A stretch of DNA of 54,341 nucleotides from a virus: positions 1 to 54,341 of IMG/VR virus record IMGVR_UViG_3300021959_005230; one strand, 5' to 3'. Below, piece by piece: positions 1 through 54,341 of this stretch. Each line of letters begins with the position of its first letter. The stretch's first letter is position 1. A program made the position numbers and the translations under genes. The notes beneath the pieces were generated by a model. It did no database searches. It was not told the DNA's origin and was given only the letters and a program-made list of their open reading frames with translations.

Positions 1-1951
1 CTACTTGTTTTAACACACCATGTTTGCTTTGCTTAATACTTACATAACTACGTGGTGGTTCAATACCGTTTGTGCTGTTGCTAATCTGTGCTGATGTTTC
101 TGCTGGCATAAGTGCCATTAGTGTTGAATTACGGATACCAGTTTCTTTTAACTGCTTACGCAATCCTTTCCAATCTTGTCTTTCTTTGTGCTTAACTAAC
201 TCATCAACGTCTGTTTTGTAAGTTTGGTTAGGTGTAATACCGTGTCCGTATTTTGTCTGCATTGTTAGTGGACATTTGCCTTTTTCCTGTGCCAGATCAG
301 CACTTGCTTTTATAAGTCCATAACTCCATGCTTCTGCCCATTCATCCACTAATGCTAGATTAGGTTCTTGATATGTGCTGTCATGTTTTGCTAACCAATA
401 TGCAAAGTTTATAATGCCTACTCCTAATGGACGTCGGTTCATTGTACTTAGTTCTGCCGCTAGTACTGGGTACTCTTGGTAGTCTAATAATTCATCTAAT
501 GCTCTTACGGCTAGATTAGATATCTTTTGCATTTCCTGTAGGTCTTTTATAACACCCCAATTTACAGCACTTAATGTACACAAACTAATTTCACCTGTAG
601 GATCATTTATGTCACTTAACGGTTTGGTTGGTAAATTAATTTCGCAACACAAATTACTTTGTTTAATAGGTGCTACTTCTTCTATGAACGAACCATGTGT
701 GTTAGCATGATCAACATTCATTAAGTATATTCTACCTGTGTCTTTTCTTTCTGTTACAAAAGAACTAAACAACTCTATAGCAGGCATACTTTTCTTTCTG
801 ATGCTTGTCATACGTTCTGCTTTTTCATATAACTCTTGAAACTTGTCTTGGTCTTGGAAAAAAGCATCATAAAGTCCTGGTACGTCTTGAGGGCTAAACA
901 ATGTTATGTTACCACCACTAATTAACCTTTCGTACATCAATTTGTTAAACTGTACACCATAGTCCATATGACGCACTCTGTTGTCCTCTGTGCCTTTGTT
1001 ATTCTTTAATACTAATAAGTCCTCAACTTCCAAATGCCAAATAGGATAGTATAACGTTGCCGCTCCACCTCTTACTCCACCTTGACTGCAACTCTTGACT
1101 GCTGATTGGAACATTTTATAGAAAGGAATAACTCCTGTGTGAGTTGCATCTCCACTCCTAATTTTAGAACCAACAGCTCTAATACTACCTGCGCCTATAC
1201 CTATGCCTGCCTTTTGACTTACATACTTTACAATAGCACTAGAGGTTGCATTAATACTATCCAAACTATCATCAGTTTCTATAAGTACGCAACTACTAAA
1301 TTGTCTTTGTGGTGTACGCACACCTGCCATAACTGGCGTAGGCAAGGAAATTTTAAATGTACTAATAGCATCATAATATGCTTTTACATAACTCATTCTA
1401 GTTTCTGCTGGATACTTGCTAAACAATGTTGCTGAAATCATCATGTATGCAACTTGTGGTGTTTCAAATATTTCACCACTTGCTCTATTTTGTACTAGGT
1501 ACTTGCCACGGAATTGTTCCATTGCCGCATAAGTTAAAACTTCATCTCGTTCATGATTGATATAATCGTTTAGTTCGTTGATATCTTCTTTTGTATATAG
1601 ATCAGTAAACTCAGCATCGTAAAACCCTTTATCAATATTATCTTGAATAATATCGCACAAACAAGGAGGAGTAAATGTTCCATAAACTTGTTTACGCAAA
1701 TGATAGTTAATTAGCCTTCCTGCTACATATTGATAGTTTGGTGTTTCTTCTGATATAAGGTCTGCCGCACTTTTAATAAGTGTTTCTTGTACATCTTCTG
1801 ATGCAATACCGTCATAGAATTGAATGTTACTGTTTATTTCAACTTGACTAGCACTTACCCCAGAAATATCTTCACATGCATATTGTACTACTTTATGTAA
1901 CTTGTCTATATTTAAATCTTCTAGTGTGCCGTCTCTTTTCTTAACTTGCAT
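1..1951 (-). CDS. nrdA: Class Ia ribonucleotide reductase large subunit (partial, C-terminus beyond window)
   Basis: Reduces ribonucleoside diphosphates to deoxyribonucleotides for phage DNA synthesis, working with a NrdB radical subunit. The reading frame runs from the ATG at 1951 to the window edge without a stop, about 650 residues. An N-terminal ATP-cone-like segment (MQVKKRDGTLEDLNIDKL) is followed by the barrel. The catalytic set is visible: NLCCE has N433, the radical cysteine C435 and E437, C221 lies in SSCVLIE, and its redox partner is in LCTLSA, matching E. coli N437/C439/E441, C225 and C462. The C-terminal tyrosine pair and CxxC lie outside the window. An early-type promoter (2007-2035) and a late box (1991-1998) both precede it. 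No nrdB is present here. The family assignment is very secure. Confidence 0.96.
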   Translation of the reverse strand, partial: MQVKKRDGTLEDLNIDKLHKVVQYACEDISGVSASQVEINSNIQFYDGIASEDVQETLIKSAADLISEETPNYQYVAGRLINYHLRKQVYGTFTPPCLCDIIQDNIDKGFYDAEFTDLYTKEDINELNDYINHERDEVLTYAAMEQFRGKYLVQNRASGEIFETPQVAYMMISATLFSKYPAETRMSYVKAYYDAISTFKISLPTPVMAGVRTPQRQFSSCVLIETDDSLDSINATSSAIVKYVSQKAGIGIGAGSIRAVGSKIRSGDATHTGVIPFYKMFQSAVKSCSQGGVRGGAATLYYPIWHLEVEDLLVLKNNKGTEDNRVRHMDYGVQFNKLMYERLISGGNITLFSPQDVPGLYDAFFQDQDKFQELYEKAERMTSIRKKSMPAIELFSSFVTERKDTGRIYLMNVDHANTHGSFIEEVAPIKQSNLCCEINLPTKPLSDINDPTGEISLCTLSAVNWGVIKDLQEMQKISNLAVRALDELLDYQEYPVLAAELSTMNRRPLGVGIINFAYWLAKHDSTYQEPNLALVDEWAEAWSYGLIKASADLAQEKGKCPLTMQTKYGHGITPNQTYKTDVDELVKHKERQDWKGLRKQLKETGIRNSTLMALMPAETSAQISNSTNGIEPPRSYVSIKQSKHGVLKQV

Positions 1952-1990
1952 GTGTGTATTTTTCCCTGCTGTTTCTGTATTGTAAAGTAA

Positions 1991-1998
1991 TATTTATC
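1991..1998 (-). promoter_or_regulatory. T4-type late promoter box for nrdA
   Basis: GATAAATA on the minus strand, ending 39 nt before the nrdA ATG and lying just downstream of a sigma70-like promoter. nrdA therefore appears to have tandem early and late promoters. Confidence 0.5.
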
Positions 1999-2006
1999 GC
2001 AGAATA

Positions 2007-2035
2007 ATTCTACTATAAAACTATACAAAAGTCAA
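2007..2035 (-). promoter_or_regulatory. sigma70-like early promoter of nrdA
   Basis: TTGACT (2030-2035), 17-nt spacer, TAGAAT (2007-2012) on the minus strand. The -35 overlaps the stop codon of the upstream gene. One mismatch from consensus in each hexamer. Confidence 0.55.
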
Positions 2036-2463
2036 TAAGAAAGTTTATTTTTATTTAATTTATGTGTTTGAAATACAGTTGCGTTTTCTTTCACAAATTC
2101 CCAACTTTCTATCTTACCTGATGTAAAATTGTAAACGTTATTATCATCTAGCAGTACTATACCAGAGTCTCCGTTTATGTTATTACTTATCACTGGAAAG
2201 TATAATTCTTCACTAGTAATGAAACCTTTATTAATCAGTGTAGATGTAAGTAGTAATGTAACACCTGTTTGGCATAAGTAACCTTCTGATAAAATTTCAA
2301 AAGGATCTGGCCAACTTTTGGGAGTATAATAATCTAGATAACGTGAAAGTATTATAATATTAGAAAATTCTTCAACAACAGATTCTATAGACAAATGTTC
2401 TTTTTGTCTTATCTCTCTCCAAATTCGTAATCTATCTGATGCGTTATGAGTCTTTAGAAACAT
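2032..2463 (-). CDS. Conserved marine T4-like phage protein, unknown function
   Basis: A 143-residue protein with no recognised domain, no signal peptide and no membrane segment. The ATG at 2463 is preferred over an in-frame TTG one codon earlier. It starts 6 nt after the stop of the fibre-like gene, so it is the last cistron of that late unit. The core (LRIWREIRQKEHLSIESVVEEF, then a C-terminal region with alternating hydrophobics) resembles a hypothetical protein common in T4-like cyanophages, judged from memory. Position suggests a tail or fibre accessory role, which is inference only. Confidence 0.75.
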   Translation of the reverse strand: MFLKTHNASDRLRIWREIRQKEHLSIESVVEEFSNIIILSRYLDYYTPKSWPDPFEILSEGYLCQTGVTLLLTSTLINKGFITSEELYFPVISNNINGDSGIVLLDDNNVYNFTSGKIESWEFVKENATVFQTHKLNKNKLSY

Positions 2464-2469
2464 CAATCA

Positions 2470-4596
2470 TTATGTTAAAGGTGCGTTCCATTTTCTTACA
2501 ATATATTTCATATTGCAAGATTCACTAACACTACTAACTGCTGTTAATGTTAAAACACTACTGGCTACATTTGCCTGGAATTGAACATTTCCTGTTACAC
2601 TACCAACTGCTTTGTCAGTACCATAATCCTGTATAACTACGTCTGCAGGTTGTCCTGAACCATAGTCATAACTTGATAACTGTAACAGTCCAACTTTTCT
2701 GTATAAGTTAGCACCATTTCTAAAATCTAAAGAATAATCAATTACAAAAGTATCATATGTAGTCATATCAAAAGTTTTAATGTTGGTATTTGCAGTTGCC
2801 GGTACACTTGCTGTTTCTGTTGAGTCATATCCTACATCAGGTAATCCACTTGCGGCACCTTCGGCAGTTTGTAACTGAATGTTATTTTTTACATTTGTTA
2901 AACCACGTGAGTTGACAACTAGACTTCCTAAGCCACCTGAACCAGGTGTATTATAAACATTGTATTCAAAATATAATTTGTTTACAAGAGTTGAGAAGTT
3001 TCTGGCTTCTTCATTACTGTTAAAGGTTATCTCTGTACCTTCAGTATTAGTATTTAAACTGTATGTACCTATAGCGGATTTAACTGCTGTGTTACTTGTA
3101 TATTCTTGATTAGTATCTACTGACACATACATATTAAGTGCCGGATCTATCATTGCTTCGTATAAGAATATTTCTAATTTTGCTTTGATTGAGTCTTCTT
3201 TAGTATACGATTTTGGGTCTAATTGTAATTTTGACAAAGTTGGGTTCACTGCATCTTCATGTAATGTAAAGTCTAAAGGTGTGCTACTTTGAGCAGATTT
3301 ATGAGTAAAGTAAACTTTTGAAGAGGATACTTGGTTACCTGTACTTGTATTATATTGCGGTAATAGTTGTAAACTCTGCCAAGGTGTAGTTGTTATTGAC
3401 CCAGTTGTGATATCGCCTGTATTGTTTACTATGCCTGTAACTGTGCTTAATGCTGGTGTAACGTTACCACCACTAGATGCACCTGATAAATCAAATTGTA
3501 ATACTCTTGTATGACTTAATGTACCTGATGCGGCTAGAGTACCAACTGCTGTATAAGTAAAATGAGTTGCGTTTGCGGTGTCTATCTTATATACTCCGTC
3601 AACATCTGAATCACTTCCGCCTGTTACATAAACTCTGTTAAAGTTATTTGCTGTTGTAGAGTAATAATTGTTTGCATTTGTGTATGCAACTCTTACAGAT
3701 TGACCTGCTGTTGTAAAATTAGCACTATCTTGTTTTTCGCTAGTTCTACTTACTGATAAATTACCTAAGCCTGCCATTGTACTAACATTTGCAGTACTAC
3801 TTGAAATAATCGCTGTATGTTTATGTTGTAATCCAATATAACCAGTACCTGTTGTGGCATTAACAAGTATTAAATCTGTAGGTATTTGTAAAAATGTAGG
3901 AACATCATTTTTATTATAAAAATTTGTTAGCCCAGTATAACTAGGTCTTATGTTTTGATCACTACTACTAGCACCATCTAATGATCTAATAATAGCAGAG
4001 TTACCATAATATGTAATTCCTATGTCATCACTAGTTAGTGGGACCGTTTTAAATGTTATAGTATGGTCGTTACCTAAAGTTGTTCCTGATGTAAAAATGT
4101 AATCTTCTGTTGTTAAGTTACCTATAGATGCTGTAGTATTTCCTACTAGTACAGTACCATTTTTTACAACTGTTAAATCATCGGCATCAAAAGCCGCATT
4201 GGATTCTATACTAACAACATTACCAGCACCAACAGTACTTCTAAAAACGTCTCTTGAATTATCAGTAGCACTAACATCTGATTGGCCAGTATATGTAAAA
4301 GCCTTTGCTGTTCCGTCTAAACCATCTAAACTTGTATTAAAACGCCTGTGAGGAACTGTAAAACTTATTATTTGATTACCAGCAATACTGTCTACTATCT
4401 GTTTTGCATTATCTGTGTTTTCAAATATCAATACTTTGTTTTCAGTAGAGTTAATTTCTCCGCCACCAATAAACACCTGTCTGCTATCAGTTGATAAACC
4501 AATTTCACCAGAGCGAAGTGGTTGAGGCAAGTCTTGTTTTAACCCTCTACGATTTTGTATTCTTGATACTACTACTGTGTTATTACTTGTTGCCAT
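2470..4596 (-). CDS. Virion fibre-like structural protein with conserved N-terminal attachment motif
   Basis: A 708-residue protein. The N-terminus (VVSRIQNRRGLKQDLPQPLR, then SGEIGLSTDSRQVFIGGG) is the recurrent module at the start of many tail-fibre and structural proteins of marine T4-like phages, thought to dock the protein to the virion. The rest is rich in Thr, Ser, Asn and Gly with low charge and repeated short beta-type stretches, as expected of a fibre or appendage. Pfam-type enzyme motifs are absent. It has its own late box (4622-4629) and is followed by a small gene 6 nt downstream. Exact virion location is not shown by the sequence. Confidence 0.72.
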   Translation of the reverse strand: MATSNNTVVVSRIQNRRGLKQDLPQPLRSGEIGLSTDSRQVFIGGGEINSTENKVLIFENTDNAKQIVDSIAGNQIISFTVPHRRFNTSLDGLDGTAKAFTYTGQSDVSATDNSRDVFRSTVGAGNVVSIESNAAFDADDLTVVKNGTVLVGNTTASIGNLTTEDYIFTSGTTLGNDHTITFKTVPLTSDDIGITYYGNSAIIRSLDGASSSDQNIRPSYTGLTNFYNKNDVPTFLQIPTDLILVNATTGTGYIGLQHKHTAIISSSTANVSTMAGLGNLSVSRTSEKQDSANFTTAGQSVRVAYTNANNYYSTTANNFNRVYVTGGSDSDVDGVYKIDTANATHFTYTAVGTLAASGTLSHTRVLQFDLSGASSGGNVTPALSTVTGIVNNTGDITTGSITTTPWQSLQLLPQYNTSTGNQVSSSKVYFTHKSAQSSTPLDFTLHEDAVNPTLSKLQLDPKSYTKEDSIKAKLEIFLYEAMIDPALNMYVSVDTNQEYTSNTAVKSAIGTYSLNTNTEGTEITFNSNEEARNFSTLVNKLYFEYNVYNTPGSGGLGSLVVNSRGLTNVKNNIQLQTAEGAASGLPDVGYDSTETASVPATANTNIKTFDMTTYDTFVIDYSLDFRNGANLYRKVGLLQLSSYDYGSGQPADVVIQDYGTDKAVGSVTGNVQFQANVASSVLTLTAVSSVSESCNMKYIVRKWNAPLT

Positions 4597-4621
4597 ACTA
4601 AATAAGTCTCCTATTACCTAG

Positions 4622-4629
4622 TATTTATC
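4622..4629 (-). promoter_or_regulatory. T4-type late promoter box
   Basis: GATAAATA on the minus strand, 25 nt upstream of the ATG of the fibre-like gene; the leader contains AATAGGAGAC as a ribosome binding site. Confidence 0.75.
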
Positions 4630-4643
4630 ATTTTGCGAAAACT

Positions 4644-5321
4644 TTATGAAACCTTTGCGTAATAATCTGCTAGTCGATCTGACCATTTATTACAATATTC
4701 CTCAAATTCATCACCTTCAATGGTATATTCAGCAAATTTGCCTTCTCTGTCTACCATAAGTATTACTACTTTGCTGATTTCTGTACCCATCATTTCATTG
4801 TGTGCTAATGCGTATGCACAACCCTGCATGAAGTAATCTTCAATCCATTTACGAGGTTTAATCTTTTTAGCAGTTTTAAAATCAATGATAGCATCTTGTC
4901 CTTCGTATACTCCAATAGCATCTGAAGTACCTGCATATAAACCTGCCGCAATTAAACCTACTTCAACACCCCAAAGTTCATCTACCTTTGTGAGTCCTTT
5001 GTCTATCATTTCTTCCAGCATGTTTTTAGCCATAATGCTGATGTGATTATTACCTTTTATTTCGTAATCTTCTTTTAATACATACTTTTCTATAGCATTG
5101 TGTACTTTAGTACCTAATCCTGCCGCCTCTGAGCTTATACGATTTGCTTCTGCATCACCTACACGTTTACGCCAGTTAAGTAAACCAGTTTTATCACCTG
5201 TTTCACTTAATACTGTTGTTACACTTGGTACTGGAATACTGTCGTCTCCAACGTATTGTCTTTTACCATTTGATTGAGTTTCTCTTCGCAGAGTGGGGTA
5301 TTCGAATTTGTTTATTAGCAT
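4644..5321 (-). CDS. PD-(D/E)XK superfamily exonuclease (RecB/Cas4/MGME1-like)
   Basis: Predicted 225-residue metal-dependent DNA nuclease. Diagnostic features in order: H74 in GTKVHNAIE, D134 in AGTSDAIGV, and D147-F-K149 in AIIDFKTAKK, followed by QGCAYALAH, which matches the QxxxY helix of RecB-like nucleases. T4-like cyanophages carry a similar exonuclease, usually annotated as MGME1-like. It lies among late structural genes, so a role in DNA processing at packaging or host DNA degradation is possible but not shown. The only promoter candidate is a variant box GGTAAATA at 5351-5358. Confidence 0.8.
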   Translation of the reverse strand: MLINKFEYPTLRRETQSNGKRQYVGDDSIPVPSVTTVLSETGDKTGLLNWRKRVGDAEANRISSEAAGLGTKVHNAIEKYVLKEDYEIKGNNHISIMAKNMLEEMIDKGLTKVDELWGVEVGLIAAGLYAGTSDAIGVYEGQDAIIDFKTAKKIKPRKWIEDYFMQGCAYALAHNEMMGTEISKVVILMVDREGKFAEYTIEGDEFEEYCNKWSDRLADYYAKVS

Positions 5322-5350
5322 TAATTGTTTTTAGTTGTTCGTTATAATTC

Positions 5351-5358
5351 TATTTACC
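5351..5358 (-). promoter_or_regulatory. Variant late promoter box (weak)
   Basis: GGTAAATA on the minus strand, 29 nt before the exonuclease ATG, overlapping the stop of the upstream gene. One base away from the consensus GATAAATA. Confidence 0.35.
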
Positions 5359-5674
5359 AGGAAACGTTCCAAGTAATAGTATTATTTGAACTAGAATTAG
5401 TTAAAATGGAAATACCATACCCTAAATCGGTAAAGTATTTTTTAACATAATTAATTTGATCTAATTTTGTGGGATCTGTTGTAGTTCCGTTCCAAACATA
5501 GTAATAGACATTACTGTTTGTCATTGTTGATGATGATATAATATTTGCATATAAAACACCATTATCTATATTTGCAAAAACTTCTGATTCAATAGTTTTT
5601 ATTTCACCATGTATTACTACATTGTTTCTAGTATTAGCTCGTGCCTGAGTGGCATTTACAAAAATATTAGCCAT
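5354..5674 (-). CDS. Conserved T4-like marine phage virion protein
   Basis: A 106-residue protein, MANIFVNATQARANTRN at the N-terminus and a C-terminal half with YYYVWNG, LGYGISI and ITWNVSW. This pattern resembles small structural proteins that are frequent in cyanophage late clusters, from memory. Beta-rich and low in charge. Its ATG overlaps the TAA of the upstream gene, with GGAG as ribosome binding site, so the two are translationally coupled. Function unknown. Confidence 0.75.
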   Translation of the reverse strand: MANIFVNATQARANTRNNVVIHGEIKTIESEVFANIDNGVLYANIISSSTMTNSNVYYYVWNGTTTDPTKLDQINYVKKYFTDLGYGISILTNSSSNNTITWNVSW

Positions 5675-6024
5675 TATAACTCCGCTTTAATATCTGCTAG
5701 GGCTTGATCGCCTGCCATATTTCCTACATCTACTGAAGGCTCATCTACATCTGTGTCTATATCAGCACCCAACTCATCTTTAGGTACAATAACATCATCG
5801 TCAATACTGTTAGCAAATCCACTAGTTTGGACTACTAATTTTAATTGGTCCATGGATAAATCAGGATAACCATTTGCGTCTAAAATCTTTAGGAGTTTTT
5901 TCGTTGATATTTTTTTAATATCACGGTTCATAGCAACTGTTATAATATCTTGTACTTTTGCTAGTAATCCTGTATTAAACGACTGGTCTTTTTCCGTTAC
6001 TGATATAACCTCATTAATGAGCAT
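5674..6024 (-). CDS. Unknown late protein with capsid-targeting-like N-terminus
   Basis: A 116-residue protein starting MLINEVISVTEKD, the short amphipathic start shared by many late proteins here. Residues 35-75 are helical (KKISTKKLLKILDANGYPDLS); the C-terminal third is strongly acidic (many Asp and Glu). It follows the preceding gene by 2 nt and overlaps the next by one base. A packaged or scaffold-like role is inference from context. Confidence 0.72.
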   Translation of the reverse strand: MLINEVISVTEKDQSFNTGLLAKVQDIITVAMNRDIKKISTKKLLKILDANGYPDLSMDQLKLVVQTSGFANSIDDDVIVPKDELGADIDTDVDEPSVDVGNMAGDQALADIKAEL

Positions 6025-6026
6025 TA

Positions 6027-7346
6027 TTAACCCTCTACAGGTGCTCTACCTAGTGGCTCTTCTTCTGGTCCTGCCGCCGCTGGTTCGTTAATGTCCATTT
6101 CAGGTTCTGGCATATCCATATCCATATCATCAATTGGACTATCTGCTCCAATAGGATCTTCTATATTACCCATCTCATTACCACCTAATGACATTTCCTG
6201 TCCAGTAATACCACCTACTAATTGGTTAACACCATCTTTTGCTTGTTTAGTATTATCTAATGCGGCACTTAAAACTGTTTCTGCTTCTTCTTTAAATTGA
6301 GCGGCCTTGTCAGCACCAAACTCATGTATCATTTGATCTGCAATAGCAGGAATGTCTTCGTTTACCATTCTGCCTAATCTTTCAACGTGGTCCTGAATGT
6401 CGTCTGCTAATGCTCTTACAGCCATAACAACTTCGGCTTCTTCTACTGAAGTGCCTTCAAGTTCTTCATTTAATAGTTCGTCTATAATACTGTCAAACAT
6501 ACTTTCGTTTTTCTTTTCTGTTTTGTCAAGCATATCTTTAACTTCGTCTGCTGACATGTTTATCTTTTTACCAATCTCTTCGTCGCTCATGCCTTTGTCT
6601 CTGAGACTATGGCCAAATTTTGTTGCTTCGTTAGTTTTATGTTGAGCAACTTTGGCTCCAAAGAATTTAATACCATTTGATAAAGCATCTTCTTCTAAAC
6701 CGTTAAGGAAGCCAACAACTGAGTCTCTGCTCTTGCCTGATACTTCAGCAAACATGCCTAATTTTTCTTCTATAGCATCTATGCTTGAAGGGTCTGTAAG
6801 TTCAAGACCTACTTCTTTTGCTAGTTCACTTAGTAGGTATTCGTTTAAATCTGTACTAGGACCTTCTGTTGCAATCTCTTCTAATGATTCACAATTACTA
6901 TCTTGCATATATTGTTTTGCCGCCATCATTACAATAGGAAGTGCCCATTCTTCGCTGTGAGCTGTTGGACCTTTTTTAAAGTTAACCATACAGTTTGTTA
7001 CTGCTTCTGATTCTGTACATCCGCCATCCATCAAACTTTGTACTTCTGCACATAGTTTTTCTTTCATTTGCACATTTGCTGGTGACTCTGCATACATTCC
7101 TTCTGCAATCATAGTCTGCATAACATCTTTTATTCCAAGATATTTTGCATATTCAGGCTCTAACTGAAATTGCTTCTTTGTATCTTTTAATTTAATGATA
7201 GCCATTTCTGACATCTCTAAAATAGTTTGAAGTTTTTCCTTTTTAGGGAATGATGACTTGATTGACATGCCAAACTCTTCACTTAAGAGTTTATTGATCT
7301 TTTTGATCTTTGCTTGTCCTTGTTGATTTAAATCTCTAATAAACAT
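6027..7346 (-). CDS. Unknown 439-residue late virion-type protein, acidic and helical
   Basis: Begins MFIRDLNQQGQAKIKKINKLL, another member of the short N-terminal peptide class. The body is mostly helical, with a cysteine pair in LMDGGCTESEAVTNC, an EELEGTSVEEAEVVMAV segment and a C-terminal Asp/Met/Pro/Gly-rich acidic tail (MGNIEDPIGADSPIDD). No enzyme motif is seen. It is the first gene after a late box at 7380-7387 and heads a three-gene unit. Confidence 0.72.
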   Translation of the reverse strand: MFIRDLNQQGQAKIKKINKLLSEEFGMSIKSSFPKKEKLQTILEMSEMAIIKLKDTKKQFQLEPEYAKYLGIKDVMQTMIAEGMYAESPANVQMKEKLCAEVQSLMDGGCTESEAVTNCMVNFKKGPTAHSEEWALPIVMMAAKQYMQDSNCESLEEIATEGPSTDLNEYLLSELAKEVGLELTDPSSIDAIEEKLGMFAEVSGKSRDSVVGFLNGLEEDALSNGIKFFGAKVAQHKTNEATKFGHSLRDKGMSDEEIGKKINMSADEVKDMLDKTEKKNESMFDSIIDELLNEELEGTSVEEAEVVMAVRALADDIQDHVERLGRMVNEDIPAIADQMIHEFGADKAAQFKEEAETVLSAALDNTKQAKDGVNQLVGGITGQEMSLGGNEMGNIEDPIGADSPIDDMDMDMPEPEMDINEPAAAGPEEEPLGRAPVEG

Positions 7347-7379
7347 AGTTTCTTCCTAAAGTATATTCTATATACTCCT

Positions 7380-7387
7380 TATTTATC
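7380..7387 (-). promoter_or_regulatory. T4-type late promoter box
   Basis: GATAAATA on the minus strand, 33 nt upstream of the ATG of the 439-residue protein gene. Confidence 0.75.
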
Positions 7388-7407
7388 ATTTATAGATGAT
7401 TTTTTGT

Positions 7408-7821
7408 CTAAAAATATGAGAGTTGCAGTTTTGCTTCCTTGATCATATGTAAACTATCCTGCATTCTGACACCTGCAGTAAACACCTTTACTTTGTCTTC
7501 ACTAGTTTTAATAGTATGCTTGTAAAATTGTAAGTCCATGTAGTGTTTAAAGTACTTGTCTACATGAGTTTGCATGTGCTTTCCGTTAATTTGTTCTTTT
7601 TCTAAATTAAAGTTTTTACAGGCCTGCTCAGCCATTTTTAAAAAGGGTACGTTTTCTACAACTACAGATCTATCTATGTAGTTTACAATATTATAACCTG
7701 GGTCTGTTTTCTTAATAACATATACGTTGCGTTTAGCAACTTTTTTGGCTAAACCATCTAACTTGTTAGCAAGATGTGTTTTATTATATTTTTTCCTTTT
7801 GTGGGTATATTTTGTAGCCAA
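7408..7821 (-). CDS. Unknown basic late protein, probable TTG start
   Basis: The open frame reaches back to a TTG at 7878, but a TTG at 7821 is preceded by AAGGTG at a 6-nt spacing, a good ribosome binding site, so I place the start there (137 residues). No ATG is available before residue about 80. The N-terminal half is very Lys-rich (YTHKRKKYNKTHLANK), the C-terminal half is helical. The gene overlaps the preceding one by 38 nt. Function not recognised. Confidence 0.6.
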   Translation of the reverse strand: MATKYTHKRKKYNKTHLANKLDGLAKKVAKRNVYVIKKTDPGYNIVNYIDRSVVVENVPFLKMAEQACKNFNLEKEQINGKHMQTHVDKYFKHYMDLQFYKHTIKTSEDKVKVFTAGVRMQDSLHMIKEAKLQLSYF

Positions 7822-8005
7822 CTTGTTCACCTTTTTGTATTTTTTGCAGTACGTCTTTTTTATAAAGTTCTTCTGCAATATATTGCTCTCTTTCGTTTAA
7901 ACTATTTACACTTACAAAGCCTGTAAGGTCAACTTTATTGAAAATTCTTGCTTCAGTACTACTGATAAGATTTAAATACTTGTTTTTGTCTTTAACTGCT
8001 CTCAT
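7784..8005 (-). CDS. Small unknown late protein (73 residues)
   Basis: The ATG at 8005 (MRAVKDKNKYLNLISSTEAR) begins 1 nt after the stop of the upstream gene; the longer open frame starting at 8083 would overlap that gene and is rejected. Helical, charged, no recognised domain. Sits between two other short basic proteins in a late operon. Confidence 0.65.
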   Translation of the reverse strand: MRAVKDKNKYLNLISSTEARIFNKVDLTGFVSVNSLNEREQYIAEELYKKDVLQKIQKGEQVGYKIYPQKEKI

Positions 8006-8006
8006 A

Positions 8007-8351
8007 TTAACCGGCGTGCATAGCCGCCATGTGTTTTTTATATTTCTTAGTGCCTTTCTTATGTGGTGATTTTCCTTCAACATACTTGTCCAAGTATTTG
8101 TTTTGTTGATTGGGCAATAACTCTTTGAAATCTTCTTCTGTTTTGCCTGGATTCTTACGTAGGTATTCTTGCTTTCCTAATTCATATGGTGAGTTGGGTC
8201 TCTGCAAATATGGAACTTGATCTTCTGTTGCTTTTTTCTTTTTGCTATATACACTAGGATTAGGTCTTTTTTGCATTTTACCCATAGGTTGAGCAACTGT
8301 GGCCATGCCACCTGCTGTTGTTGTTTCGTTTATTATATCTCTTATAAGCAT
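8007..8351 (-). CDS. Small basic late protein with capsid-targeting-like N-terminus
   Basis: A 114-residue, Lys-rich protein starting MLIRDIINETTTAGG. The IINE followed by T fits the L/I-x-E cleavage rule of the T4 gp21 prohead protease, so the first nine residues could be a removable capsid-targeting peptide; this is inference. The C-terminus has a basic cluster (KSPHKKGTKKYKKHM). A late box at 8357-8364 ends 5 nt before the ATG, predicting a leaderless mRNA. Confidence 0.7.
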   Translation of the reverse strand: MLIRDIINETTTAGGMATVAQPMGKMQKRPNPSVYSKKKKATEDQVPYLQRPNSPYELGKQEYLRKNPGKTEEDFKELLPNQQNKYLDKYVEGKSPHKKGTKKYKKHMAAMHAG

Positions 8352-8356
8352 ACAAC

Positions 8357-8364
8357 TATTTATC
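8357..8364 (-). promoter_or_regulatory. Late promoter box, leaderless geometry
   Basis: GATAAATA on the minus strand, then GTTGT and the ATG at 8351. In T4 geometry (box at -13 to -6) +1 falls on the A of ATG. Confidence 0.7.
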
Positions 8365-9125
8365 TATCCAATTAATATTTCTAATTTAGAAATAATATCG
8401 CAGGCAATGTTATTATGTGTTTGCGGGCCATAATGTCCTATGTCTCTAGCCCAATCGTGTTGAGAACTAATTGTTTCAATTTTATTATGTATTACTAACG
8501 GCAAATTATTTCTTAAACAGAAGGATTTTATACTATTAAGTGCTAATAACTCTCCAGCCCAAATATTTGTATCTTCGTCTACTTTATCAGAAACAGAATA
8601 GTTTATCCTTCCCAAAGGAGGTGTAAAGACTACTACTGCATCTATGAGACTGATATCTAAATCATCTTGTAAAAATAACATTGTATACAATGCAGAAACA
8701 TCTAGACCTTTGCCTGGCAATCCATAATTAAAACACTCTTTACTAAAATGTGATGATACCCTGTGTGCAAACGTTTGTTCCTCATGTAATCCTACTCCAA
8801 AAGTATGACTACAGCCTAAAAATAATATACCCTTATCTGTAATGGTATCTGTATTTTTACATCTAAAGCCATTTACATTTAAATTATATTCTATTTGTAC
8901 AGGTTCGCCTTGCTTATTACTCCATCCTAATTTATATAATAAAGACTTTGATGTTGGGTCTGATAAATGTTTATTAAATAGTTCTTGAGTATCATTGGGA
9001 TACCACTTTGTCGTTACATGATAATCTTTATTTTCACTATATGTACCTTCATTATTTTCCAAAGGCATATAATTTGCAAAGTCTTCAATAAGAATTTTTT
9101 TAAATGAGTTTAAGTCTACAGTCAT
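8364..9125 (-). CDS. SGNH/GDSL-hydrolase-like protein
   Basis: A 253-residue protein. The block GILFLGCSHTFGVGL is like the nucleophile region of SGNH hydrolases (Ser in GCSHTFG), followed by FNYGLPGKGLDVSALY, resembling the Gly/Asn block, and a C-terminal RDIGHYGPQTHNNIA segment that could supply the Asp/His pair (D-x-x-H type). The substrate is unknown; related phage proteins are mostly uncharacterised. Late box at 9131-9138 ends 5 nt before the ATG. A second SGNH-like gene lies at 24736-25377 in the early region. Confidence 0.6.
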   Translation of the reverse strand: MTVDLNSFKKILIEDFANYMPLENNEGTYSENKDYHVTTKWYPNDTQELFNKHLSDPTSKSLLYKLGWSNKQGEPVQIEYNLNVNGFRCKNTDTITDKGILFLGCSHTFGVGLHEEQTFAHRVSSHFSKECFNYGLPGKGLDVSALYTMLFLQDDLDISLIDAVVVFTPPLGRINYSVSDKVDEDTNIWAGELLALNSIKSFCLRNNLPLVIHNKIETISSQHDWARDIGHYGPQTHNNIACDIISKLEILIG

Positions 9126-9130
9126 GCAGA

Positions 9131-9138
9131 TATTTAGT
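9131..9138 (-). promoter_or_regulatory. Late promoter box, leaderless geometry
   Basis: ACTAAATA on the minus strand, then TCTGC and the ATG at 9125; overlaps the stop codon of the upstream gene. The box departs from GATAAATA in two bases but has the same 5-nt spacing as the other cases. Confidence 0.55.
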
Positions 9139-11357
9139 TACTTTTTCTTTTTACCAGCCTTCATGTTGGCTAACCAATGAGCCATTCTTTGCTTTTCGCC
9201 TGTGCTGTTCTTTGCTGTTTTACGCAAACTGCTTACACTTGCTTTGGTGTTTACACCGCTACGTTTTGCTAGGCCCTTGCGACCCGGCTTTTTACCGTCT
9301 TTAAAGTTTTCAGTTGCCATTAATCTGTCACCAACATCAGTGACTGTTAGATTAGTGTACTGTGTTAAGTTATCCCAAATCTTTCTACCGCTAGGTGTTT
9401 GATGTCCATCGCTGTATAGTTTTCCGTATTTCTTTACTAAGTAAGTATATACATCTGTGGACTTTACTGTGCCGTTTGATCTAACATTACCTACAGCAAC
9501 ACCGTCCTTGTATTTGTCAAATGCTATATAGAAAACTGGTTGATCTTTAGCATCTACTAAAAACATCAGCGAAAGGTTACCTTTTGAGAATGTTACTATA
9601 TCGTAAGACCCCAGCCTGCCTGCTTTAACTGGCATGCCAAATTTTGGTGCATGTTCCCGATAAAAGTAATCAATGCTATCTTGTTTGCCTTTGGAATCCA
9701 ATTTCATATCAGCAAAGTCTTTGGGACCTTCGTCTATTTGTACATAAGTACCATCTTTACTGTGATAGTATAACAGTTCTGCGGCGTCCGGGTGACCATA
9801 TGGTTTTTTATTAACTAATTCTATATAATTAGGATCTGTTAGTCCTTGTAAAACTACTTCTCCATCGTCATAGGCTTGATTATTGTAGGAAGTCGTAATG
9901 ATATATTGTTTGCCGTCTGTGGCTTTTATAACTACACCTTCATCTTGATCAACTTGTGCTTGGTCCTTCCATTCATCGTAGGCTCTTTGTGCTTCTTGTG
10001 GTGAGAAGTAAGGTGGATAACTTACACGTTTAGGCTCTGTTTTATTTATTGGAACTACTTCACCTTCGTTCTTTACACAATTAGGAACTGTTTTACCAAA
10101 CATCTTTTTGGTGCCTTTCTTCTTGTATCCTTTCCAGCAACGTGTACCCTCTGGTAATAATTTAAACAGTTTAGTACCACCTAAAACTTTAGCGGCTTTA
10201 AATTGGCTCATATCGTCAAACCCATCTGGCTGATCTTGATACATATCTCCTGCTTTGGCTAAAGGTATATCTTTTTTGCTTTTCTGGTCATAAGCAACGA
10301 CTCTTTTGGGATATCGGGCTGTTATACTGCTCCACATTGTTTTAGCACTAGGCGTTTGTGAAAAATCGGAATATATAGGGACACCTTTCCAGGCACTAAA
10401 AGCCAAATAAAATTTAATTGCTTTACCTTGTCCACGTATCTCTGGATCCATTCCAACACCAGCAACTCTATAACCGTCTTCAAATGGTTTGAGTTTTAAA
10501 AACCCTAGTACATTTTTTTCTTTGTTAGGTCCAGTTTGATTTGCTTTAGGATTGTGTAGCATTGTTTTTATAAACTTTTGCCATATGCTTTTTTGTCTTG
10601 GTGTTTCCCTGCTAGACACACTCATACTATTTGCATAAAACAAATACAAATCTCCATTAGGCATCTGTACTACTTCTGTTTCAGATTGTATATTTGGAAT
10701 CTTGCCTAAACTTTTACCTGGTCGGTAATCCATTTCAGGATCATAATCATATTTGGGTGGCTTTCTATTTGTAGCATTGTTGTATGCATCGTTGGCATCT
10801 GGGTCGTATGAGCCTGCTGGTCTAATTATAGGTGCTTCGTACACACTCTTTTTAGGTAGACGTTTTAAGTCCTTTTCACGTTGCTTTAAGTCTGCTTCTA
10901 TGCCTTTCATTAATGCACTTATGTCTTGTGACGCTTCGATAGTTTCCATTAAACTATCTACTTTAGACTTCATTTTTTCTTCGTATGTTGGTTCCTTTTC
11001 TGCTGTTTCACTAAAGTATTCAATAAGCTCTTCTATAGTTGCATCTACTTTTATTACTCTTACTTTTTTTAATTCTAAACCACATGCGACATCATACCTG
11101 TGATGTCCGTTTACAATATAATTATTTTTATCTATAACTATGGGTCTTATACTGCCATCTGCAAAGCCACTTTTTGCTTTATCATGATAGCCTTTTACTC
11201 GTTGACTTTGTACTGGCTTTAATTTGTTTAGACTAATTTTACCTTTTCTAAATTTAAAAGGAGAGTTTTGTAAATTACCTTTTCTGATCTGAGGCATAGT
11301 ATTTCTATCGAAATTCTTCTCTTGCTCAGGTCTATCTTGTAATTCAAACAGTTTCAT
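9138..11357 (-). CDS. Multidomain virion protein: ParB-like domain, GNAT-like domains, basic C-terminus
   Basis: A 739-residue protein with a short capsid-targeting-like start (MKLFELQDRPEQEKNF). Residues about 38-105 match ParB/sulfiredoxin-type domains, with the signature NGHHRYDV at 83-90. Residues about 230-360 look like a GNAT acyltransferase fold, with the acetyl-CoA loop candidate VGMDPEIRGQGKAIKFYL. A second related segment lies near 580-690; both copies end in a YSDxxQTPSxxxxW motif, suggesting an internal duplication. Residues about 407-429 form a Cys/Lys-rich KKGTKKMFGKT motif known from marine phage proteins. The tail (DGKKPGRKGLAKRSGVNTKA, then RMAHWLANMK) is strongly basic. Activity is not established. 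Confidence 0.65.
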   Translation of the reverse strand: MKLFELQDRPEQEKNFDRNTMPQIRKGNLQNSPFKFRKGKISLNKLKPVQSQRVKGYHDKAKSGFADGSIRPIVIDKNNYIVNGHHRYDVACGLELKKVRVIKVDATIEELIEYFSETAEKEPTYEEKMKSKVDSLMETIEASQDISALMKGIEADLKQREKDLKRLPKKSVYEAPIIRPAGSYDPDANDAYNNATNRKPPKYDYDPEMDYRPGKSLGKIPNIQSETEVVQMPNGDLYLFYANSMSVSSRETPRQKSIWQKFIKTMLHNPKANQTGPNKEKNVLGFLKLKPFEDGYRVAGVGMDPEIRGQGKAIKFYLAFSAWKGVPIYSDFSQTPSAKTMWSSITARYPKRVVAYDQKSKKDIPLAKAGDMYQDQPDGFDDMSQFKAAKVLGGTKLFKLLPEGTRCWKGYKKKGTKKMFGKTVPNCVKNEGEVVPINKTEPKRVSYPPYFSPQEAQRAYDEWKDQAQVDQDEGVVIKATDGKQYIITTSYNNQAYDDGEVVLQGLTDPNYIELVNKKPYGHPDAAELLYYHSKDGTYVQIDEGPKDFADMKLDSKGKQDSIDYFYREHAPKFGMPVKAGRLGSYDIVTFSKGNLSLMFLVDAKDQPVFYIAFDKYKDGVAVGNVRSNGTVKSTDVYTYLVKKYGKLYSDGHQTPSGRKIWDNLTQYTNLTVTDVGDRLMATENFKDGKKPGRKGLAKRSGVNTKASVSSLRKTAKNSTGEKQRMAHWLANMKAGKKKK

Positions 11358-11359
11358 TT

Positions 11360-11983
11360 TTAATAAACGCCTTTACCGAAATCAAAACCTTTAGTTTTTT
11401 TCTTTTTCTTTTTCTTCTTTTTACCTGGTACCATACTGCCTAAAAATGCATATCCTCTTGCAGGACTAGGCGTGGAATCAGCGGAACCAGTGTCACCACT
11501 GCCTGCAGACCCGCCGCCTCCACTTGAATTTCCATGAGCGCCGCCACCTGAGCTATTGCCAGGTCCAGCACCGCCACCAACACCAGCACCTGCACCTGAG
11601 CCTGCACCGCCACCTGCTCCAGCACCACCGCCACCGCCGCCGGCACCACCGCCACCGCCTCCGCCTCCACCGCCACCGGCTTCAGCATTTAATGGTATTC
11701 TGTACATGATGTCTATAAATTCTTCTACTGCTTCTTTTTCTTCCCCTGTACCTCTATCAGTCAAAAATTCCGTATATATTTCTTCTTTTTTATACTTAAA
11801 TACTTTTTCCATATGGGTAAAAAGAGACAGCAACCCGCCTTGGTTATATGCGTTTACGGCTTTTTCCTCGTTACTCCAATCCTTTTCTGGTCTATATAAA
11901 GGTATTATAACTTTGGGCGGTGTACTAGGTATAGTTTGAGGTATACCTGGTAATGTGGGTTGATTTATTTCTCTTAATTTCAA
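11360..11983 (-). CDS. Poly-Gly / poly-Lys low-complexity late protein, TTG start
   Basis: A 207-residue protein. The start is TTG at 11983, overlapping the TGA of the giant gene (TTGA), with GGAG 7 nt upstream. Residues 1-95 are ordinary (MKLREINQPTLPGIPQTIP at the start, of the capsid-targeting-like class). They are followed by about 75 residues of almost pure Gly with Ala and Ser, a short Ser/Pro stretch and a run of nine lysines before GFDFGKGVY. The Gly tract makes an island of very high GC (about 11509-11690) in AT-rich DNA. No function recognised; likely a disordered virion linker. Confidence 0.65.
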   Translation of the reverse strand: MKLREINQPTLPGIPQTIPSTPPKVIIPLYRPEKDWSNEEKAVNAYNQGGLLSLFTHMEKVFKYKKEEIYTEFLTDRGTGEEKEAVEEFIDIMYRIPLNAEAGGGGGGGGGGGAGGGGGGAGAGGGAGSGAGAGVGGGAGPGNSSGGGAHGNSSGGGGSAGSGDTGSADSTPSPARGYAFLGSMVPGKKKKKKKKKTKGFDFGKGVY

Positions 11984-14900
11984 GATCTAACTCCTATTTG
12001 TGGGTAAGGATATATATTATTTGTACTGATAAAGTAAATTGTATTTACATTTAGGCTTAAATCCTGTACCTCTTCCTCTGTTCTTGCATAATGCATAGTC
12101 TTTGTTTTCTTATCCATAAATAAGATACCTTCAAGGTCCCCTTCACTTCTTTTAATATTTAGATAGTTCATAATATTATATTTACCATATACTTGTCTAA
12201 ATTCTGCATCGTTTCCTGCATCCATCAATTTTACTAGATAATTTATTTGTTTTGTATTTAGGCCTGTATTAGTTGCCTGTAATATACCTGCTGTACTGCG
12301 TAATGCTTTTTTCTTTCTTGCTGGATCATTTGTTAGTTTAGGATTCTGTAATAGGCTAATATGCATCGCACTATTTAATCCTGTTGCTGGCATATTAGCA
12401 ACCTCTTCTATATCAGCAAAGTCTAATTTAAATCCTTCCACTTTGCCTGACCAAGTTGCATCTGGTTGTACATGATAGTCCTTAAATCTGGCATCTTTGG
12501 CTGTTTTAGTTTTTAATTCTACATGGCTTCCATTAATAAGTAAGTCTCCTTTACCTTTACCTGAGCCAATACCTGTAATTTTAGAACTCAGTGTAGCAAG
12601 TAAAAACTCACCAGCACCTATACCCTGACCTATAACGTTGGATAAATCATCAATAAATTCAGTAACATACCCTTCCGTTCCATATCCTCTAAATACATCT
12701 GGGAAACTATATTTGCCACCTGATAAAATTTTATCAGTATCTACAAGTTCATCTTTCTTCCATTTAGCCAGTAATTGAGCACGTTCTAAATTTGTCATTT
12801 CTAAACTGGCAATCATTTTAGCAATCTTTAATTGATTCCTTTTGACTTCAGTATCATCTATGTCGTCCAAATTAGTCATGATACTTTTCAATCTACCACC
12901 TACGCCCATATCATCTAACAAACCATCTATATATTGAACAATTCTATCTGTTTGTGGATCGTCGTCAGGTAAGTTTTGTATCTTATCAACTACATCATCT
13001 TTACTCTCTACTAAATTTACTTGCTTTCTTATACTAGGGTCTAATTGTGATTTTATATAATTTCTTAAAACATTCCTTAAATCTGCTTTATCTCCGCCTT
13101 GTCCTCTTATTGCTCTAAAATCTGATAACATTTGTGGTACTGGTAAAGCCCAGTATGCCTCCATTTGTTTTCCAAGGTCTCCTGCAGGCATTGGCTCTGC
13201 AAGTAGTTTGTTAAGTAAATATGGTATGCTGTTGTCTGGTAATGCATCTACATTAACTTTTTCTAGTATAGTAGACTTATCTAATATAAGCAACTGCTCT
13301 TCTAACGTTAATTTATCAAACTTTTTAAATACACTTTCATTATTTAAATTACTTCTACGTGAGGCCGCTAGTGCATCTTGGAAACTATTAAATGGCTCAT
13401 CACCATATACAAAAGCCTTCTTGAATGTAGTTAAAACTGTTTGTTTAAAATCATAAGGATTGTCGTCATTAATTAAGAATGCTACCAAGTTGTTTACTTC
13501 GTCACGTGCTAAATAATTTTGCATACCATTCTGCATCATCACATCAAACATACCAAACTCACTTCTTGCTTTATCATATGAATTTTGATATGGTTTATCA
13601 TCTTGACCTTTTGGCAAATTATTTTTGTCTATATCTAATTTTACATCACCATCTAAAACTTTTTTCAATACTACCTCTAATGCTACTTTAAAACTACCGT
13701 ATCGGTCTTGCTTCATTACTTTTGCAACGATGTCTTTCATCTTTTCTGGATATAAACTCCAATCAAATGCATCGAATTGCTTTTGGTGTGCTCCGTCGCC
13801 ATTCATTGACCACATTGTTGCACTACTTCTGTTTAATGGCTCACCACTTTCTGGATTAGTTGTTATATCATCTGCTACAAGGTCGGATTGTCCTTTTACA
13901 CCTTTTCTGCTATCGCCTTTATGTGTAATTTCTATACCTATGTTTTTTAACATTCTGTAATGGTCACCGTCTAAATGTATAAACCTATCCTCGTCTTGTA
14001 AATCTTCAAATGTTACACTATAAAGACGCTCAAATGCCTGTTTTATTTTCTGATACCCTGATTTCCTCCAGGTGTGATAATAATTTTTTGCTTGTTCAAA
14101 AGTTTTTATTAATTCAAGTCCTGATGTAGCATCTTCGACATCACTCCAATGACTAGAAGGTATTGAATAAACTTTGCGTCCTTTATTTAACTCATCATTG
14201 AAATGTTCTAAATGATTTTCTAAATATGCCGCTCTGTCGTCGTAATTTTCGTCACTTATAGTTTCAAAAAATTCTTTATCCATATAAGCCCAACTATGCG
14301 ATGGAATATTAAATGTTGCTTTGGATTTTCCTCTTACATTTTTCTCAAAATCTTTATTTCTTTTATCTAACTGATTTTTATTTTTAATTTCTGTTTTTAA
14401 ATCTAGGAAACCTTCCTTTTGGAATATCTTATCAAATGCTGATAAAAATTGTTTAATTGCGGCAAATCTTTCTTTGAGTACTGCTCTTATTTCCATTTTT
14501 TTAAAATAGCGAGGTTGTCCTTCTTTTGCAGTATAATAATCACTTAGATTTATAGAACTAATTACTAGGTCATCATATGATTTAGGAAAGTTATATGTAT
14601 CGTCTTCAGGGTCTGACATTTTAGTTAGTTTATCTAAATCATCGTTCCATCGTCTTAATCTATCATTAGGCCCAGCACCTCGATATGCCAGTCCTAAAAA
14701 TTCTGCACCATCTTGATCATTGTCTTTTAAACCTAGTTCTGTTTCAAAATTTATTGGTTTTAATGCTGTTAAAAATTTATTACCTATAGATGATAGTTGC
14801 TTTACAATGTTTTGGTATTTGTCTTTGTCGTCTGTTTTTAAATCCTGCAAATGATCCATTCGGTCTCGCATTCGCTGTGTCATTCTCATCTGTGCAACAC

Positions 14901-17817
14901 TTTCATAACTGTCATCGCTTTTAATATTCACATGGTGTTGCGGACTTGTAGGATGTTTATAACCTTTATATGGCTCTAAAAATTTAATTAGTTCCTGTAC
15001 TGCATCTGGAGATGTAATTTTACCAGCAGTCATAACACCCTGAGAACCATAACTTCCATGTTTCATATATCTAGCAAATTCGTTTTCTTGTCTTACATTT
15101 TTTTGTATTGTTCTAATTGCATCTTCTATGTCTACTTTGTTCATTGTAGGCGAAACTTTACTTAATATTTCTGTATATTGTCCTTGCATACGATTATCTT
15201 TAGAGTCATCAGACATAAAGAATTGCCACGATTTTTTAAGTATTTCATCAACATTTGCTGGTGTTAAATATTCTTGCCCTTGTATAATACTTTGTTTAAA
15301 TAATAGGGTTATGCCTTTCGTTAACCTAACAATATTTTCTTTATCACTTCCATTAAAGTTGAAATCATTCATACTTCCTATTGCAAGTCGTTCTAATTCT
15401 TTAGTATCTAATTTTAATTCTTTTGTATACTTTCTGAATTCTGATACTGCTTTTGCATTTGGTGTGCTTCTTGCTTTACCATCAGCAAGATCTCTTGCTA
15501 GAATTGTTATTGCTGAAGAAAATCTTTCCTGTGCTTTTTTTAATTCACTTTGTGCTCTTTTGCTTGGTGCAATAGAATCTGGCTGTATGAAACCAGTTAC
15601 TGCTTCATCTTCTTCGGCTTCGCCCATCCAACTAGGATCTTTGCCAGTGCCTTTTTTATAATCTTTAATGCTTTGTTTCCATTCTTTGTCAGCATTTGGT
15701 TTTGACAGTTCGTTATGTGATTGTAAATAATCAACACTAGTACCTAATAATCTTATAACTTCAAAGTAATCTTTTTTACCTACAATTTCCTTTGCTTGGT
15801 CAATCACAGGATGATCAACTGTACCTTCATAATCTTTTAGTTTTTTAGGATCTACCTCCTGGGACTTACGCAACAATCTACTAACTGCTTTTACATAATC
15901 TTTTCTGTAAGCATCTTTATCATAACCTGCTTTCATCACAGTAGCATATCTCACAACTGCTTTTACAACCTTTTCATACATTGTTTGATAATCTGAGCCA
16001 CCGGCTATTCTAAACTCTATAAGTTCATTATTTGAGTCTCTGTCCTTGACATCCTTAAAGTGGATAGTATTAAATTTACCTGTATCTATTCCTTTTGATA
16101 ACATTCCCTCAAATTGCTCGAAACTCTTTGCGTCACCACGTTTCATACCTTCGGCATATTTTAATATATTATTATATTGGCTTTTTGTATAACTGTTTCT
16201 AAGTCTACCAAATTCTGCTAGTAAGTACGGGTCACCTAACAGTAATGCCATTTTTAATTTGTTAAGTTCTTGGCCTTCCCTTCTACCGTTCTCATCCACA
16301 GGAGCATCTGGTTCTCCTTGCCAACTCATTGTAACGTGAAGTCCTGTAGAATTGTTTGTACCAAAGTTACGTTCGCTCCAGTCAAACAAACTTTTCATTT
16401 CTTGTAGCATTTTTCTGGGACTATCAAATACCGGTGATATAAGTTCTGCACCAGTACCTTCATCAGGTTCGATACTGCTATCTCTCTCAACTGCCCAACC
16501 TGTAGTAGTATTAGTTTCTCCGTAATCTCCTGATTCCGGAAAGTCTGGGAATTCACTGTTATCTCTAATCCATGTCATTAATTCATCTGCCACACCTTCA
16601 ACATCGCCACCTCCACTAGAATATTCATAACCATAATCATCAAGGAAACTACTCATGTAACTGTAGTTGTCATAGACCCAATCGTCCATGCTGAAGTCAT
16701 CATCTGCGGCCTCTGTGGCTTCATCATCTAGATCATTTTCTTCAGTAACTTGACCTCTTAACCAGTCTATATATTCTTCTTCGTACTCTTCTTCAACAAA
16801 CTCTCTTACCCAATTTATATACTCCCAACCATCTTCTTCACGGTTTTCGTATTCTTTAGGATCTTCCTCTTCAAAATTGTCTTTGTATCTTTCTACTGCT
16901 TCTGAACTTGGACCACCACCACTATCAATAAAATCGTTTAGGTATTCTTCATCTTCTCTGACCTCATTTACTTTGTCAGTTATTAGATCATCAAGGTATT
17001 CGTCTTGTCCTTTTTGATATAACCAATCTCGATAATCTTCATATGCAGAATCTGGTAAATCACCAAATTGATATTCAATATCACCGATTGACATATCATC
17101 AACTTGTGAATTACCATCGCCATCTACACTAAAGAAAAAAGTTTCTGCTTCAAATCCACATTTTACAGGTGCATCAAAGGCCTGAGTTGCTATAGATCTG
17201 TGATTAAAGTTTATTTCAAATAAGTTTGGATTTGCTTCTTTTAGACGTTTTCTAGATAATTTTTTAATCTTGCCTTTAAGATCTTTTATCTTTAATTTTT
17301 TACCTTTTCTTTTGGCAATGTTAGAAAGTTTTCCGGCAAATAAGTCTTGTCCTGAAGAAAACCCTTTCTTTATTTTGTCCATATATGATGATGATGCATC
17401 AAGTTCTGGTTCTGGAACATCTATTAATTGATTTCCTTTTACCTGTTGTACTGCATCTACATCTTGATCTTTTGGTATCTCTTCTAGAGAACCATCTGCG
17501 TTTTTAGTAATAAGTGCTTCTGGTCTATTACCATCACCTACTATGGAAATTGCCTTTGCGGCTGTTCCAGTTTTTTTATTAACTACTACTGACCCAACAC
17601 TTACGTCTTTTGCTTTCATTTGAGTTATAGTATGTTTGGAATCTGGTGCGTTGCCGCCTTGTGAAGTCGTTTTTTCTTTAGATGCGTCTGAGCCTGCTAC
17701 CGATTTATTTGCTTTAGCATTACCGCCATGTCCGCCACCGCCTACAGTACTTCCTCCACCAGAGGCTCCGTATTCTTTTAATAAATGTTCTAAAGTTTTT
17801 ACTTCACTAAACTTCAT
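11980..17817 (-). CDS. Giant multidomain virion protein with amidoligase-like and nuclease-like domains
   Basis: A 1945-residue protein, the largest here. Residues 1-16 (MKFSEVKTLEHLLKEY) look like a T4 capsid-targeting peptide with a possible LKE cleavage site, followed by a Gly-rich linker. Residues about 215-505 resemble amidoligase domains: CGFEAETFF, then after a very acidic insert GWAVERDSSIE, GAELISPVF and NSTGLHVTMSW. Residues about 500-1650 are mostly helical with no recognised motif. Residues about 1690-1810 look like a PD-(D/E)XK nuclease core, GDLLINGSHVELKTKT, preceded by a Gly/Ser-rich turn. The ATG overlaps the stop of the upstream small basic gene. The architecture fits the polyvalent-protein idea of injected effector arrays; activities are inferred from motifs only. 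Confidence 0.7.
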   Translation of the reverse strand: MKFSEVKTLEHLLKEYGASGGGSTVGGGGHGGNAKANKSVAGSDASKEKTTSQGGNAPDSKHTITQMKAKDVSVGSVVVNKKTGTAAKAISIVGDGNRPEALITKNADGSLEEIPKDQDVDAVQQVKGNQLIDVPEPELDASSSYMDKIKKGFSSGQDLFAGKLSNIAKRKGKKLKIKDLKGKIKKLSRKRLKEANPNLFEINFNHRSIATQAFDAPVKCGFEAETFFFSVDGDGNSQVDDMSIGDIEYQFGDLPDSAYEDYRDWLYQKGQDEYLDDLITDKVNEVREDEEYLNDFIDSGGGPSSEAVERYKDNFEEEDPKEYENREEDGWEYINWVREFVEEEYEEEYIDWLRGQVTEENDLDDEATEAADDDFSMDDWVYDNYSYMSSFLDDYGYEYSSGGGDVEGVADELMTWIRDNSEFPDFPESGDYGETNTTTGWAVERDSSIEPDEGTGAELISPVFDSPRKMLQEMKSLFDWSERNFGTNNSTGLHVTMSWQGEPDAPVDENGRREGQELNKLKMALLLGDPYLLAEFGRLRNSYTKSQYNNILKYAEGMKRGDAKSFEQFEGMLSKGIDTGKFNTIHFKDVKDRDSNNELIEFRIAGGSDYQTMYEKVVKAVVRYATVMKAGYDKDAYRKDYVKAVSRLLRKSQEVDPKKLKDYEGTVDHPVIDQAKEIVGKKDYFEVIRLLGTSVDYLQSHNELSKPNADKEWKQSIKDYKKGTGKDPSWMGEAEEDEAVTGFIQPDSIAPSKRAQSELKKAQERFSSAITILARDLADGKARSTPNAKAVSEFRKYTKELKLDTKELERLAIGSMNDFNFNGSDKENIVRLTKGITLLFKQSIIQGQEYLTPANVDEILKKSWQFFMSDDSKDNRMQGQYTEILSKVSPTMNKVDIEDAIRTIQKNVRQENEFARYMKHGSYGSQGVMTAGKITSPDAVQELIKFLEPYKGYKHPTSPQHHVNIKSDDSYESVAQMRMTQRMRDRMDHLQDLKTDDKDKYQNIVKQLSSIGNKFLTALKPINFETELGLKDNDQDGAEFLGLAYRGAGPNDRLRRWNDDLDKLTKMSDPEDDTYNFPKSYDDLVISSINLSDYYTAKEGQPRYFKKMEIRAVLKERFAAIKQFLSAFDKIFQKEGFLDLKTEIKNKNQLDKRNKDFEKNVRGKSKATFNIPSHSWAYMDKEFFETISDENYDDRAAYLENHLEHFNDELNKGRKVYSIPSSHWSDVEDATSGLELIKTFEQAKNYYHTWRKSGYQKIKQAFERLYSVTFEDLQDEDRFIHLDGDHYRMLKNIGIEITHKGDSRKGVKGQSDLVADDITTNPESGEPLNRSSATMWSMNGDGAHQKQFDAFDWSLYPEKMKDIVAKVMKQDRYGSFKVALEVVLKKVLDGDVKLDIDKNNLPKGQDDKPYQNSYDKARSEFGMFDVMMQNGMQNYLARDEVNNLVAFLINDDNPYDFKQTVLTTFKKAFVYGDEPFNSFQDALAASRRSNLNNESVFKKFDKLTLEEQLLILDKSTILEKVNVDALPDNSIPYLLNKLLAEPMPAGDLGKQMEAYWALPVPQMLSDFRAIRGQGGDKADLRNVLRNYIKSQLDPSIRKQVNLVESKDDVVDKIQNLPDDDPQTDRIVQYIDGLLDDMGVGGRLKSIMTNLDDIDDTEVKRNQLKIAKMIASLEMTNLERAQLLAKWKKDELVDTDKILSGGKYSFPDVFRGYGTEGYVTEFIDDLSNVIGQGIGAGEFLLATLSSKITGIGSGKGKGDLLINGSHVELKTKTAKDARFKDYHVQPDATWSGKVEGFKLDFADIEEVANMPATGLNSAMHISLLQNPKLTNDPARKKKALRSTAGILQATNTGLNTKQINYLVKLMDAGNDAEFRQVYGKYNIMNYLNIKRSEGDLEGILFMDKKTKTMHYARTEEEVQDLSLNVNTIYFISTNNIYPYPQIGVRS

Positions 17818-18101
17818 TACCTTCTCTTATTAAGTGCCGCCACTCTCTTACTTTGGATATTATGTCTTTTTGTTCTTCTGGATTTTCTAGCCATTCTAGA
17901 ACCTAATCTTGCTTTCGTTTTTTTCATTGTTAGGCGTTTTTTAAAATCTATGGGTGCATTACACTGACTTGCTGTACTCACAACTCTGCCTTTGCGTCTA
18001 CCACTTGTACATCTGATAGCACGTTTAATTGAATTACCCATTTTACGCCAAACCATTCTGGCTTCTATAATAGGCCCATCTGTAAATTCTGCTAGTCTCA
18101 T
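17817..18101 (-). CDS. Small very basic conserved late protein
   Basis: A 94-residue protein dominated by Arg and Lys, with the conserved stretch RCTSGRRKGRVVSTASQCNA followed by KKTKARLGSRMARKSRRTKR. I recognise it as a conserved hypothetical of T4-like marine phages. The true start is the ATG at 18101 (MRLAEFTDGPIIEARMVW), which overlaps the previous TGA; an upstream in-frame start at 18176 lies inside that gene. The N-terminus contains IIE followed by A, a possible prohead-protease site. T4 internal proteins are likewise small, basic and targeted, so a packaged DNA-associated role is a reasonable inference. Confidence 0.75.
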   Translation of the reverse strand: MRLAEFTDGPIIEARMVWRKMGNSIKRAIRCTSGRRKGRVVSTASQCNAPIDFKKRLTMKKTKARLGSRMARKSRRTKRHNIQSKRVAALNKRR

Positions 18102-18337
18102 AGTATTTTCATTAACAAACCAACTACAGTTGTAATTAATGTTGTAAATGTTAATCCAACAATAGCAATAATCCAACTTTCTAATTTGTTTAATCTTTCT
18201 TTTGTAATTTCTTTAAATTCTCTTAGCTCTGACGATATTGATTCTATACGAAGCATGTCTGCTATAATATGTGCTTCAATATTACCGCTTTCAACATAAG
18301 GTTTAGGCGTTAGTGCTGGTTCGTTTTTCTTAGGCAT
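18098..18337 (-). CDS. Small protein with coiled-coil and C-terminal membrane anchor (holin- or XhlA-like candidate)
   Basis: A 79-residue protein. Residues 25-53 are a charged heptad-like helix (LRIESISSELREFKEITKER), residues 54-79 are one hydrophobic segment (WIIAIVGLTFTTLITTVVGL) ending in LMKIL. This topology, soluble coiled-coil then a C-terminal transmembrane helix, is that of XhlA-type and some holin-like lysis proteins, but no sequence signature proves it. It lies in a late operon, ATGA-coupled to the next gene. Confidence 0.65.
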   Translation of the reverse strand: MPKKNEPALTPKPYVESGNIEAHIIADMLRIESISSELREFKEITKERLNKLESWIIAIVGLTFTTLITTVVGLLMKIL

Positions 18338-18345
18338 GTTTTACT

Positions 18346-18753
18346 CTATAATAAGTCTTGTTTACTAAATTCCATATTTACTGAACTTTTTGTGTTTATT
18401 GTTCCACCATTCAGTACTATTCCATCTAATTCATCTTTTAACGTATCTATTGTGTGTACCCCTTCTCTCTCAAAAGCAAATTTAAAAATCCAACCTGCTC
18501 CTGTAATACTTGGTGCGCCATAGTTTTCAATTAATTGGGCACCTGTACCATCTAATGCTACTGGATTATTCATTACAACTGGTTGTGCTCTTAGCCCTAT
18601 AACCTGTACTACACTTTCAAAATCTTTTTGCGTTGCATCACTGTAATCACCTGTCCTTGTGATATCTAATGATGTGAACAAAGTATAATATTCTATATTA
18701 CTTGATAGTACTTCACTACTACCCATTGCTCCGCTTCTTTGTCCTGTAACCAT
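18346..18753 (-). CDS. Conserved T4-like marine phage virion protein
   Basis: A 135-residue protein with MVTGQRSGAMGSSEVLSSNI at the start, then YYTLFTSLDITRTGDYSD, LRAQPVVMNNPVAL, and ending SVNMEFSKQDLL. This pattern is strongly conserved among cyanophage structural proteins, by recall. Mixed alpha/beta with no enzyme motifs. First gene after the late box at 18785-18792; followed 8 nt later by the membrane-anchored protein gene. Confidence 0.78.
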   Translation of the reverse strand: MVTGQRSGAMGSSEVLSSNIEYYTLFTSLDITRTGDYSDATQKDFESVVQVIGLRAQPVVMNNPVALDGTGAQLIENYGAPSITGAGWIFKFAFEREGVHTIDTLKDELDGIVLNGGTINTKSSVNMEFSKQDLL

Positions 18754-18784
18754 ATCATCTCCAATATTGTGTATCTGTGTCGAC

Positions 18785-18792
18785 TATTTATC
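18785..18792 (-). promoter_or_regulatory. T4-type late promoter box
   Basis: GATAAATA on the minus strand, 31 nt before the ATG at 18753. It lies just downstream of the terminator of the preceding gene, so it starts a new unit. Confidence 0.75.
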
Positions 18793-18828
18793 GTCTTTGC
18801 AAAATTATTATCCAGAAATTGTACTCAT

Positions 18829-18853
18829 AAAAAAAGGCAGTATAAACTGCCTT
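18829..18853 (-). terminator. Rho-independent terminator
   Basis: Perfect 7-bp stem AAGGCAG/CTGCCTT with a 6-nt loop, followed on the minus strand by a run of T. It ends the monocistronic unit of the 82-residue gene; the A/T flanks could let it act on both strands. Confidence 0.85.
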
Positions 18854-18871
18854 CTTTTGTAAAACTAAGTC

Positions 18872-19120
18872 TTAACCAAATGTTACTACTAATGTTGCAC
18901 CTGTGAATGAAGGTGTTGCGCCTGCGCCTTGTACTGCAATGTGACATCCGTCATTTGCTACGTCATCTTCAACTGCTACAACTGTAAAGCCTTCTGCTTG
19001 TGCTTCTGTACAAACTGCTTTCACTGAGTTTACAGATACGTCTGTTACTGTCATAATGTGAGTAGTTCCTACTAGTCCGTTTGCCGCTCTTACGTCAGCA
19101 TTTGGGTTTGTTTGTGCCAT
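18872..19120 (-). CDS. Small abundant-type late protein (82 residues)
   Basis: MAQTNPNADVRAANGLVGTT, then a beta-type core (HIMTVTDVSVNSVKAV, ATLVVTFG at the end). No domain recognised. It is a single-gene transcription unit with its own late box, a 45-nt leader carrying a GGAGTT/AACTCC hairpin, a strong AGGAG site and its own terminator, the organisation expected of a highly expressed virion protein such as a head decoration or tail component. Its neighbour at 19232-19492 has the same layout. Role is inference. Confidence 0.75.
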   Translation of the reverse strand: MAQTNPNADVRAANGLVGTTHIMTVTDVSVNSVKAVCTEAQAEGFTVVAVEDDVANDGCHIAVQGAGATPSFTGATLVVTFG

Positions 19121-19141
19121 GTTATTCTCCTAATAAATTAT

Positions 19142-19157
19142 GGAGTTTTTTAACTCC
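19142..19157 (-). promoter_or_regulatory. 5-prime leader hairpin
   Basis: GGAGTT/AACTCC 6-bp inverted repeat with a 4-nt loop near the predicted 5-prime end of the mRNA of the 82-residue gene; likely an mRNA-stabilising or translation-affecting hairpin. Confidence 0.5.
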
Positions 19158-19165
19158 GTTACACT

Positions 19166-19173
19166 TATTTATC
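19166..19173 (-). promoter_or_regulatory. T4-type late promoter box
   Basis: GATAAATA on the minus strand, 45 nt before the ATG at 19120. The following bases AGTGTAACGG are nearly the same as after the box at 19538-19545. Confidence 0.75.
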
Positions 19174-19183
19174 ATTTTTAATC

Positions 19184-19208
19184 AAAAAAAATCCCCACAT
19201 AAGTGAGG
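19184..19208 (-). terminator. Rho-independent terminator
   Basis: On the minus strand CCTCAC/GTGGGG pair with one U-G wobble around a 4-nt loop and are followed by eight T. Ends the unit of the 86-residue gene. Confidence 0.8.
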
Positions 19209-19231
19209 ACTTTTTATTAAGTTTGTTTAAC

Positions 19232-19492
19232 TTAGAATGAGACGTCTGCAATAACGTGTCCTGCAATGTCGCCATTTGCTAAGTTGTCTGCACCTTCTAC
19301 AATCATATTAACTGCCGCACCACTTACTGCGCCAAGTTTTAATACTGAAAGGTTTAAGTTTTGAACTGTGCTAACTAATGCTGTTAATTGAGTTGCTGAA
19401 ATATTTCCTGCTTGTTGAGTGAAACTCTTAAGAAATACGTCCTTACCAATAAACTCACCAGCCGCCGCCGCTCTTCTATCTGCTTGTGCCAT
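19232..19492 (-). CDS. Small abundant-type late protein (86 residues)
   Basis: MAQADRRAAAAGEFIGKDVF, Ala/Val/Asn-rich with LTALVSTVQNLNLSVLKLGA and a C-terminal GHVIADVSF. No domain recognised and no membrane segment. Monocistronic: own late box at exactly the same 45-nt distance as its neighbour, leader hairpin, AGGAGAAT site and terminator. The shared MAQ start and similar size suggest a common origin with the 82-residue protein but sequence identity is low. Probably a high-copy virion component. Confidence 0.75.
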   Translation of the reverse strand: MAQADRRAAAAGEFIGKDVFLKSFTQQAGNISATQLTALVSTVQNLNLSVLKLGAVSGAAVNMIVEGADNLANGDIAGHVIADVSF

Positions 19493-19515
19493 TTTAATTC
19501 TCCTAAATGTTGTTA

Positions 19516-19528
19516 GCGAATATATCGC
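19516..19528 (-). promoter_or_regulatory. 5-prime leader hairpin
   Basis: GCGA/TCGC stem with a 5-nt loop in the leader of the 86-residue gene, at the same relative position as the hairpin of the neighbouring unit. Confidence 0.4.
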
Positions 19529-19537
19529 CGTTACATT

Positions 19538-19545
19538 TATTTATC
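19538..19545 (-). promoter_or_regulatory. T4-type late promoter box
   Basis: GATAAATA on the minus strand, 45 nt before the ATG at 19492, followed by AATGTAACGG. Confidence 0.75.
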
Positions 19546-19565
19546 ATATTTTAGGGTTTTTGTTT

Positions 19566-20135
19566 TTATACGTTACGATCTTTAGGCGCAAAACTTACGC
19601 CTTTACTGATAGCCTTTCCAACTGTGTCCAAACCTAGTTTGTAACCTGTTTTTACATCAGCAACTTTATCATCACCTGCAACTTTTAATGCATCTAAATA
19701 ATCCCTGGTGCTTTTTCTTAAATGGCCATGAGTATCATCATTCCATCCTCTGCCTCTAGGAATACCTGAACTTCCGTCAGGATCTATGAATGTCTTAGTG
19801 TTTATTTTCATAGAATCTGGCATAGCCGATCTAAATTTAAATAACCTATCTCTATATTCTTGGGAATTTCTATCTGCTGAACCTAGTGCTTTGGCGTCAC
19901 TGCCTGATATACCATATTGTGGATTACCCTCAGCCGCCGCCTGATATGCCGCATCAACACTAGTTTTGCCTAGTAACTGAAACTTTGCTTTAAAATCATT
20001 TGCAAACTTAGGACTAAACTTTTTCAGTGTAGCATACTCTAAGTCAGCTCTAACTTCCTCAGAACTCCTAGCCATTGCGGCTTTAGGACCTGATCCTACT
20101 GCTGGTGCTTCCTTTAAAATATCATTTATTTTCAT
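19566..20135 (-). CDS. Unknown late protein with T4 capsid-targeting-like N-terminus
   Basis: A 189-residue protein. MKINDILKEAPAVG has a textbook arrangement: short amphipathic start and LKE followed by A, matching the L/I-x-E cleavage rule of the T4 gp21 protease. The body is basic with an AAEGNPQYGISGSDAKALG segment and RGRGWNDDTHGHLRKSTRDY; no enzyme family is recognised. The ATG overlaps the stop of the upstream gene. Packaging in the head is inferred. Confidence 0.7.
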   Translation of the reverse strand: MKINDILKEAPAVGSGPKAAMARSSEEVRADLEYATLKKFSPKFANDFKAKFQLLGKTSVDAAYQAAAEGNPQYGISGSDAKALGSADRNSQEYRDRLFKFRSAMPDSMKINTKTFIDPDGSSGIPRGRGWNDDTHGHLRKSTRDYLDALKVAGDDKVADVKTGYKLGLDTVGKAISKGVSFAPKDRNV

Positions 20136-20929
20136 TTTTGTTTATTTCTTCCACTAGCCCAATAACCTGCTATTGCACCTAGTCCTGTTCCTGCTTTCTT
20201 ATATTTATCTACATTCTTATTAAATTTTTGTGCAATTTTTTTGCCTGCATATCTACCTGCAACTGCTCCTGCTACTGTTCCGCCAAATCTTTTAACTGGG
20301 TTTGTTTTAGGGCTATCATCTCTTACTCTGTAACTTTTATATTTTAGCATACTGCTTATAGGTGTCATGAGTTCACTACCCCTACCTAAACGTCTAAGCT
20401 CTTGTGCTATCCTGGTAATTATACTTTGTCTTTGTATATACTTTAAATTTTCCCAATCCATTATTAATCTACGCCATTGTTTATACATGGATTTCTTAAT
20501 TTTTAATTGGCTTTCCAATCTAAACATATAAGGACTTGCTACAGTATCTGTAATTCTGTCATTAGCAACTTTAAACATAAATTGCCAATGTGTTGTTTTG
20601 TCAAAATTTAAACTATTTAAATGCCTTTTACTGGTTACTATATTTCTTAGTTTAACATTCTTGCTATCAGGATTAGAAACCAAATATGCTAACAAGTATA
20701 AATCTGTTGCATGGCTTCTAAATAATGTATACTTTCCATACTGAGTACTTTGCTTTGCATAAGACTTAGCATAGTCATGTTGCTTGTCGTCTTTGTACAT
20801 GAGGTATGTAATTAGAGTATTTAAATATAGTAATTCTGCCACAGACTCACCAGTAAGTTGATTAAAACCTGATGTAGTTCTATACAACCTTGCTTCTGAT
20901 ATTTCTTTATCTATTAATTTAAAGTCCAT
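20132..20929 (-). CDS. Unknown basic late protein with capsid-targeting-like N-terminus
   Basis: A 265-residue protein. The ATG at 20929 (MDFKLIDKEISEARLY) follows the stop of the upstream gene by 1 nt; a longer frame to 20956 would overlap that gene. ISE followed by A is a possible prohead-protease site. The middle is helical and Lys/Arg-rich; the C-terminus has a Gly/Ala-rich hydrophobic stretch (GGTVAGAVAGRYAGKKIAQK and AGTGLGAIAGYWASGRN) like glycine-zipper segments that insert in membranes. An injected or ejection-associated protein is possible; not shown. Confidence 0.68.
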   Translation of the reverse strand: MDFKLIDKEISEARLYRTTSGFNQLTGESVAELLYLNTLITYLMYKDDKQHDYAKSYAKQSTQYGKYTLFRSHATDLYLLAYLVSNPDSKNVKLRNIVTSKRHLNSLNFDKTTHWQFMFKVANDRITDTVASPYMFRLESQLKIKKSMYKQWRRLIMDWENLKYIQRQSIITRIAQELRRLGRGSELMTPISSMLKYKSYRVRDDSPKTNPVKRFGGTVAGAVAGRYAGKKIAQKFNKNVDKYKKAGTGLGAIAGYWASGRNKQK

Positions 20930-20930
20930 T

Positions 20931-22190
20931 TTATTTCCCTGGCATTCCTGTACCAAAGTTCAGTCTGCTAAACTCCATTCTATCAACTAATTTTAATGCA
21001 TTATTATTTCTATCAACAGCAACAAATCCTTCCTCGCCAGTTACTTCATAACCTTTTTCTGTTTCTTTAAATGTAGGTATTTGCCTGATTGTTTCTAATT
21101 TTTTTACAATCTGTATTTTTGCTTCTATAAGTTTTAAATATAAATCATATACTAATACAATCTGTTTAACATTTTCTTTAATAAACTTAACACCTTTTAC
21201 CATTAATTCAGTTTTAGCATCTATAGTTTTTTGTGTCTTAACTTTGTCTATTTCTTTTGTCATAAAGTCAATGTACTTTTGTACAAAGCCTTGTGCAAAT
21301 TTTACAGGCTCGTCAAATGCTCCTGCTCTAATATTGTTATTAACATGAGCTTTTAACTGCTGTAAGAAATTCTTTCCTATCAATTCATTACCTTGCTCTA
21401 ACCATTTAAATGTTCCGGAATCTATATTTTTTAAGTAAATATCTGCTTCTGTTATTGCTGTCATTACATTATTACTTTCTTCTTGTGTTAATGTAACTGT
21501 ACCACTAAAATCTTTTATAATTGCATCTCTGTGCCAAACACTACTAGTATTGCCTAATTGACTGCTATCAAATCCAAACCTTGCAGTAGTATCTGCTAAT
21601 GTAGGGCCTCCAACATATTCTGTATGCCATACTATACCCATTTCTGATTTATTAATTTGTTTTGCTAACTCACTATCTGTAGGAGTTGTATAAACTATTG
21701 TGTTTGGTTTAAATAAAAGTACATCTTGACCATCTATAGTTGTTGTTTTTAAATCTTCTTTACTATAAAGCATGTCGCCTTGTGCAACTGTATTCCAAGT
21801 TAATTTTCTTAAATGCCTTAATGCTGTTTTTAATTTAATCTGTAACCCTTCATTAGGATGATTTTCTTCAATGTCTTTATCTGTAAAATTTATTTTAGGT
21901 TTTCTTTGAGCAAACACACCCTTAGTACCTACAAAAAATTTACCAGTTTCTGGATCCTTACCAGCAATAATGGCAGGTGCTCCGTCCCATTTTGTTGTCA
22001 TACTAATTGGGGACTTAGTACTGCCCTCTAGCATTTCGTGTAAACTATACAAATAGTCAACTGCTTCTTTGGCACCTGCATATCCTTTATTAAAGATATT
22101 ATCTTCCAGATGCTCTAAGTGAGTATTCTTACCCTCTGCTTCTAAAATTATTTCTTTTAGAAAACTTTGTGATAATTCTGAGTATTTCAT
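20931..22190 (-). CDS. Ligase-like nucleotidyltransferase with capsid-targeting-like N-terminus
   Basis: A 419-residue protein. After MKYSELSQSFLKEIILEAEG (possible cleavage after LKE or ILE) comes THLEHLEDNIFNKGYAGAKE. TTKWDGAPAI follows, with K67 in a KxDG motif as in motif I of DNA and RNA ligases. Then FFVGTKGVF, AQGDMLYS (motif III-like) and GIVWHTEYVGG (motif IV-like). I know this arrangement as a widely conserved but poorly characterised protein of T4-like marine phages. If active it would form a lysyl-AMP intermediate; the substrate is unknown. Its location among packaged-type late proteins rather than replication genes is notable. Confidence 0.68.
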   Translation of the reverse strand: MKYSELSQSFLKEIILEAEGKNTHLEHLEDNIFNKGYAGAKEAVDYLYSLHEMLEGSTKSPISMTTKWDGAPAIIAGKDPETGKFFVGTKGVFAQRKPKINFTDKDIEENHPNEGLQIKLKTALRHLRKLTWNTVAQGDMLYSKEDLKTTTIDGQDVLLFKPNTIVYTTPTDSELAKQINKSEMGIVWHTEYVGGPTLADTTARFGFDSSQLGNTSSVWHRDAIIKDFSGTVTLTQEESNNVMTAITEADIYLKNIDSGTFKWLEQGNELIGKNFLQQLKAHVNNNIRAGAFDEPVKFAQGFVQKYIDFMTKEIDKVKTQKTIDAKTELMVKGVKFIKENVKQIVLVYDLYLKLIEAKIQIVKKLETIRQIPTFKETEKGYEVTGEEGFVAVDRNNNALKLVDRMEFSRLNFGTGMPGK

Positions 22191-22196
22191 TTTTAA

Positions 22197-23063
22197 CTAG
22201 AATCGTTTTCCTGTTTCATTTTGCCAGATTTTAAATGCTTTATTTAAATGTATTTTATTATTGTTTGCTATCTGTAGGATTTCATTCCCTTCATCTTTTG
22301 TTATGCTTCCTTTATTAACTAAGATTTGTAGATTATCATAATCGTCTGCTGGATTATTTTTATTTTGTTTTTCAGGATCTTTATCCACAAACTGAAAGTC
22401 TGCTTGTCCGTATGCAAATGTATTTGGCATTGTCTTTTTGCCTGTTGCTACAAGTTTGCCATTATTATTTTTATACCTCATATGGTCTTTACCAACAGTT
22501 TTACCAAAATTAGGGTTTGCTATCCGTTGAGTTGGGCTTAGTGGAATTTGTTCTCTGTCGTCTACATCACCATTTTGCCATTTTTTAGTTTTTTGATAAT
22601 CGTATGCATCAACCTGGCCAGGTACTGCATCATTTTGGGCTTTACGGTCTCTGTACCCTTTAACTAATCCTTTACCAAAACCTGCACCCATGCTAACAAG
22701 GTTATCCATCCCTCTTCCTAATGCACCAAGACCTATATCTGCTGTTTTATAAGCCAAACCACCTTTATGTGGTTTCCTAGAGTTCATACCGATACCAGTC
22801 ATTCCTAATGCTTTTCCTATTTTAGTACCCATGCCAGTTTTTCCTAATGCAGGCTTGTTTAAAGGATGTTTTAAAAGATCTACAAAAAGTTGGCTATTAG
22901 GTGATACTAATTTACCTGTTGCTTTTTGTGTAAAGGTAGTGGTATCTTTATCCCAAATGTAGTCAACATTATCATGTTTTACACCTTTAACTTTTGCGGG
23001 GTCGTACTGTAACTTTTTAAACTCTTTTAAGTTTTGCTTACTTACTATTTCTTCAATTAGCAT
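22197..23063 (-). CDS. Unknown Gly-rich late protein with capsid-targeting-like N-terminus
   Basis: A 288-residue protein starting MLIEEIVSKQNLKEFKK (LKE is a possible cleavage site). Residues about 85-140 are Gly-rich with small and hydrophobic residues (LGMTGIGMNS, IGLGALGRGMDNLVSMGAGF), reminiscent of membrane-active or zipper-like segments. The C-terminus is charged and helical. Its ATG lies inside the 3-prime end of the upstream gene (11-nt overlap). No function recognised. Confidence 0.65.
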   Translation of the reverse strand: MLIEEIVSKQNLKEFKKLQYDPAKVKGVKHDNVDYIWDKDTTTFTQKATGKLVSPNSQLFVDLLKHPLNKPALGKTGMGTKIGKALGMTGIGMNSRKPHKGGLAYKTADIGLGALGRGMDNLVSMGAGFGKGLVKGYRDRKAQNDAVPGQVDAYDYQKTKKWQNGDVDDREQIPLSPTQRIANPNFGKTVGKDHMRYKNNNGKLVATGKKTMPNTFAYGQADFQFVDKDPEKQNKNNPADDYDNLQILVNKGSITKDEGNEILQIANNNKIHLNKAFKIWQNETGKRF

Positions 23064-23322
23064 CTTTGTTCTCTCTCTGGGATTCCTTGATTATTTTACC
23101 AATTCCTCTGGAGAACTTTTTTCCATCTCTGCTTTTAATACTATTTACTAATCTGTTTTGCAGATCTTTAGCAGTTGATGAATCATAATTTGCGTCTATT
23201 TGCTCTAGTAAACTTATTGCACTAGCAATAACATGCTCGCCTCTATTAGACACCACATGATCTCTGTCTCTGTCTACAGAAATTTGATTTAGTTCTTCTA
23301 AAATGCTACGAGTTTTACGCAC
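23053..23322 (-). CDS. Conserved small T4-like marine phage protein
   Basis: An 89-residue helical protein, MRKTRSILEELNQISVDRDR, then VIASAISLLEQIDANYDSST. I recognise it as a conserved hypothetical of cyanophage late clusters. Charged, no membrane segment, no catalytic motif. It is the first gene of the long late operon that runs to 19566, controlled by the late box at 23350-23357. Confidence 0.75.
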   Translation of the reverse strand: MRKTRSILEELNQISVDRDRDHVVSNRGEHVIASAISLLEQIDANYDSSTAKDLQNRLVNSIKSRDGKKFSRGIGKIIKESQRENKDAN

Positions 23323-23349
23323 AATATCTCCAATAAAAATATATAATGC

Positions 23350-23357
23350 TATTTATC
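23350..23357 (-). promoter_or_regulatory. T4-type late promoter box
   Basis: GATAAATA on the minus strand, 27 nt before the ATG at 23322, marking the switch from the replication genes to a late operon. Confidence 0.75.
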
Positions 23358-23360
23358 ATT

Positions 23361-24743
23361 TTATTGATCATTTTTCTTAAAGAACTCTCTCATGTTCATT
23401 GCGCCTGATATAACATCCTGTGCTTCTGGTTCATCTGCCTTTATACTGTTGTTTCGTTTTAGTTGATCAACTAAACTACTTGTTGTCATAGTCATTGCAT
23501 CTTCATCGCCTTCTTCTAAATCTTCAATCCTTAATGTATCAGGGTTAAACTTTAAGTCTACTTTTGTGCCAACACCACTACTAGAACGTGTTTTCATAAA
23601 CTGTATCTGATATCTACCCTTTTCTCGCATAGCATTACTTGTAAATATACCCACAACATTATCTGCTGTTTGTATTTTACTAATACCACCTGCAATATGA
23701 TGATGATCGAACTCTATTTCTTCTACTGCCCCTCTGTTTAACTGGGAGGCTGTTACAAATAGTAAGTCTTTCTCCATTGCTAAGTTACGCAACTCCTCAG
23801 ATACATATTTGTCTTTAATAAACAAATCACTACCACTTACTTTAGCACTTATAGGCATCATTAAATCTAAGTAGTCTACTAATAAACAATCTACTTTTTC
23901 ACCACATGATATTTCATATTCTCGTAAAAATACTTTTATATCATTTACATTTACGCCATTAGGCATTTGTTTTACTCTTAATCTACCTGCACCTTTGGCT
24001 TTCATACGAACTTTTAAGTCTACATCTTCCATATTTTTCATAACTTCTTTTGTGCCATAGCCAGATACCATACTGTCTAATCGCATACTAATAAGTTGTT
24101 CACTAAGCTCTAAACTGATATAAACAGTATTTAACCCTGCTAATGCCCAATTAACAGCAAAGTTCTGTAAAAATAAACTTTTACCTGCACCAGAACCACC
24201 AGCAAAAATAGTCATCTCACCTCTGTTCATACCACCATACAGTTTGTGATCTATTCCTTTCCAGCCTGTGCTGATTGCTCCACTTTGATCTTTAATCCAT
24301 TGTAATCTTTCTTTAGGATTTTCAAAGTAATCTAAACCTAAATCTTTTACAAGACCTACTTGTACTGCTTCTTTAATTTTATTTTCCACAGTACCATAGT
24401 CTTGATTCTCTAATAAGTCTGTGCTTTCAATAATTGCTTTTTCTAGTGCTTTATGTCTACAAAATGTTTCAAACTCTTTTAAAAACCATTCATGATGATC
24501 TGCTGTTACATTTGGAATAACTTCTATTTGTACACCACTTGCCGCACTTACTTGCTCTGGCGTAGGAATACTATTAAAGTCTTTAGAATGGCTCTGAAAT
24601 AATTTTACTGCTGTTCTATATTTCATATTAAAATAATCAGCATCAACAATATTTGCACACCTGCTAAACAGATCAGGATCGCTAATTAAAAACTTTAAAA
24701 ATAGTTCTTGTGTTTCTTCGTTATAGTTTGTTAAATCACTCAT
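23361..24743 (-). CDS. 41: Replicative DNA helicase, gp41/DnaB type
   Basis: Unwinds duplex DNA ahead of the phage replisome as a hexameric 5-prime to 3-prime helicase working with the primase. A 460-residue protein, close to T4 gp41 (475). An N-terminal helical domain is followed by a RecA-like core: GGSGAGKS (182-189) is Walker A, VDCLLVDYLDLM is Walker B, VTASQLNR matches motif 3 and the arginine-rich QFMKTRSSSGVG lies near the finger. It overlaps the upstream SGNH-like gene by 8 nt and shares an operon with the primase. Confidence 0.93.
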   Translation of the reverse strand: MSDLTNYNEETQELFLKFLISDPDLFSRCANIVDADYFNMKYRTAVKLFQSHSKDFNSIPTPEQVSAASGVQIEVIPNVTADHHEWFLKEFETFCRHKALEKAIIESTDLLENQDYGTVENKIKEAVQVGLVKDLGLDYFENPKERLQWIKDQSGAISTGWKGIDHKLYGGMNRGEMTIFAGGSGAGKSLFLQNFAVNWALAGLNTVYISLELSEQLISMRLDSMVSGYGTKEVMKNMEDVDLKVRMKAKGAGRLRVKQMPNGVNVNDIKVFLREYEISCGEKVDCLLVDYLDLMMPISAKVSGSDLFIKDKYVSEELRNLAMEKDLLFVTASQLNRGAVEEIEFDHHHIAGGISKIQTADNVVGIFTSNAMREKGRYQIQFMKTRSSSGVGTKVDLKFNPDTLRIEDLEEGDEDAMTMTTSSLVDQLKRNNSIKADEPEAQDVISGAMNMREFFKKNDQ

Positions 24744-25377
24744 TTTCTTTTATCTCATTAGTTATATATCTGGCAACTTTAATATGCCCTGCTTCGTTTG
24801 GATGGCTATCACTTGTACTAATTACATTATTACCTGCAATAATACTTATAGGTTTAATAAACTTTGACGGCACTACTATATCTACATTATTATCACATGG
24901 CATACACCTTGAGCTCATACCTGTAAATATATGTGGTATCTCATGCTGTTTAAAAAATGCTATCATTGAATTAAGTAAGTTATATGTTTCTTCCTCAACT
25001 GTTCTAATACTTCTGTGTAATAAAGAATGGTGTATAAAATTTGTAACTTTTTTATTAAGTTCATCTATATCTATGTCACTTCTATTGTATGATTGATCAT
25101 CTAGCACTACATCATTTTTACACATACCAATCCAGGCATCAAATTCTGAGTCAAACCATTCGTCCCTAAACCAATCAGTTAATTGTATTACAAACATTGT
25201 GTCGTGTACTGCATGGGTATTAATATATTCTTTTGTGCGCCTAAGTATTCTTTTATTACTGCTACCAATCCAACTTTCATTTACAACGTCATAACCTTCC
25301 ATAAAATCAGGCCATGCTAACTTATTTTCAAATTTATTGCCATAACTAAAACTACAACCATTTACATATAACTTCAT
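24736..25377 (-). CDS. SGNH-hydrolase-like protein in the replication operon
   Basis: A 213-residue protein. MKLYVNGCSFSYGNKFENKL has a GCSFSYG block like the SGNH nucleophile motif, and the C-terminus carries STSDSHPNEAGHIKVARYI, resembling the DxxH block. Proteins of this kind are common and uncharacterised in marine phages. It is ATGA-coupled to the primase and overlaps the helicase start, an odd place for an esterase. Substrate unknown. Confidence 0.65.
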   Translation of the reverse strand: MKLYVNGCSFSYGNKFENKLAWPDFMEGYDVVNESWIGSSNKRILRRTKEYINTHAVHDTMFVIQLTDWFRDEWFDSEFDAWIGMCKNDVVLDDQSYNRSDIDIDELNKKVTNFIHHSLLHRSIRTVEEETYNLLNSMIAFFKQHEIPHIFTGMSSRCMPCDNNVDIVVPSKFIKPISIIAGNNVISTSDSHPNEAGHIKVARYITNEIKENE

Positions 25378-26351
25378 AACATTTTTGCCCTTACTTCTAT
25401 CTTTAATTTGTTGTTGGTTGCATGTTTTATAATACTGCTTATTGTTGCTAGTCTTCCATACATATTTACAGCATCTGCGGCATCTTTACAATCAACATGC
25501 CAAGGCGGGAAACTTACTTCCCACCCTAGTTCAGCGGCCTGCAACATTAATTCTATTCCTGCTTTATCTCTATCAGGACATACTATTATTCTTTTACCCA
25601 ACTTTTCAATTAAATGTGCCTGCTCAGGGCCTACACTATTACCTTGTATAGCAATACCATCTACAAGTATAGCATCAAATACTCCTTCAGTAACAATAAC
25701 AATCTCTCTCTTACTATCTGCAAATCTATCTATGTTAAACACATATCCAGGTTGCATCTTGTGTAAGTACTTGGGCGTTTGTTTGTCAGGAGGGCTTATA
25801 TGCCTTCCTGTCCAGCCTACAACCTCATTGTTATAAGTGAAAGGGACTACTAATCTCTGCTTATATAACCTGTCATCAAAGTATAGCAGTGGATATAGAC
25901 CAAGTAGTCCTCTTTGCTTTGCATATTCTTTTACAGCATGACCATCTTCTAAGTCATCAACGGCACTTGCTGTATCAGGTATTTGCTCTGTGGTAAATTT
26001 TTGTAAGTTATAAACATAGTCAGTTTCAGTTTCTGTCTCTAACTCTTCTGCATATTTTAATAACTCTATTGTAACTTTATGTATGTCCTGTTGATCTGCG
26101 CCAAGTATTGTTGCTAAGTCTTTATATTTTTTACCTAGTGTTGGATTAGGTTCCCACCCAGTTGTATAGCCACAATTAAAACAATTATAAGATATTTTTG
26201 CACCTGTTGTAATCAGTCCACCACGTTTTCTTTTATCTGAGCACATAGGACAATCCATAGTGTTCCAGCCACTAGGAGTTTTATTAGTTTTTATTGGAAG
26301 ATTATCCAAAAGGAGACGATGCACCTTTTCCACTAAAAAGTCTATATCCAT
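25374..26351 (-). CDS. 61: DNA primase (gp61-like, zinc ribbon plus Toprim)
   Basis: Synthesises RNA primers for lagging-strand replication, with the gp41 helicase. A 325-residue protein. A zinc ribbon with C34, C37, C57 and C60 (CPMC...CFNC) is followed by a Toprim domain with the acidic VTEGVFDAI motif and the VCPDRDKAG motif. The ATG at 26351 lies only 6 nt below a perfect TATAAT, so the mRNA may be leaderless. It heads the operon primase, SGNH-like protein, helicase. Confidence 0.88.
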   Translation of the reverse strand: MDIDFLVEKVHRLLLDNLPIKTNKTPSGWNTMDCPMCSDKRKRGGLITTGAKISYNCFNCGYTTGWEPNPTLGKKYKDLATILGADQQDIHKVTIELLKYAEELETETETDYVYNLQKFTTEQIPDTASAVDDLEDGHAVKEYAKQRGLLGLYPLLYFDDRLYKQRLVVPFTYNNEVVGWTGRHISPPDKQTPKYLHKMQPGYVFNIDRFADSKREIVIVTEGVFDAILVDGIAIQGNSVGPEQAHLIEKLGKRIIVCPDRDKAGIELMLQAAELGWEVSFPPWHVDCKDAADAVNMYGRLATISSIIKHATNNKLKIEVRAKML

Positions 26352-26357
26352 GCATTA

Positions 26358-26386
26358 ATTATACACGATATAGTTGGAAAAGTCAA
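26358..26386 (-). promoter_or_regulatory. sigma70-like early promoter of primase operon, leaderless geometry
   Basis: TTGACT (26381-26386), 17-nt spacer, TATAAT (26358-26363) on the minus strand. The -10 ends 6 nt before the primase ATG, so +1 should be at or next to the start codon. Confidence 0.8.
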
Positions 26387-27196
26387 TTAGTTTCTTAGTT
26401 GTACTAAAGAAATATTTCCAGCAGTTGGTTCGCTTAATACTCTGATGTAATTTGCATTTACCTGGAAAGTTTTATGATATATTGTTGAGTTTGCTGTTAA
26501 GGAAACATTACTCTCTACATTAAACCAGTCAGTGCTATTATTAGCAGTATCAGGTGTATTTTCTACACAACTTGCTTGTATCGAAAAGTTTCCTGTATAG
26601 GCATTTGGATGTACTGCTATGCTATGTAAACAGGATGTAAAGTTTCTTGCTTGATTACCTTTTAATGCTGATGTAACAAATACATTTCCTTCATCGCCGT
26701 TATTAGTATTTGTAACTTGTATAAATGTACTTACATTTGCTGTTTGAGTATCTACTGGTGTTTGTTTAGTTTGATCTAATATTTGTATATCAAATTTAAT
26801 GTTATTATTTTGATCTGCAAATACAGGAAGCTCTTGCCCTTCTGCTGTTTCTCTACTAATAAAAATCTGATATAAACCTTCTGATAGTGTAGTTAAATCA
26901 CCTTCAGCCATAGCAAGTTTTACTTGTCCTACACTTCCTGTATGTTCTAAAACTCTAGTAAAAATTCTTTTACCTGTTAAAGGATGTATCAATGTACCTC
27001 TAAGTACATCATTGCCTACATTTTGTAGTTTCCTGTCTTTATTTCGTATATTAAAGATTATCTCATTAGATAATCCTTTATGTGCTGTTAGTTTTTTATT
27101 ATTCATAGGTCTGTTATCCACATAGAAACCGTCCGAGCCAATCACTAGATCGATTACCTCGTCGTATAAAAATAATTTGTGATCTCCGTAACTCAT
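26387..27196 (-). CDS. Conserved T4-like marine phage virion protein
   Basis: A 269-residue protein, MSYGDHKLFLYDEVIDLVIG, then GFYVDNRPMNNKKLTAHKGL and NEIIFNIRNKDRKLQN. Two beta-sandwich-like halves are suggested by alternating hydrophobic residues; the C-terminal half is Asn/Thr-rich. I recognise it as a conserved structural protein of cyanophages. A late box at 27221-27228 controls it, so it is a late gene embedded between early genes. Copy and location in the virion are unknown. Confidence 0.78.
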   Translation of the reverse strand: MSYGDHKLFLYDEVIDLVIGSDGFYVDNRPMNNKKLTAHKGLSNEIIFNIRNKDRKLQNVGNDVLRGTLIHPLTGKRIFTRVLEHTGSVGQVKLAMAEGDLTTLSEGLYQIFISRETAEGQELPVFADQNNNIKFDIQILDQTKQTPVDTQTANVSTFIQVTNTNNGDEGNVFVTSALKGNQARNFTSCLHSIAVHPNAYTGNFSIQASCVENTPDTANNSTDWFNVESNVSLTANSTIYHKTFQVNANYIRVLSEPTAGNISLVQLRN

Positions 27197-27220
27197 AAGT
27201 TTTAACTCTTTATATTGTAG

Positions 27221-27228
27221 TATTTATC
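27221..27228 (-). promoter_or_regulatory. T4-type late promoter box
   Basis: GATAAATA on the minus strand, 24 nt before the ATG at 27196. It sits back to back with the plus-strand box at 27238-27245. Confidence 0.75.
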
Positions 27229-27237
27229 TTAATGGAA

Positions 27238-27245
27238 CATAAATA
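27238..27245 (+). promoter_or_regulatory. Late promoter box on the plus strand, leaderless geometry
   Basis: CATAAATA on the plus strand, then ACATT and the GTG at 27251: the same 5-nt spacing as at the minus-strand leaderless genes. Confidence 0.55.
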
Positions 27246-27250
27246 ACATT

Positions 27251-27631
27251 GTGGAGAAAGATAAACTAATAGAACAAGCAGAAGAGCGTTACCCATTCCT
27301 TACAGGCATTACTTATGCAGGCAATGAATATGTAGGTATTGTTGTGAATCATGACAATGCAATATGTACTTTTTATGATATAAGTAAGATGCCTTCATTA
27401 GAAATTAAAAAGAGATTTTTAGACTTTGGTGACATGTGGTGGTGGGAAAGTAACAGACAACTACCTATAGATATTTTTCTTAATCACGAAATGAAGGAAT
27501 TCATTCCTTTCCTATCTACATTTGTAATGAAAGATGTAGAAGTTTTATTTGGACCAATGACCTCGTTACAGAATTTAATTACAAAAAGAATTAAAAGACG
27601 CGGTGTTCAACTAGTTCGTAAAACAGACTAA
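27251..27631 (+). CDS. Conserved T4-like marine phage protein on the opposite strand
   Basis: A 126-residue protein starting at GTG 27251 (MEKDKLIEQAEERYPFLTGI). The stretch DMWWWESNRQLPIDIFL and the basic C-terminus (TKRIKRRGVQLVRKTD) match a conserved hypothetical of cyanomyoviruses, by recall. No catalytic motif. It is one of only two plus-strand genes and ends 1 nt before the convergent gene at 27632. No ribosome binding site is present, consistent with leaderless expression from the box 5 nt upstream. Confidence 0.78.
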   Translation: MEKDKLIEQAEERYPFLTGITYAGNEYVGIVVNHDNAICTFYDISKMPSLEIKKRFLDFGDMWWWESNRQLPIDIFLNHEMKEFIPFLSTFVMKDVEVLFGPMTSLQNLITKRIKRRGVQLVRKTD

Positions 27632-28198
27632 CTACTCACAAATATTATTAAGTTGCACTATAATTGCTAATGCATACCCATAACTGTGGCTCTTTTTAAA
27701 GAAATAACTGTTATCATTAGGTTTGACCCAAACATCAGCCTCTATCTCTTCCCAAGTTTTACCTACTAAGTGCCTTTTACCTGGTCTTATTATTGCAAGT
27801 ATCATTGCCAATTGTTCCAGGCTTGTGGGTAAATGTTGATTTACAATATCATAGTGGTTACTGATATGAAATAATTTCTCAACAACTTCTTTATGTTCAA
27901 ACAATTCCCACATAGGTTCTGTTGCTACAAGTTTATCAAGATGTGTCTCATCAACTATGCCTTCATATATATGGTTGTTTAAAAAGTCTACTTTAAACCA
28001 ACCATCTTGTTCTGCTTGTTTATGTTCTATTGTACTATATCCTTGTAAAGGAAACTTAGGAACATTTTGAAAGTAGACACCAGTATTGTGTTTTGTAAAG
28101 TTACCATCCTTTTCAATACTTGCAGGTGTATGCCTAACTAACTTTAAAAAGTCAGTTCTGTCTGCCATATCGATATCTACATCAAAATCAAACTTCAT
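27632..28198 (-). CDS. Conserved T4-like marine phage protein, unknown function
   Basis: A 188-residue protein, MKFDFDVDIDMADRTDFLKL, then PASIEKDGNFTKHNTGVYFQ and LATEPMWELFEHKEVVEKLF. It resembles a conserved cyanophage hypothetical; the DFDVDIDMADR start with the later HNTGVYFQ is a good family mark. No known fold is recognised. Last gene of the long early operon; its ATG overlaps the stop of the MazG-like gene. Converges with the plus-strand gene 1 nt away. Confidence 0.78.
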   Translation of the reverse strand: MKFDFDVDIDMADRTDFLKLVRHTPASIEKDGNFTKHNTGVYFQNVPKFPLQGYSTIEHKQAEQDGWFKVDFLNNHIYEGIVDETHLDKLVATEPMWELFEHKEVVEKLFHISNHYDIVNQHLPTSLEQLAMILAIIRPGKRHLVGKTWEEIEADVWVKPNDNSYFFKKSHSYGYALAIIVQLNNICE

Positions 28199-28439
28199 TT
28201 ATTAACGAGCTCCATTTTTTTAATTTTTCTCTTTTAACTTTCATACGTTTTACTATTTGATTATTAGTAACAATACCTTGTTCTTTGAGTAATTCGACCA
28301 TACACATTAAGTCGCCTATCTCATCTTGTAAATTTTCATAATCAACTTGCTCGTTGAACCTCAGCATTTTACTACATGCCTGTGATACTTCAGCACATTC
28401 TTCCATTGTAATAACTAATAATTCTTCTCGTCTATTCAT
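28188..28439 (-). CDS. MazG-like nucleotide pyrophosphohydrolase (short form)
   Basis: An 83-residue protein with the MazG helical metal-binding pattern EECAEVSQACSK, then DEIGDLMCMVELL (ExxE...ExxD). This family hydrolyses nucleoside triphosphates to monophosphates; in phages it is proposed to alter the nucleotide or (p)ppGpp pool. The start codon overlaps the stop of a second MazG-like gene, giving a tandem pair with little identity outside the motif. Confidence 0.8.
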   Translation of the reverse strand: MNRREELLVITMEECAEVSQACSKMLRFNEQVDYENLQDEIGDLMCMVELLKEQGIVTNNQIVKRMKVKREKLKKWSSLINEV

Positions 28440-28729
28440 TATTCTTCCTTAACAAATATTCCATCTACCATCTTGCCTTTGCGATCTTTTATATCCTCAT
28501 AAGCAACACCTAAACATTCTTCTAATGTTGTGCCTTCTCTTTCAGCAATGTTAATAAGAATAACTAGACAATCTCCAATGTCGTCTTTTACATCTTCTCC
28601 TTTACATACACTATCTGAAAGTTCTCCAACTTCTTGTATAAGTTTTAGTACTTGGTCCTTACTTGTTGCTCCATCAATTAGGTTCCTGTCATGGTGCCAT
28701 TGTGATGTTTTTTCAATTAACTCTTTCAT
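28439..28729 (-). CDS. MazG-like nucleotide pyrophosphohydrolase
   Basis: A 96-residue protein. QEVGELSDSVCKG and KDDIGDCLVILINI form the ExxE...ExxD motif of MazG-like NTP pyrophosphatases. The start is the ATG at 28729 (MKELIEKTSQWHHDRNL), overlapping the TGA of the preceding gene; a longer in-frame start 18 nt upstream lies inside that gene. Same presumed role as the neighbouring short form; the two may form a heteromer, which is inference. Confidence 0.85.
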   Translation of the reverse strand: MKELIEKTSQWHHDRNLIDGATSKDQVLKLIQEVGELSDSVCKGEDVKDDIGDCLVILINIAEREGTTLEECLGVAYEDIKDRKGKMVDGIFVKEE

Positions 28730-29430
28730 ATTCCTGCTACCTCGCATGTTGTTTTAATTTCTTCTACTTCTTCTCTATTATGCCCAAACTGTTTCATCCA
28801 AAATGTTGTATCTATAACATGTTGGATCATTTTAACTTGTTCATCATTAAACCTTGTAAGCAATTCACCGCCTGTTTCGCTCAAATATAATACCCAGGGA
28901 CTTACTTTAGCACTTCTGATATCATGTACTGCTCTAGCAGGAGTTACTATTTTAAAATAATCTTGCCAATCATTGTCTGACTCTTCTGCCCACTTGTTTA
29001 GATATATTATAGTACGCTCTAGTGCTTTTAAGCCAGGTTCCTTTCTTACATAAGTTAGCAAAAACTCATCATACATTTTGTCTTTGCTCCAATCTGCAAG
29101 TTTCTTACCTTCTTTAATTAACCATTCTGCAAATTTCTCTGGAGACATATATTCGTTTACAATACAACTTCTACCAAACTTTGTAAATCCTTCATAGTAT
29201 TGGCTCTTTATAAAGTCTTCCATACTTTTAGGTTTACTTGCCTGTGTATTAAGTTCATAAAACATCTGAAATACTCTGTAACCTAGTCTTATATGAGTTA
29301 ATTCTTTATCGGCCCAACGTCTTTTCTTAACACACATATGAGCACTAAGAGTTCTTTCACTCATAAAACTTTTTTCACACCATTTACAAGTGTTACTTTC
29401 CAAAGATGTCTTTGATGGTTTTGTCATCAT
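28726..29430 (-). CDS. C2H2-type zinc-finger conserved phage protein
   Basis: A 234-residue protein. Near the N-terminus CKWCEKSFMSERTLSAHMC gives a CxxC...H-type zinc-finger half like the C2H2 finger. It is followed by a long mixed domain (RLGYRVFQMFYELNTQAS, EFLLTYVRKEPGLKALERTI). I recognise it as conserved in T4-like cyanophages next to replication genes. It overlaps the gp62-like gene by 38 nt. A DNA- or RNA-binding regulatory role is plausible from the finger only. Confidence 0.75.
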   Translation of the reverse strand: MMTKPSKTSLESNTCKWCEKSFMSERTLSAHMCVKKRRWADKELTHIRLGYRVFQMFYELNTQASKPKSMEDFIKSQYYEGFTKFGRSCIVNEYMSPEKFAEWLIKEGKKLADWSKDKMYDEFLLTYVRKEPGLKALERTIIYLNKWAEESDNDWQDYFKIVTPARAVHDIRSAKVSPWVLYLSETGGELLTRFNDEQVKMIQHVIDTTFWMKQFGHNREEVEEIKTTCEVAGI

Positions 29431-29860
29431 ACCCGTGTGCTTTTGCTAATTCTTTTAATTCTTCTTTACTATTAATATCTATAAGGTTGTTTATATCTTC
29501 TGCCTTCATATGTGGAAATATCTCATATATAAAATCAAATATCTTACTTTTTTTCTTCCTGCTGTTAGGCGGTTTTACATAAGGATGAAACTGTATAGAG
29601 CCTACACCACATGTACTTAAAAGCAACCATTGTAGTTCTGGATGTTTACTAACTTCCATAAACTGATAGTTTACACATTCATTTGTCATAAAAATATAAT
29701 CTGCGGCATGTTTACCTTGTACACTACTGCAATATCGCATCATCATCCAGGCACTAAAAGCCTTTTTACCTTCATGTGATAAGTTATTATAAAAGTTTCT
29801 ATCCTTTTTGTCAATCGCCGCCATTATATCTTTTAATGGTATTTGTGGTTTTTTAGCCAT
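29393..29860 (-). CDS. Probable clamp-loader small subunit, gp62-like
   Basis: A 155-residue protein. The core (KAFSAWMMMRYCSSVQGKHA, then NECVNYQFMEVSKHPELQWL) follows the pattern of marine T4-like gp62 proteins, small clamp-loader subunits that hold gp44 in the complex loading the gp45 sliding clamp. Similarity to T4 gp62 itself is faint, so the call rests on the pattern and operon context. gp44 and gp45 are not in the window. TAATG-coupled to the apt gene. A perfect sigma70-like promoter lies inside its 5-prime part. Confidence 0.55.
   Translation of the reverse strand: MAKKPQIPLKDIMAAIDKKDRNFYNNLSHEGKKAFSAWMMMRYCSSVQGKHAADYIFMTNECVNYQFMEVSKHPELQWLLLSTCGVGSIQFHPYVKPPNSRKKKSKIFDFIYEIFPHMKAEDINNLIDINSKEELKELAKAHGYDDKTIKDIFGK
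29786..29814 (-). promoter_or_regulatory. Candidate internal sigma70-like promoter
   Basis: TTGACA (29809-29814), 17-nt spacer, TATAAT (29786-29791) on the minus strand, 12 of 12 consensus bases, within the coding region of the gp62-like gene. It could boost the zinc-finger and MazG genes. Lying in coding DNA it may be chance. Confidence 0.5.
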
Positions 29861-30399
29861 TACTCGCCTTCAAATTCAATTAATGCTTCAACATTAAATC
29901 CTGCTTTCTTTATTATAGCACTTCCACCTAAATCGGGCAAGTCTATTACAGCCAAAACTAGTATATTTTCTTTAGGTACTTTCCAGCATTGTGCTATTAA
30001 ACTTGCTAATGCCTTTGCTGTTCCGCCTGTAGCAATTAAATCGTCTACAATAACAATTTTATCATTAGATTTGATATCTGAGTTTCGTTGTATGTGTAAT
30101 TCTGCTTCTCCATACTCTAATTTATAATTTCGCTGATAAGTTTTATTAGGTAACTTGCCAGGCTTTCTTGCTAATATTAAAGGCAATTCCATATCTCTTG
30201 CTATGGGAGATCCAAATATAAACCCTCTGCTTTCTATTGCAACAATTTTAGTAGCATTAAAGGACATACATGTACTACTTAAACTTATTAATGCTTTGTT
30301 GAACGCTTCTGGGCGTTCTAACATACTTGTGATGTCCCTAAACTGTATTCCTTCTATAGGAAAGTCAGGTACTGTTCTTATAGTATCTTTTAAATCCAT
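29860..30399 (-). CDS. apt: Adenine phosphoribosyltransferase
   Basis: Converts adenine and PRPP to AMP and pyrophosphate (purine salvage, cytosol). A 179-residue protein, normal family length. The PRPP-binding motif VIVDDLIATGGTA, the ESRGFIFGSPIA block and the N-terminal DFPIEGIQFRDIT are all typical. The true start is the ATG at 30399, inside the last codons of metK; an upstream TTG is not needed. Directly downstream of metK, so it may recycle adenine released from S-adenosylmethionine by-products; that link is inference. Confidence 0.93.
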   Translation of the reverse strand: MDLKDTIRTVPDFPIEGIQFRDITSMLERPEAFNKALISLSSTCMSFNATKIVAIESRGFIFGSPIARDMELPLILARKPGKLPNKTYQRNYKLEYGEAELHIQRNSDIKSNDKIVIVDDLIATGGTAKALASLIAQCWKVPKENILVLAVIDLPDLGGSAIIKKAGFNVEALIEFEGE

Positions 30400-31484
30400 A
30401 AATCTTTTTGCTCCCAAGGTAAATCTTCTTTACCAAAATGTCCGTAATTAGTTGTCCTAGTTAAATCCAAACTAAATAAATTAAATTTATCTATAATACC
30501 TTTAGGTGTTAAGTCTACTTTACTTATAATATCTTCTGTAATATCTTGTCTTACTACACCGTCAGCATATACATAAACACTAGTTGGCTCTTTTACACCA
30601 ATTGCATAACTTAATTGTATAGTACAATTTTCTGCTTTGCCACTAGCAACTACATTCTTTGCTAAGTATCTTGCCATATAGGCGGCACTTCTATCTACTT
30701 TAGTACAATCCTTGCCACTAAATGCTCCGCCACCGTGTGGTGCATAACCGCCATAAGTATCTACAATAATTTTTCTTCCTGTGAGTCCACTGTCTCCATC
30801 AGGGCCTCCAATAACAAATCTGCCTGTAGGATTAATATGCCATACTGTTTTTAATAAATTAACTTTATCTTTTACAACAGGAAGTATAATATCCATTACA
30901 CGTTCTCTAACTTCCTCTATACTAAGTTCGTCACTATGTTGAGTACTGCATACCACCGTCTTAATTTCAATAGGCTTTCCAACACTATCATAACTAAATG
31001 TAACTTGTGATTTACTATCTGGACCTAACCAATCAGCACCATTTTCTCTTGCTGTTTGTAAGGCCTTGAGTATTTCATGGCTGTAATAAATTGCACTAGG
31101 CATATAATTAGGTGTCTCATCACAGGCATAACCGAACATTATACCTTGATCTCCTGCACCAAAGTCATCAGTACCCATAGCAATATCTGGAGATTGCCCA
31201 TGTAGTTCGTTATAAACTTTTAGTTTCTCCCAGTGAAAGCCATCTTGTTCGTATCCTAAATCTCTAACTATTGCCCTCACTAACTTTTCAATATAAACTT
31301 TATCAAACTTGTTGCTTTTATATTCTCCTGCAAGTGTAACCATATTAGTTGTTACTAATGTTTCAACTGCCGCTCTGTGATTATCTTTTCCGTCTAATAG
31401 ATATGTTGCTACTGCATCTGATATTCTATCTGCTATTTTATCTGGGTGCCCACTACTGACACTTTCACTTGTAAATTCGTACAT
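30390..31484 (-). CDS. metK: S-adenosylmethionine synthetase
   Basis: Makes S-adenosylmethionine from methionine and ATP. A 364-residue protein, slightly shorter than E. coli MetK (384). Present are SSGHPDKIADRISDA (N-terminal ATP/methionine motif), GAGDQGIMFGYA (the P-loop-like GAGDQG), GGPDGDSGLTGRKIIVDTYG and the GGGAFSGKDCTKVDRSAAYM signature, so it looks intact. Overlaps apt by 10 nt. Phage-encoded MetK is uncommon; it would supply methyl donor for phage DNA or protein methylation or replace a host activity. Confidence 0.95.
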   Translation of the reverse strand: MYEFTSESVSSGHPDKIADRISDAVATYLLDGKDNHRAAVETLVTTNMVTLAGEYKSNKFDKVYIEKLVRAIVRDLGYEQDGFHWEKLKVYNELHGQSPDIAMGTDDFGAGDQGIMFGYACDETPNYMPSAIYYSHEILKALQTARENGADWLGPDSKSQVTFSYDSVGKPIEIKTVVCSTQHSDELSIEEVRERVMDIILPVVKDKVNLLKTVWHINPTGRFVIGGPDGDSGLTGRKIIVDTYGGYAPHGGGAFSGKDCTKVDRSAAYMARYLAKNVVASGKAENCTIQLSYAIGVKEPTSVYVYADGVVRQDITEDIISKVDLTPKGIIDKFNLFSLDLTRTTNYGHFGKEDLPWEQKDLWI

Positions 31485-31496
31485 ATTTTGTTTTCC

Positions 31497-31751
31497 TTAT
31501 CTTAATTTGTTTTCCATTATGTCTTCCCATGTAGAATATTCAATCCTATCAAATGATCCTTCAGGGAAGGCTGGTGGTACCCATTGCACCGACCTTTCTC
31601 TTTTATACACTTTTTGTAACCATACTCTGTTTCCAGATAATAATATTACAGGTTTCCAAGCAAACCATTTAATCCAAGGTGTGTATTCCGCCTCAGTAGG
31701 ATTCTTCAAATGTGGATACCTAGCATAAGCAGGATGATTATAATTCTCCAT
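31497..31751 (-). CDS. Conserved small phage protein, Trp-rich
   Basis: An 84-residue protein rich in Trp, Tyr and Pro: YTPWIKWFAWKPVILLSGNR, then VWLQKVYKRERSVQW. It resembles a conserved short protein of T4-like cyanophages with the same W-x-KWFAW pattern. No catalytic motif or membrane segment. Its ATG overlaps the stop of the kinase-nucleotidyltransferase gene. Confidence 0.7.
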   Translation of the reverse strand: MENYNHPAYARYPHLKNPTEAEYTPWIKWFAWKPVILLSGNRVWLQKVYKRERSVQWVPPAFPEGSFDRIEYSTWEDIMENKLR

Positions 31752-32532
31752 CCTTTCTCATTTGTTCTCTGATTTTGGTTGCACTTATTTTTTGTGTTTC
31801 CTCATCTAAAACTTCTTCTTCAATTTTATAACCAACACCTCTGCCATATGTAATATTCATAATATTTGGAACACTATAAACTCTAAACTTACCGCCAAAT
31901 TCAGCCAGTTCTAATTCTACATTTTTGCAAATATCATCTACTTGCCATGGATTGTCTTCAGTTACTGGCATATCTCTAACCATTACTGCAACTTGGCCAT
32001 GTTTTGCCAATGCTCTTTCAAATAACTTTTGATGTCCTTCGTGCCATGGCTGAAATCTTCCTAACATCTGTGTAACAGGATGTTTAGGTTGAAACTCTGA
32101 ATCCTTAATATCAACAGTAAGTAATCTAGCCCATTCTTCTATTGCCTCTTCACTCCACCAATCATCTTCATTTATAACTGCATTTACTAATCCTGTAGGC
32201 TGTTCAAACATCTTATTAGTGTCTTCAAATCTACCTTCCTTTATAGTATTCATCCAGATTACATATTCAGGCATAAACTTTTCTCTAAGTTCATTAGTTG
32301 GACAAACAAAATCTGCAACACCATAACGTTGCTTTGCAACACTTTTACGGACATAATCCTGCATACGATTCATTTGTCGTTCTCTGCCTTCAGGAGAGAA
32401 ATCCCAATCATCAAATTTTTCCCTAATTTCATCAGCATTATACCAATCTGCATTGCCAAGTATTTCTACTAGTCTTTTTGCTAATGTTGTTTTACCTGAT
32501 CCAGGTAATCCGCATATTAAGATTCTTTTCAT
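31738..32532 (-). CDS. Fusion of P-loop kinase and cytidylyltransferase-like domain
   Basis: A 264-residue bifunctional-type protein. The N-terminal half is a P-loop kinase (GLPGSGKTTLAK Walker A; YNADEIREKFDDWDFS resembles the adenylylsulfate kinase substrate motif). The C-terminal half carries GRFQPWHEGHQKLF, the HxGH nucleotidyltransferase motif, and ISATKIR at the end, the ISxTxxR motif, as in NMN adenylyltransferase and glycerol-phosphate cytidylyltransferase. The ATG at 32532 overlaps the upstream TGA. Similar fusions occur in cyanophages and pelagiphages; the substrate is unknown. Confidence 0.75.
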   Translation of the reverse strand: MKRILICGLPGSGKTTLAKRLVEILGNADWYNADEIREKFDDWDFSPEGRERQMNRMQDYVRKSVAKQRYGVADFVCPTNELREKFMPEYVIWMNTIKEGRFEDTNKMFEQPTGLVNAVINEDDWWSEEAIEEWARLLTVDIKDSEFQPKHPVTQMLGRFQPWHEGHQKLFERALAKHGQVAVMVRDMPVTEDNPWQVDDICKNVELELAEFGGKFRVYSVPNIMNITYGRGVGYKIEEEVLDEETQKISATKIREQMRKDGEL

Positions 32533-33290
32533 CTGTTTTCTTTTTCCCATTCAACGTTGTCATCAAATTCTTCCCAGTACATTTTCATATCTTCATCTGT
32601 ATATTTGTCTGAGCTGTCGTGCCACTTTTTATTTAACCAACCCATGTCAGCACCATAACTTTTACCGGTTGAATCATTGTAATCATAATCAGTTTCTAAT
32701 TCTTCCTTGTCATAGTAAACAGTTTCAATTAATTCTGCTAAATTTGTTTCTACCATAGTGTAGCCAAGTTTAAATTCATCAAAGTCTTCTCCGTCTGTTT
32801 CTACAAACCATGCTCCAAAGGTACCTTTCTCTGAACTATGAAAACATATTACTGGCATGTATTCCTCTGTATTTTCTGTAGGCTCTTCCCTATTAAAGTA
32901 TCCACCTTCTCTACTGTATAACAGCATTCCATCTCCTTCATACACTACTTTTTCATAGTCCCAATCATCTGTACCATCTGCTGGAATTTCGTAAACATAA
33001 AATCCGCCATCTGCATAAGCACTATTTAGATGTTCTACATCATCACATTCCCACATATTATATCCATAACCAGGATCTGCTACAGGTGAAGGAGGAGTTT
33101 CAGGATTTAATAATGCATCTTCTGGTTCGTCATCAGATGTCCAACCTTGTGAATCTTCTTCCAATAAGACATCTATAAGTTCACCTTCGTCTAGATCTTG
33201 ATAGTGTTTTATAAATTCTGGATTTGCTTCTCCAAGAACTAACTCACCACCGTATCTGCCGCCTTCTATTCTAAATCTTCTCTTTGCCAT
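32529..33290 (-). CDS. Conserved acidic phage protein, unknown function
   Basis: A 253-residue, very acidic protein (MAKRRFRIEGGRYGGELVLG at the start, many Asp/Glu blocks such as TSDDEPEDALL, DDNVEWEKENR at the end). The GGRYGGEL motif marks a conserved cyanophage hypothetical. No enzyme motif seen. The start is the ATG at 33290; an in-frame TTG three codons earlier overlaps the upstream stop. The acidic character could mimic DNA or serve binding; inference only. Confidence 0.72.
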   Translation of the reverse strand: MAKRRFRIEGGRYGGELVLGEANPEFIKHYQDLDEGELIDVLLEEDSQGWTSDDEPEDALLNPETPPSPVADPGYGYNMWECDDVEHLNSAYADGGFYVYEIPADGTDDWDYEKVVYEGDGMLLYSREGGYFNREEPTENTEEYMPVICFHSSEKGTFGAWFVETDGEDFDEFKLGYTMVETNLAELIETVYYDKEELETDYDYNDSTGKSYGADMGWLNKKWHDSSDKYTDEDMKMYWEEFDDNVEWEKENR

Positions 33291-33292
33291 TT

Positions 33293-33475
33293 TTACCAAC
33301 CTCCGTCAATTGTTTCCATTACTTCATTCATATGACCTAGCAGTTGTGTGATAGGTTCATCGTAGTCACCAATCTCATAGTCAACGTCATCTTGTTCTTT
33401 AAACATTGCCTTTATTTGGTCACCGTACTGAACAACCATTTCAAGTTGTTCTCTCATTTCATTTGATATAGCCAT
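33293..33475 (-). CDS. Small acidic protein, unknown function
   Basis: A 60-residue acidic protein (MAISNEMREQLEMVVQYGDQ, ending MNEVMETIDGGW), helical. Its ATG overlaps the TAA of the membrane protein gene upstream (TAATG), and its own stop lies 2 nt before the next start, so it is a tightly coupled cistron. Not recognised. Confidence 0.65.
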   Translation of the reverse strand: MAISNEMREQLEMVVQYGDQIKAMFKEQDDVDYEIGDYDEPITQLLGHMNEVMETIDGGW

Positions 33476-33891
33476 TATGCTTCCTTGTTAGGATTCCACA
33501 TAACTAAATTTTTAGTTTTAAGCCTGTTAGCAACTATATTGTACCTGGATTGCTCTGCTTTCCATTCTTTAAGCCATTTATGACCGTCTCTTTCTGCATC
33601 TATAAAGATTGCATTAGTAAATGCTAATGGCAATAGTACTGCAACATGTATAATAATACTTGCAAGTGTGCTATATCCAAATATACCTAAGTAGTTTGCG
33701 GCTAAGAAGCCAAAGAACACACTCCATACAGTAAACAGTACTAACATAAAGTATGTCTGTAGACTTGGGTCTGGTATATATTTTAATGGATTGTATCTGA
33801 CATCCATCACTCGTCTCCAGCCATTTACGAGACTCATTACAGTCCTTCTAAATAGACTTGGCTTTTGCATTAGTGGTTGTATTTTACTCAT
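33475..33891 (-). CDS. Membrane protein with two predicted transmembrane segments
   Basis: A 138-residue protein. The N-terminus is basic (SLFRRTVMSLVNGWRRVMDV), followed by YNPLKYIPDPSLQTYFM. Two hydrophobic segments follow (residues about 50-72, LVLFTVWSVFFGFLAANYLG; and about 77-100, STLASIIIHVAVLLPLAF), and the C-terminus is charged. No signal peptide. Possible roles include superinfection exclusion or host-envelope modification, but the sequence names none. Preceded by TAGGAGAAAAA as a good ribosome binding site. Confidence 0.75.
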   Translation of the reverse strand: MSKIQPLMQKPSLFRRTVMSLVNGWRRVMDVRYNPLKYIPDPSLQTYFMLVLFTVWSVFFGFLAANYLGIFGYSTLASIIIHVAVLLPLAFTNAIFIDAERDGHKWLKEWKAEQSRYNIVANRLKTKNLVMWNPNKEA

Positions 33892-33899
33892 TTTTTCTC

Positions 33900-33995
33900 C
33901 TATTTTAAGTGGTTCCTAAAGAACTCTTTTATAACATGTCCACCTACTGATGCCCATGTTACTACAATTAAACTCCAAATTAACAAATCTAGCAT
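33900..33995 (-). CDS. Very small single-span membrane protein (31 residues)
   Basis: ATG at 33995, stop at 33900-33902: MLDLLIWSLIVVTWASVGGH followed by VIKEFFRNHLK. One hydrophobic helix with a basic C-terminus. The ATG overlaps the TAA of the upstream gene (TAATG), and the stop lies within the ribosome binding region of the next membrane protein gene, a strong sign that it is a coupled cistron. Too short for routine gene calling. Function unknown; small membrane proteins of phages often inhibit host or competing phage processes. Confidence 0.65.
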   Translation of the reverse strand: MLDLLIWSLIVVTWASVGGHVIKEFFRNHLK

Positions 33996-34492
33996 TACAC
34001 TAGATCAGCAATTTGTATATCTTTTACTTTGTTTGCTTCTTTTACAAAGTAAGCACATTTTGGGTTAGGTCCATCTTCTAATGGAACTGCCAACATATGA
34101 CCATTTTTTAATTTAGGAAAGTACCATTTAACATCCTGATAAACATTTGTAATTCCTATTTCTTCACTTGCTGGTATTCTAGTTGTCATTGGATTCATAA
34201 CCAATACCCTAAACCCTCTGTTGTTTAAACTTGCTAGTGGTAATACTTCTATGCCGTCTAAATCCTCATCACACAACAATATACTCCAGTCCATAGGCAT
34301 TTGTACATTGTACTGTCCTATTTGTAAACATATTGCAGGAGCATGAAAACTCTCTAAAAATATTAAAGGCAAGAAGAAAAAATCTACATACTCTGGATCT
34401 CCTCCGTCTAGTATACAATATCTTATATCCTCTATCTCATCTGGTACACAATCTATATCGTATGTGTCATTTTCTACTGTTAGTATCTTCAT
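33995..34492 (-). CDS. Conserved T4-like marine phage protein next to uvsW
   Basis: A 165-residue protein, FFLPLIFLESFHAPAICLQI, YNVQMPMDWSILLCDEDLDG and IEVLPLASLNNRGFRVLVMN. This is a conserved cyanophage hypothetical that sits beside uvsW there too, from memory. No membrane segments expected despite local hydrophobicity. It starts 9 nt after the uvsW stop, with a weak ribosome binding site. Function unknown. Confidence 0.75.
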   Translation of the reverse strand: MKILTVENDTYDIDCVPDEIEDIRYCILDGGDPEYVDFFFLPLIFLESFHAPAICLQIGQYNVQMPMDWSILLCDEDLDGIEVLPLASLNNRGFRVLVMNPMTTRIPASEEIGITNVYQDVKWYFPKLKNGHMLAVPLEDGPNPKCAYFVKEANKVKDIQIADLV

Positions 34493-34501
34493 ATTTTTTC
34501 C

Positions 34502-35962
34502 TTATTTTTTGTAATCAACCTTTGTCACGTGAAACCTGAACCCTTGCTCTTTGTAAAATTGTTTCCTTTTTGTAAGATGTCTTTTACTGTATTTTAAATT
34601 ACTTGTAATGTCTAATACATTTACATAGTCTTTATCAGAGGCTTTTCTAATCCCTCTGCCTATACTTTGTATAACCCTTACAAAACTCTTACCTGGTTCC
34701 AACATAACCAAGTTAAATATTCTTGGTATATTAATACCTACAGCCGCTACACCATATGTTGCAACTATAACTTTATTATCCATTTGAGAGACATCATCAT
34801 AGTTCTCTTGCCTGTCTGATTGCTTCATTGAACCTGAAACAAACACCCAATCTGGATTTAATTCTTCTAAACGTTCGCCTGTTGCTATCCTATCTATTAG
34901 CACTAATGTATTTCCGTTTACAGCAACACCTTTAATGATTTCAGATAGCTCTTTTAATCTTTTTTCATCAGTTACTAGCCATTTTAACTCTTGAGCATAA
35001 TTTCCAAACTGTATCATTCCATCTTGTAATTGTAAAATATTGATATCTAAATCTGCAAGTACACCCATGTCCTGTAATTCTTTACTGCTCATTTTACCAA
35101 CAACAGGACCTAAACTACAAGTACAACCAACTGCGTCATACTCCTCTTTAGGAATTGTTCCTGTAAGTCCCCATCTGATAGGAACATTGGCAAATACACC
35201 ACTTAATAGGTTTCTTAACACATCTGCTTTTGCTTTGTGTACTTCGTCCACCATAACACAGGCAACGTCTTCTAAAAACTCATCTATTGGAAATTCTGCT
35301 TCATAATTTTTACTTTTCTTTTCCATTATACTTAAACTTTGCCAAGTACAAATTGTATGCGTCTTATCAAATTCTTTACGATCTCCATAAAGTACACCTA
35401 CATCAAGACCTAAATTTTTGTAATCTTTTTCAGTTTGTACCACTAAGTCTTTATTAGGAACAATTACAATAGTTCTGCCATAGTCCTCACATTTATGACT
35501 TAACACGGCAGTTATAAGTGTCTTACCAGCACCTGTGGCAATCTCTTGTAAGCATTGTGTGTTTTGTAAAAACTTATTAATTATATCTACCTGATAGTCT
35601 CTGAGTATTACAGGCTGTCCTTCTGCAGGATGTCTTTTAGGCCATGCTACATGATCATAACTTGTCTGGTTTACTTCTTCAAAATTAAACTCCCAAGACT
35701 TTCTGCTGTCTTGTATTTCAATTTCATAACCTTCATCTGTTATAATAGGAACTAACTTATCTAATAATTGGAAATATGTTCTGCCACCAATGTCGCAGTA
35801 CCTTACACAACCATCCCATCTGCCTAGTTTGTAAGCAGGCATATGATATGCATGAGGTAAGAAATATTTACATGCATCAGAAATTTTACGCCTTGCTTTT
35901 ACATCAAGTCCCTTAAAACGAACATTTACTTCGTCTCTAATTTCTAAAACACATTTTGCCAT
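34502..35962 (-). CDS. uvsW: UvsW-type DNA/RNA helicase
   Basis: A superfamily-2 helicase which in T4 unwinds branched DNA and R-loops, shutting off origin replication and driving recombination-dependent replication. A 486-residue protein (T4 UvsW 503). ATGAGKT (142-148) is motif I, DEVH (239-242) motif II, LTGTIPK motif III, and SIGRGIRK motif VI. An N-terminal SAD-like nucleic acid binding region precedes the core. The promoter -10 ends 5 nt from the ATG, and its -35 lies in the receptor gene upstream. Confidence 0.93.
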   Translation of the reverse strand: MAKCVLEIRDEVNVRFKGLDVKARRKISDACKYFLPHAYHMPAYKLGRWDGCVRYCDIGGRTYFQLLDKLVPIITDEGYEIEIQDSRKSWEFNFEEVNQTSYDHVAWPKRHPAEGQPVILRDYQVDIINKFLQNTQCLQEIATGAGKTLITAVLSHKCEDYGRTIVIVPNKDLVVQTEKDYKNLGLDVGVLYGDRKEFDKTHTICTWQSLSIMEKKSKNYEAEFPIDEFLEDVACVMVDEVHKAKADVLRNLLSGVFANVPIRWGLTGTIPKEEYDAVGCTCSLGPVVGKMSSKELQDMGVLADLDINILQLQDGMIQFGNYAQELKWLVTDEKRLKELSEIIKGVAVNGNTLVLIDRIATGERLEELNPDWVFVSGSMKQSDRQENYDDVSQMDNKVIVATYGVAAVGINIPRIFNLVMLEPGKSFVRVIQSIGRGIRKASDKDYVNVLDITSNLKYSKRHLTKRKQFYKEQGFRFHVTKVDYKK

Positions 35963-35967
35963 AATAT

Positions 35968-35997
35968 ATTATACTAGTAGTTGTACTGTAATGTCAA
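35968..35997 (-). promoter_or_regulatory. sigma70-like early promoter of uvsW, leaderless geometry
   Basis: TTGACA (35992-35997), 18-nt spacer, TATAAT (35968-35973) on the minus strand, both hexamers perfect. The -10 abuts the stop codon of the receptor gene and ends 5 nt before the uvsW ATG, so +1 should be at the start codon. Confidence 0.85.
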
Positions 35998-37659
35998 GTA
36001 AATTTCTCTACCTTCATTATTATAATAAGGTAATACTTCTGCTTCTTCGTCAGTAATATTTTCTAATTTAAAGTTTACACTAAGTCCATTGCTATATCTT
36101 TTTGTTATATAAAAGTTTAATTTCTTTAAATCATCTAAGTACTCTTGGCCTTCTGGTAAAGTATCATATAGTCCAGGCTTTCTGTCAAACTGTCCTGCAT
36201 ATTTTATTCTATAATCTATACCCTTGATGTTCTGTTTCCATTGTAATACACCAACATACTCTGGAATTCTTACTTGATCTGTGTCATTAAATTTTAATGT
36301 TATACTAAAAGGTCCAAAGTTATTACTAAATCTGATACCTTGTGTTTCGTATGAACCTGAATTATAGTATGATGCAGGAGTATAAACATCTTCTGTAACT
36401 GCATCAAGTATTAAATCACCTTCAGTATTGTATACTGCTTCATCTATAATAGTTGTTACTGTAGAACTGCTAGTGTACTCTATAGATTCATCAAACTCAT
36501 ATCTAAATATGCTTAATGCACCAAATCCTAATTCATATCCAACACCTTCTTCAGGTAATAAGTTTTCATTTGCACTTACAAATGCATCTCCAAATGTTTC
36601 ATATAAGTTTGGACGCCTGTAACTAGTAGCAACATTAAAAAAGAACTGATCTTTAGCAATACCTAATCGCATAGCATTTTGATCTTCATTACCAAATCTA
36701 AAACCAAAGTTATACTCTAAGGCAAACTCGGCATTTATACTTAAAAATGCACCATAGTTGTCTTGTTCCTTTTCGCCATACTGGTCTCTGCTACCATCTA
36801 CACCATATGTAACTTGTAGTAAGTTGGATAAATCTGCTGTATCGCCTATTCTAAAGTAATCTCTGCTACTCTCATTTAAATATGTACTAACACCTTCTGT
36901 AAAATACTCTGCTTTATCTTCTGTTCTACCTATTGTGAAATATTCGTTCCTAATACTAACAGTAAATCGTTCACCGTCCTGTAAGCAATCATTTGATTGT
37001 GAGAAATCAGCAGTATAACAATTATCATAATCGTATGCATAATCCGTACCACTTATATAAAAAGTAAAGTCTCCTGCATCTGCAATAATTTTAGCACTGG
37101 TATTTTCGTATACATCTTTTTCTTCATTATCGTTTCTTACTTCTTGATTAACAGAAAAGTCTGTAAACTGTATCCAGTCTGTAGGAGCAACTGACAGGTA
37201 TCTGTGCTTTTCACTTCCTAATCTGCCTGTTACACCTCTTGTAATAGTGTCTTGTATTAATACTGTACCACCCATACTGCCTGAGCCATACATAACACTA
37301 TTTGCTCCACTTATAATACTAACCTCTTCTCCTGACACTATGTCATGCCCTAAATCGTACCATCCTGAACCAGGTGTATTTTGTGGTATGCCATTTCTAT
37401 ATACAGTTGTATGTACTGATTGAGTGCCACGCTCTCTATATAAAATATTACCACCATAACCACCTGCTATCCATGTAGTGTCAGGCATAATAGCAGAAAT
37501 TAATTTTGTGCTATCTAAATTATTTGTTTGTTTTGTTTTTACTTCTTGTGCAATAACAACAACCTCTTCTATATCTTCAGCAAGTGCAAATGCTGTCCAT
37601 AAAGGTAAAGTAATAACTATTGCAATTTTTACGATATTATCGTATAGGAATTTTTCCAT
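35974..37659 (-). CDS. TonB-dependent outer-membrane receptor encoded by phage
   Basis: A 561-residue protein. Residues 1-27 form a Sec signal peptide ending ALA before E28. EDIEEVVVIAQ right after it matches the TonB-box region of proteobacterial receptors. Residues about 45-150 form a plug: RERGTQSVHTTVYRNGIPQN, then SGEEVSIISGANSVMYGSGS and MGGTVLIQDT, the usual SG..S..YG..A.GG..I.I pattern. The rest is a beta-barrel of alternating aromatic strands ending GREIYLTLQYNY with a terminal aromatic residue. Short for the family (600-800). It has its own consensus promoter, an AGGAG site and a terminator just upstream. Such receptors import iron, cobalamin or other large nutrients and are phage receptors. 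A role in nutrient uptake or blocking superinfection is inference. The AT-rich base composition matches its neighbours. Confidence 0.9.
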   Translation of the reverse strand: MEKFLYDNIVKIAIVITLPLWTAFALAEDIEEVVVIAQEVKTKQTNNLDSTKLISAIMPDTTWIAGGYGGNILYRERGTQSVHTTVYRNGIPQNTPGSGWYDLGHDIVSGEEVSIISGANSVMYGSGSMGGTVLIQDTITRGVTGRLGSEKHRYLSVAPTDWIQFTDFSVNQEVRNDNEEKDVYENTSAKIIADAGDFTFYISGTDYAYDYDNCYTADFSQSNDCLQDGERFTVSIRNEYFTIGRTEDKAEYFTEGVSTYLNESSRDYFRIGDTADLSNLLQVTYGVDGSRDQYGEKEQDNYGAFLSINAEFALEYNFGFRFGNEDQNAMRLGIAKDQFFFNVATSYRRPNLYETFGDAFVSANENLLPEEGVGYELGFGALSIFRYEFDESIEYTSSSTVTTIIDEAVYNTEGDLILDAVTEDVYTPASYYNSGSYETQGIRFSNNFGPFSITLKFNDTDQVRIPEYVGVLQWKQNIKGIDYRIKYAGQFDRKPGLYDTLPEGQEYLDDLKKLNFYITKRYSNGLSVNFKLENITDEEAEVLPYYNNEGREIYLTLQYNY

Positions 37660-37709
37660 GATCTATTTCTCCTGTAGTGACTGATCTAGTCGTAAATCTA
37701 ATATTGTTA

Positions 37710-37737
37710 ATTATACATTGGTATTAGGATTTGTCAA
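37710..37737 (-). promoter_or_regulatory. sigma70 consensus promoter of the TonB-dependent receptor gene
   Basis: TTGACA (37732-37737), 16-nt spacer, TATAAT (37710-37715) on the minus strand, both hexamers perfect. Predicted +1 near 37703 gives a leader of about 44 nt with CAGGAG 9-10 nt before the ATG. It follows a terminator by about 15 nt, so the receptor is an independent unit. Confidence 0.88.
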
Positions 37738-37750
37738 GAGTTTTATATAA

Positions 37751-37774
37751 GAAACCCCCAAATAAATTTGGGGG
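37751..37774 (-). terminator. Rho-independent terminator between AAA+ gene and receptor gene
   Basis: CCCCCAAAT/ATTTGGGGG stem with a 2-nt loop, followed on the minus strand by TTTCTTATAT. It ends the AAA+ ATPase transcript. Confidence 0.8.
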
Positions 37775-37780
37775 CTAATC

Positions 37781-37877
37781 GTGTTCAAAGTGGGAGGGTT
37801 CTGAACACTAGGGGGAACCCTTAAAATATTATTAAGGGCTCTTAACCGTATGAGGTATTATTGAAAACTCCTCATAC
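37781..37877 (-). ncRNA. Structured 3-prime region with serial and overlapping hairpins
   Basis: In this stretch lie GTGTTCA/TGAACAC (37781-37787 with 37802-37808), AGGGTTC/GAACCCT (37795-37801 with 37815-37821), CCCTTAA/TTAAGGG (37818-37824 with 37832-37838) and GTATGAGG/CCTCATAC (37848-37855 with 37870-37877), all perfect. The second overlaps both the first and the third, so alternative foldings are possible. The last one holds the AAA+ stop codon in its loop. It could be a processed 3-prime RNA or an attenuator-like element; no known family recognised. Confidence 0.45.
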
Positions 37878-38883
37878 AAGTTGATCTTGATAATCCTTTC
37901 CAGTTATCATAATTCATTTTGGCCAAGTCTGCAATCTTAAGGACCATCCTTAATGATATCTCTCTTAACCTACCTGCGTTCTCATGCATAAAGTCTACAA
38001 TCTCCTTTTCAAACTCTTTGCTGAACCCATATTCTTTAAGCATACCATCTCTAATGATTTGATCGATTCTTAAAAACTTATCGTCTACTGAATCCATTTC
38101 TAAATCAATATAGTGACATCTACTCATTAGTGCCGCTAAATGGTCTTTAATCTTTTTACTTCTAACATTCTCAAAATTAACGTTAGTAATAAAAATTACA
38201 CCACCTTTAAAGTCAAACCTATCAGGTATTCCTTCTCTTCTTAGTGCGGAAGATTCTGCTTTCCAACTAATTGTTCTTTTCTTGCCTGAGTCTAAAACTG
38301 CTTTAAGCATATTAAGACAAACTTCATCAAATAGTACACTATCACAATCATCAAATACAAGTATGTCACCTGCCGCACTATTATTAAATAGTGTTTGATA
38401 TAAACCAATTGGTGTCATCGAGCCTTTAACAATTTCTGTTTTTACTGCTCCACCAATTTTTGCCATTGCGTCATATTCTTCAAGTATAGTCTCAACACCA
38501 AAACTTTTACCTACTCCTGGAGGGCCACTTACAATAAGTCCTCTAACAACACCGTTTGCTACAGCATCAGTCATTTCATCCAGGATACTAAATCTCTCAG
38601 CAATTCTATCCATTGCTTGTTTTTTAGATTCCTTTTTCTGTTTAGGCTTCATGTTTTCAGGTATAAAGTTATTGTACTCTTGCTCTGTTGCAGGTACAAC
38701 TTCACTTGGTGAATCAACTAGTACTCTAATTTTTGTGAACTCGGCTCCCATTAAAGCAGTTGCATCAACTGTTACAAATGCTCCACGTTTACCAAATGTT
38801 ACCCCTTTGAGTAAAGGGAATACTGCGTCTGTGACTGGCTTACTTCTGTGTACGCCATTTTTTATTTTAACAAAGTCTCTCAT
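37858..38883 (-). CDS. AAA+ ATPase, unknown role
   Basis: A 341-residue protein with GPPGVGKS (120-127, Walker A), DILVFDDCD (173-181, Walker B), an ITNVNF sensor-1-like motif and MSRCHYIDL later. It is not gp44 (clamp loader) by pattern; similar single AAA+ proteins occur in other marine phages without known function. The AAA+ fold remodels proteins or nucleic acids using ATP. Own early promoter (38923-38950) and a 39-nt leader with TGGGAGG as ribosome site. Followed by the hairpin cluster. Confidence 0.85.
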   Translation of the reverse strand: MRDFVKIKNGVHRSKPVTDAVFPLLKGVTFGKRGAFVTVDATALMGAEFTKIRVLVDSPSEVVPATEQEYNNFIPENMKPKQKKESKKQAMDRIAERFSILDEMTDAVANGVVRGLIVSGPPGVGKSFGVETILEEYDAMAKIGGAVKTEIVKGSMTPIGLYQTLFNNSAAGDILVFDDCDSVLFDEVCLNMLKAVLDSGKKRTISWKAESSALRREGIPDRFDFKGGVIFITNVNFENVRSKKIKDHLAALMSRCHYIDLEMDSVDDKFLRIDQIIRDGMLKEYGFSKEFEKEIVDFMHENAGRLREISLRMVLKIADLAKMNYDNWKGLSRSTCMRSFQ

Positions 38884-38922
38884 ATATTGCCTCCCAGCAC
38901 TTTATTTTTAAACTATAAGTAT

Positions 38923-38950
38923 AGTATAACAGTTTTTTTATTAATGTCAA
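38923..38950 (-). promoter_or_regulatory. sigma70-like early promoter of the AAA+ gene
   Basis: TTGACA (38945-38950), 16-nt spacer, TATACT (38923-38928) on the minus strand; leader 39 nt. Confidence 0.8.
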
Positions 38951-38960
38951 GCATTAAATA

Positions 38961-39131
38961 TTAAAAACCGTAAATAATTCCATTACCAACCCAGTAAATG
39001 AATAAAAGAGGCCATACTGTATTAATTATTCCCCAAATAAATCCATCTTCGTTAAAAAAAAGATTTTTAAAAAGAAATACAAGGACATTTAGTATTACAC
39101 CTAAAATAAATAATCCTGCCAAATAATACAT
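38961..39131 (-). CDS. Small two-span membrane protein (56 residues)
   Basis: ATG at 39131, stop TAA at 38961-38963. MYYLAGLFILGVILNVLVFL, a short NLFFNEDG loop, then GIINTVWPLLFIYWVGNGII: two hydrophobic helices joined by a charged turn. It has its own promoter (39161-39188) and a GGAG site 8 nt before the ATG, so it is a real gene despite its size. In T4 the Imm exclusion protein is also small with two membrane segments, which is only a comparison. Function unknown. Confidence 0.7.
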   Translation of the reverse strand: MYYLAGLFILGVILNVLVFLFKNLFFNEDGFIWGIINTVWPLLFIYWVGNGIIYGF

Positions 39132-39160
39132 ATCTTTTACTCCTTACTATATATACTACT

Positions 39161-39188
39161 AGTATAGCAAAAAACTGTAATTTGTCAA
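39161..39188 (-). promoter_or_regulatory. sigma70-like early promoter of the small membrane protein gene
   Basis: TTGACA (39183-39188), 16-nt spacer, TATACT (39161-39166) on the minus strand; predicted leader about 22 nt. Confidence 0.8.
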
Positions 39189-39193
39189 GTGTT

Positions 39194-40339
39194 TTAGATA
39201 GTGATATCAAGCAGAACTGCTTGATTATGTTTAAGTATTGGCATCATATCCCAATACATGTCGTGTAAGTCTTCTAGTGATCTGGAACCTAAGTCTGTTA
39301 ATATATCCATTATTGCATCTAGTTTACGTTCTCCATTTAAATGGTCATAGTCTTCGTCCCAATAATCACTAAATGTTTTAAAGCCAATACTTTGTAAATG
39401 TTCTAAGGTGCCTGATGCTCCGTATATTATTTGCGGATGTAGGTTAAGCATAGGCCTTGTAATTTTTTCTGTTAGAAACATTTCCTTATGGAAACTTCTA
39501 AAATAGTCATTTACTTTGTCGTCCCAATGATAATCACATAAGTCATGTGACTCTGAACTTTCTGTAGTGACAGTAAAATAACAATCCTCATAAAGATATC
39601 TAAAGTCGCCTACTTTATTCCAATCTAATCCATCTACTTCAGGATAACTTTCAAATATTTTATCATAAATTTTGTCCCAATCGCCTGATAAATCAAACTG
39701 TATGGGTAATTGTTGTTTAAATTCTGGCGTAAGTAAGTCTGCCCATTTGCTATGTTTTAATATAGGATCATCAGGACTTGGATTTAAAAGTTCTGGATAT
39801 GCATGAAAACTAGTATAAGTATTTTCAGTATCTATTAAACCATTTTTTTCCATTGCCAACATAAACATTAACCTGTGTGGCATAATATTTGCATTTAAAC
39901 AATTATATTTTTTACTTCTTAATTTTGTTGGTGCCTCTTTTGTATAAATTAATTTGTCGTAATATCCACTATTTGTTCTGTACAAGTAGAGTCCAAAGCA
40001 TTCACTCACTACATTTATTTTGTCTGGTGTGTCTGAGTAAAGACTGTGCCAGTTATCATAACTTTCTTGTAATTTTTCGTTTGAGCCTTTGTATGTGATG
40101 TCAGATAAATTTACATTATACTTTTTACCAAAGTCGTGTATTGCTTTGTAAAAGATACTGCCATCTATTAGCCACATTGTGCCTTCACAAGTATAATTAA
40201 AAACAATTTTTACAGGCTCATCAGGATTTGACTGCCTAAAACTTTGAAAGTTTTGTGTTAGTGTTTCTGTGAAATTTTCCCAACTATGCCAAGTTCTTTC
40301 TTGGCATTGTAGTAAATCGTATTCAAATGTTTTTATCAT
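39194..40339 (-). CDS. Possible glycosyltransferase-like protein
   Basis: A 381-residue protein. The C-terminal stretch FLTEKITRPMLNLHPQIIYG, then LEHLQSIGFKTFSDYWDEDYD resembles the EK...P and GFxTFxxxWDExYD signature of some phage glycosyltransferase-like and fucosyltransferase-like proteins. The N-terminal half is not recognised. It overlaps the start of the UvsY-like gene and ends the recombination operon, where a glycosyltransferase would be odd unless it modifies DNA. Family assignment is tentative. Confidence 0.45.
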   Translation of the reverse strand: MIKTFEYDLLQCQERTWHSWENFTETLTQNFQSFRQSNPDEPVKIVFNYTCEGTMWLIDGSIFYKAIHDFGKKYNVNLSDITYKGSNEKLQESYDNWHSLYSDTPDKINVVSECFGLYLYRTNSGYYDKLIYTKEAPTKLRSKKYNCLNANIMPHRLMFMLAMEKNGLIDTENTYTSFHAYPELLNPSPDDPILKHSKWADLLTPEFKQQLPIQFDLSGDWDKIYDKIFESYPEVDGLDWNKVGDFRYLYEDCYFTVTTESSESHDLCDYHWDDKVNDYFRSFHKEMFLTEKITRPMLNLHPQIIYGASGTLEHLQSIGFKTFSDYWDEDYDHLNGERKLDAIMDILTDLGSRSLEDLHDMYWDMMPILKHNQAVLLDITI

Positions 40340-40800
40340 TAATCAATTACTATGTCTTCCATACCTGCAGTTCTGAGTCTTGTGATGTGGCCAATTTGCC
40401 ATTGTTTTGTATCAAGACCTTTCATTATGCCCAAGTATTTGTTTCTTAAAAGACTGAATTGATTTACTAAGTGAGATAAATCTATTACTGATTGCTCACC
40501 GTCTACAAACTTGTCAGCATCTCTACTGCTTAAAGTTCTATTATAATTTTCTAAATACTTTCTAAACACTTTAGAACGTTCTCTACGAAGTTCTATATTT
40601 AAATGTTCAAGTATTGCTTCAATCTCTTGTAGTTGATTGAAGCGAAACTCTGTAAGACCTGGAAGGGAGGAGGAGGCTTTCTCCAAACTCCCTTTAATCT
40701 TGACTTCCCATCTGGCTTCATTAAGTTCTTTATCGTAATATTCTATCGCTGGAACGATATTACTTAGGTCCTTAACAATGTTATTATAATGGGTAGCCAT
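40339..40800 (-). CDS. Probable recombination mediator, UvsY-like
   Basis: A 153-residue helical protein. In T4, UvsY loads UvsX onto gp32-coated DNA. The C-terminal part (DADKFVDGEQSVIDLSHLVN, then YLGIMKGLDTKQWQIGHITR) follows the T4 UvsY pattern, but overall similarity is weak. Support is mainly positional: gp32, uvsX, a small acidic gene, then this gene, as in T4-like phages. Helical and charged without enzyme motifs, as expected of a mediator. Confidence 0.55.
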   Translation of the reverse strand: MATHYNNIVKDLSNIVPAIEYYDKELNEARWEVKIKGSLEKASSSLPGLTEFRFNQLQEIEAILEHLNIELRRERSKVFRKYLENYNRTLSSRDADKFVDGEQSVIDLSHLVNQFSLLRNKYLGIMKGLDTKQWQIGHITRLRTAGMEDIVID

Positions 40801-40803
40801 TGC

Positions 40804-41037
40804 TTAATTCCAGTCCTCTTCGTCGTCCTCGTCTTCGAGGCCAATGTCAAAATGACTTACTAATGCGGCTTTCATAACTTGATCGAATTCGTTGATATGA
40901 TCCTCTGCTTCTGATATACTTACGTTATCTTCAAAGGTTCTAACAAGTTCTTCTGCTACATGCAGTCTTTCTTTTGCTGGGATAAACGATTTAACCGTGT
41001 CCCAGGCGTCTAATAGTAGTGCTGTTTCAGGACTCAT
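40804..41037 (-). CDS. Conserved small acidic protein downstream of uvsX
   Basis: A 77-residue acidic protein (MSPETALLLDAWDTVKSFIP, ending LEDEDDEEDWN). Conserved beside uvsX in T4-like marine phages by recall. Its start overlaps the uvsX stop by 11 nt. The acidic C-terminus is reminiscent of single-stranded DNA binding protein tails, but no role is known. Confidence 0.72.
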   Translation of the reverse strand: MSPETALLLDAWDTVKSFIPAKERLHVAEELVRTFEDNVSISEAEDHINEFDQVMKAALVSHFDIGLEDEDDEEDWN

Positions 41038-42133
41038 CTGTATAATCCTCCATGTTTGGCTCTAATAATTCAGGGTCAATATCTTCAGTAACATCGTCTA
41101 ATGCTACAGGATTTTGTCCCCACTCATCTAAAATTACCTGAAGTTTGTCATTTGTCCAGCCTTTCCTGAACTCTTTAATAACTTCTCCAGTTACTGGGGA
41201 AACGTATTCTAGTTTGTTACCAGTTTTTTGTACTATGCCTTTTTGCTCTAGCATTTCCAACATACCACTATAAGGGTCCATTCCTGTTTCGTATGGAATC
41301 TTAATCTGCACACCTTCAAAAGGTTTGCTATATCTAGACTTCATTACTTTACAGGCGGCTCTTATACCTTGTACTGTGGAAACTTTGTTTCCTGCTTCGT
41401 CCTCTTTTAGTTTAAGTTTTTTAATTGCTACAACAATACTTGATGCATATATAAATCCTTGTCCGCCTGATATCTTATCGTCAGGGTCAAACATATCTTG
41501 TGATGCATAAGTATGGTTTGTTGCTACTATTCCAATTGGATATGGTGCAATCTGGTTAACGGTGTTTCTAACTAAAGACGCTAACGCCTTAGGTTTTCTA
41601 CCCATATCACCTTTCATATCACCTTTCTCAAATTGTGCTACGTCAGTTGGTGTTAATAACATTCCCAAACTATCTACTACAAATAACAACTTGGGCATGT
41701 CATCATACTCCATGTCGCCATAGTTATTTTTATAGTCTTTCATAAATTCACTCAGTGCTTTCGCAACATCGTCAACCATTGAAACACTAATCTTTAATAG
41801 TTTTTCTGGGCTTGTGTCTACATCTAATGCCTGTAGCCATTGCTCGTCCAATGCATTTTCAGAGTCAAATAAAACTACCTGACATCCTTTTTCTTGTGCA
41901 TTTTTTACAATGTTTCCAGAACATATAAATGATTTACCAGAACCTGATTCACCTGCAAACACACTTACTTTACCTAATGGAATACCTCCATTGAAGTCTC
42001 CACTAATTAAGTAATCAAGTGTTTTGTTACCAGTGCTGACCCAATCTCTTGGGTCATGAAAGCCGGCACTAATACCTGTTATGCTTTTGGTCAGTCCAGT
42101 TCTGAACTTTGTTAAGTCAAAAGGTTTTTGCAT
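41027..42133 (-). CDS. uvsX: UvsX recombinase (RecA family)
   Basis: Catalyses strand exchange in recombination-dependent replication and repair. A 368-residue protein (T4 UvsX 391). GESGSGKS (61-68) is Walker A, LFVVDSLGMLL Walker B, VVLFDSENALDEQW the catalytic glutamate region, and ATNHTYASQDMFDPD together with KISGGQGFIYAS corresponds to the L1/L2 DNA-binding area. Follows gp32 by 9 nt with an AAGGAGAT site, so the two are co-transcribed from the gp32 promoter. Confidence 0.95.
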   Translation of the reverse strand: MQKPFDLTKFRTGLTKSITGISAGFHDPRDWVSTGNKTLDYLISGDFNGGIPLGKVSVFAGESGSGKSFICSGNIVKNAQEKGCQVVLFDSENALDEQWLQALDVDTSPEKLLKISVSMVDDVAKALSEFMKDYKNNYGDMEYDDMPKLLFVVDSLGMLLTPTDVAQFEKGDMKGDMGRKPKALASLVRNTVNQIAPYPIGIVATNHTYASQDMFDPDDKISGGQGFIYASSIVVAIKKLKLKEDEAGNKVSTVQGIRAACKVMKSRYSKPFEGVQIKIPYETGMDPYSGMLEMLEQKGIVQKTGNKLEYVSPVTGEVIKEFRKGWTNDKLQVILDEWGQNPVALDDVTEDIDPELLEPNMEDYTDES

Positions 42134-42142
42134 GTTATCTCC

Positions 42143-43171
42143 TTAACTAGATTGTCTGTTTCTAATCATGTTAAGAATATCATCTGCTGACTTCTTACCG
42201 CCTTCTCCGCCTTCTGCTGGTGCAGTTGCTACTGGTTCAGCCACTGGTGCTGGTGCAGTCTCTACTACTGGTGCAGTTGCTTCTGCTACTGCTGGTGCTG
42301 GTGCACTTACAGGAGCCACACTCGCTGTTGGAGTTGCTGGTACAGTTTGAGCTGGAGCCACAGTTGCCTGTGTTTGTGTTCCAACATCAAGTCCATAGGG
42401 TTTGTAAAACTGACCCCATTTTGCAGGATCATATAACTCACCATTTACACTTGCTTCAAACATTTCTGCAATCGCCTGTACACCTTCTGGTGTTGGCTTT
42501 GCTGGAAGGAAGTCATTTAGGTTGTGTAAACCATGTGTGTCGATAGCCGCTAAGTTTTCTTCTGTTAGAGCAGTTTCTTTTCTTGCCCATTTAGAAGTAC
42601 TATAATCAGCATACTGTCCTTTTGTTGTTTTTGCTAATCTAAAATCAGTACCTGCTACATAGTCTGTTGGAAGGTTTTCCATGTCAGGATCCATGAGTGC
42701 TGATTTGATTATATTAAATATTTGCGGTCCAATCACAAAACGTCTTACTGGATTTTCAGGACTTTCTTCATTTAGTGGATTTTCATTAACAAATCCTTGG
42801 AAGATGTAACTTCTTTTTTTCCAATATTTACGTCCCATATCCTCTAATGAAGGATCTTTAAACCAAGGTCTTACCTCAGTTAATACCGGACATGTTTCAC
42901 CAGCAAACATTTCCATGCAAGGAACTTGTACTGTTGTTGGCTTTTGTTCGCCTCCAACAATTCCTGGGAATGTTAGTCTGATCATTTGTCGTTCAACCCA
43001 AAAGAACGTGTTGTTTGGATCTGAGTCAGGTAAGAACCTTAATACGGTGCTTGTGCCTTCGTCGATATTCCAAAAGGGGTATATTGCTTTGTCGCCTTGA
43101 GCTGGGGAACTACTGCCGGGTTTTGATTCCATTGATTGTAGTTTAGCTCTGATTTCTTGTAAAGATGCCAT
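42143..43171 (-). CDS. 32: Single-stranded DNA binding protein gp32
   Basis: Coats single-stranded DNA during replication and recombination. A 342-residue protein (T4 gp32 301). A basic N-terminal segment for cooperativity is followed by the OB-fold core YPFWNIDEGTSTVLRFLPDS and FVGRK-like aromatic strands. T4-type zinc ligands are not obvious; only CMEMFAGETC provides two Cys. An unusually long Ala/Pro/Val linker (about residues 265-325) precedes the C-terminal SADDILNMIRNRQSS. Leader hairpin at 43201-43228 and two promoters suggest control as in T4. Confidence 0.92.
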   Translation of the reverse strand: MASLQEIRAKLQSMESKPGSSSPAQGDKAIYPFWNIDEGTSTVLRFLPDSDPNNTFFWVERQMIRLTFPGIVGGEQKPTTVQVPCMEMFAGETCPVLTEVRPWFKDPSLEDMGRKYWKKRSYIFQGFVNENPLNEESPENPVRRFVIGPQIFNIIKSALMDPDMENLPTDYVAGTDFRLAKTTKGQYADYSTSKWARKETALTEENLAAIDTHGLHNLNDFLPAKPTPEGVQAIAEMFEASVNGELYDPAKWGQFYKPYGLDVGTQTQATVAPAQTVPATPTASVAPVSAPAPAVAEATAPVVETAPAPVAEPVATAPAEGGEGGKKSADDILNMIRNRQSS

Positions 43172-43200
43172 AATGTTTTCTCCTTATATGTGCCATGTTT

Positions 43201-43228
43201 GTAATACCTTCTGTGTTTAGGGTATTAC
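43201..43228 (-). promoter_or_regulatory. 5-prime leader hairpin of gp32 mRNA
   Basis: Perfect 8-bp inverted repeat GTAATACC/GGTATTAC with a 12-nt loop, right at the predicted 5-prime end of the gp32 mRNA and 29 nt before the ATG. In T4 a leader pseudoknot mediates autoregulation of gp32; this may be the counterpart. Confidence 0.55.
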
Positions 43229-43237
43229 TTGTTTATT

Positions 43238-43266
43238 ATTATAATGCCATGATGCAAAAAAGTCAA
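43238..43266 (-). promoter_or_regulatory. sigma70-like early promoter of gp32-uvsX operon
   Basis: TTGACT (43261-43266), 17-nt spacer, TATAAT (43238-43243) on the minus strand; leader about 60 nt. Confidence 0.8.
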
Positions 43267-43318
43267 GTACTTTTTTACAACTATTGGAAAATAAATTACT
43301 TTATTGTTCCAACAAATT

Positions 43319-43326
43319 TATTTATC
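43319..43326 (-). promoter_or_regulatory. Late promoter box upstream of gp32
   Basis: GATAAATA on the minus strand, 147 nt before the gp32 ATG and upstream of the early promoter; would give late gp32 transcription with a longer leader. Confidence 0.5.
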
Positions 43327-43340
43327 TATAAACTATAAAA

Positions 43341-45275
43341 CTAGTCTACAAAACGGTCCATAAATGCTTCATATGATTCTTCCATTGACATAGGAGCACT
43401 TTGTTGTACATTGTGTTGACCTGCACTTAGTAAACAACTTTTAACTGCGCCATACTCGAATTGGCTAAGTTGTCCACCAGCATTAAGTTTATTACTAATG
43501 CTATGTAAATAATTTCCTAAAGTCTCATCTTTTGCTGTATTTCCTAATGTGCTAACTTTATGACCTAATTGTTGACCAAGGTTTTCAAATTCCATTACGT
43601 CATCTTCTGCTAACATGTTTTTAATACCTGCAAATGTTTCCGACTCTATTGCTGTTTTAATTTTACTTTCAAAACTATTTTTTCTGCTAGACATTGCTTT
43701 AAGACTATCCATTGCGTTAGCAACTTTGTCGTCAAAATGCGTTTCTGTAAATCTGCTTTCTAAGTCTAAGTCGTCTTGTAGTAATTCTACGTTGTTATAA
43801 TCTCTTACACTTTCTACTGCGTTTACATAAGATTTAACACCACTTAATCTTTTAAATGTAGTTTTGATATTGTTTATATTCTCTATTGCTAATGATACAA
43901 ACTCTTGGTTTTCTTCATTAACTAGGTTTGCCTTGCGTACATAACCTACAAATTCTTTTAATTTTGTAAACTCTCTTGTCATTTCAGTAATTGCTTCACC
44001 AATTTCATCAAAAGTTTCTCCGCCATTATGCAAATGTCTTGCCATTGCTCTTGCGGCTGACAGATTGTTTTCTGCCATTTTAAATTTCTCTTCTCCACGT
44101 TGTATTAATATACTGTGAATGTTTCTGCTTCTAGCACCACGAACTTCTTCGTTTACATCTTTGTTATGTCTTACGATAATTTTTACATTGTCTGCTAGTG
44201 GTTGGTAACTGGACTTTCTACTACCAGTCATTTTACCTAAACTTGCTTCAGATATATTTGAACCTGCTTTACATCTATTAACATATGAATTGTAATCCAT
44301 TTGTTGATCTTCTGCTGAACGTTTCATTGGATGCCCTGTTTCCATTTCTGTCTCTTTTCTCCAATCTGAAAAACTTAGTGGACTACCATCGCTATAAACT
44401 GTACAACCGTTTACCGTTTTTGTAGAGGCTTCCATTTGAACAGATTCATCGTTAATTGGCATACTTTGATCTCTATCAAATCCTAACTGCATAGCCTGTT
44501 TTGCCTGTACTATTGCCGATTTAGGATCTTCACCATTAACTTTATGCAATTTATATGCCTTGTCAATAATAATTTGACCAGTTTTGTCTGCTGGGTTTTT
44601 TGGGAAGATCACAGGATCATTACCAAATAGTTTTCCTACCTGTAAATAAAACTGTGCCATATCTTGTGCAGGAGAATTAAAATTAATTTTTTGGTTACTA
44701 TCTTGACCAAATTTAAATTTACTTCCTGGAGGATTTTTTAGTGGCATTTCTACTTCGTCAATTGATGCTTCTGCAATTTTACCGTCATCACAATTATCAC
44801 AACCTTTAGCATCACAATCATCACATAATTCACAATTACAATCTGCCATGTCTTTATCACATGCAGTACAATTATCTTTAGTGTTTTCTTCTAGTCCTGC
44901 TAGTTTCATTAATATTTTCATATCTTCTGACATTATACCATCCTCTTTACTTTTTTTAGCAACATCCACTTTTTCACCTTTGGGCTTAATTTGTTTATCA
45001 AATACAGAATAGTCAAAGTCTAACAAATAATCCTGTGCTAATTCTTTAAGCATAGGTCTAATTTTTTCTATAGACTCACCTGGTGTACCTGTTTTTAAAC
45101 TTAAATGTTTATCATGTGGGTCAATTCTAACTAATATGTTAGGAGACTCCACAGCAAAACGTGTGGCTTCCATAGGGTCAATAACAAGATCGCCTTCTTT
45201 ATTATAACTGCTGACTTCATATCCGAAGCCTTTAAGCAAGTTAAACGTTCTTTCTGCTACCAATTTAATATTCAT
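43341..45275 (-). CDS. Large late virion-type protein with cysteine-rich knot
   Basis: A 644-residue protein. The N-terminal MNIKLVAERTFNLLKGFGYE precedes a motif SEDMKILMKLAGL at about 114-126 that also occurs in the gene at 47577. A cysteine-rich knot (residues about 134-164, eight Cys, CTACDKDMADCNCELCDDC) may bind metal. The long helical C-terminal half (RSRNIHSILIQRGEEKFKMA, NNLSAARAMARHLHNGGE) resembles a conserved cyanophage late protein. The late box ends 5 nt before the ATG, so the mRNA is probably leaderless. Confidence 0.72.
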   Translation of the reverse strand: MNIKLVAERTFNLLKGFGYEVSSYNKEGDLVIDPMEATRFAVESPNILVRIDPHDKHLSLKTGTPGESIEKIRPMLKELAQDYLLDFDYSVFDKQIKPKGEKVDVAKKSKEDGIMSEDMKILMKLAGLEENTKDNCTACDKDMADCNCELCDDCDAKGCDNCDDGKIAEASIDEVEMPLKNPPGSKFKFGQDSNQKINFNSPAQDMAQFYLQVGKLFGNDPVIFPKNPADKTGQIIIDKAYKLHKVNGEDPKSAIVQAKQAMQLGFDRDQSMPINDESVQMEASTKTVNGCTVYSDGSPLSFSDWRKETEMETGHPMKRSAEDQQMDYNSYVNRCKAGSNISEASLGKMTGSRKSSYQPLADNVKIIVRHNKDVNEEVRGARSRNIHSILIQRGEEKFKMAENNLSAARAMARHLHNGGETFDEIGEAITEMTREFTKLKEFVGYVRKANLVNEENQEFVSLAIENINNIKTTFKRLSGVKSYVNAVESVRDYNNVELLQDDLDLESRFTETHFDDKVANAMDSLKAMSSRKNSFESKIKTAIESETFAGIKNMLAEDDVMEFENLGQQLGHKVSTLGNTAKDETLGNYLHSISNKLNAGGQLSQFEYGAVKSCLLSAGQHNVQQSAPMSMEESYEAFMDRFVD

Positions 45276-45280
45276 ATGTC

Positions 45281-45288
45281 TATTTATC
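45281..45288 (-). promoter_or_regulatory. Late promoter box, leaderless geometry
   Basis: GATAAATA on the minus strand, then GACAT and the ATG at 45275 (5 nt). Confidence 0.7.
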
Positions 45289-45293
45289 TATTC

Positions 45294-45956
45294 TTACACT
45301 CTTACCCATAAGTTGTTTAAAACTTTCCTAACATTTTTAACATTGTTTTCTATGTTTAATATAATCCAATAACTAGGATTACCTCCACCATTAAACAAAT
45401 AATGCTCTTTTGTGGTGTCTGCAAAGTAAACAAACCCACTATCCCAATTGGTTATCTTGCCGTCAATTACAAAATTAAAGTAAGGTGCATTAGTGTATTG
45501 TAATGGTACTATAAGCCTAAAACTATCTATAAACGGCTCTTTATGGTCTCTGTGAGGAGGAAAAAAGCCTCCAGGATCTAACCTTAATAAGTGTGATCTA
45601 AATACACTATCGCCAAATTCATCTAGAATATTTTTTAATTCAGGATATTCTGCTACAGGTGTTCTAGTTTTAAAATCCTTTTCATTATAATTTGTTTCAT
45701 TTTCCTGATTATATTCTCTTAAACTATCTAAATCAGGAATGCCGTCAACACCGCCATTTAAACTTGTAATACTTAATCCATATCTATTAATCTGTTTTCT
45801 AGGATTATATTGTACCCATTTATGATTTGCATATACCCAGTCTAAAAAATTATCAGGATTTATATAAAATCTTGTTTTTAATTGCTGGCCGTACAATGCC
45901 ATGCTTTGGTATGCCGAATTATTATTTAATCTGTCTGTTTGTGTTTGCTTTTTCAT
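45294..45956 (-). CDS. Aspartyl/asparaginyl-hydroxylase-like 2OG-Fe(II) oxygenase
   Basis: A 220-residue protein. GFFPPHRDHKEP supplies H135-x-D137 and a distal H185 lies in TTKEHYLFNG, the facial iron triad of aspartyl/asparaginyl beta-hydroxylases; FRLIVPLQYTN and GFVYFADT are the surrounding strands. Such enzymes hydroxylate side chains using 2-oxoglutarate and oxygen. Co-transcribed with the large terminase (starts 1 nt after its stop). The target is unknown; related genes occur in other marine phages. Confidence 0.78.
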   Translation of the reverse strand: MKKQTQTDRLNNNSAYQSMALYGQQLKTRFYINPDNFLDWVYANHKWVQYNPRKQINRYGLSITSLNGGVDGIPDLDSLREYNQENETNYNEKDFKTRTPVAEYPELKNILDEFGDSVFRSHLLRLDPGGFFPPHRDHKEPFIDSFRLIVPLQYTNAPYFNFVIDGKITNWDSGFVYFADTTKEHYLFNGGGNPSYWIILNIENNVKNVRKVLNNLWVRV

Positions 45957-47552
45957 CTATAATAAACTTATAGGCATAGGAGCATCTGAGTCATCAAATG
46001 TTCCTGGATCATTAGGGTCTACACTTAAACCACTGTTTACAGCATTAAATACATCATCTTCAAAGTTACTTATATACTCTGTCATTCTGATTGCTATAAT
46101 TAATGACATTACTAGGTCATCTGATGCGCCTGGTTTTGCTTTAAAACTATGGCCTGAGCTAACAAAGTTCTTAAGTTCACTAATAAGTGCTTTGCTTTTT
46201 AAATGTATTTTATCGCTTTCAATTAATCGTTTTAATTGTAAACAGGCTTCCATTTTATTTTTATGTGTTGTATGGTACCCTTTCCTGCCTTTCTTACCTT
46301 GTATTCTTTTAGGCTCGTGTAAAAAATCTCCTGGAAAAGTTTCTTCTCCTGTGTCTCTGATAACAACAAGAGCCGCTTCGCCAATAGTATTATTTTCTAC
46401 TGTCCAATATATCTCTGATAAGTTTCGTGTTTGTTCCTTAATGTAATGCATTATTTCCATCATTACTTTCATTTGTTTTTCTACAGGCGATTTATTATGA
46501 TACCATTCTGCAACTTGATTCATACTTGGTAATTCTAATACTTGTATTGCAGAGTTATCACCACCTGTTCCACTACTAGGGTCTAACGTTACTAGATATA
46601 TGTTTTCTGGTGTTGGTTGTTTATACCATCTTACCTGTCCACTCTTCATTACAGGTTCAGTACCTTCCAACTCAACTAATTTTAATGGATCAACAAGTGT
46701 TTCATCATATATAATAAATTCACATTCATGTTCACGTCTAAATCTTTCTTCCCCAATTCTGCCTCTTTCTTCTGTTGCCCATACGGAATCTCTATCTGGA
46801 TGTTTGTCCCATATTGCTAACATAGGCTTAAATCCATTTACGCCCAATTCCTGTTCATTACCATGTTCATCAAATAATTTATTTGCTTGAGCCCAAATCA
46901 TAGCAAAAGTATCTTCATCACTGTTAGGCGTACTTGTGATAATACATTTACCACCTGTTGCTAGTGTAGGAGATAGTGCTGTCCAAAATTCACTTGCTAT
47001 TCTGGGAGGTACAAATGCAAACTCGTCTAGGTATACTAATGTAAGTGACATACCCCTACCAGTGTTTTCTGTAGTTGTACTTGCTACTATTCTGCTACCG
47101 TTATCAAAACTTATACTACCTTTATTATATTCTGTAACACCTGCTCTGATATGATCTGGTACACTTTCGTATGCATAACGTATACGTTGCATAATTTCCT
47201 GAGCACCTGCTTGTTTATGAGCCGCAACTAATATTGTGCTGTCAGGCTTAAACATAGCATACCACAGCAAGTATCCAGCCGCCACAGTAGTTTTACCCAT
47301 CTGTCTGCCCAGCATATTAATACTGTATCTTGTGGTATTATAATTTTCTATAAGTTCTAACTGATAAGAAAAAGGGTCGAAATCTATTCCGCCTTTTGTA
47401 GGATGCTGTATTTTGACATGATTAGTCATGAAGTATAGAGGACCTGTGTCTGGATTTGCACAGTTCTTAAAATCTTCAATAGTATCTGGTGTATATGCTA
47501 CTTTGCTGTAGCCTTGTTTAACCAGACTGGTGTCTGCTGTTCCTCTTGCCAT
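45957..47552 (-). CDS. 17: Terminase large subunit, gp17-like
   Basis: The DNA-packaging motor: ATPase plus headful nuclease. A 531-residue protein (T4 gp17 610). GRQMGKTT (83-90) is Walker A, LVYLDEFAF Walker B with the catalytic Glu, ITSTPN the coupling motif. The C-terminal RNase H-like nuclease starts at YLVTLDPSSGTGGDN, with a later DDLVMSLIIA acid pair. Its ATG lies 5 nt after the late box TATAAATA at 47558-47565, the exact T4 consensus. Confidence 0.96.
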   Translation of the reverse strand: MARGTADTSLVKQGYSKVAYTPDTIEDFKNCANPDTGPLYFMTNHVKIQHPTKGGIDFDPFSYQLELIENYNTTRYSINMLGRQMGKTTVAAGYLLWYAMFKPDSTILVAAHKQAGAQEIMQRIRYAYESVPDHIRAGVTEYNKGSISFDNGSRIVASTTTENTGRGMSLTLVYLDEFAFVPPRIASEFWTALSPTLATGGKCIITSTPNSDEDTFAMIWAQANKLFDEHGNEQELGVNGFKPMLAIWDKHPDRDSVWATEERGRIGEERFRREHECEFIIYDETLVDPLKLVELEGTEPVMKSGQVRWYKQPTPENIYLVTLDPSSGTGGDNSAIQVLELPSMNQVAEWYHNKSPVEKQMKVMMEIMHYIKEQTRNLSEIYWTVENNTIGEAALVVIRDTGEETFPGDFLHEPKRIQGKKGRKGYHTTHKNKMEACLQLKRLIESDKIHLKSKALISELKNFVSSGHSFKAKPGASDDLVMSLIIAIRMTEYISNFEDDVFNAVNSGLSVDPNDPGTFDDSDAPMPISLL

Positions 47553-47557
47553 AATAC

Positions 47558-47565
47558 TATTTATA
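47558..47565 (-). promoter_or_regulatory. Late promoter box of terminase, leaderless geometry
   Basis: TATAAATA (perfect T4 late consensus) on the minus strand, then GTATT and the ATG at 47552 (5 nt). Confidence 0.75.
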
Positions 47566-47576
47566 TAGTATAGGGT

Positions 47577-48842
47577 TTATGAAATGCTTTTTTTAAGTTT
47601 ATCTTTAAGGTAGTTGACTAAGACTTCTTTATCTGTCTCATATGAACTTGGAGCAATTACCATTGCTTTACCATCTTCTGGCTCTGCATCACATGGTGCT
47701 TCTGGTTCATCATGATCATCATGATTTTCTGGTTCATCATGATCTTCTTCATCATCATGCTTTTCAGGTTGAATTGGATCTTCATCTGCATTCATATCAC
47801 TTGGTAATGTTAATCCTGCAAGTTTCAATACCTTTGAAAGCTCTTGCATATCTTCTGCACTTGCTTCAATACTTACTGAACCTTTATCTGTATTTTTATG
47901 TTGCTTAAACTCTACTGAACCTTCTACTTGTTCTGAGCTTCCTTGATCTTGATCACCATAGATGTCGCTCATTGCTTCTACTATTTCAGATAGGCGTTTT
48001 AATTCTTCAGCACCATGTAAAGGTTCATTGTCTGTTCCTTCTGAGTACTTACTTGCGGCTAATTTTTGGTCTTTCATATCTGGTTGTTCCTGATTATTGT
48101 CAGCATTAGCATCATCGTTTTGAGCGTCCTGTTGCATCATAATTTCTTTTACTTTTTCCATTTGCTCTTCAGTAGTAACATTTATACCGTTTTCTTGTGC
48201 AAACTGTCTAATTTCATCTTCTGTAGGCTCAACTGCTTGTTGCTGTTGATTACCTTGATCTTGGCCATTTGCTGGTTGTTCAATTTTATCTTGTCCAGCC
48301 AATGCTTTTCTAAGTGCTGATATTTGATTCCATCCTGTAAAACCGGATGATAAAACATCTACGTATGGTGCCAAAAACTGTTTCATTGCAGGCATAAATC
48401 TTTTGTTTATACCTCTTTCATTTTGAATTTGTCTTAAACCCTGCCTAATTAAAGGGACATCTTGGTCATTATCCATTATGTTTGATAAAACATTAATTGG
48501 AATATCCATTGATAATGCTTCTTCAAGTTCTAACTCTGGAATTGCACTTTGCTGTAATAGTGAAGGATCAATTTCAGTGTTAGGAGTTGCACTTAACATT
48601 TCTTTCTTTGCTTTTTCAACCATACTAGCAAATGCAGATGCTTGTGAAAATTCATCTGATGCCATAAAGTCATATACTGCAAGTTGTTTAGAAACGTTTT
48701 TAGATGTTACGTCAGTTCTTTTAGATATGGCATCATGTGATCTTTGTGCCACTTGAGCATTTTGATCTGTTGCTCTTGCAACTCTTAAGGATTGACTACT
48801 AGGTGCTTCCTCTATACTGTTTAACATATCTCTAAGGTTCAT
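47577..48842 (-). CDS. Late protein with capsid-targeting-like N-terminus and acidic His/Asp tail
   Basis: A 421-residue protein beginning MNLRDMLNSIEEAPSS; IEE followed by A fits the L/I-x-E cleavage rule. Gln- and Asp-rich low-complexity segments lie at 190-260. Residues about 330-345 carry ASAEDMQELSKVLKLAGL, a motif shared with the 644-residue protein at 43341. A Glu/Asp/His-rich stretch (HDDEEDHDEPENHDDHDEPE) near 365-390 could bind metal. Coupled TAATG to the next upstream gene. Function unknown; a head-associated protein is likely. Confidence 0.68.
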   Translation of the reverse strand: MNLRDMLNSIEEAPSSQSLRVARATDQNAQVAQRSHDAISKRTDVTSKNVSKQLAVYDFMASDEFSQASAFASMVEKAKKEMLSATPNTEIDPSLLQQSAIPELELEEALSMDIPINVLSNIMDNDQDVPLIRQGLRQIQNERGINKRFMPAMKQFLAPYVDVLSSGFTGWNQISALRKALAGQDKIEQPANGQDQGNQQQQAVEPTEDEIRQFAQENGINVTTEEQMEKVKEIMMQQDAQNDDANADNNQEQPDMKDQKLAASKYSEGTDNEPLHGAEELKRLSEIVEAMSDIYGDQDQGSSEQVEGSVEFKQHKNTDKGSVSIEASAEDMQELSKVLKLAGLTLPSDMNADEDPIQPEKHDDEEDHDEPENHDDHDEPEAPCDAEPEDGKAMVIAPSSYETDKEVLVNYLKDKLKKSIS

Positions 48843-49540
48843 TATACTATACCTTTTAGAGCCTGACTATGGTTAGACACTTGTTTCTGGCTCTCTGTAC
48901 CTCTGCCCATGTTAGGCATACCGTGTATTTGAGCACCAAGTTCTTCTAAATCTTTACCCATTAATTGTTCTTTGGTTGGATAGTTACTAAAGTAAGATGG
49001 TCCTTTTTCTTTTTTAATTTTTGCTAGTTCATCTAAAAACTTCTTATTGTATTCTTCACCAAAGAAGTTTGCTTTGAAATCTATTTCTTCGTTTTGTGCT
49101 TCATAATGTTCCATGTTCTCATCATTAAGTAAAGCATCTTCTTCTGAAACTTGTCTATCTTTATCTTCTTTTGCTCTCATTTCAGCCATTTCAGATTCTA
49201 TTCTTCTAGGATCTTTTACATTATATGCTAGTACTCTTTCATGGTCTAGTCCCATATTTACAGCACACCATACTTCTAGTATTCTTTCGTTTACTGGATA
49301 TTGTAAAATAACATCTGTACTACATACTTCTGATGTACATTGTGTTCCTTTTACTCTATAAAATTCAATTGGGTTTTCTGCAATTGGCGTTCTTTTAAAA
49401 GGTGTTGCACTTACTAGATTGTATTTTGCTAAACACTTTTCTAGCATATCCATATGATCTGCACCGCAATCTGCGGCAAATTTAATTCTGTAGCCGTGCT
49501 CTTTATTTAAAGACTCTGCTATGTAATTTTTAAGTTCCAT
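48842..49540 (-). CDS. Late virion-type protein, capsid-targeting-like N-terminus
   Basis: A 232-residue protein starting MELKNYIAESLNKEHGYRIK. IAE followed by S is close to the IAE site after which T4 IPIII is cut. The second third has QYPVNERILEVWCAVNMGLD, and the C-terminus is charged and Gly/Asn-rich (GMPNMGRGTESQKQVSNHSQ). Conserved in marine T4-like phages by recall, function unknown. Late box 49565-49572, 24 nt before the ATG. Confidence 0.7.
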   Translation of the reverse strand: MELKNYIAESLNKEHGYRIKFAADCGADHMDMLEKCLAKYNLVSATPFKRTPIAENPIEFYRVKGTQCTSEVCSTDVILQYPVNERILEVWCAVNMGLDHERVLAYNVKDPRRIESEMAEMRAKEDKDRQVSEEDALLNDENMEHYEAQNEEIDFKANFFGEEYNKKFLDELAKIKKEKGPSYFSNYPTKEQLMGKDLEELGAQIHGMPNMGRGTESQKQVSNHSQALKGIV

Positions 49541-49564
49541 AATTAATAACTCCGTTATAACACT

Positions 49565-49572
49565 TATTTATC
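49565..49572 (-). promoter_or_regulatory. T4-type late promoter box
   Basis: GATAAATA on the minus strand, 24 nt before the ATG at 49540; the leader begins AGTGTTATAACGG, similar to the leaders of the two short late genes near 19 kb. Confidence 0.7.
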
Positions 49573-49589
49573 ACTTTATGACATTTTAT

Positions 49590-49597
49590 GCTAAATA
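49590..49597 (+). promoter_or_regulatory. Late promoter box on the plus strand, leaderless geometry
   Basis: GCTAAATA on the plus strand, then AAAAC and the ATG at 49603 (5 nt). Matches the CTAAATA type of cyanophage late boxes. Confidence 0.45.
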
Positions 49598-49602
49598 AAA
49601 AC

Positions 49603-49764
49603 ATGACAACACATACAGACATACTAGTAAGGGAACCACAACGCCCTGAAGAAGGTGAATATACGTTGGATAATTTTGGAAACTTAGTAGTATTTAAAGA
49701 AGGACGTTGGGTAGATATGACAAAATTAACTGTCTCCACCTCCGCCTTTTATGATTTTGAGTAA
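49603..49764 (+). CDS. Small plus-strand protein (53 residues)
   Basis: ATG at 49603, TAA at 49762-49764: MTTHTDILVREPQRPEEGEY, then TLDNFGNLVVFKEGRWVDMT. The composition looks like a real protein rather than antisense noise, with no coding on the minus strand over most of it; its last 38 nt overlap the convergent gp16-like gene. There is no ribosome binding site but a CTAAATA box ends 5 nt upstream, as for the other plus-strand gene. Function unknown. Confidence 0.5.
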   Translation: MTTHTDILVREPQRPEEGEYTLDNFGNLVVFKEGRWVDMTKLTVSTSAFYDFE

Positions 49765-50211
49765 ATCATTTCTATCAAAAACTGTTGCCTGAACTGTCTC
49801 TTCGTTTGCCCCTTTATTATCGAATTTATCGATTCTTGCTTTCTTGAGCATTAAATCTATCTGCTGAAGTTTTGCTTTAGTCTTTGCATCACTGGCATCT
49901 AAGGCTATCTTTAACATGTTACTTGCTTCTGCAAATACTTTACCAGCCGCCATATCACTAACGTTCATGCCTAAACTCATTAATTGTTCGTAACTGTTAA
50001 TAGCCTTTTTGGCTATGTCGTTCATTTCAACTTCGTGATCTTCTAAACCTTTAATCTCTTTGAATGCTAGATTAATTTTTTCACTAACACTTAAAGCATC
50101 TTGTGTCTCTTCAATTACTTCATGAGTTTCTGCTACAGTAGGAACATTTTCCGTATCTGTAACTTCCTCTATAGGAGGTAAATTAAACTCTTCTTCAAGT
50201 TTCTTAGTCAT
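49726..50211 (-). CDS. 16: Probable terminase small subunit, gp16-like
   Basis: A 161-residue helical protein. In T4, gp16 regulates the gp17 motor and recognises DNA. The central region AIKKAINSYEQL-type helix, then DMAAGKVFAEASNMLKIALD and KAKLQQIDLMLKKARID, follows the gp16 helix-turn-helix pattern (tandem helices with alternating Ala/Leu, then a basic linker). Sits between gp4 and the gp17 unit. Its late box (50217-50224) ends 5 nt before the ATG. Confidence 0.68.
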   Translation of the reverse strand: MTKKLEEEFNLPPIEEVTDTENVPTVAETHEVIEETQDALSVSEKINLAFKEIKGLEDHEVEMNDIAKKAINSYEQLMSLGMNVSDMAAGKVFAEASNMLKIALDASDAKTKAKLQQIDLMLKKARIDKFDNKGANEETVQATVFDRNDLLKIIKGGGGDS

Positions 50212-50216
50212 AGTAG

Positions 50217-50224
50217 TATTTATT
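50217..50224 (-). promoter_or_regulatory. Late promoter box, leaderless geometry
   Basis: AATAAATA on the minus strand, then CTACT and the ATG at 50211 (5 nt); overlaps the stop of the ADP-ribosyltransferase-like gene. Confidence 0.6.
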
Positions 50225-50888
50225 AGTTAAGTTTTGTTTCTTTACCGTATTTGGCAACATAATCTGCTAACGGTTTAAAAGTAGTAACCTTACCTGTAAG
50301 AAGTTTTTCAAATTCCTCTTTACCTATTTTTGGAACCGCTGTAATAGATATAGGTTGCAATTTACCATAATGAACTAAATTTTTAGAATCTAATGTATTT
50401 AAAAGTGTATTTATTTTGTCTTTACTTAAATTTTGTAATGCAATTTTACCTGCCATAGCAATCCATTTAAAAGCCTCTGAATTCTCTGATTCATCATTTG
50501 CACCTTTTATAATTTCTGGTGTGATTTTACTTTGCAGTTCTGGATAATTATTTAAATTGTCTACAATGTATTTTCCTATTTCATCTTCATCATTGCTAAT
50601 ACTTTGTAGATGGCTTCCAGAAAATTTAAAAATATATCCTGTTTTATCTGGGAATTGTTTGCTATGCATTAATGTGTATCTATAAGCCTGGCCTAAATCC
50701 TTTGTTATATAAACTCCGTCTTTCATAGGAGCAAATTCGGGCTCGGTTTTATATTTCTGCTCTACCCATTTATCATCATATGCTAAACCATTTTTCATAA
50801 TAAGTTCAGCACCTTTTTTAGATGGTGTTCCATGATACCATGTATCATTTTGCTGGGTAGTTGGTGCTACTATTTCTGTAATCTTCAT
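50223..50888 (-). CDS. ADP-ribosyltransferase-like protein with capsid-targeting-like N-terminus
   Basis: A 221-residue protein. MKITEIVAPTTQQN is followed by TWYHGTPSKKGAELIMKNGL (H19) and MKDGVYITKDLGQAYRYT. This matches the YHGT...GVYxTxxxxxAxxYA pattern of diphtheria-toxin-type ADP-ribosyltransferase folds, where His and Tyr bind NAD. A late catalytic Glu is not assignable by eye. T4 Alt is an injected ADP-ribosyltransferase carrying a capsid-targeting peptide, so this may be its analogue. ATGA-coupled to gp4. Confidence 0.6.
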   Translation of the reverse strand: MKITEIVAPTTQQNDTWYHGTPSKKGAELIMKNGLAYDDKWVEQKYKTEPEFAPMKDGVYITKDLGQAYRYTLMHSKQFPDKTGYIFKFSGSHLQSISNDEDEIGKYIVDNLNNYPELQSKITPEIIKGANDESENSEAFKWIAMAGKIALQNLSKDKINTLLNTLDSKNLVHYGKLQPISITAVPKIGKEEFEKLLTGKVTTFKPLADYVAKYGKETKLN

Positions 50889-51358
50889 TTGATTCTTTTC
50901 TTAGTAACACGTTGTTTTTTATTACGAGGTTTTTTGTTAGAGAATATCTGATCTTCGTTGATAACTTTAAAACGTATGCCTTTACGTTTGCACCATTCCT
51001 GTGCCGCTGTCCACTTAGCGGCGTTAATGGCTGTTTGTATTTTTTGTCCTTGGCTTCTGGCGTTTTCTAAGGTTGTCTGATTAGCAGGTTTAATTTCTAT
51101 AAGCTCGACATGTTGTACACCATTTTTATCTGTATATTGTACCATGAAGTCTGGAAAATAGTTATGATACTTTCCGTCCATAGGACTTCTATAAGGTATC
51201 TTAACGTTTTCACTAGCCCACTTAGTAATGTTAGGATGATTATCACACATACGCATAAATGCTAATTCCCAACTACTTCTAAATGTAGGTGCTTTTCCGC
51301 CTACAAATTTAGATGCATTTAATACTTCGTATTTTCCTGTAGCGAATTTTGTGGCCAT
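50885..51358 (-). CDS. 4: Head completion protein gp4-like
   Basis: Required in T4 to finish the filled head before tail joining. A 157-residue protein like T4 gp4 (150): FRSSWELAFMRMCDNHPNIT, KWASENVKIPYRSPMDGKYH, YFPDFMVQY and LIEIKPANQTTLENARSQGQ. The last elements also match the PD-(D/E)XK/TnsA-like nuclease core (D in YFPDF, ExK in EIKP). The C-terminus is very basic (KKPRNKKQRVTKKRIK). Late box 51364-51371 ends 5 nt before the ATG. Confidence 0.92.
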   Translation of the reverse strand: MATKFATGKYEVLNASKFVGGKAPTFRSSWELAFMRMCDNHPNITKWASENVKIPYRSPMDGKYHNYFPDFMVQYTDKNGVQHVELIEIKPANQTTLENARSQGQKIQTAINAAKWTAAQEWCKRKGIRFKVINEDQIFSNKKPRNKKQRVTKKRIK

Positions 51359-51363
51359 AATAG

Positions 51364-51371
51364 TATTTATG
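51364..51371 (-). promoter_or_regulatory. Late promoter box of gp4, leaderless geometry
   Basis: CATAAATA on the minus strand, then CTATT and the ATG at 51358 (5 nt); the box overlaps the stop of the upstream gene. Confidence 0.7.
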
Positions 51372-51801
51372 GCTTAATTAAAGATGATATTTTACTGCGT
51401 GAGTTTAATGTTGGTGTTTTTAAATCAATTTTATTGCCTGCTGGCCTATAAGTATTAATGGCCGCATAAGCATCTACAGTAAGTTTTAAACTGTTTTCGT
51501 TCATTTCAAAATAAGTTGTAGGATGTAGGTTTTGTACTTCAGCAACTTTTATTAAAACTCTTGCCATTGCTTTAGCATTTTTCTTTTTAAATCCTATTGC
51601 TTGTAGTTTTGTTTCTATAACACTTAATGTTGAAGGATCTATGGGAGAGTCTTTTGGAGCGGCAATTTCTGCCAATATTTCTGAACTTGCTTCTGGTAAC
51701 GGAAATTTAATACTTGAATTGTCTATATATGCTACTAATGTGTCATTTGCAATCTTATAGGATATCTCACCACCAAATGTGTCGTACATTGATGTAGACA
51801 T
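51367..51801 (-). CDS. Unknown late virion-type protein
   Basis: A 144-residue protein: MSTSMYDTFGGEISYKIAND, then LSVIETKLQAIGFKKKNAKA and TYFEMNENSLKLTVDAYAAI. The Asn-rich C-terminal AAINTYRPAGNKIDLKTP segment recalls a short structural protein of T4-like phages, without a firm assignment. TAATG-coupled to the tube-like gene upstream, so it belongs to the tail/baseplate block. Function unknown. Confidence 0.68.
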   Translation of the reverse strand: MSTSMYDTFGGEISYKIANDTLVAYIDNSSIKFPLPEASSEILAEIAAPKDSPIDPSTLSVIETKLQAIGFKKKNAKAMARVLIKVAEVQNLHPTTYFEMNENSLKLTVDAYAAINTYRPAGNKIDLKTPTLNSRSKISSLIKP

Positions 51802-52985
51802 TATTCTGAACCTCTAGTTGGAGCACTTGCTACGTTTGATGTTTTTTTAAGTAGTTCTCTTTCAACAACTGTTAATGCATAGTTTTTAACTGCATCACCT
51901 ACGTCATTACCTGTTAGTTTTGCTAATATGGCTGTGCTTAATAATGTTTTACCTGGTGTCTCATTTGGATTTTGAGATAGTGGTAAATCTATTGCATCAT
52001 ATGTTCCTAGTGTAGGTGCTGTGCCTTGAACTCCATTCGGTAAAGGAGTTTCTGGTCCACAGGTATCTGGTTTTTCTTTTGTAACATCATCATCTTGTGC
52101 TGGTGCTTGTTGAGGTTGTGTTGTCCTTCCTCTTGTTCCAAAACCTGCATGATCATTTTCACCCAAAAATTCCATTTTCATTCCGTCATCTATAATGCCT
52201 AATGGTTTAGACATTACTTCATCACTAGCAAAATTAAGACCAAGTACATTTTCAAATCTATCTAAATCAACACCTGATAAATCAAAGTTAGCAACATCAA
52301 AAGTTGTAAAGTTTTCATAGTCACATACAATATTAAATTCTACAAACTCGTTACTACTATAATCTATTTCACCAAAATCAAAACTATTAATTATTGGTCC
52401 TGTCATACTGTATTGAACACCTTTACCACCGTGATACATAATTATGTCTATACGTTCAAAAAACTGTTTTGTTTTTTGTAAATTAAATCCTGCTTCACCA
52501 CTTTGGAAACTAGCATTTTTAAATCCAAAACCAGGGTTGTTTTCTAATGTGCCGTCAGTATTCATCTGGACATCTCTATCATTAGCAAAGTTCTTGTTTC
52601 TTGGATTCATATATAGATATGAGAAGTATCTCATTAATATTTGTAACCATTCATTGTTTAGAGTATCAAATACAGTAATTTCAATAGGTGCATATTCAAC
52701 ACCCGTTGATACTATTTTTTTCTTGTTGTATTGATTCTTTACAATGTTTTTAAATGTTACATTGGGAAGTTTTGCTCTTCGCACCAGACTAGAAATATTT
52801 GTTTTAAATGTATGATTTTCTAAACCAAATAATTCTTGAATGTCTCTATTTAATACAAAGTTCACGTACCCTTCAAATTTGATACGTGGGGGATTGACGT
52901 CAGGTCTAAATCTGTAATTATTACGGAAGTCTCTGGCGTAGAATGATCTTTTAGCGTTTTTACCTAAAAATTTCAGAAATTCCAT
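51801..52985 (-). CDS. Tail-tube-like baseplate protein (gp54/gp48-like)
   Basis: A 394-residue protein. Its N-terminal half, RIKFEGYVNFVLNRDIQELF, then VTFKNIVKNQYNKKKIVSTG and VEYAPIEITVFD, follows the tube-domain pattern of gp19 and of gp54 and gp48, which start the tail tube on the baseplate. The C-terminal half is linker-like (Pro/Gln/Thr-rich, with QPQQAPAQDDDVTKEKP) and ends with a helical DAVKNYALTVVERELLKK. Placed directly downstream of gp19. Whether gp54 or gp48 cannot be decided from sequence. Confidence 0.62.
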   Translation of the reverse strand: MEFLKFLGKNAKRSFYARDFRNNYRFRPDVNPPRIKFEGYVNFVLNRDIQELFGLENHTFKTNISSLVRRAKLPNVTFKNIVKNQYNKKKIVSTGVEYAPIEITVFDTLNNEWLQILMRYFSYLYMNPRNKNFANDRDVQMNTDGTLENNPGFGFKNASFQSGEAGFNLQKTKQFFERIDIIMYHGGKGVQYSMTGPIINSFDFGEIDYSSNEFVEFNIVCDYENFTTFDVANFDLSGVDLDRFENVLGLNFASDEVMSKPLGIIDDGMKMEFLGENDHAGFGTRGRTTQPQQAPAQDDDVTKEKPDTCGPETPLPNGVQGTAPTLGTYDAIDLPLSQNPNETPGKTLLSTAILAKLTGNDVGDAVKNYALTVVERELLKKTSNVASAPTRGSE

Positions 52986-53009
52986 ACCAGAGATACCTCA
53001 AGTTAAATG

Positions 53010-53648
53010 TTAAACTCCGACTGTTGTGCCGGTGTCAACTGTGTCTGGGAATGGGTTTCCTGCTACTGTTCTACCGTTAATATCGTTATCACCTTCGTAG
53101 TGAGTTGCGTTATCATAACGTACTTGCATAGTAACTGTTACTTGCTCGCCTGTAGCATAGTCGCCATCACTGTAATCGACGTTTGTTAAAAAACATCCTT
53201 CAAGGAACCAAACCTCTGTAGCACCTGCATTAACACCATCCAATACTTCAATTTGCATGTCAAATTTGTAATCTGAACCTGCGGCTGGAGTAGTTTGTTG
53301 GAAGTGGTTAACCTGTCTTTGGACTTGTGATCCAACTGACTTGGCTACTTGGTTAGTTATATCGTCCCTTACTGTTACAGTAATTTGTTCCCAAGCATGT
53401 TTACCTTGTAGGTAACTTCTTGAGTTATAACTATCAATAATTATTTCTTCATAAGTAATTTTTGGTCTAGTAACGTTTTGTACGTTTTGTGTCAATATTT
53501 TAGCCTCTGGTGCTCCACCAAAGTTATTTAAAAAACTAACCCTAAATCTATACTTGAGTTTCGGCATTAAAATACCGGAACCAGTTGCACCCGTTACCGG
53601 AACTCCAAACTTACTTTTGGTTTCGTTTGTTGCACTTGATACTGCCAT
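53010..53648 (-). CDS. 19: Tail tube protein gp19-like
   Basis: Forms the inner tail tube through which DNA is ejected. A 212-residue protein (T4 gp19 163). Core features: YRFRVSFLNNFGG, VTRPKITYEEIIIDSYNSRS, WEQITVTVRDDI, then the C-terminal strand FDMQIEVLDGVNAG and VWFLEGCFLTNVDYSDGDYA, a typical gp19 module. The extra N- and C-terminal Thr/Gly/Asp stretches account for the length. Late box 53680-53687; the tube-like gene follows 24 nt later. Confidence 0.9.
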   Translation of the reverse strand: MAVSSATNETKSKFGVPVTGATGSGILMPKLKYRFRVSFLNNFGGAPEAKILTQNVQNVTRPKITYEEIIIDSYNSRSYLQGKHAWEQITVTVRDDITNQVAKSVGSQVQRQVNHFQQTTPAAGSDYKFDMQIEVLDGVNAGATEVWFLEGCFLTNVDYSDGDYATGEQVTVTMQVRYDNATHYEGDNDINGRTVAGNPFPDTVDTGTTVGV

Positions 53649-53679
53649 ATTGTTCTCCTAGAACTAAATTATATGCAAA

Positions 53680-53687
53680 TATTTATC
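53680..53687 (-). promoter_or_regulatory. T4-type late promoter box of the tail tube gene
   Basis: GATAAATA on the minus strand, 31 nt before the gp19 ATG; the leader has TAGGAGAAC as a strong ribosome binding site. Confidence 0.78.
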
Positions 53688-53730
53688 TTATCTTGCCAGA
53701 AAATATTAACAAGTGTTTTAATGAAACCAT

Positions 53731-53755
53731 AAAAAAAGGGCAATTAAATGCCCTT
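53731..53755 (-). terminator. Rho-independent terminator
   Basis: AAGGGCA/TGCCCTT 7-bp stem with a 6-nt loop, followed on the minus strand by seven T. Ends the transcript of the partial upstream gene. Confidence 0.85.
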
Positions 53756-53772
53756 TTAGTGTTTTTTTACCC

Positions 53773-54341
53773 CTATGCTGACTCTTTTATTCTGTTTATA
53801 GCAACATCTCCGCTCTCTATAATGCTAGTAATATCACTAAATCCGTAACTGTCGACCATGTGGTACGTTGTTTGCTTTACTATATCGCTAGGGTCCATGA
53901 CCTCATAGCCGACCTGCGGAACTTCTGCTATTATATCTCCAACACTTAGAGAGTGCATGTTTCTGTATTCAATAGTTTTACCATCTCTTACAAATGACTT
54001 CATTGTGAAACCACTTACATGACTATCAAACACAATGTCTTCCATTGTGTCTTCATCTAAGTATTGTTGATTAAGTATAGCAAATACTTCATTTTTGCTT
54101 TTTACAGTATAGTCCATATCGCCATTACTAAGACCATTGTATCTGCCATCTACTTCACATACTTTAGTGTAATGAGAAAAATATTCTGGTTTAAAGTTTA
54201 CTTTTCTGTCGTCGCCTCTGCCATGCATAGTTTCCATTTTTGCATGATATAGTGGATATTTTTTAGCGGCTCCTGTGTGTCCGCCTTCGTTTGAATTGAC
54301 GTAATCGTGTATTTCGTCAGTTACTTTGATTTGATAAATGT
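53773..54341 (-). CDS. Unknown late protein, partial (N-terminus beyond window)
   Basis: The frame is open from the window edge (IYQIKVTDEIHDYVNSNEGG) through METMHGRGDD to the stop at 53773, at least 188 residues; an internal Met at 54237 is probably not the start. Acidic and rich in Asp, Tyr and Ser, with ILNQQYLDEDTMEDIVFD, SVGDIIAEVPQVGYEVMD. No known family is recognised. It ends in a terminator, so it is the last gene of a separate unit upstream of the tail tube gene. Confidence 0.7.
   Translation of the reverse strand, partial: IYQIKVTDEIHDYVNSNEGGHTGAAKKYPLYHAKMETMHGRGDDRKVNFKPEYFSHYTKVCEVDGRYNGLSNGDMDYTVKSKNEVFAILNQQYLDEDTMEDIVFDSHVSGFTMKSFVRDGKTIEYRNMHSLSVGDIIAEVPQVGYEVMDPSDIVKQTTYHMVDSYGFSDITSIIESGDVAINRIKESA

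Follow-up and report, generated by a model that had tools for sequence, protein, structure and literature searches.

Phages usually use TonB-dependent receptors as entry doors. A receptor gene carried by the phage itself is represented by the SusC-type TonB receptor annotated in the marine megaphage Mar_Mega_1, for which carbohydrate uptake was suggested and which is a single annotation in two megaphages (PMC9723777). Marine pelagimyophages and phage Melnitz encode the outer-membrane proteins CsgG/CsgF (PMC7029224, PMC9004378), likewise host-type outer-membrane channels borne by phages, but these have an unrelated fold and were proposed to act in lysis or secretion rather than in uptake. In the vitamin B12 receptor BtuB calcium is held by five aspartates located in the extracellular loops L2 and L3, which also make contact with cobalamin (PMC7360065).

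We analysed a window of 54,341 bases, an IMG/VR virus record without end repeats, which carries a gene for a BtuB-like receptor. With E. coli BtuB (TIGR01779; PDB 2gsk, 1nqh), to which it comes closest both in profile searches and in fold, the protein shares full-length co-linear homology, the plug and barrel architecture, a TonB box and the C-terminal strand signature. Unlike BtuB it is encoded by a phage at a replication-gene locus, is only about 16-24% identical, stays under the equivalog cut-off, lacks a riboswitch, has a much shorter loop 2 and carries an invariant cysteine pair in loop 3. The likeness to Mar_Mega_1 consists in a phage-encoded TonB-dependent receptor, from a marine phage there and from a presumably marine one here. 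Foldseek matched the model of the window protein (E 1.4e-12) to BFVD entry A0A8D9FQQ5, which we take to be a protein like the Mar_Mega_1 receptor; it differs in its length of 805 residues and in an identity of 11% over the structural alignment. PHROG 5687 was matched over the plug by all 26 members scanned, but is a 760-position family without assigned function to which the receptors align over only about 80 positions. No paper on a conserved BtuB-like phage family was found in the literature searched, where such a family appears to be undescribed; phage-encoded TonB receptors as a kind are already known. The initial annotation considered a receptor gene unusual for a phage, a view that has to give way to the SusC-type precedent of Mar_Mega_1 (PMC9723777) and to the finding that within the clade described below the gene is the rule.

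Anatomy of the receptor gene and its product

ORF analysis of the window places the ATG of the receptor gene at 37659 and its stop at 35974 on the minus strand. The range of 35974-37737 first assigned to it thus contains the gene, but the ORF begins at 37659 and the remainder is promoter region. The features of the locus are:

35974..37659, minus strand: BtuB-like TonB-dependent transporter gene, 561 aa (ORF, Plug PF07715, AF2 model, Foldseek, viral homologues)
37579..37659, minus strand: signal peptide, residues 1-27 (hydrophobic core and AFALA cut site, by sequence inspection)
37540..37578, minus strand: TonB box, residues 28-40, EDIEEVVVIAQEV (E31, E32 and V35 identical in 76/76 members; dN/dS 0.020)
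37249..37539, minus strand: plug domain, residues 41-137 (Pfam Plug at residues 34-132; column entropy 1.11 bits; dN/dS 0.085)
35974..37248, minus strand: beta-barrel, residues 138-561 (about 22-24 DSSP strand segments in the model; co-linear with BtuB)
37114..37143, minus strand: conserved extracellular loop 2, residues 173-182, RNDNxExD (D177, N178, E180 and D182 in 76/76; BtuB L2 position)
36973..37035, minus strand: conserved extracellular loop 3 with rims, residues 209-229, YDYDNCY...SNDC (invariant residues in 76/76; BtuB L3 position)
37668..37673, minus strand: ribosome-binding site AGGAGA (read from the sequence)
37710..37737, minus strand: sigma-70 promoter TTGACA-N16-TATAAT, 12/12 (sequence match; 11-12/12 in relatives)
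37753..37776, minus strand: terminator-like hairpin between the AAA+ gene and the receptor gene (a comparable hairpin is visible in loci L018/L093)
37858..38883, minus strand: AAA+ ATPase, conserved upstream neighbour
34502..35962, minus strand: uvsW-like helicase, conserved downstream neighbour (Helicase_C/ResIII)
35968..35997, minus strand: uvsW promoter, 12/12, beginning within the 3' end of the receptor gene

Most of what the initial annotation had read from this region was borne out. The receptor gene lies between uvsW and the AAA+ gene with all three on the same strand, it has the perfect promoter, the AGGAG site and a terminator-like hairpin upstream, and the -35 element of uvsW falls inside its 3' end. 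The signal peptide, the TonB-box-like run EDIEEVVVIAQ and the ends of plug and barrel are seen directly in the sequence, and the overall reading as a phage-encoded TonB-dependent receptor with its own promoter agrees with the homology searches, the predicted structure, the shared gene order at more than 100 loci on independent contigs and the conservation of the promoter. In 52 of 110 non-redundant relatives the promoter reaches 11 or 12 of 12, compared with an average best score of 8.6 for shuffled upstream sequence.

EDIEEVVVIAQ follows directly after AFALA in the window protein, and the motif takes the form xIEEVVVxA at the mature N-terminus across the family, in which a hydrophobic N-terminus was seen throughout on inspection of the homologues. 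The plug carries the motif GANSVMYGSGSMGG; Pfam Plug PF07715 was matched with 35.8 bits (cut-off 23.9, E 1.2e-8) by the window protein and was found in 26/26 family members scanned. The protein ends in GREIYLTLQYNY, a C-terminus of the TonB-receptor type (ENITDEEAEVLPYYNNEGREIYLTLQYNY), and by inspection the C-terminal aromatic residue associated with outer-membrane insertion is present, while a few distal members end otherwise. The generic barrel model PF00593 gave no match in the window protein or the scanned members, so that the barrel is called from the predicted structure and the co-linear alignment with BtuB. This barrel had been described as short, but with 561 residues against 614 in the E. 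coli BtuB precursor the length of the protein is not abnormal.

Two quite different signal peptides are mixed among the receptors, resembling an exchangeable module. In a 77 kb record (G018, L377:1722-1907) an isolated receptor-type signal peptide (MNNFDKNFHINFSPLYFAFAFMMFMLWASEAKASEIE) continues into a short tail of unrelated sequence, and the gene just upstream (669-1331) codes for a DUF481 outer-membrane protein.

Likeness to BtuB and candidate ligands

AF2 run with 20 close sequences gave a pLDDT of 32, and an alignment of 76 sequences spanning 36-77% identity to the window protein was used instead. In the resulting model (pLDDT 88.4, pTM 0.84) a plug precedes the barrel, to which DSSP assigns about 22-24 strand segments, in keeping with the plug and 22-strand barrel that had been expected. 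In a Foldseek search against the PDB the top match was the E. coli BtuB:TonB complex (E 6.5e-20); most of the top 13 were BtuB structures (TM 0.68-0.72 to BtuB), siderophore receptors came next, and PirA, PfeA and FepA were matched with E values of 1e-18 to 1e-16. Sequence and model together account for a signal peptide, a TonB box, a plug and a barrel, which confirms that the window encodes an outer-membrane transporter of the TonB-dependent type, transport itself being predicted.

Sequence profiles separate the candidates by a wide margin. A PDB profile search with distant members (A3 profile) gave BtuB an E value of 5e-17, while no other transporter scored better than 0.002, heme and colicin I receptors lying at 0.002-0.075. 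Alignment of the family to E. coli BtuB by hhalign gave 98.6% over 454 columns, and the B12-receptor model was matched by 21 of 22 members, no other model by as many. The cut-off of the BtuB equivalog TIGR01779 (599.7 bits) was not reached by the window protein (30.6 bits) or by another example (55.9 bits), the best E value in the family being 3.9e-21; since every member falls far below this curated cut-off, we call the protein BtuB-like and not BtuB. A cobalamin riboswitch, common but not obligatory upstream of BtuB genes, was not detected in an Rfam scan of the window and eight loci. Invariant acidic residues are present in the loops that match BtuB L2 and L3 by order, and in loop 3 residues Y209, D212, C214, N223, C225 and G229 are identical in 76/76 members. 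Automatic alignments to the calcium cage of BtuB pair only E180 with D179, and not D230 or D241, so the apparent position of conserved loops 2 and 3 at the calcium/B12 site is a lead only.

The best explanation in our opinion, and one we hold to be somewhat on the probable side, is a phage-made TonB-dependent nutrient importer, most likely for cobalamin or a corrinoid. That the ligand is indeed cobalamin or another corrinoid is the least certain part, close to an even call; it is favoured because the family profile is closest to BtuB (5e-17 against 0.002). Metabolic genes in the window and in related records were considered in this context:

30390..31484, minus strand: metK, methionine adenosyltransferase, SAM supply (TIGR01034, 439 bits, cut-off 309.4)
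29860..30417, minus strand: apt, adenine phosphoribosyltransferase (NF002636, 182.8 bits, cut-off 125)
Related loci, L304:3161-5230, L380:757-2640, L382:930-2765, L385:986-2842, L386:1062-2930 and L381:835-3186: B12-binding radical-SAM proteins, most of them KedN5-like

metK is present in 18 of the 34 records checked and lies within a few kb of the receptor gene, and members of an MTA/SAH-nucleosidase-like family were found in 11 of 21 records. KedN5-like B12 radical-SAM enzymes were found in records G001, G013, G018, G022 and G039; the best radical-SAM matches to the KedN5 methylcobalamin-dependent family range from E 9e-44 to 2e-67 and are below the model cut-off. Among the best 80 B12 radical-SAM genes in the virus collection, 49 are located within the receptor-bearing clade. 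The presence of metK, MTA/SAH-nucleosidase and radical-SAM genes fits a phage that may be spending SAM and cobalamin. Scanning for B12-binding radical-SAM proteins yielded at least 592 relatives in viral contigs, records of 236-364 kb included, and almost none in INPHARED. A strict co-occurrence of the B12 radical-SAM gene and the receptor was rejected, as the 236-364 kb phages have the enzyme and no plug-domain protein. A B12-dependent ribonucleotide reductase was likewise rejected as a source of B12 demand, because the phage enzyme belongs to class Ia.

The fold and family assignment, the TonB box and the purifying selection, the promoter at a fixed locus, the intactness of the copies and the exchange of alleles rest on computation; expression, membrane insertion and TonB coupling of the receptor we infer. 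The gene would be transcribed from the phage's own sigma-70 promoter by host polymerase, probably early, and the product exported by Sec and placed in the host outer membrane by BAM. No phage-encoded TonB was identified in 34 related records, so that host TonB-ExbBD is the likely driver. The receptor would then bring in a scarce nutrient during infection. An imported corrinoid could support methionine synthase and hence SAM, and its supply might work together with phage MetK, MTA/SAH-nucleosidase and Apt and with the cobalamin-binding radical-SAM enzymes of the clade. Against corrinoid import stand the scores below the equivalog cut-off, the lack of a riboswitch, the class Ia reductase and the loose link to radical-SAM genes.

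The same evidence bears on the alternative that survives best, a TonB-dependent importer of some other ligand (siderophore, heme, zinc or an organic nutrient) whose likeness to BtuB reflects a compact transporter. We consider this possible, though unlikely. Plug and fold are common to all such transporters, PirA, PfeA and FepA are matched too, the model scan gave weak matches to heme receptor models, and the class Ia ribonucleotide reductase of the phage is of a type normally requiring iron; the profile search, however, puts BtuB many orders of magnitude ahead of the heme and colicin I receptors.

Genomic locus and exchange of alleles

A scan with the window protein found 37 loci with 62-99% identity, and alignment-based scans gave 91, 143, 245 and 250 matching stretches. 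The receptor gene is present in 271 of the 288 viral loci collected (about 178 distinct sequences); the numbers of loci are upper bounds, because a contig may be represented by several overlapping pieces. Since nearly every contig covers only part of a genome, a contig lacking the gene says little. Of the copies lying inside a contig, 220 of 221 are intact. The initial annotation had suggested looking for the same arrangement beside uvsW in phage sequences, and it is indeed recurrent: at 107 loci with both neighbours the receptor gene lies between the AAA+ gene and uvsW in 99 cases and just upstream of the AAA+ gene in 6, while in 2 (L210, L213) the receptor site is empty, with about 110 bases between AAA+ and uvsW. 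These empty sites are useful natural nulls. A related record of 250,519 bases is syntenic with the window and has a single receptor. By terminase and uvsW the nearest cultured phages are PA5oct-like jumbo phages (56-59% identity), and no receptor is annotated in the uvsW region of Pseudomonas phage PA5oct. The receptor is a standard gene in a clade of large uncultured phages distantly related to PA5oct.

The receptor gene also occurs in a second phage lineage that is only distantly related (33 loci). There it sits within the cluster of tail genes, is read from the opposite strand and starts two to five bases after the MTA/SAH-nucleosidase-like gene. In this lineage the receptor of L091 shares 64% identity with the one in the 250-kb relative, and the receptor of L015 shares 69% with the one in the window. 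As the baseplate protein of the second lineage is only about 41% identical to its counterpart in the first clade, comparison of the sequences points to a lateral transfer of the receptor between the two lineages.

Within the clade the variation of the receptor follows that of its surroundings poorly. Over 85 non-redundant loci the mean identity is 47% for the receptor and 64% and 72% for its neighbours; distances of the receptor show rank correlations of 0.40 and 0.46 with those of the neighbours, compared with 0.84 between the neighbours. In the pair L018/L093 the AAA+ protein is 97% and UvsW 98% identical, the receptor 50%. The nucleotide alignment of this pair is nearly identical across terminator and promoter, drops to about 62% from the receptor start and returns to about 94% at the stop codon. 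The reverse pattern is seen in L064/L093 (receptor 94%, AAA+ 77%). Entire receptor ORFs are thus swapped between phages as cassettes, with boundaries at the start and stop codons in L018/L093.

Allele exchange is the part least explained by plain uptake, and being no simple prediction of a housekeeping importer it counts against one. It gives the best support to the idea of a superinfection or competition device, in which a variant receptor would be installed, TonB occupied or decoys shed to catch competing phages or bacteriocins, with rare alleles escaping. Proteins of the BtuB type are known to serve phages and colicins as receptors, and the colicin complex 1ujw is among the Foldseek matches, which together with the low receptor identity and clean whole-ORF swaps as in L018/L093 speaks for such a device. 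Selection on the protein argues in the other direction. The median pairwise dN/dS of the receptor is 0.14, with 0.020 for the TonB box, 0.085 for the plug and 0.37 for the signal peptide. By column entropy conservation is highest in the plug, the TonB box and two extracellular loops (173-181 and 212-224), with more variation in many of the strands and periplasmic turns; the loops are therefore the conserved and not the variable part. The TonB box is under extreme purifying selection, and this speaks for active import rather than for a passive decoy, because a protein merely sitting in the membrane could dispense with it. A search of the defence-system library with the receptor gave no match. 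We regard a competition device as improbable on balance. Auxiliary uptake is the best fit among the three functions originally proposed, given a dN/dS of 0.02 in the TonB box and the conserved plug and loops, while a decoy or a superinfection blocker does not predict a conserved TonB box.

Host DNA misassembled onto a phage contig, or a recent dead-end capture, has next to no probability: among public records labelled 'phage', some that bear TonB receptors are evidently of bacterial origin, but the same neighbours recur in more than 100 loci on independent contigs, which refutes an assembly artefact, the copies are intact and under purifying selection, and two short-peptide-pattern scans of 84,980 species genomes, in which distant relatives could be missed, returned no close cellular relative. 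In INPHARED the window receptor protein had no match among isolated phages, and matches to BtuB came for the most part from bacterial contigs filed in error and from faecal contigs without annotation. CAKLQH02/CAKLQF02 (Acinetobacter phage MD-2021a), AFYI01 and AGRM01 are bacterial contigs with btuB, fepA or 16S; such misfiled records can yield false phage-encoded receptors.

Returning to the nutrient importer, a more specific version, which we put forward as tentative and somewhat doubtful, combines a TonB-driven corrinoid importer, common to the whole clade of large lytic-type phages and feeding phage-encoded cobalamin/SAM enzymes, with cassette alleles kept at a fixed early locus under balancing selection. 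A large phage group carrying a working-looking outer-membrane importer gene at a fixed locus suggests an uptake port supplied by the virus, and conservation of a TonB-coupled receptor would imply that phage yields in nature are limited by nutrient uptake through the outer membrane. Should the ligand be a corrinoid, a shortage of B12 would bear directly on the replication of phages, which would then be competitors for a traded vitamin. With its clean allele swaps, the locus may serve as a natural experiment on the selection of outer-membrane transporter variants.

Further genes of the window were noted in passing. Upstream of the AAA+ gene lies a fast-varying gene without Pfam match (39194-40339, minus strand), of which several weaker copies are found elsewhere in the 250-kb relative. 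A protein with an aspartyl/asparaginyl beta-hydroxylase domain (PF05118; 45294-45956, minus strand) adjoins the terminase gene, and an ORF at 11360-11983 (minus strand), which adjoins a 1945-residue ORF, contains a long glycine-rich low-complexity stretch and a lysine-rich tail.
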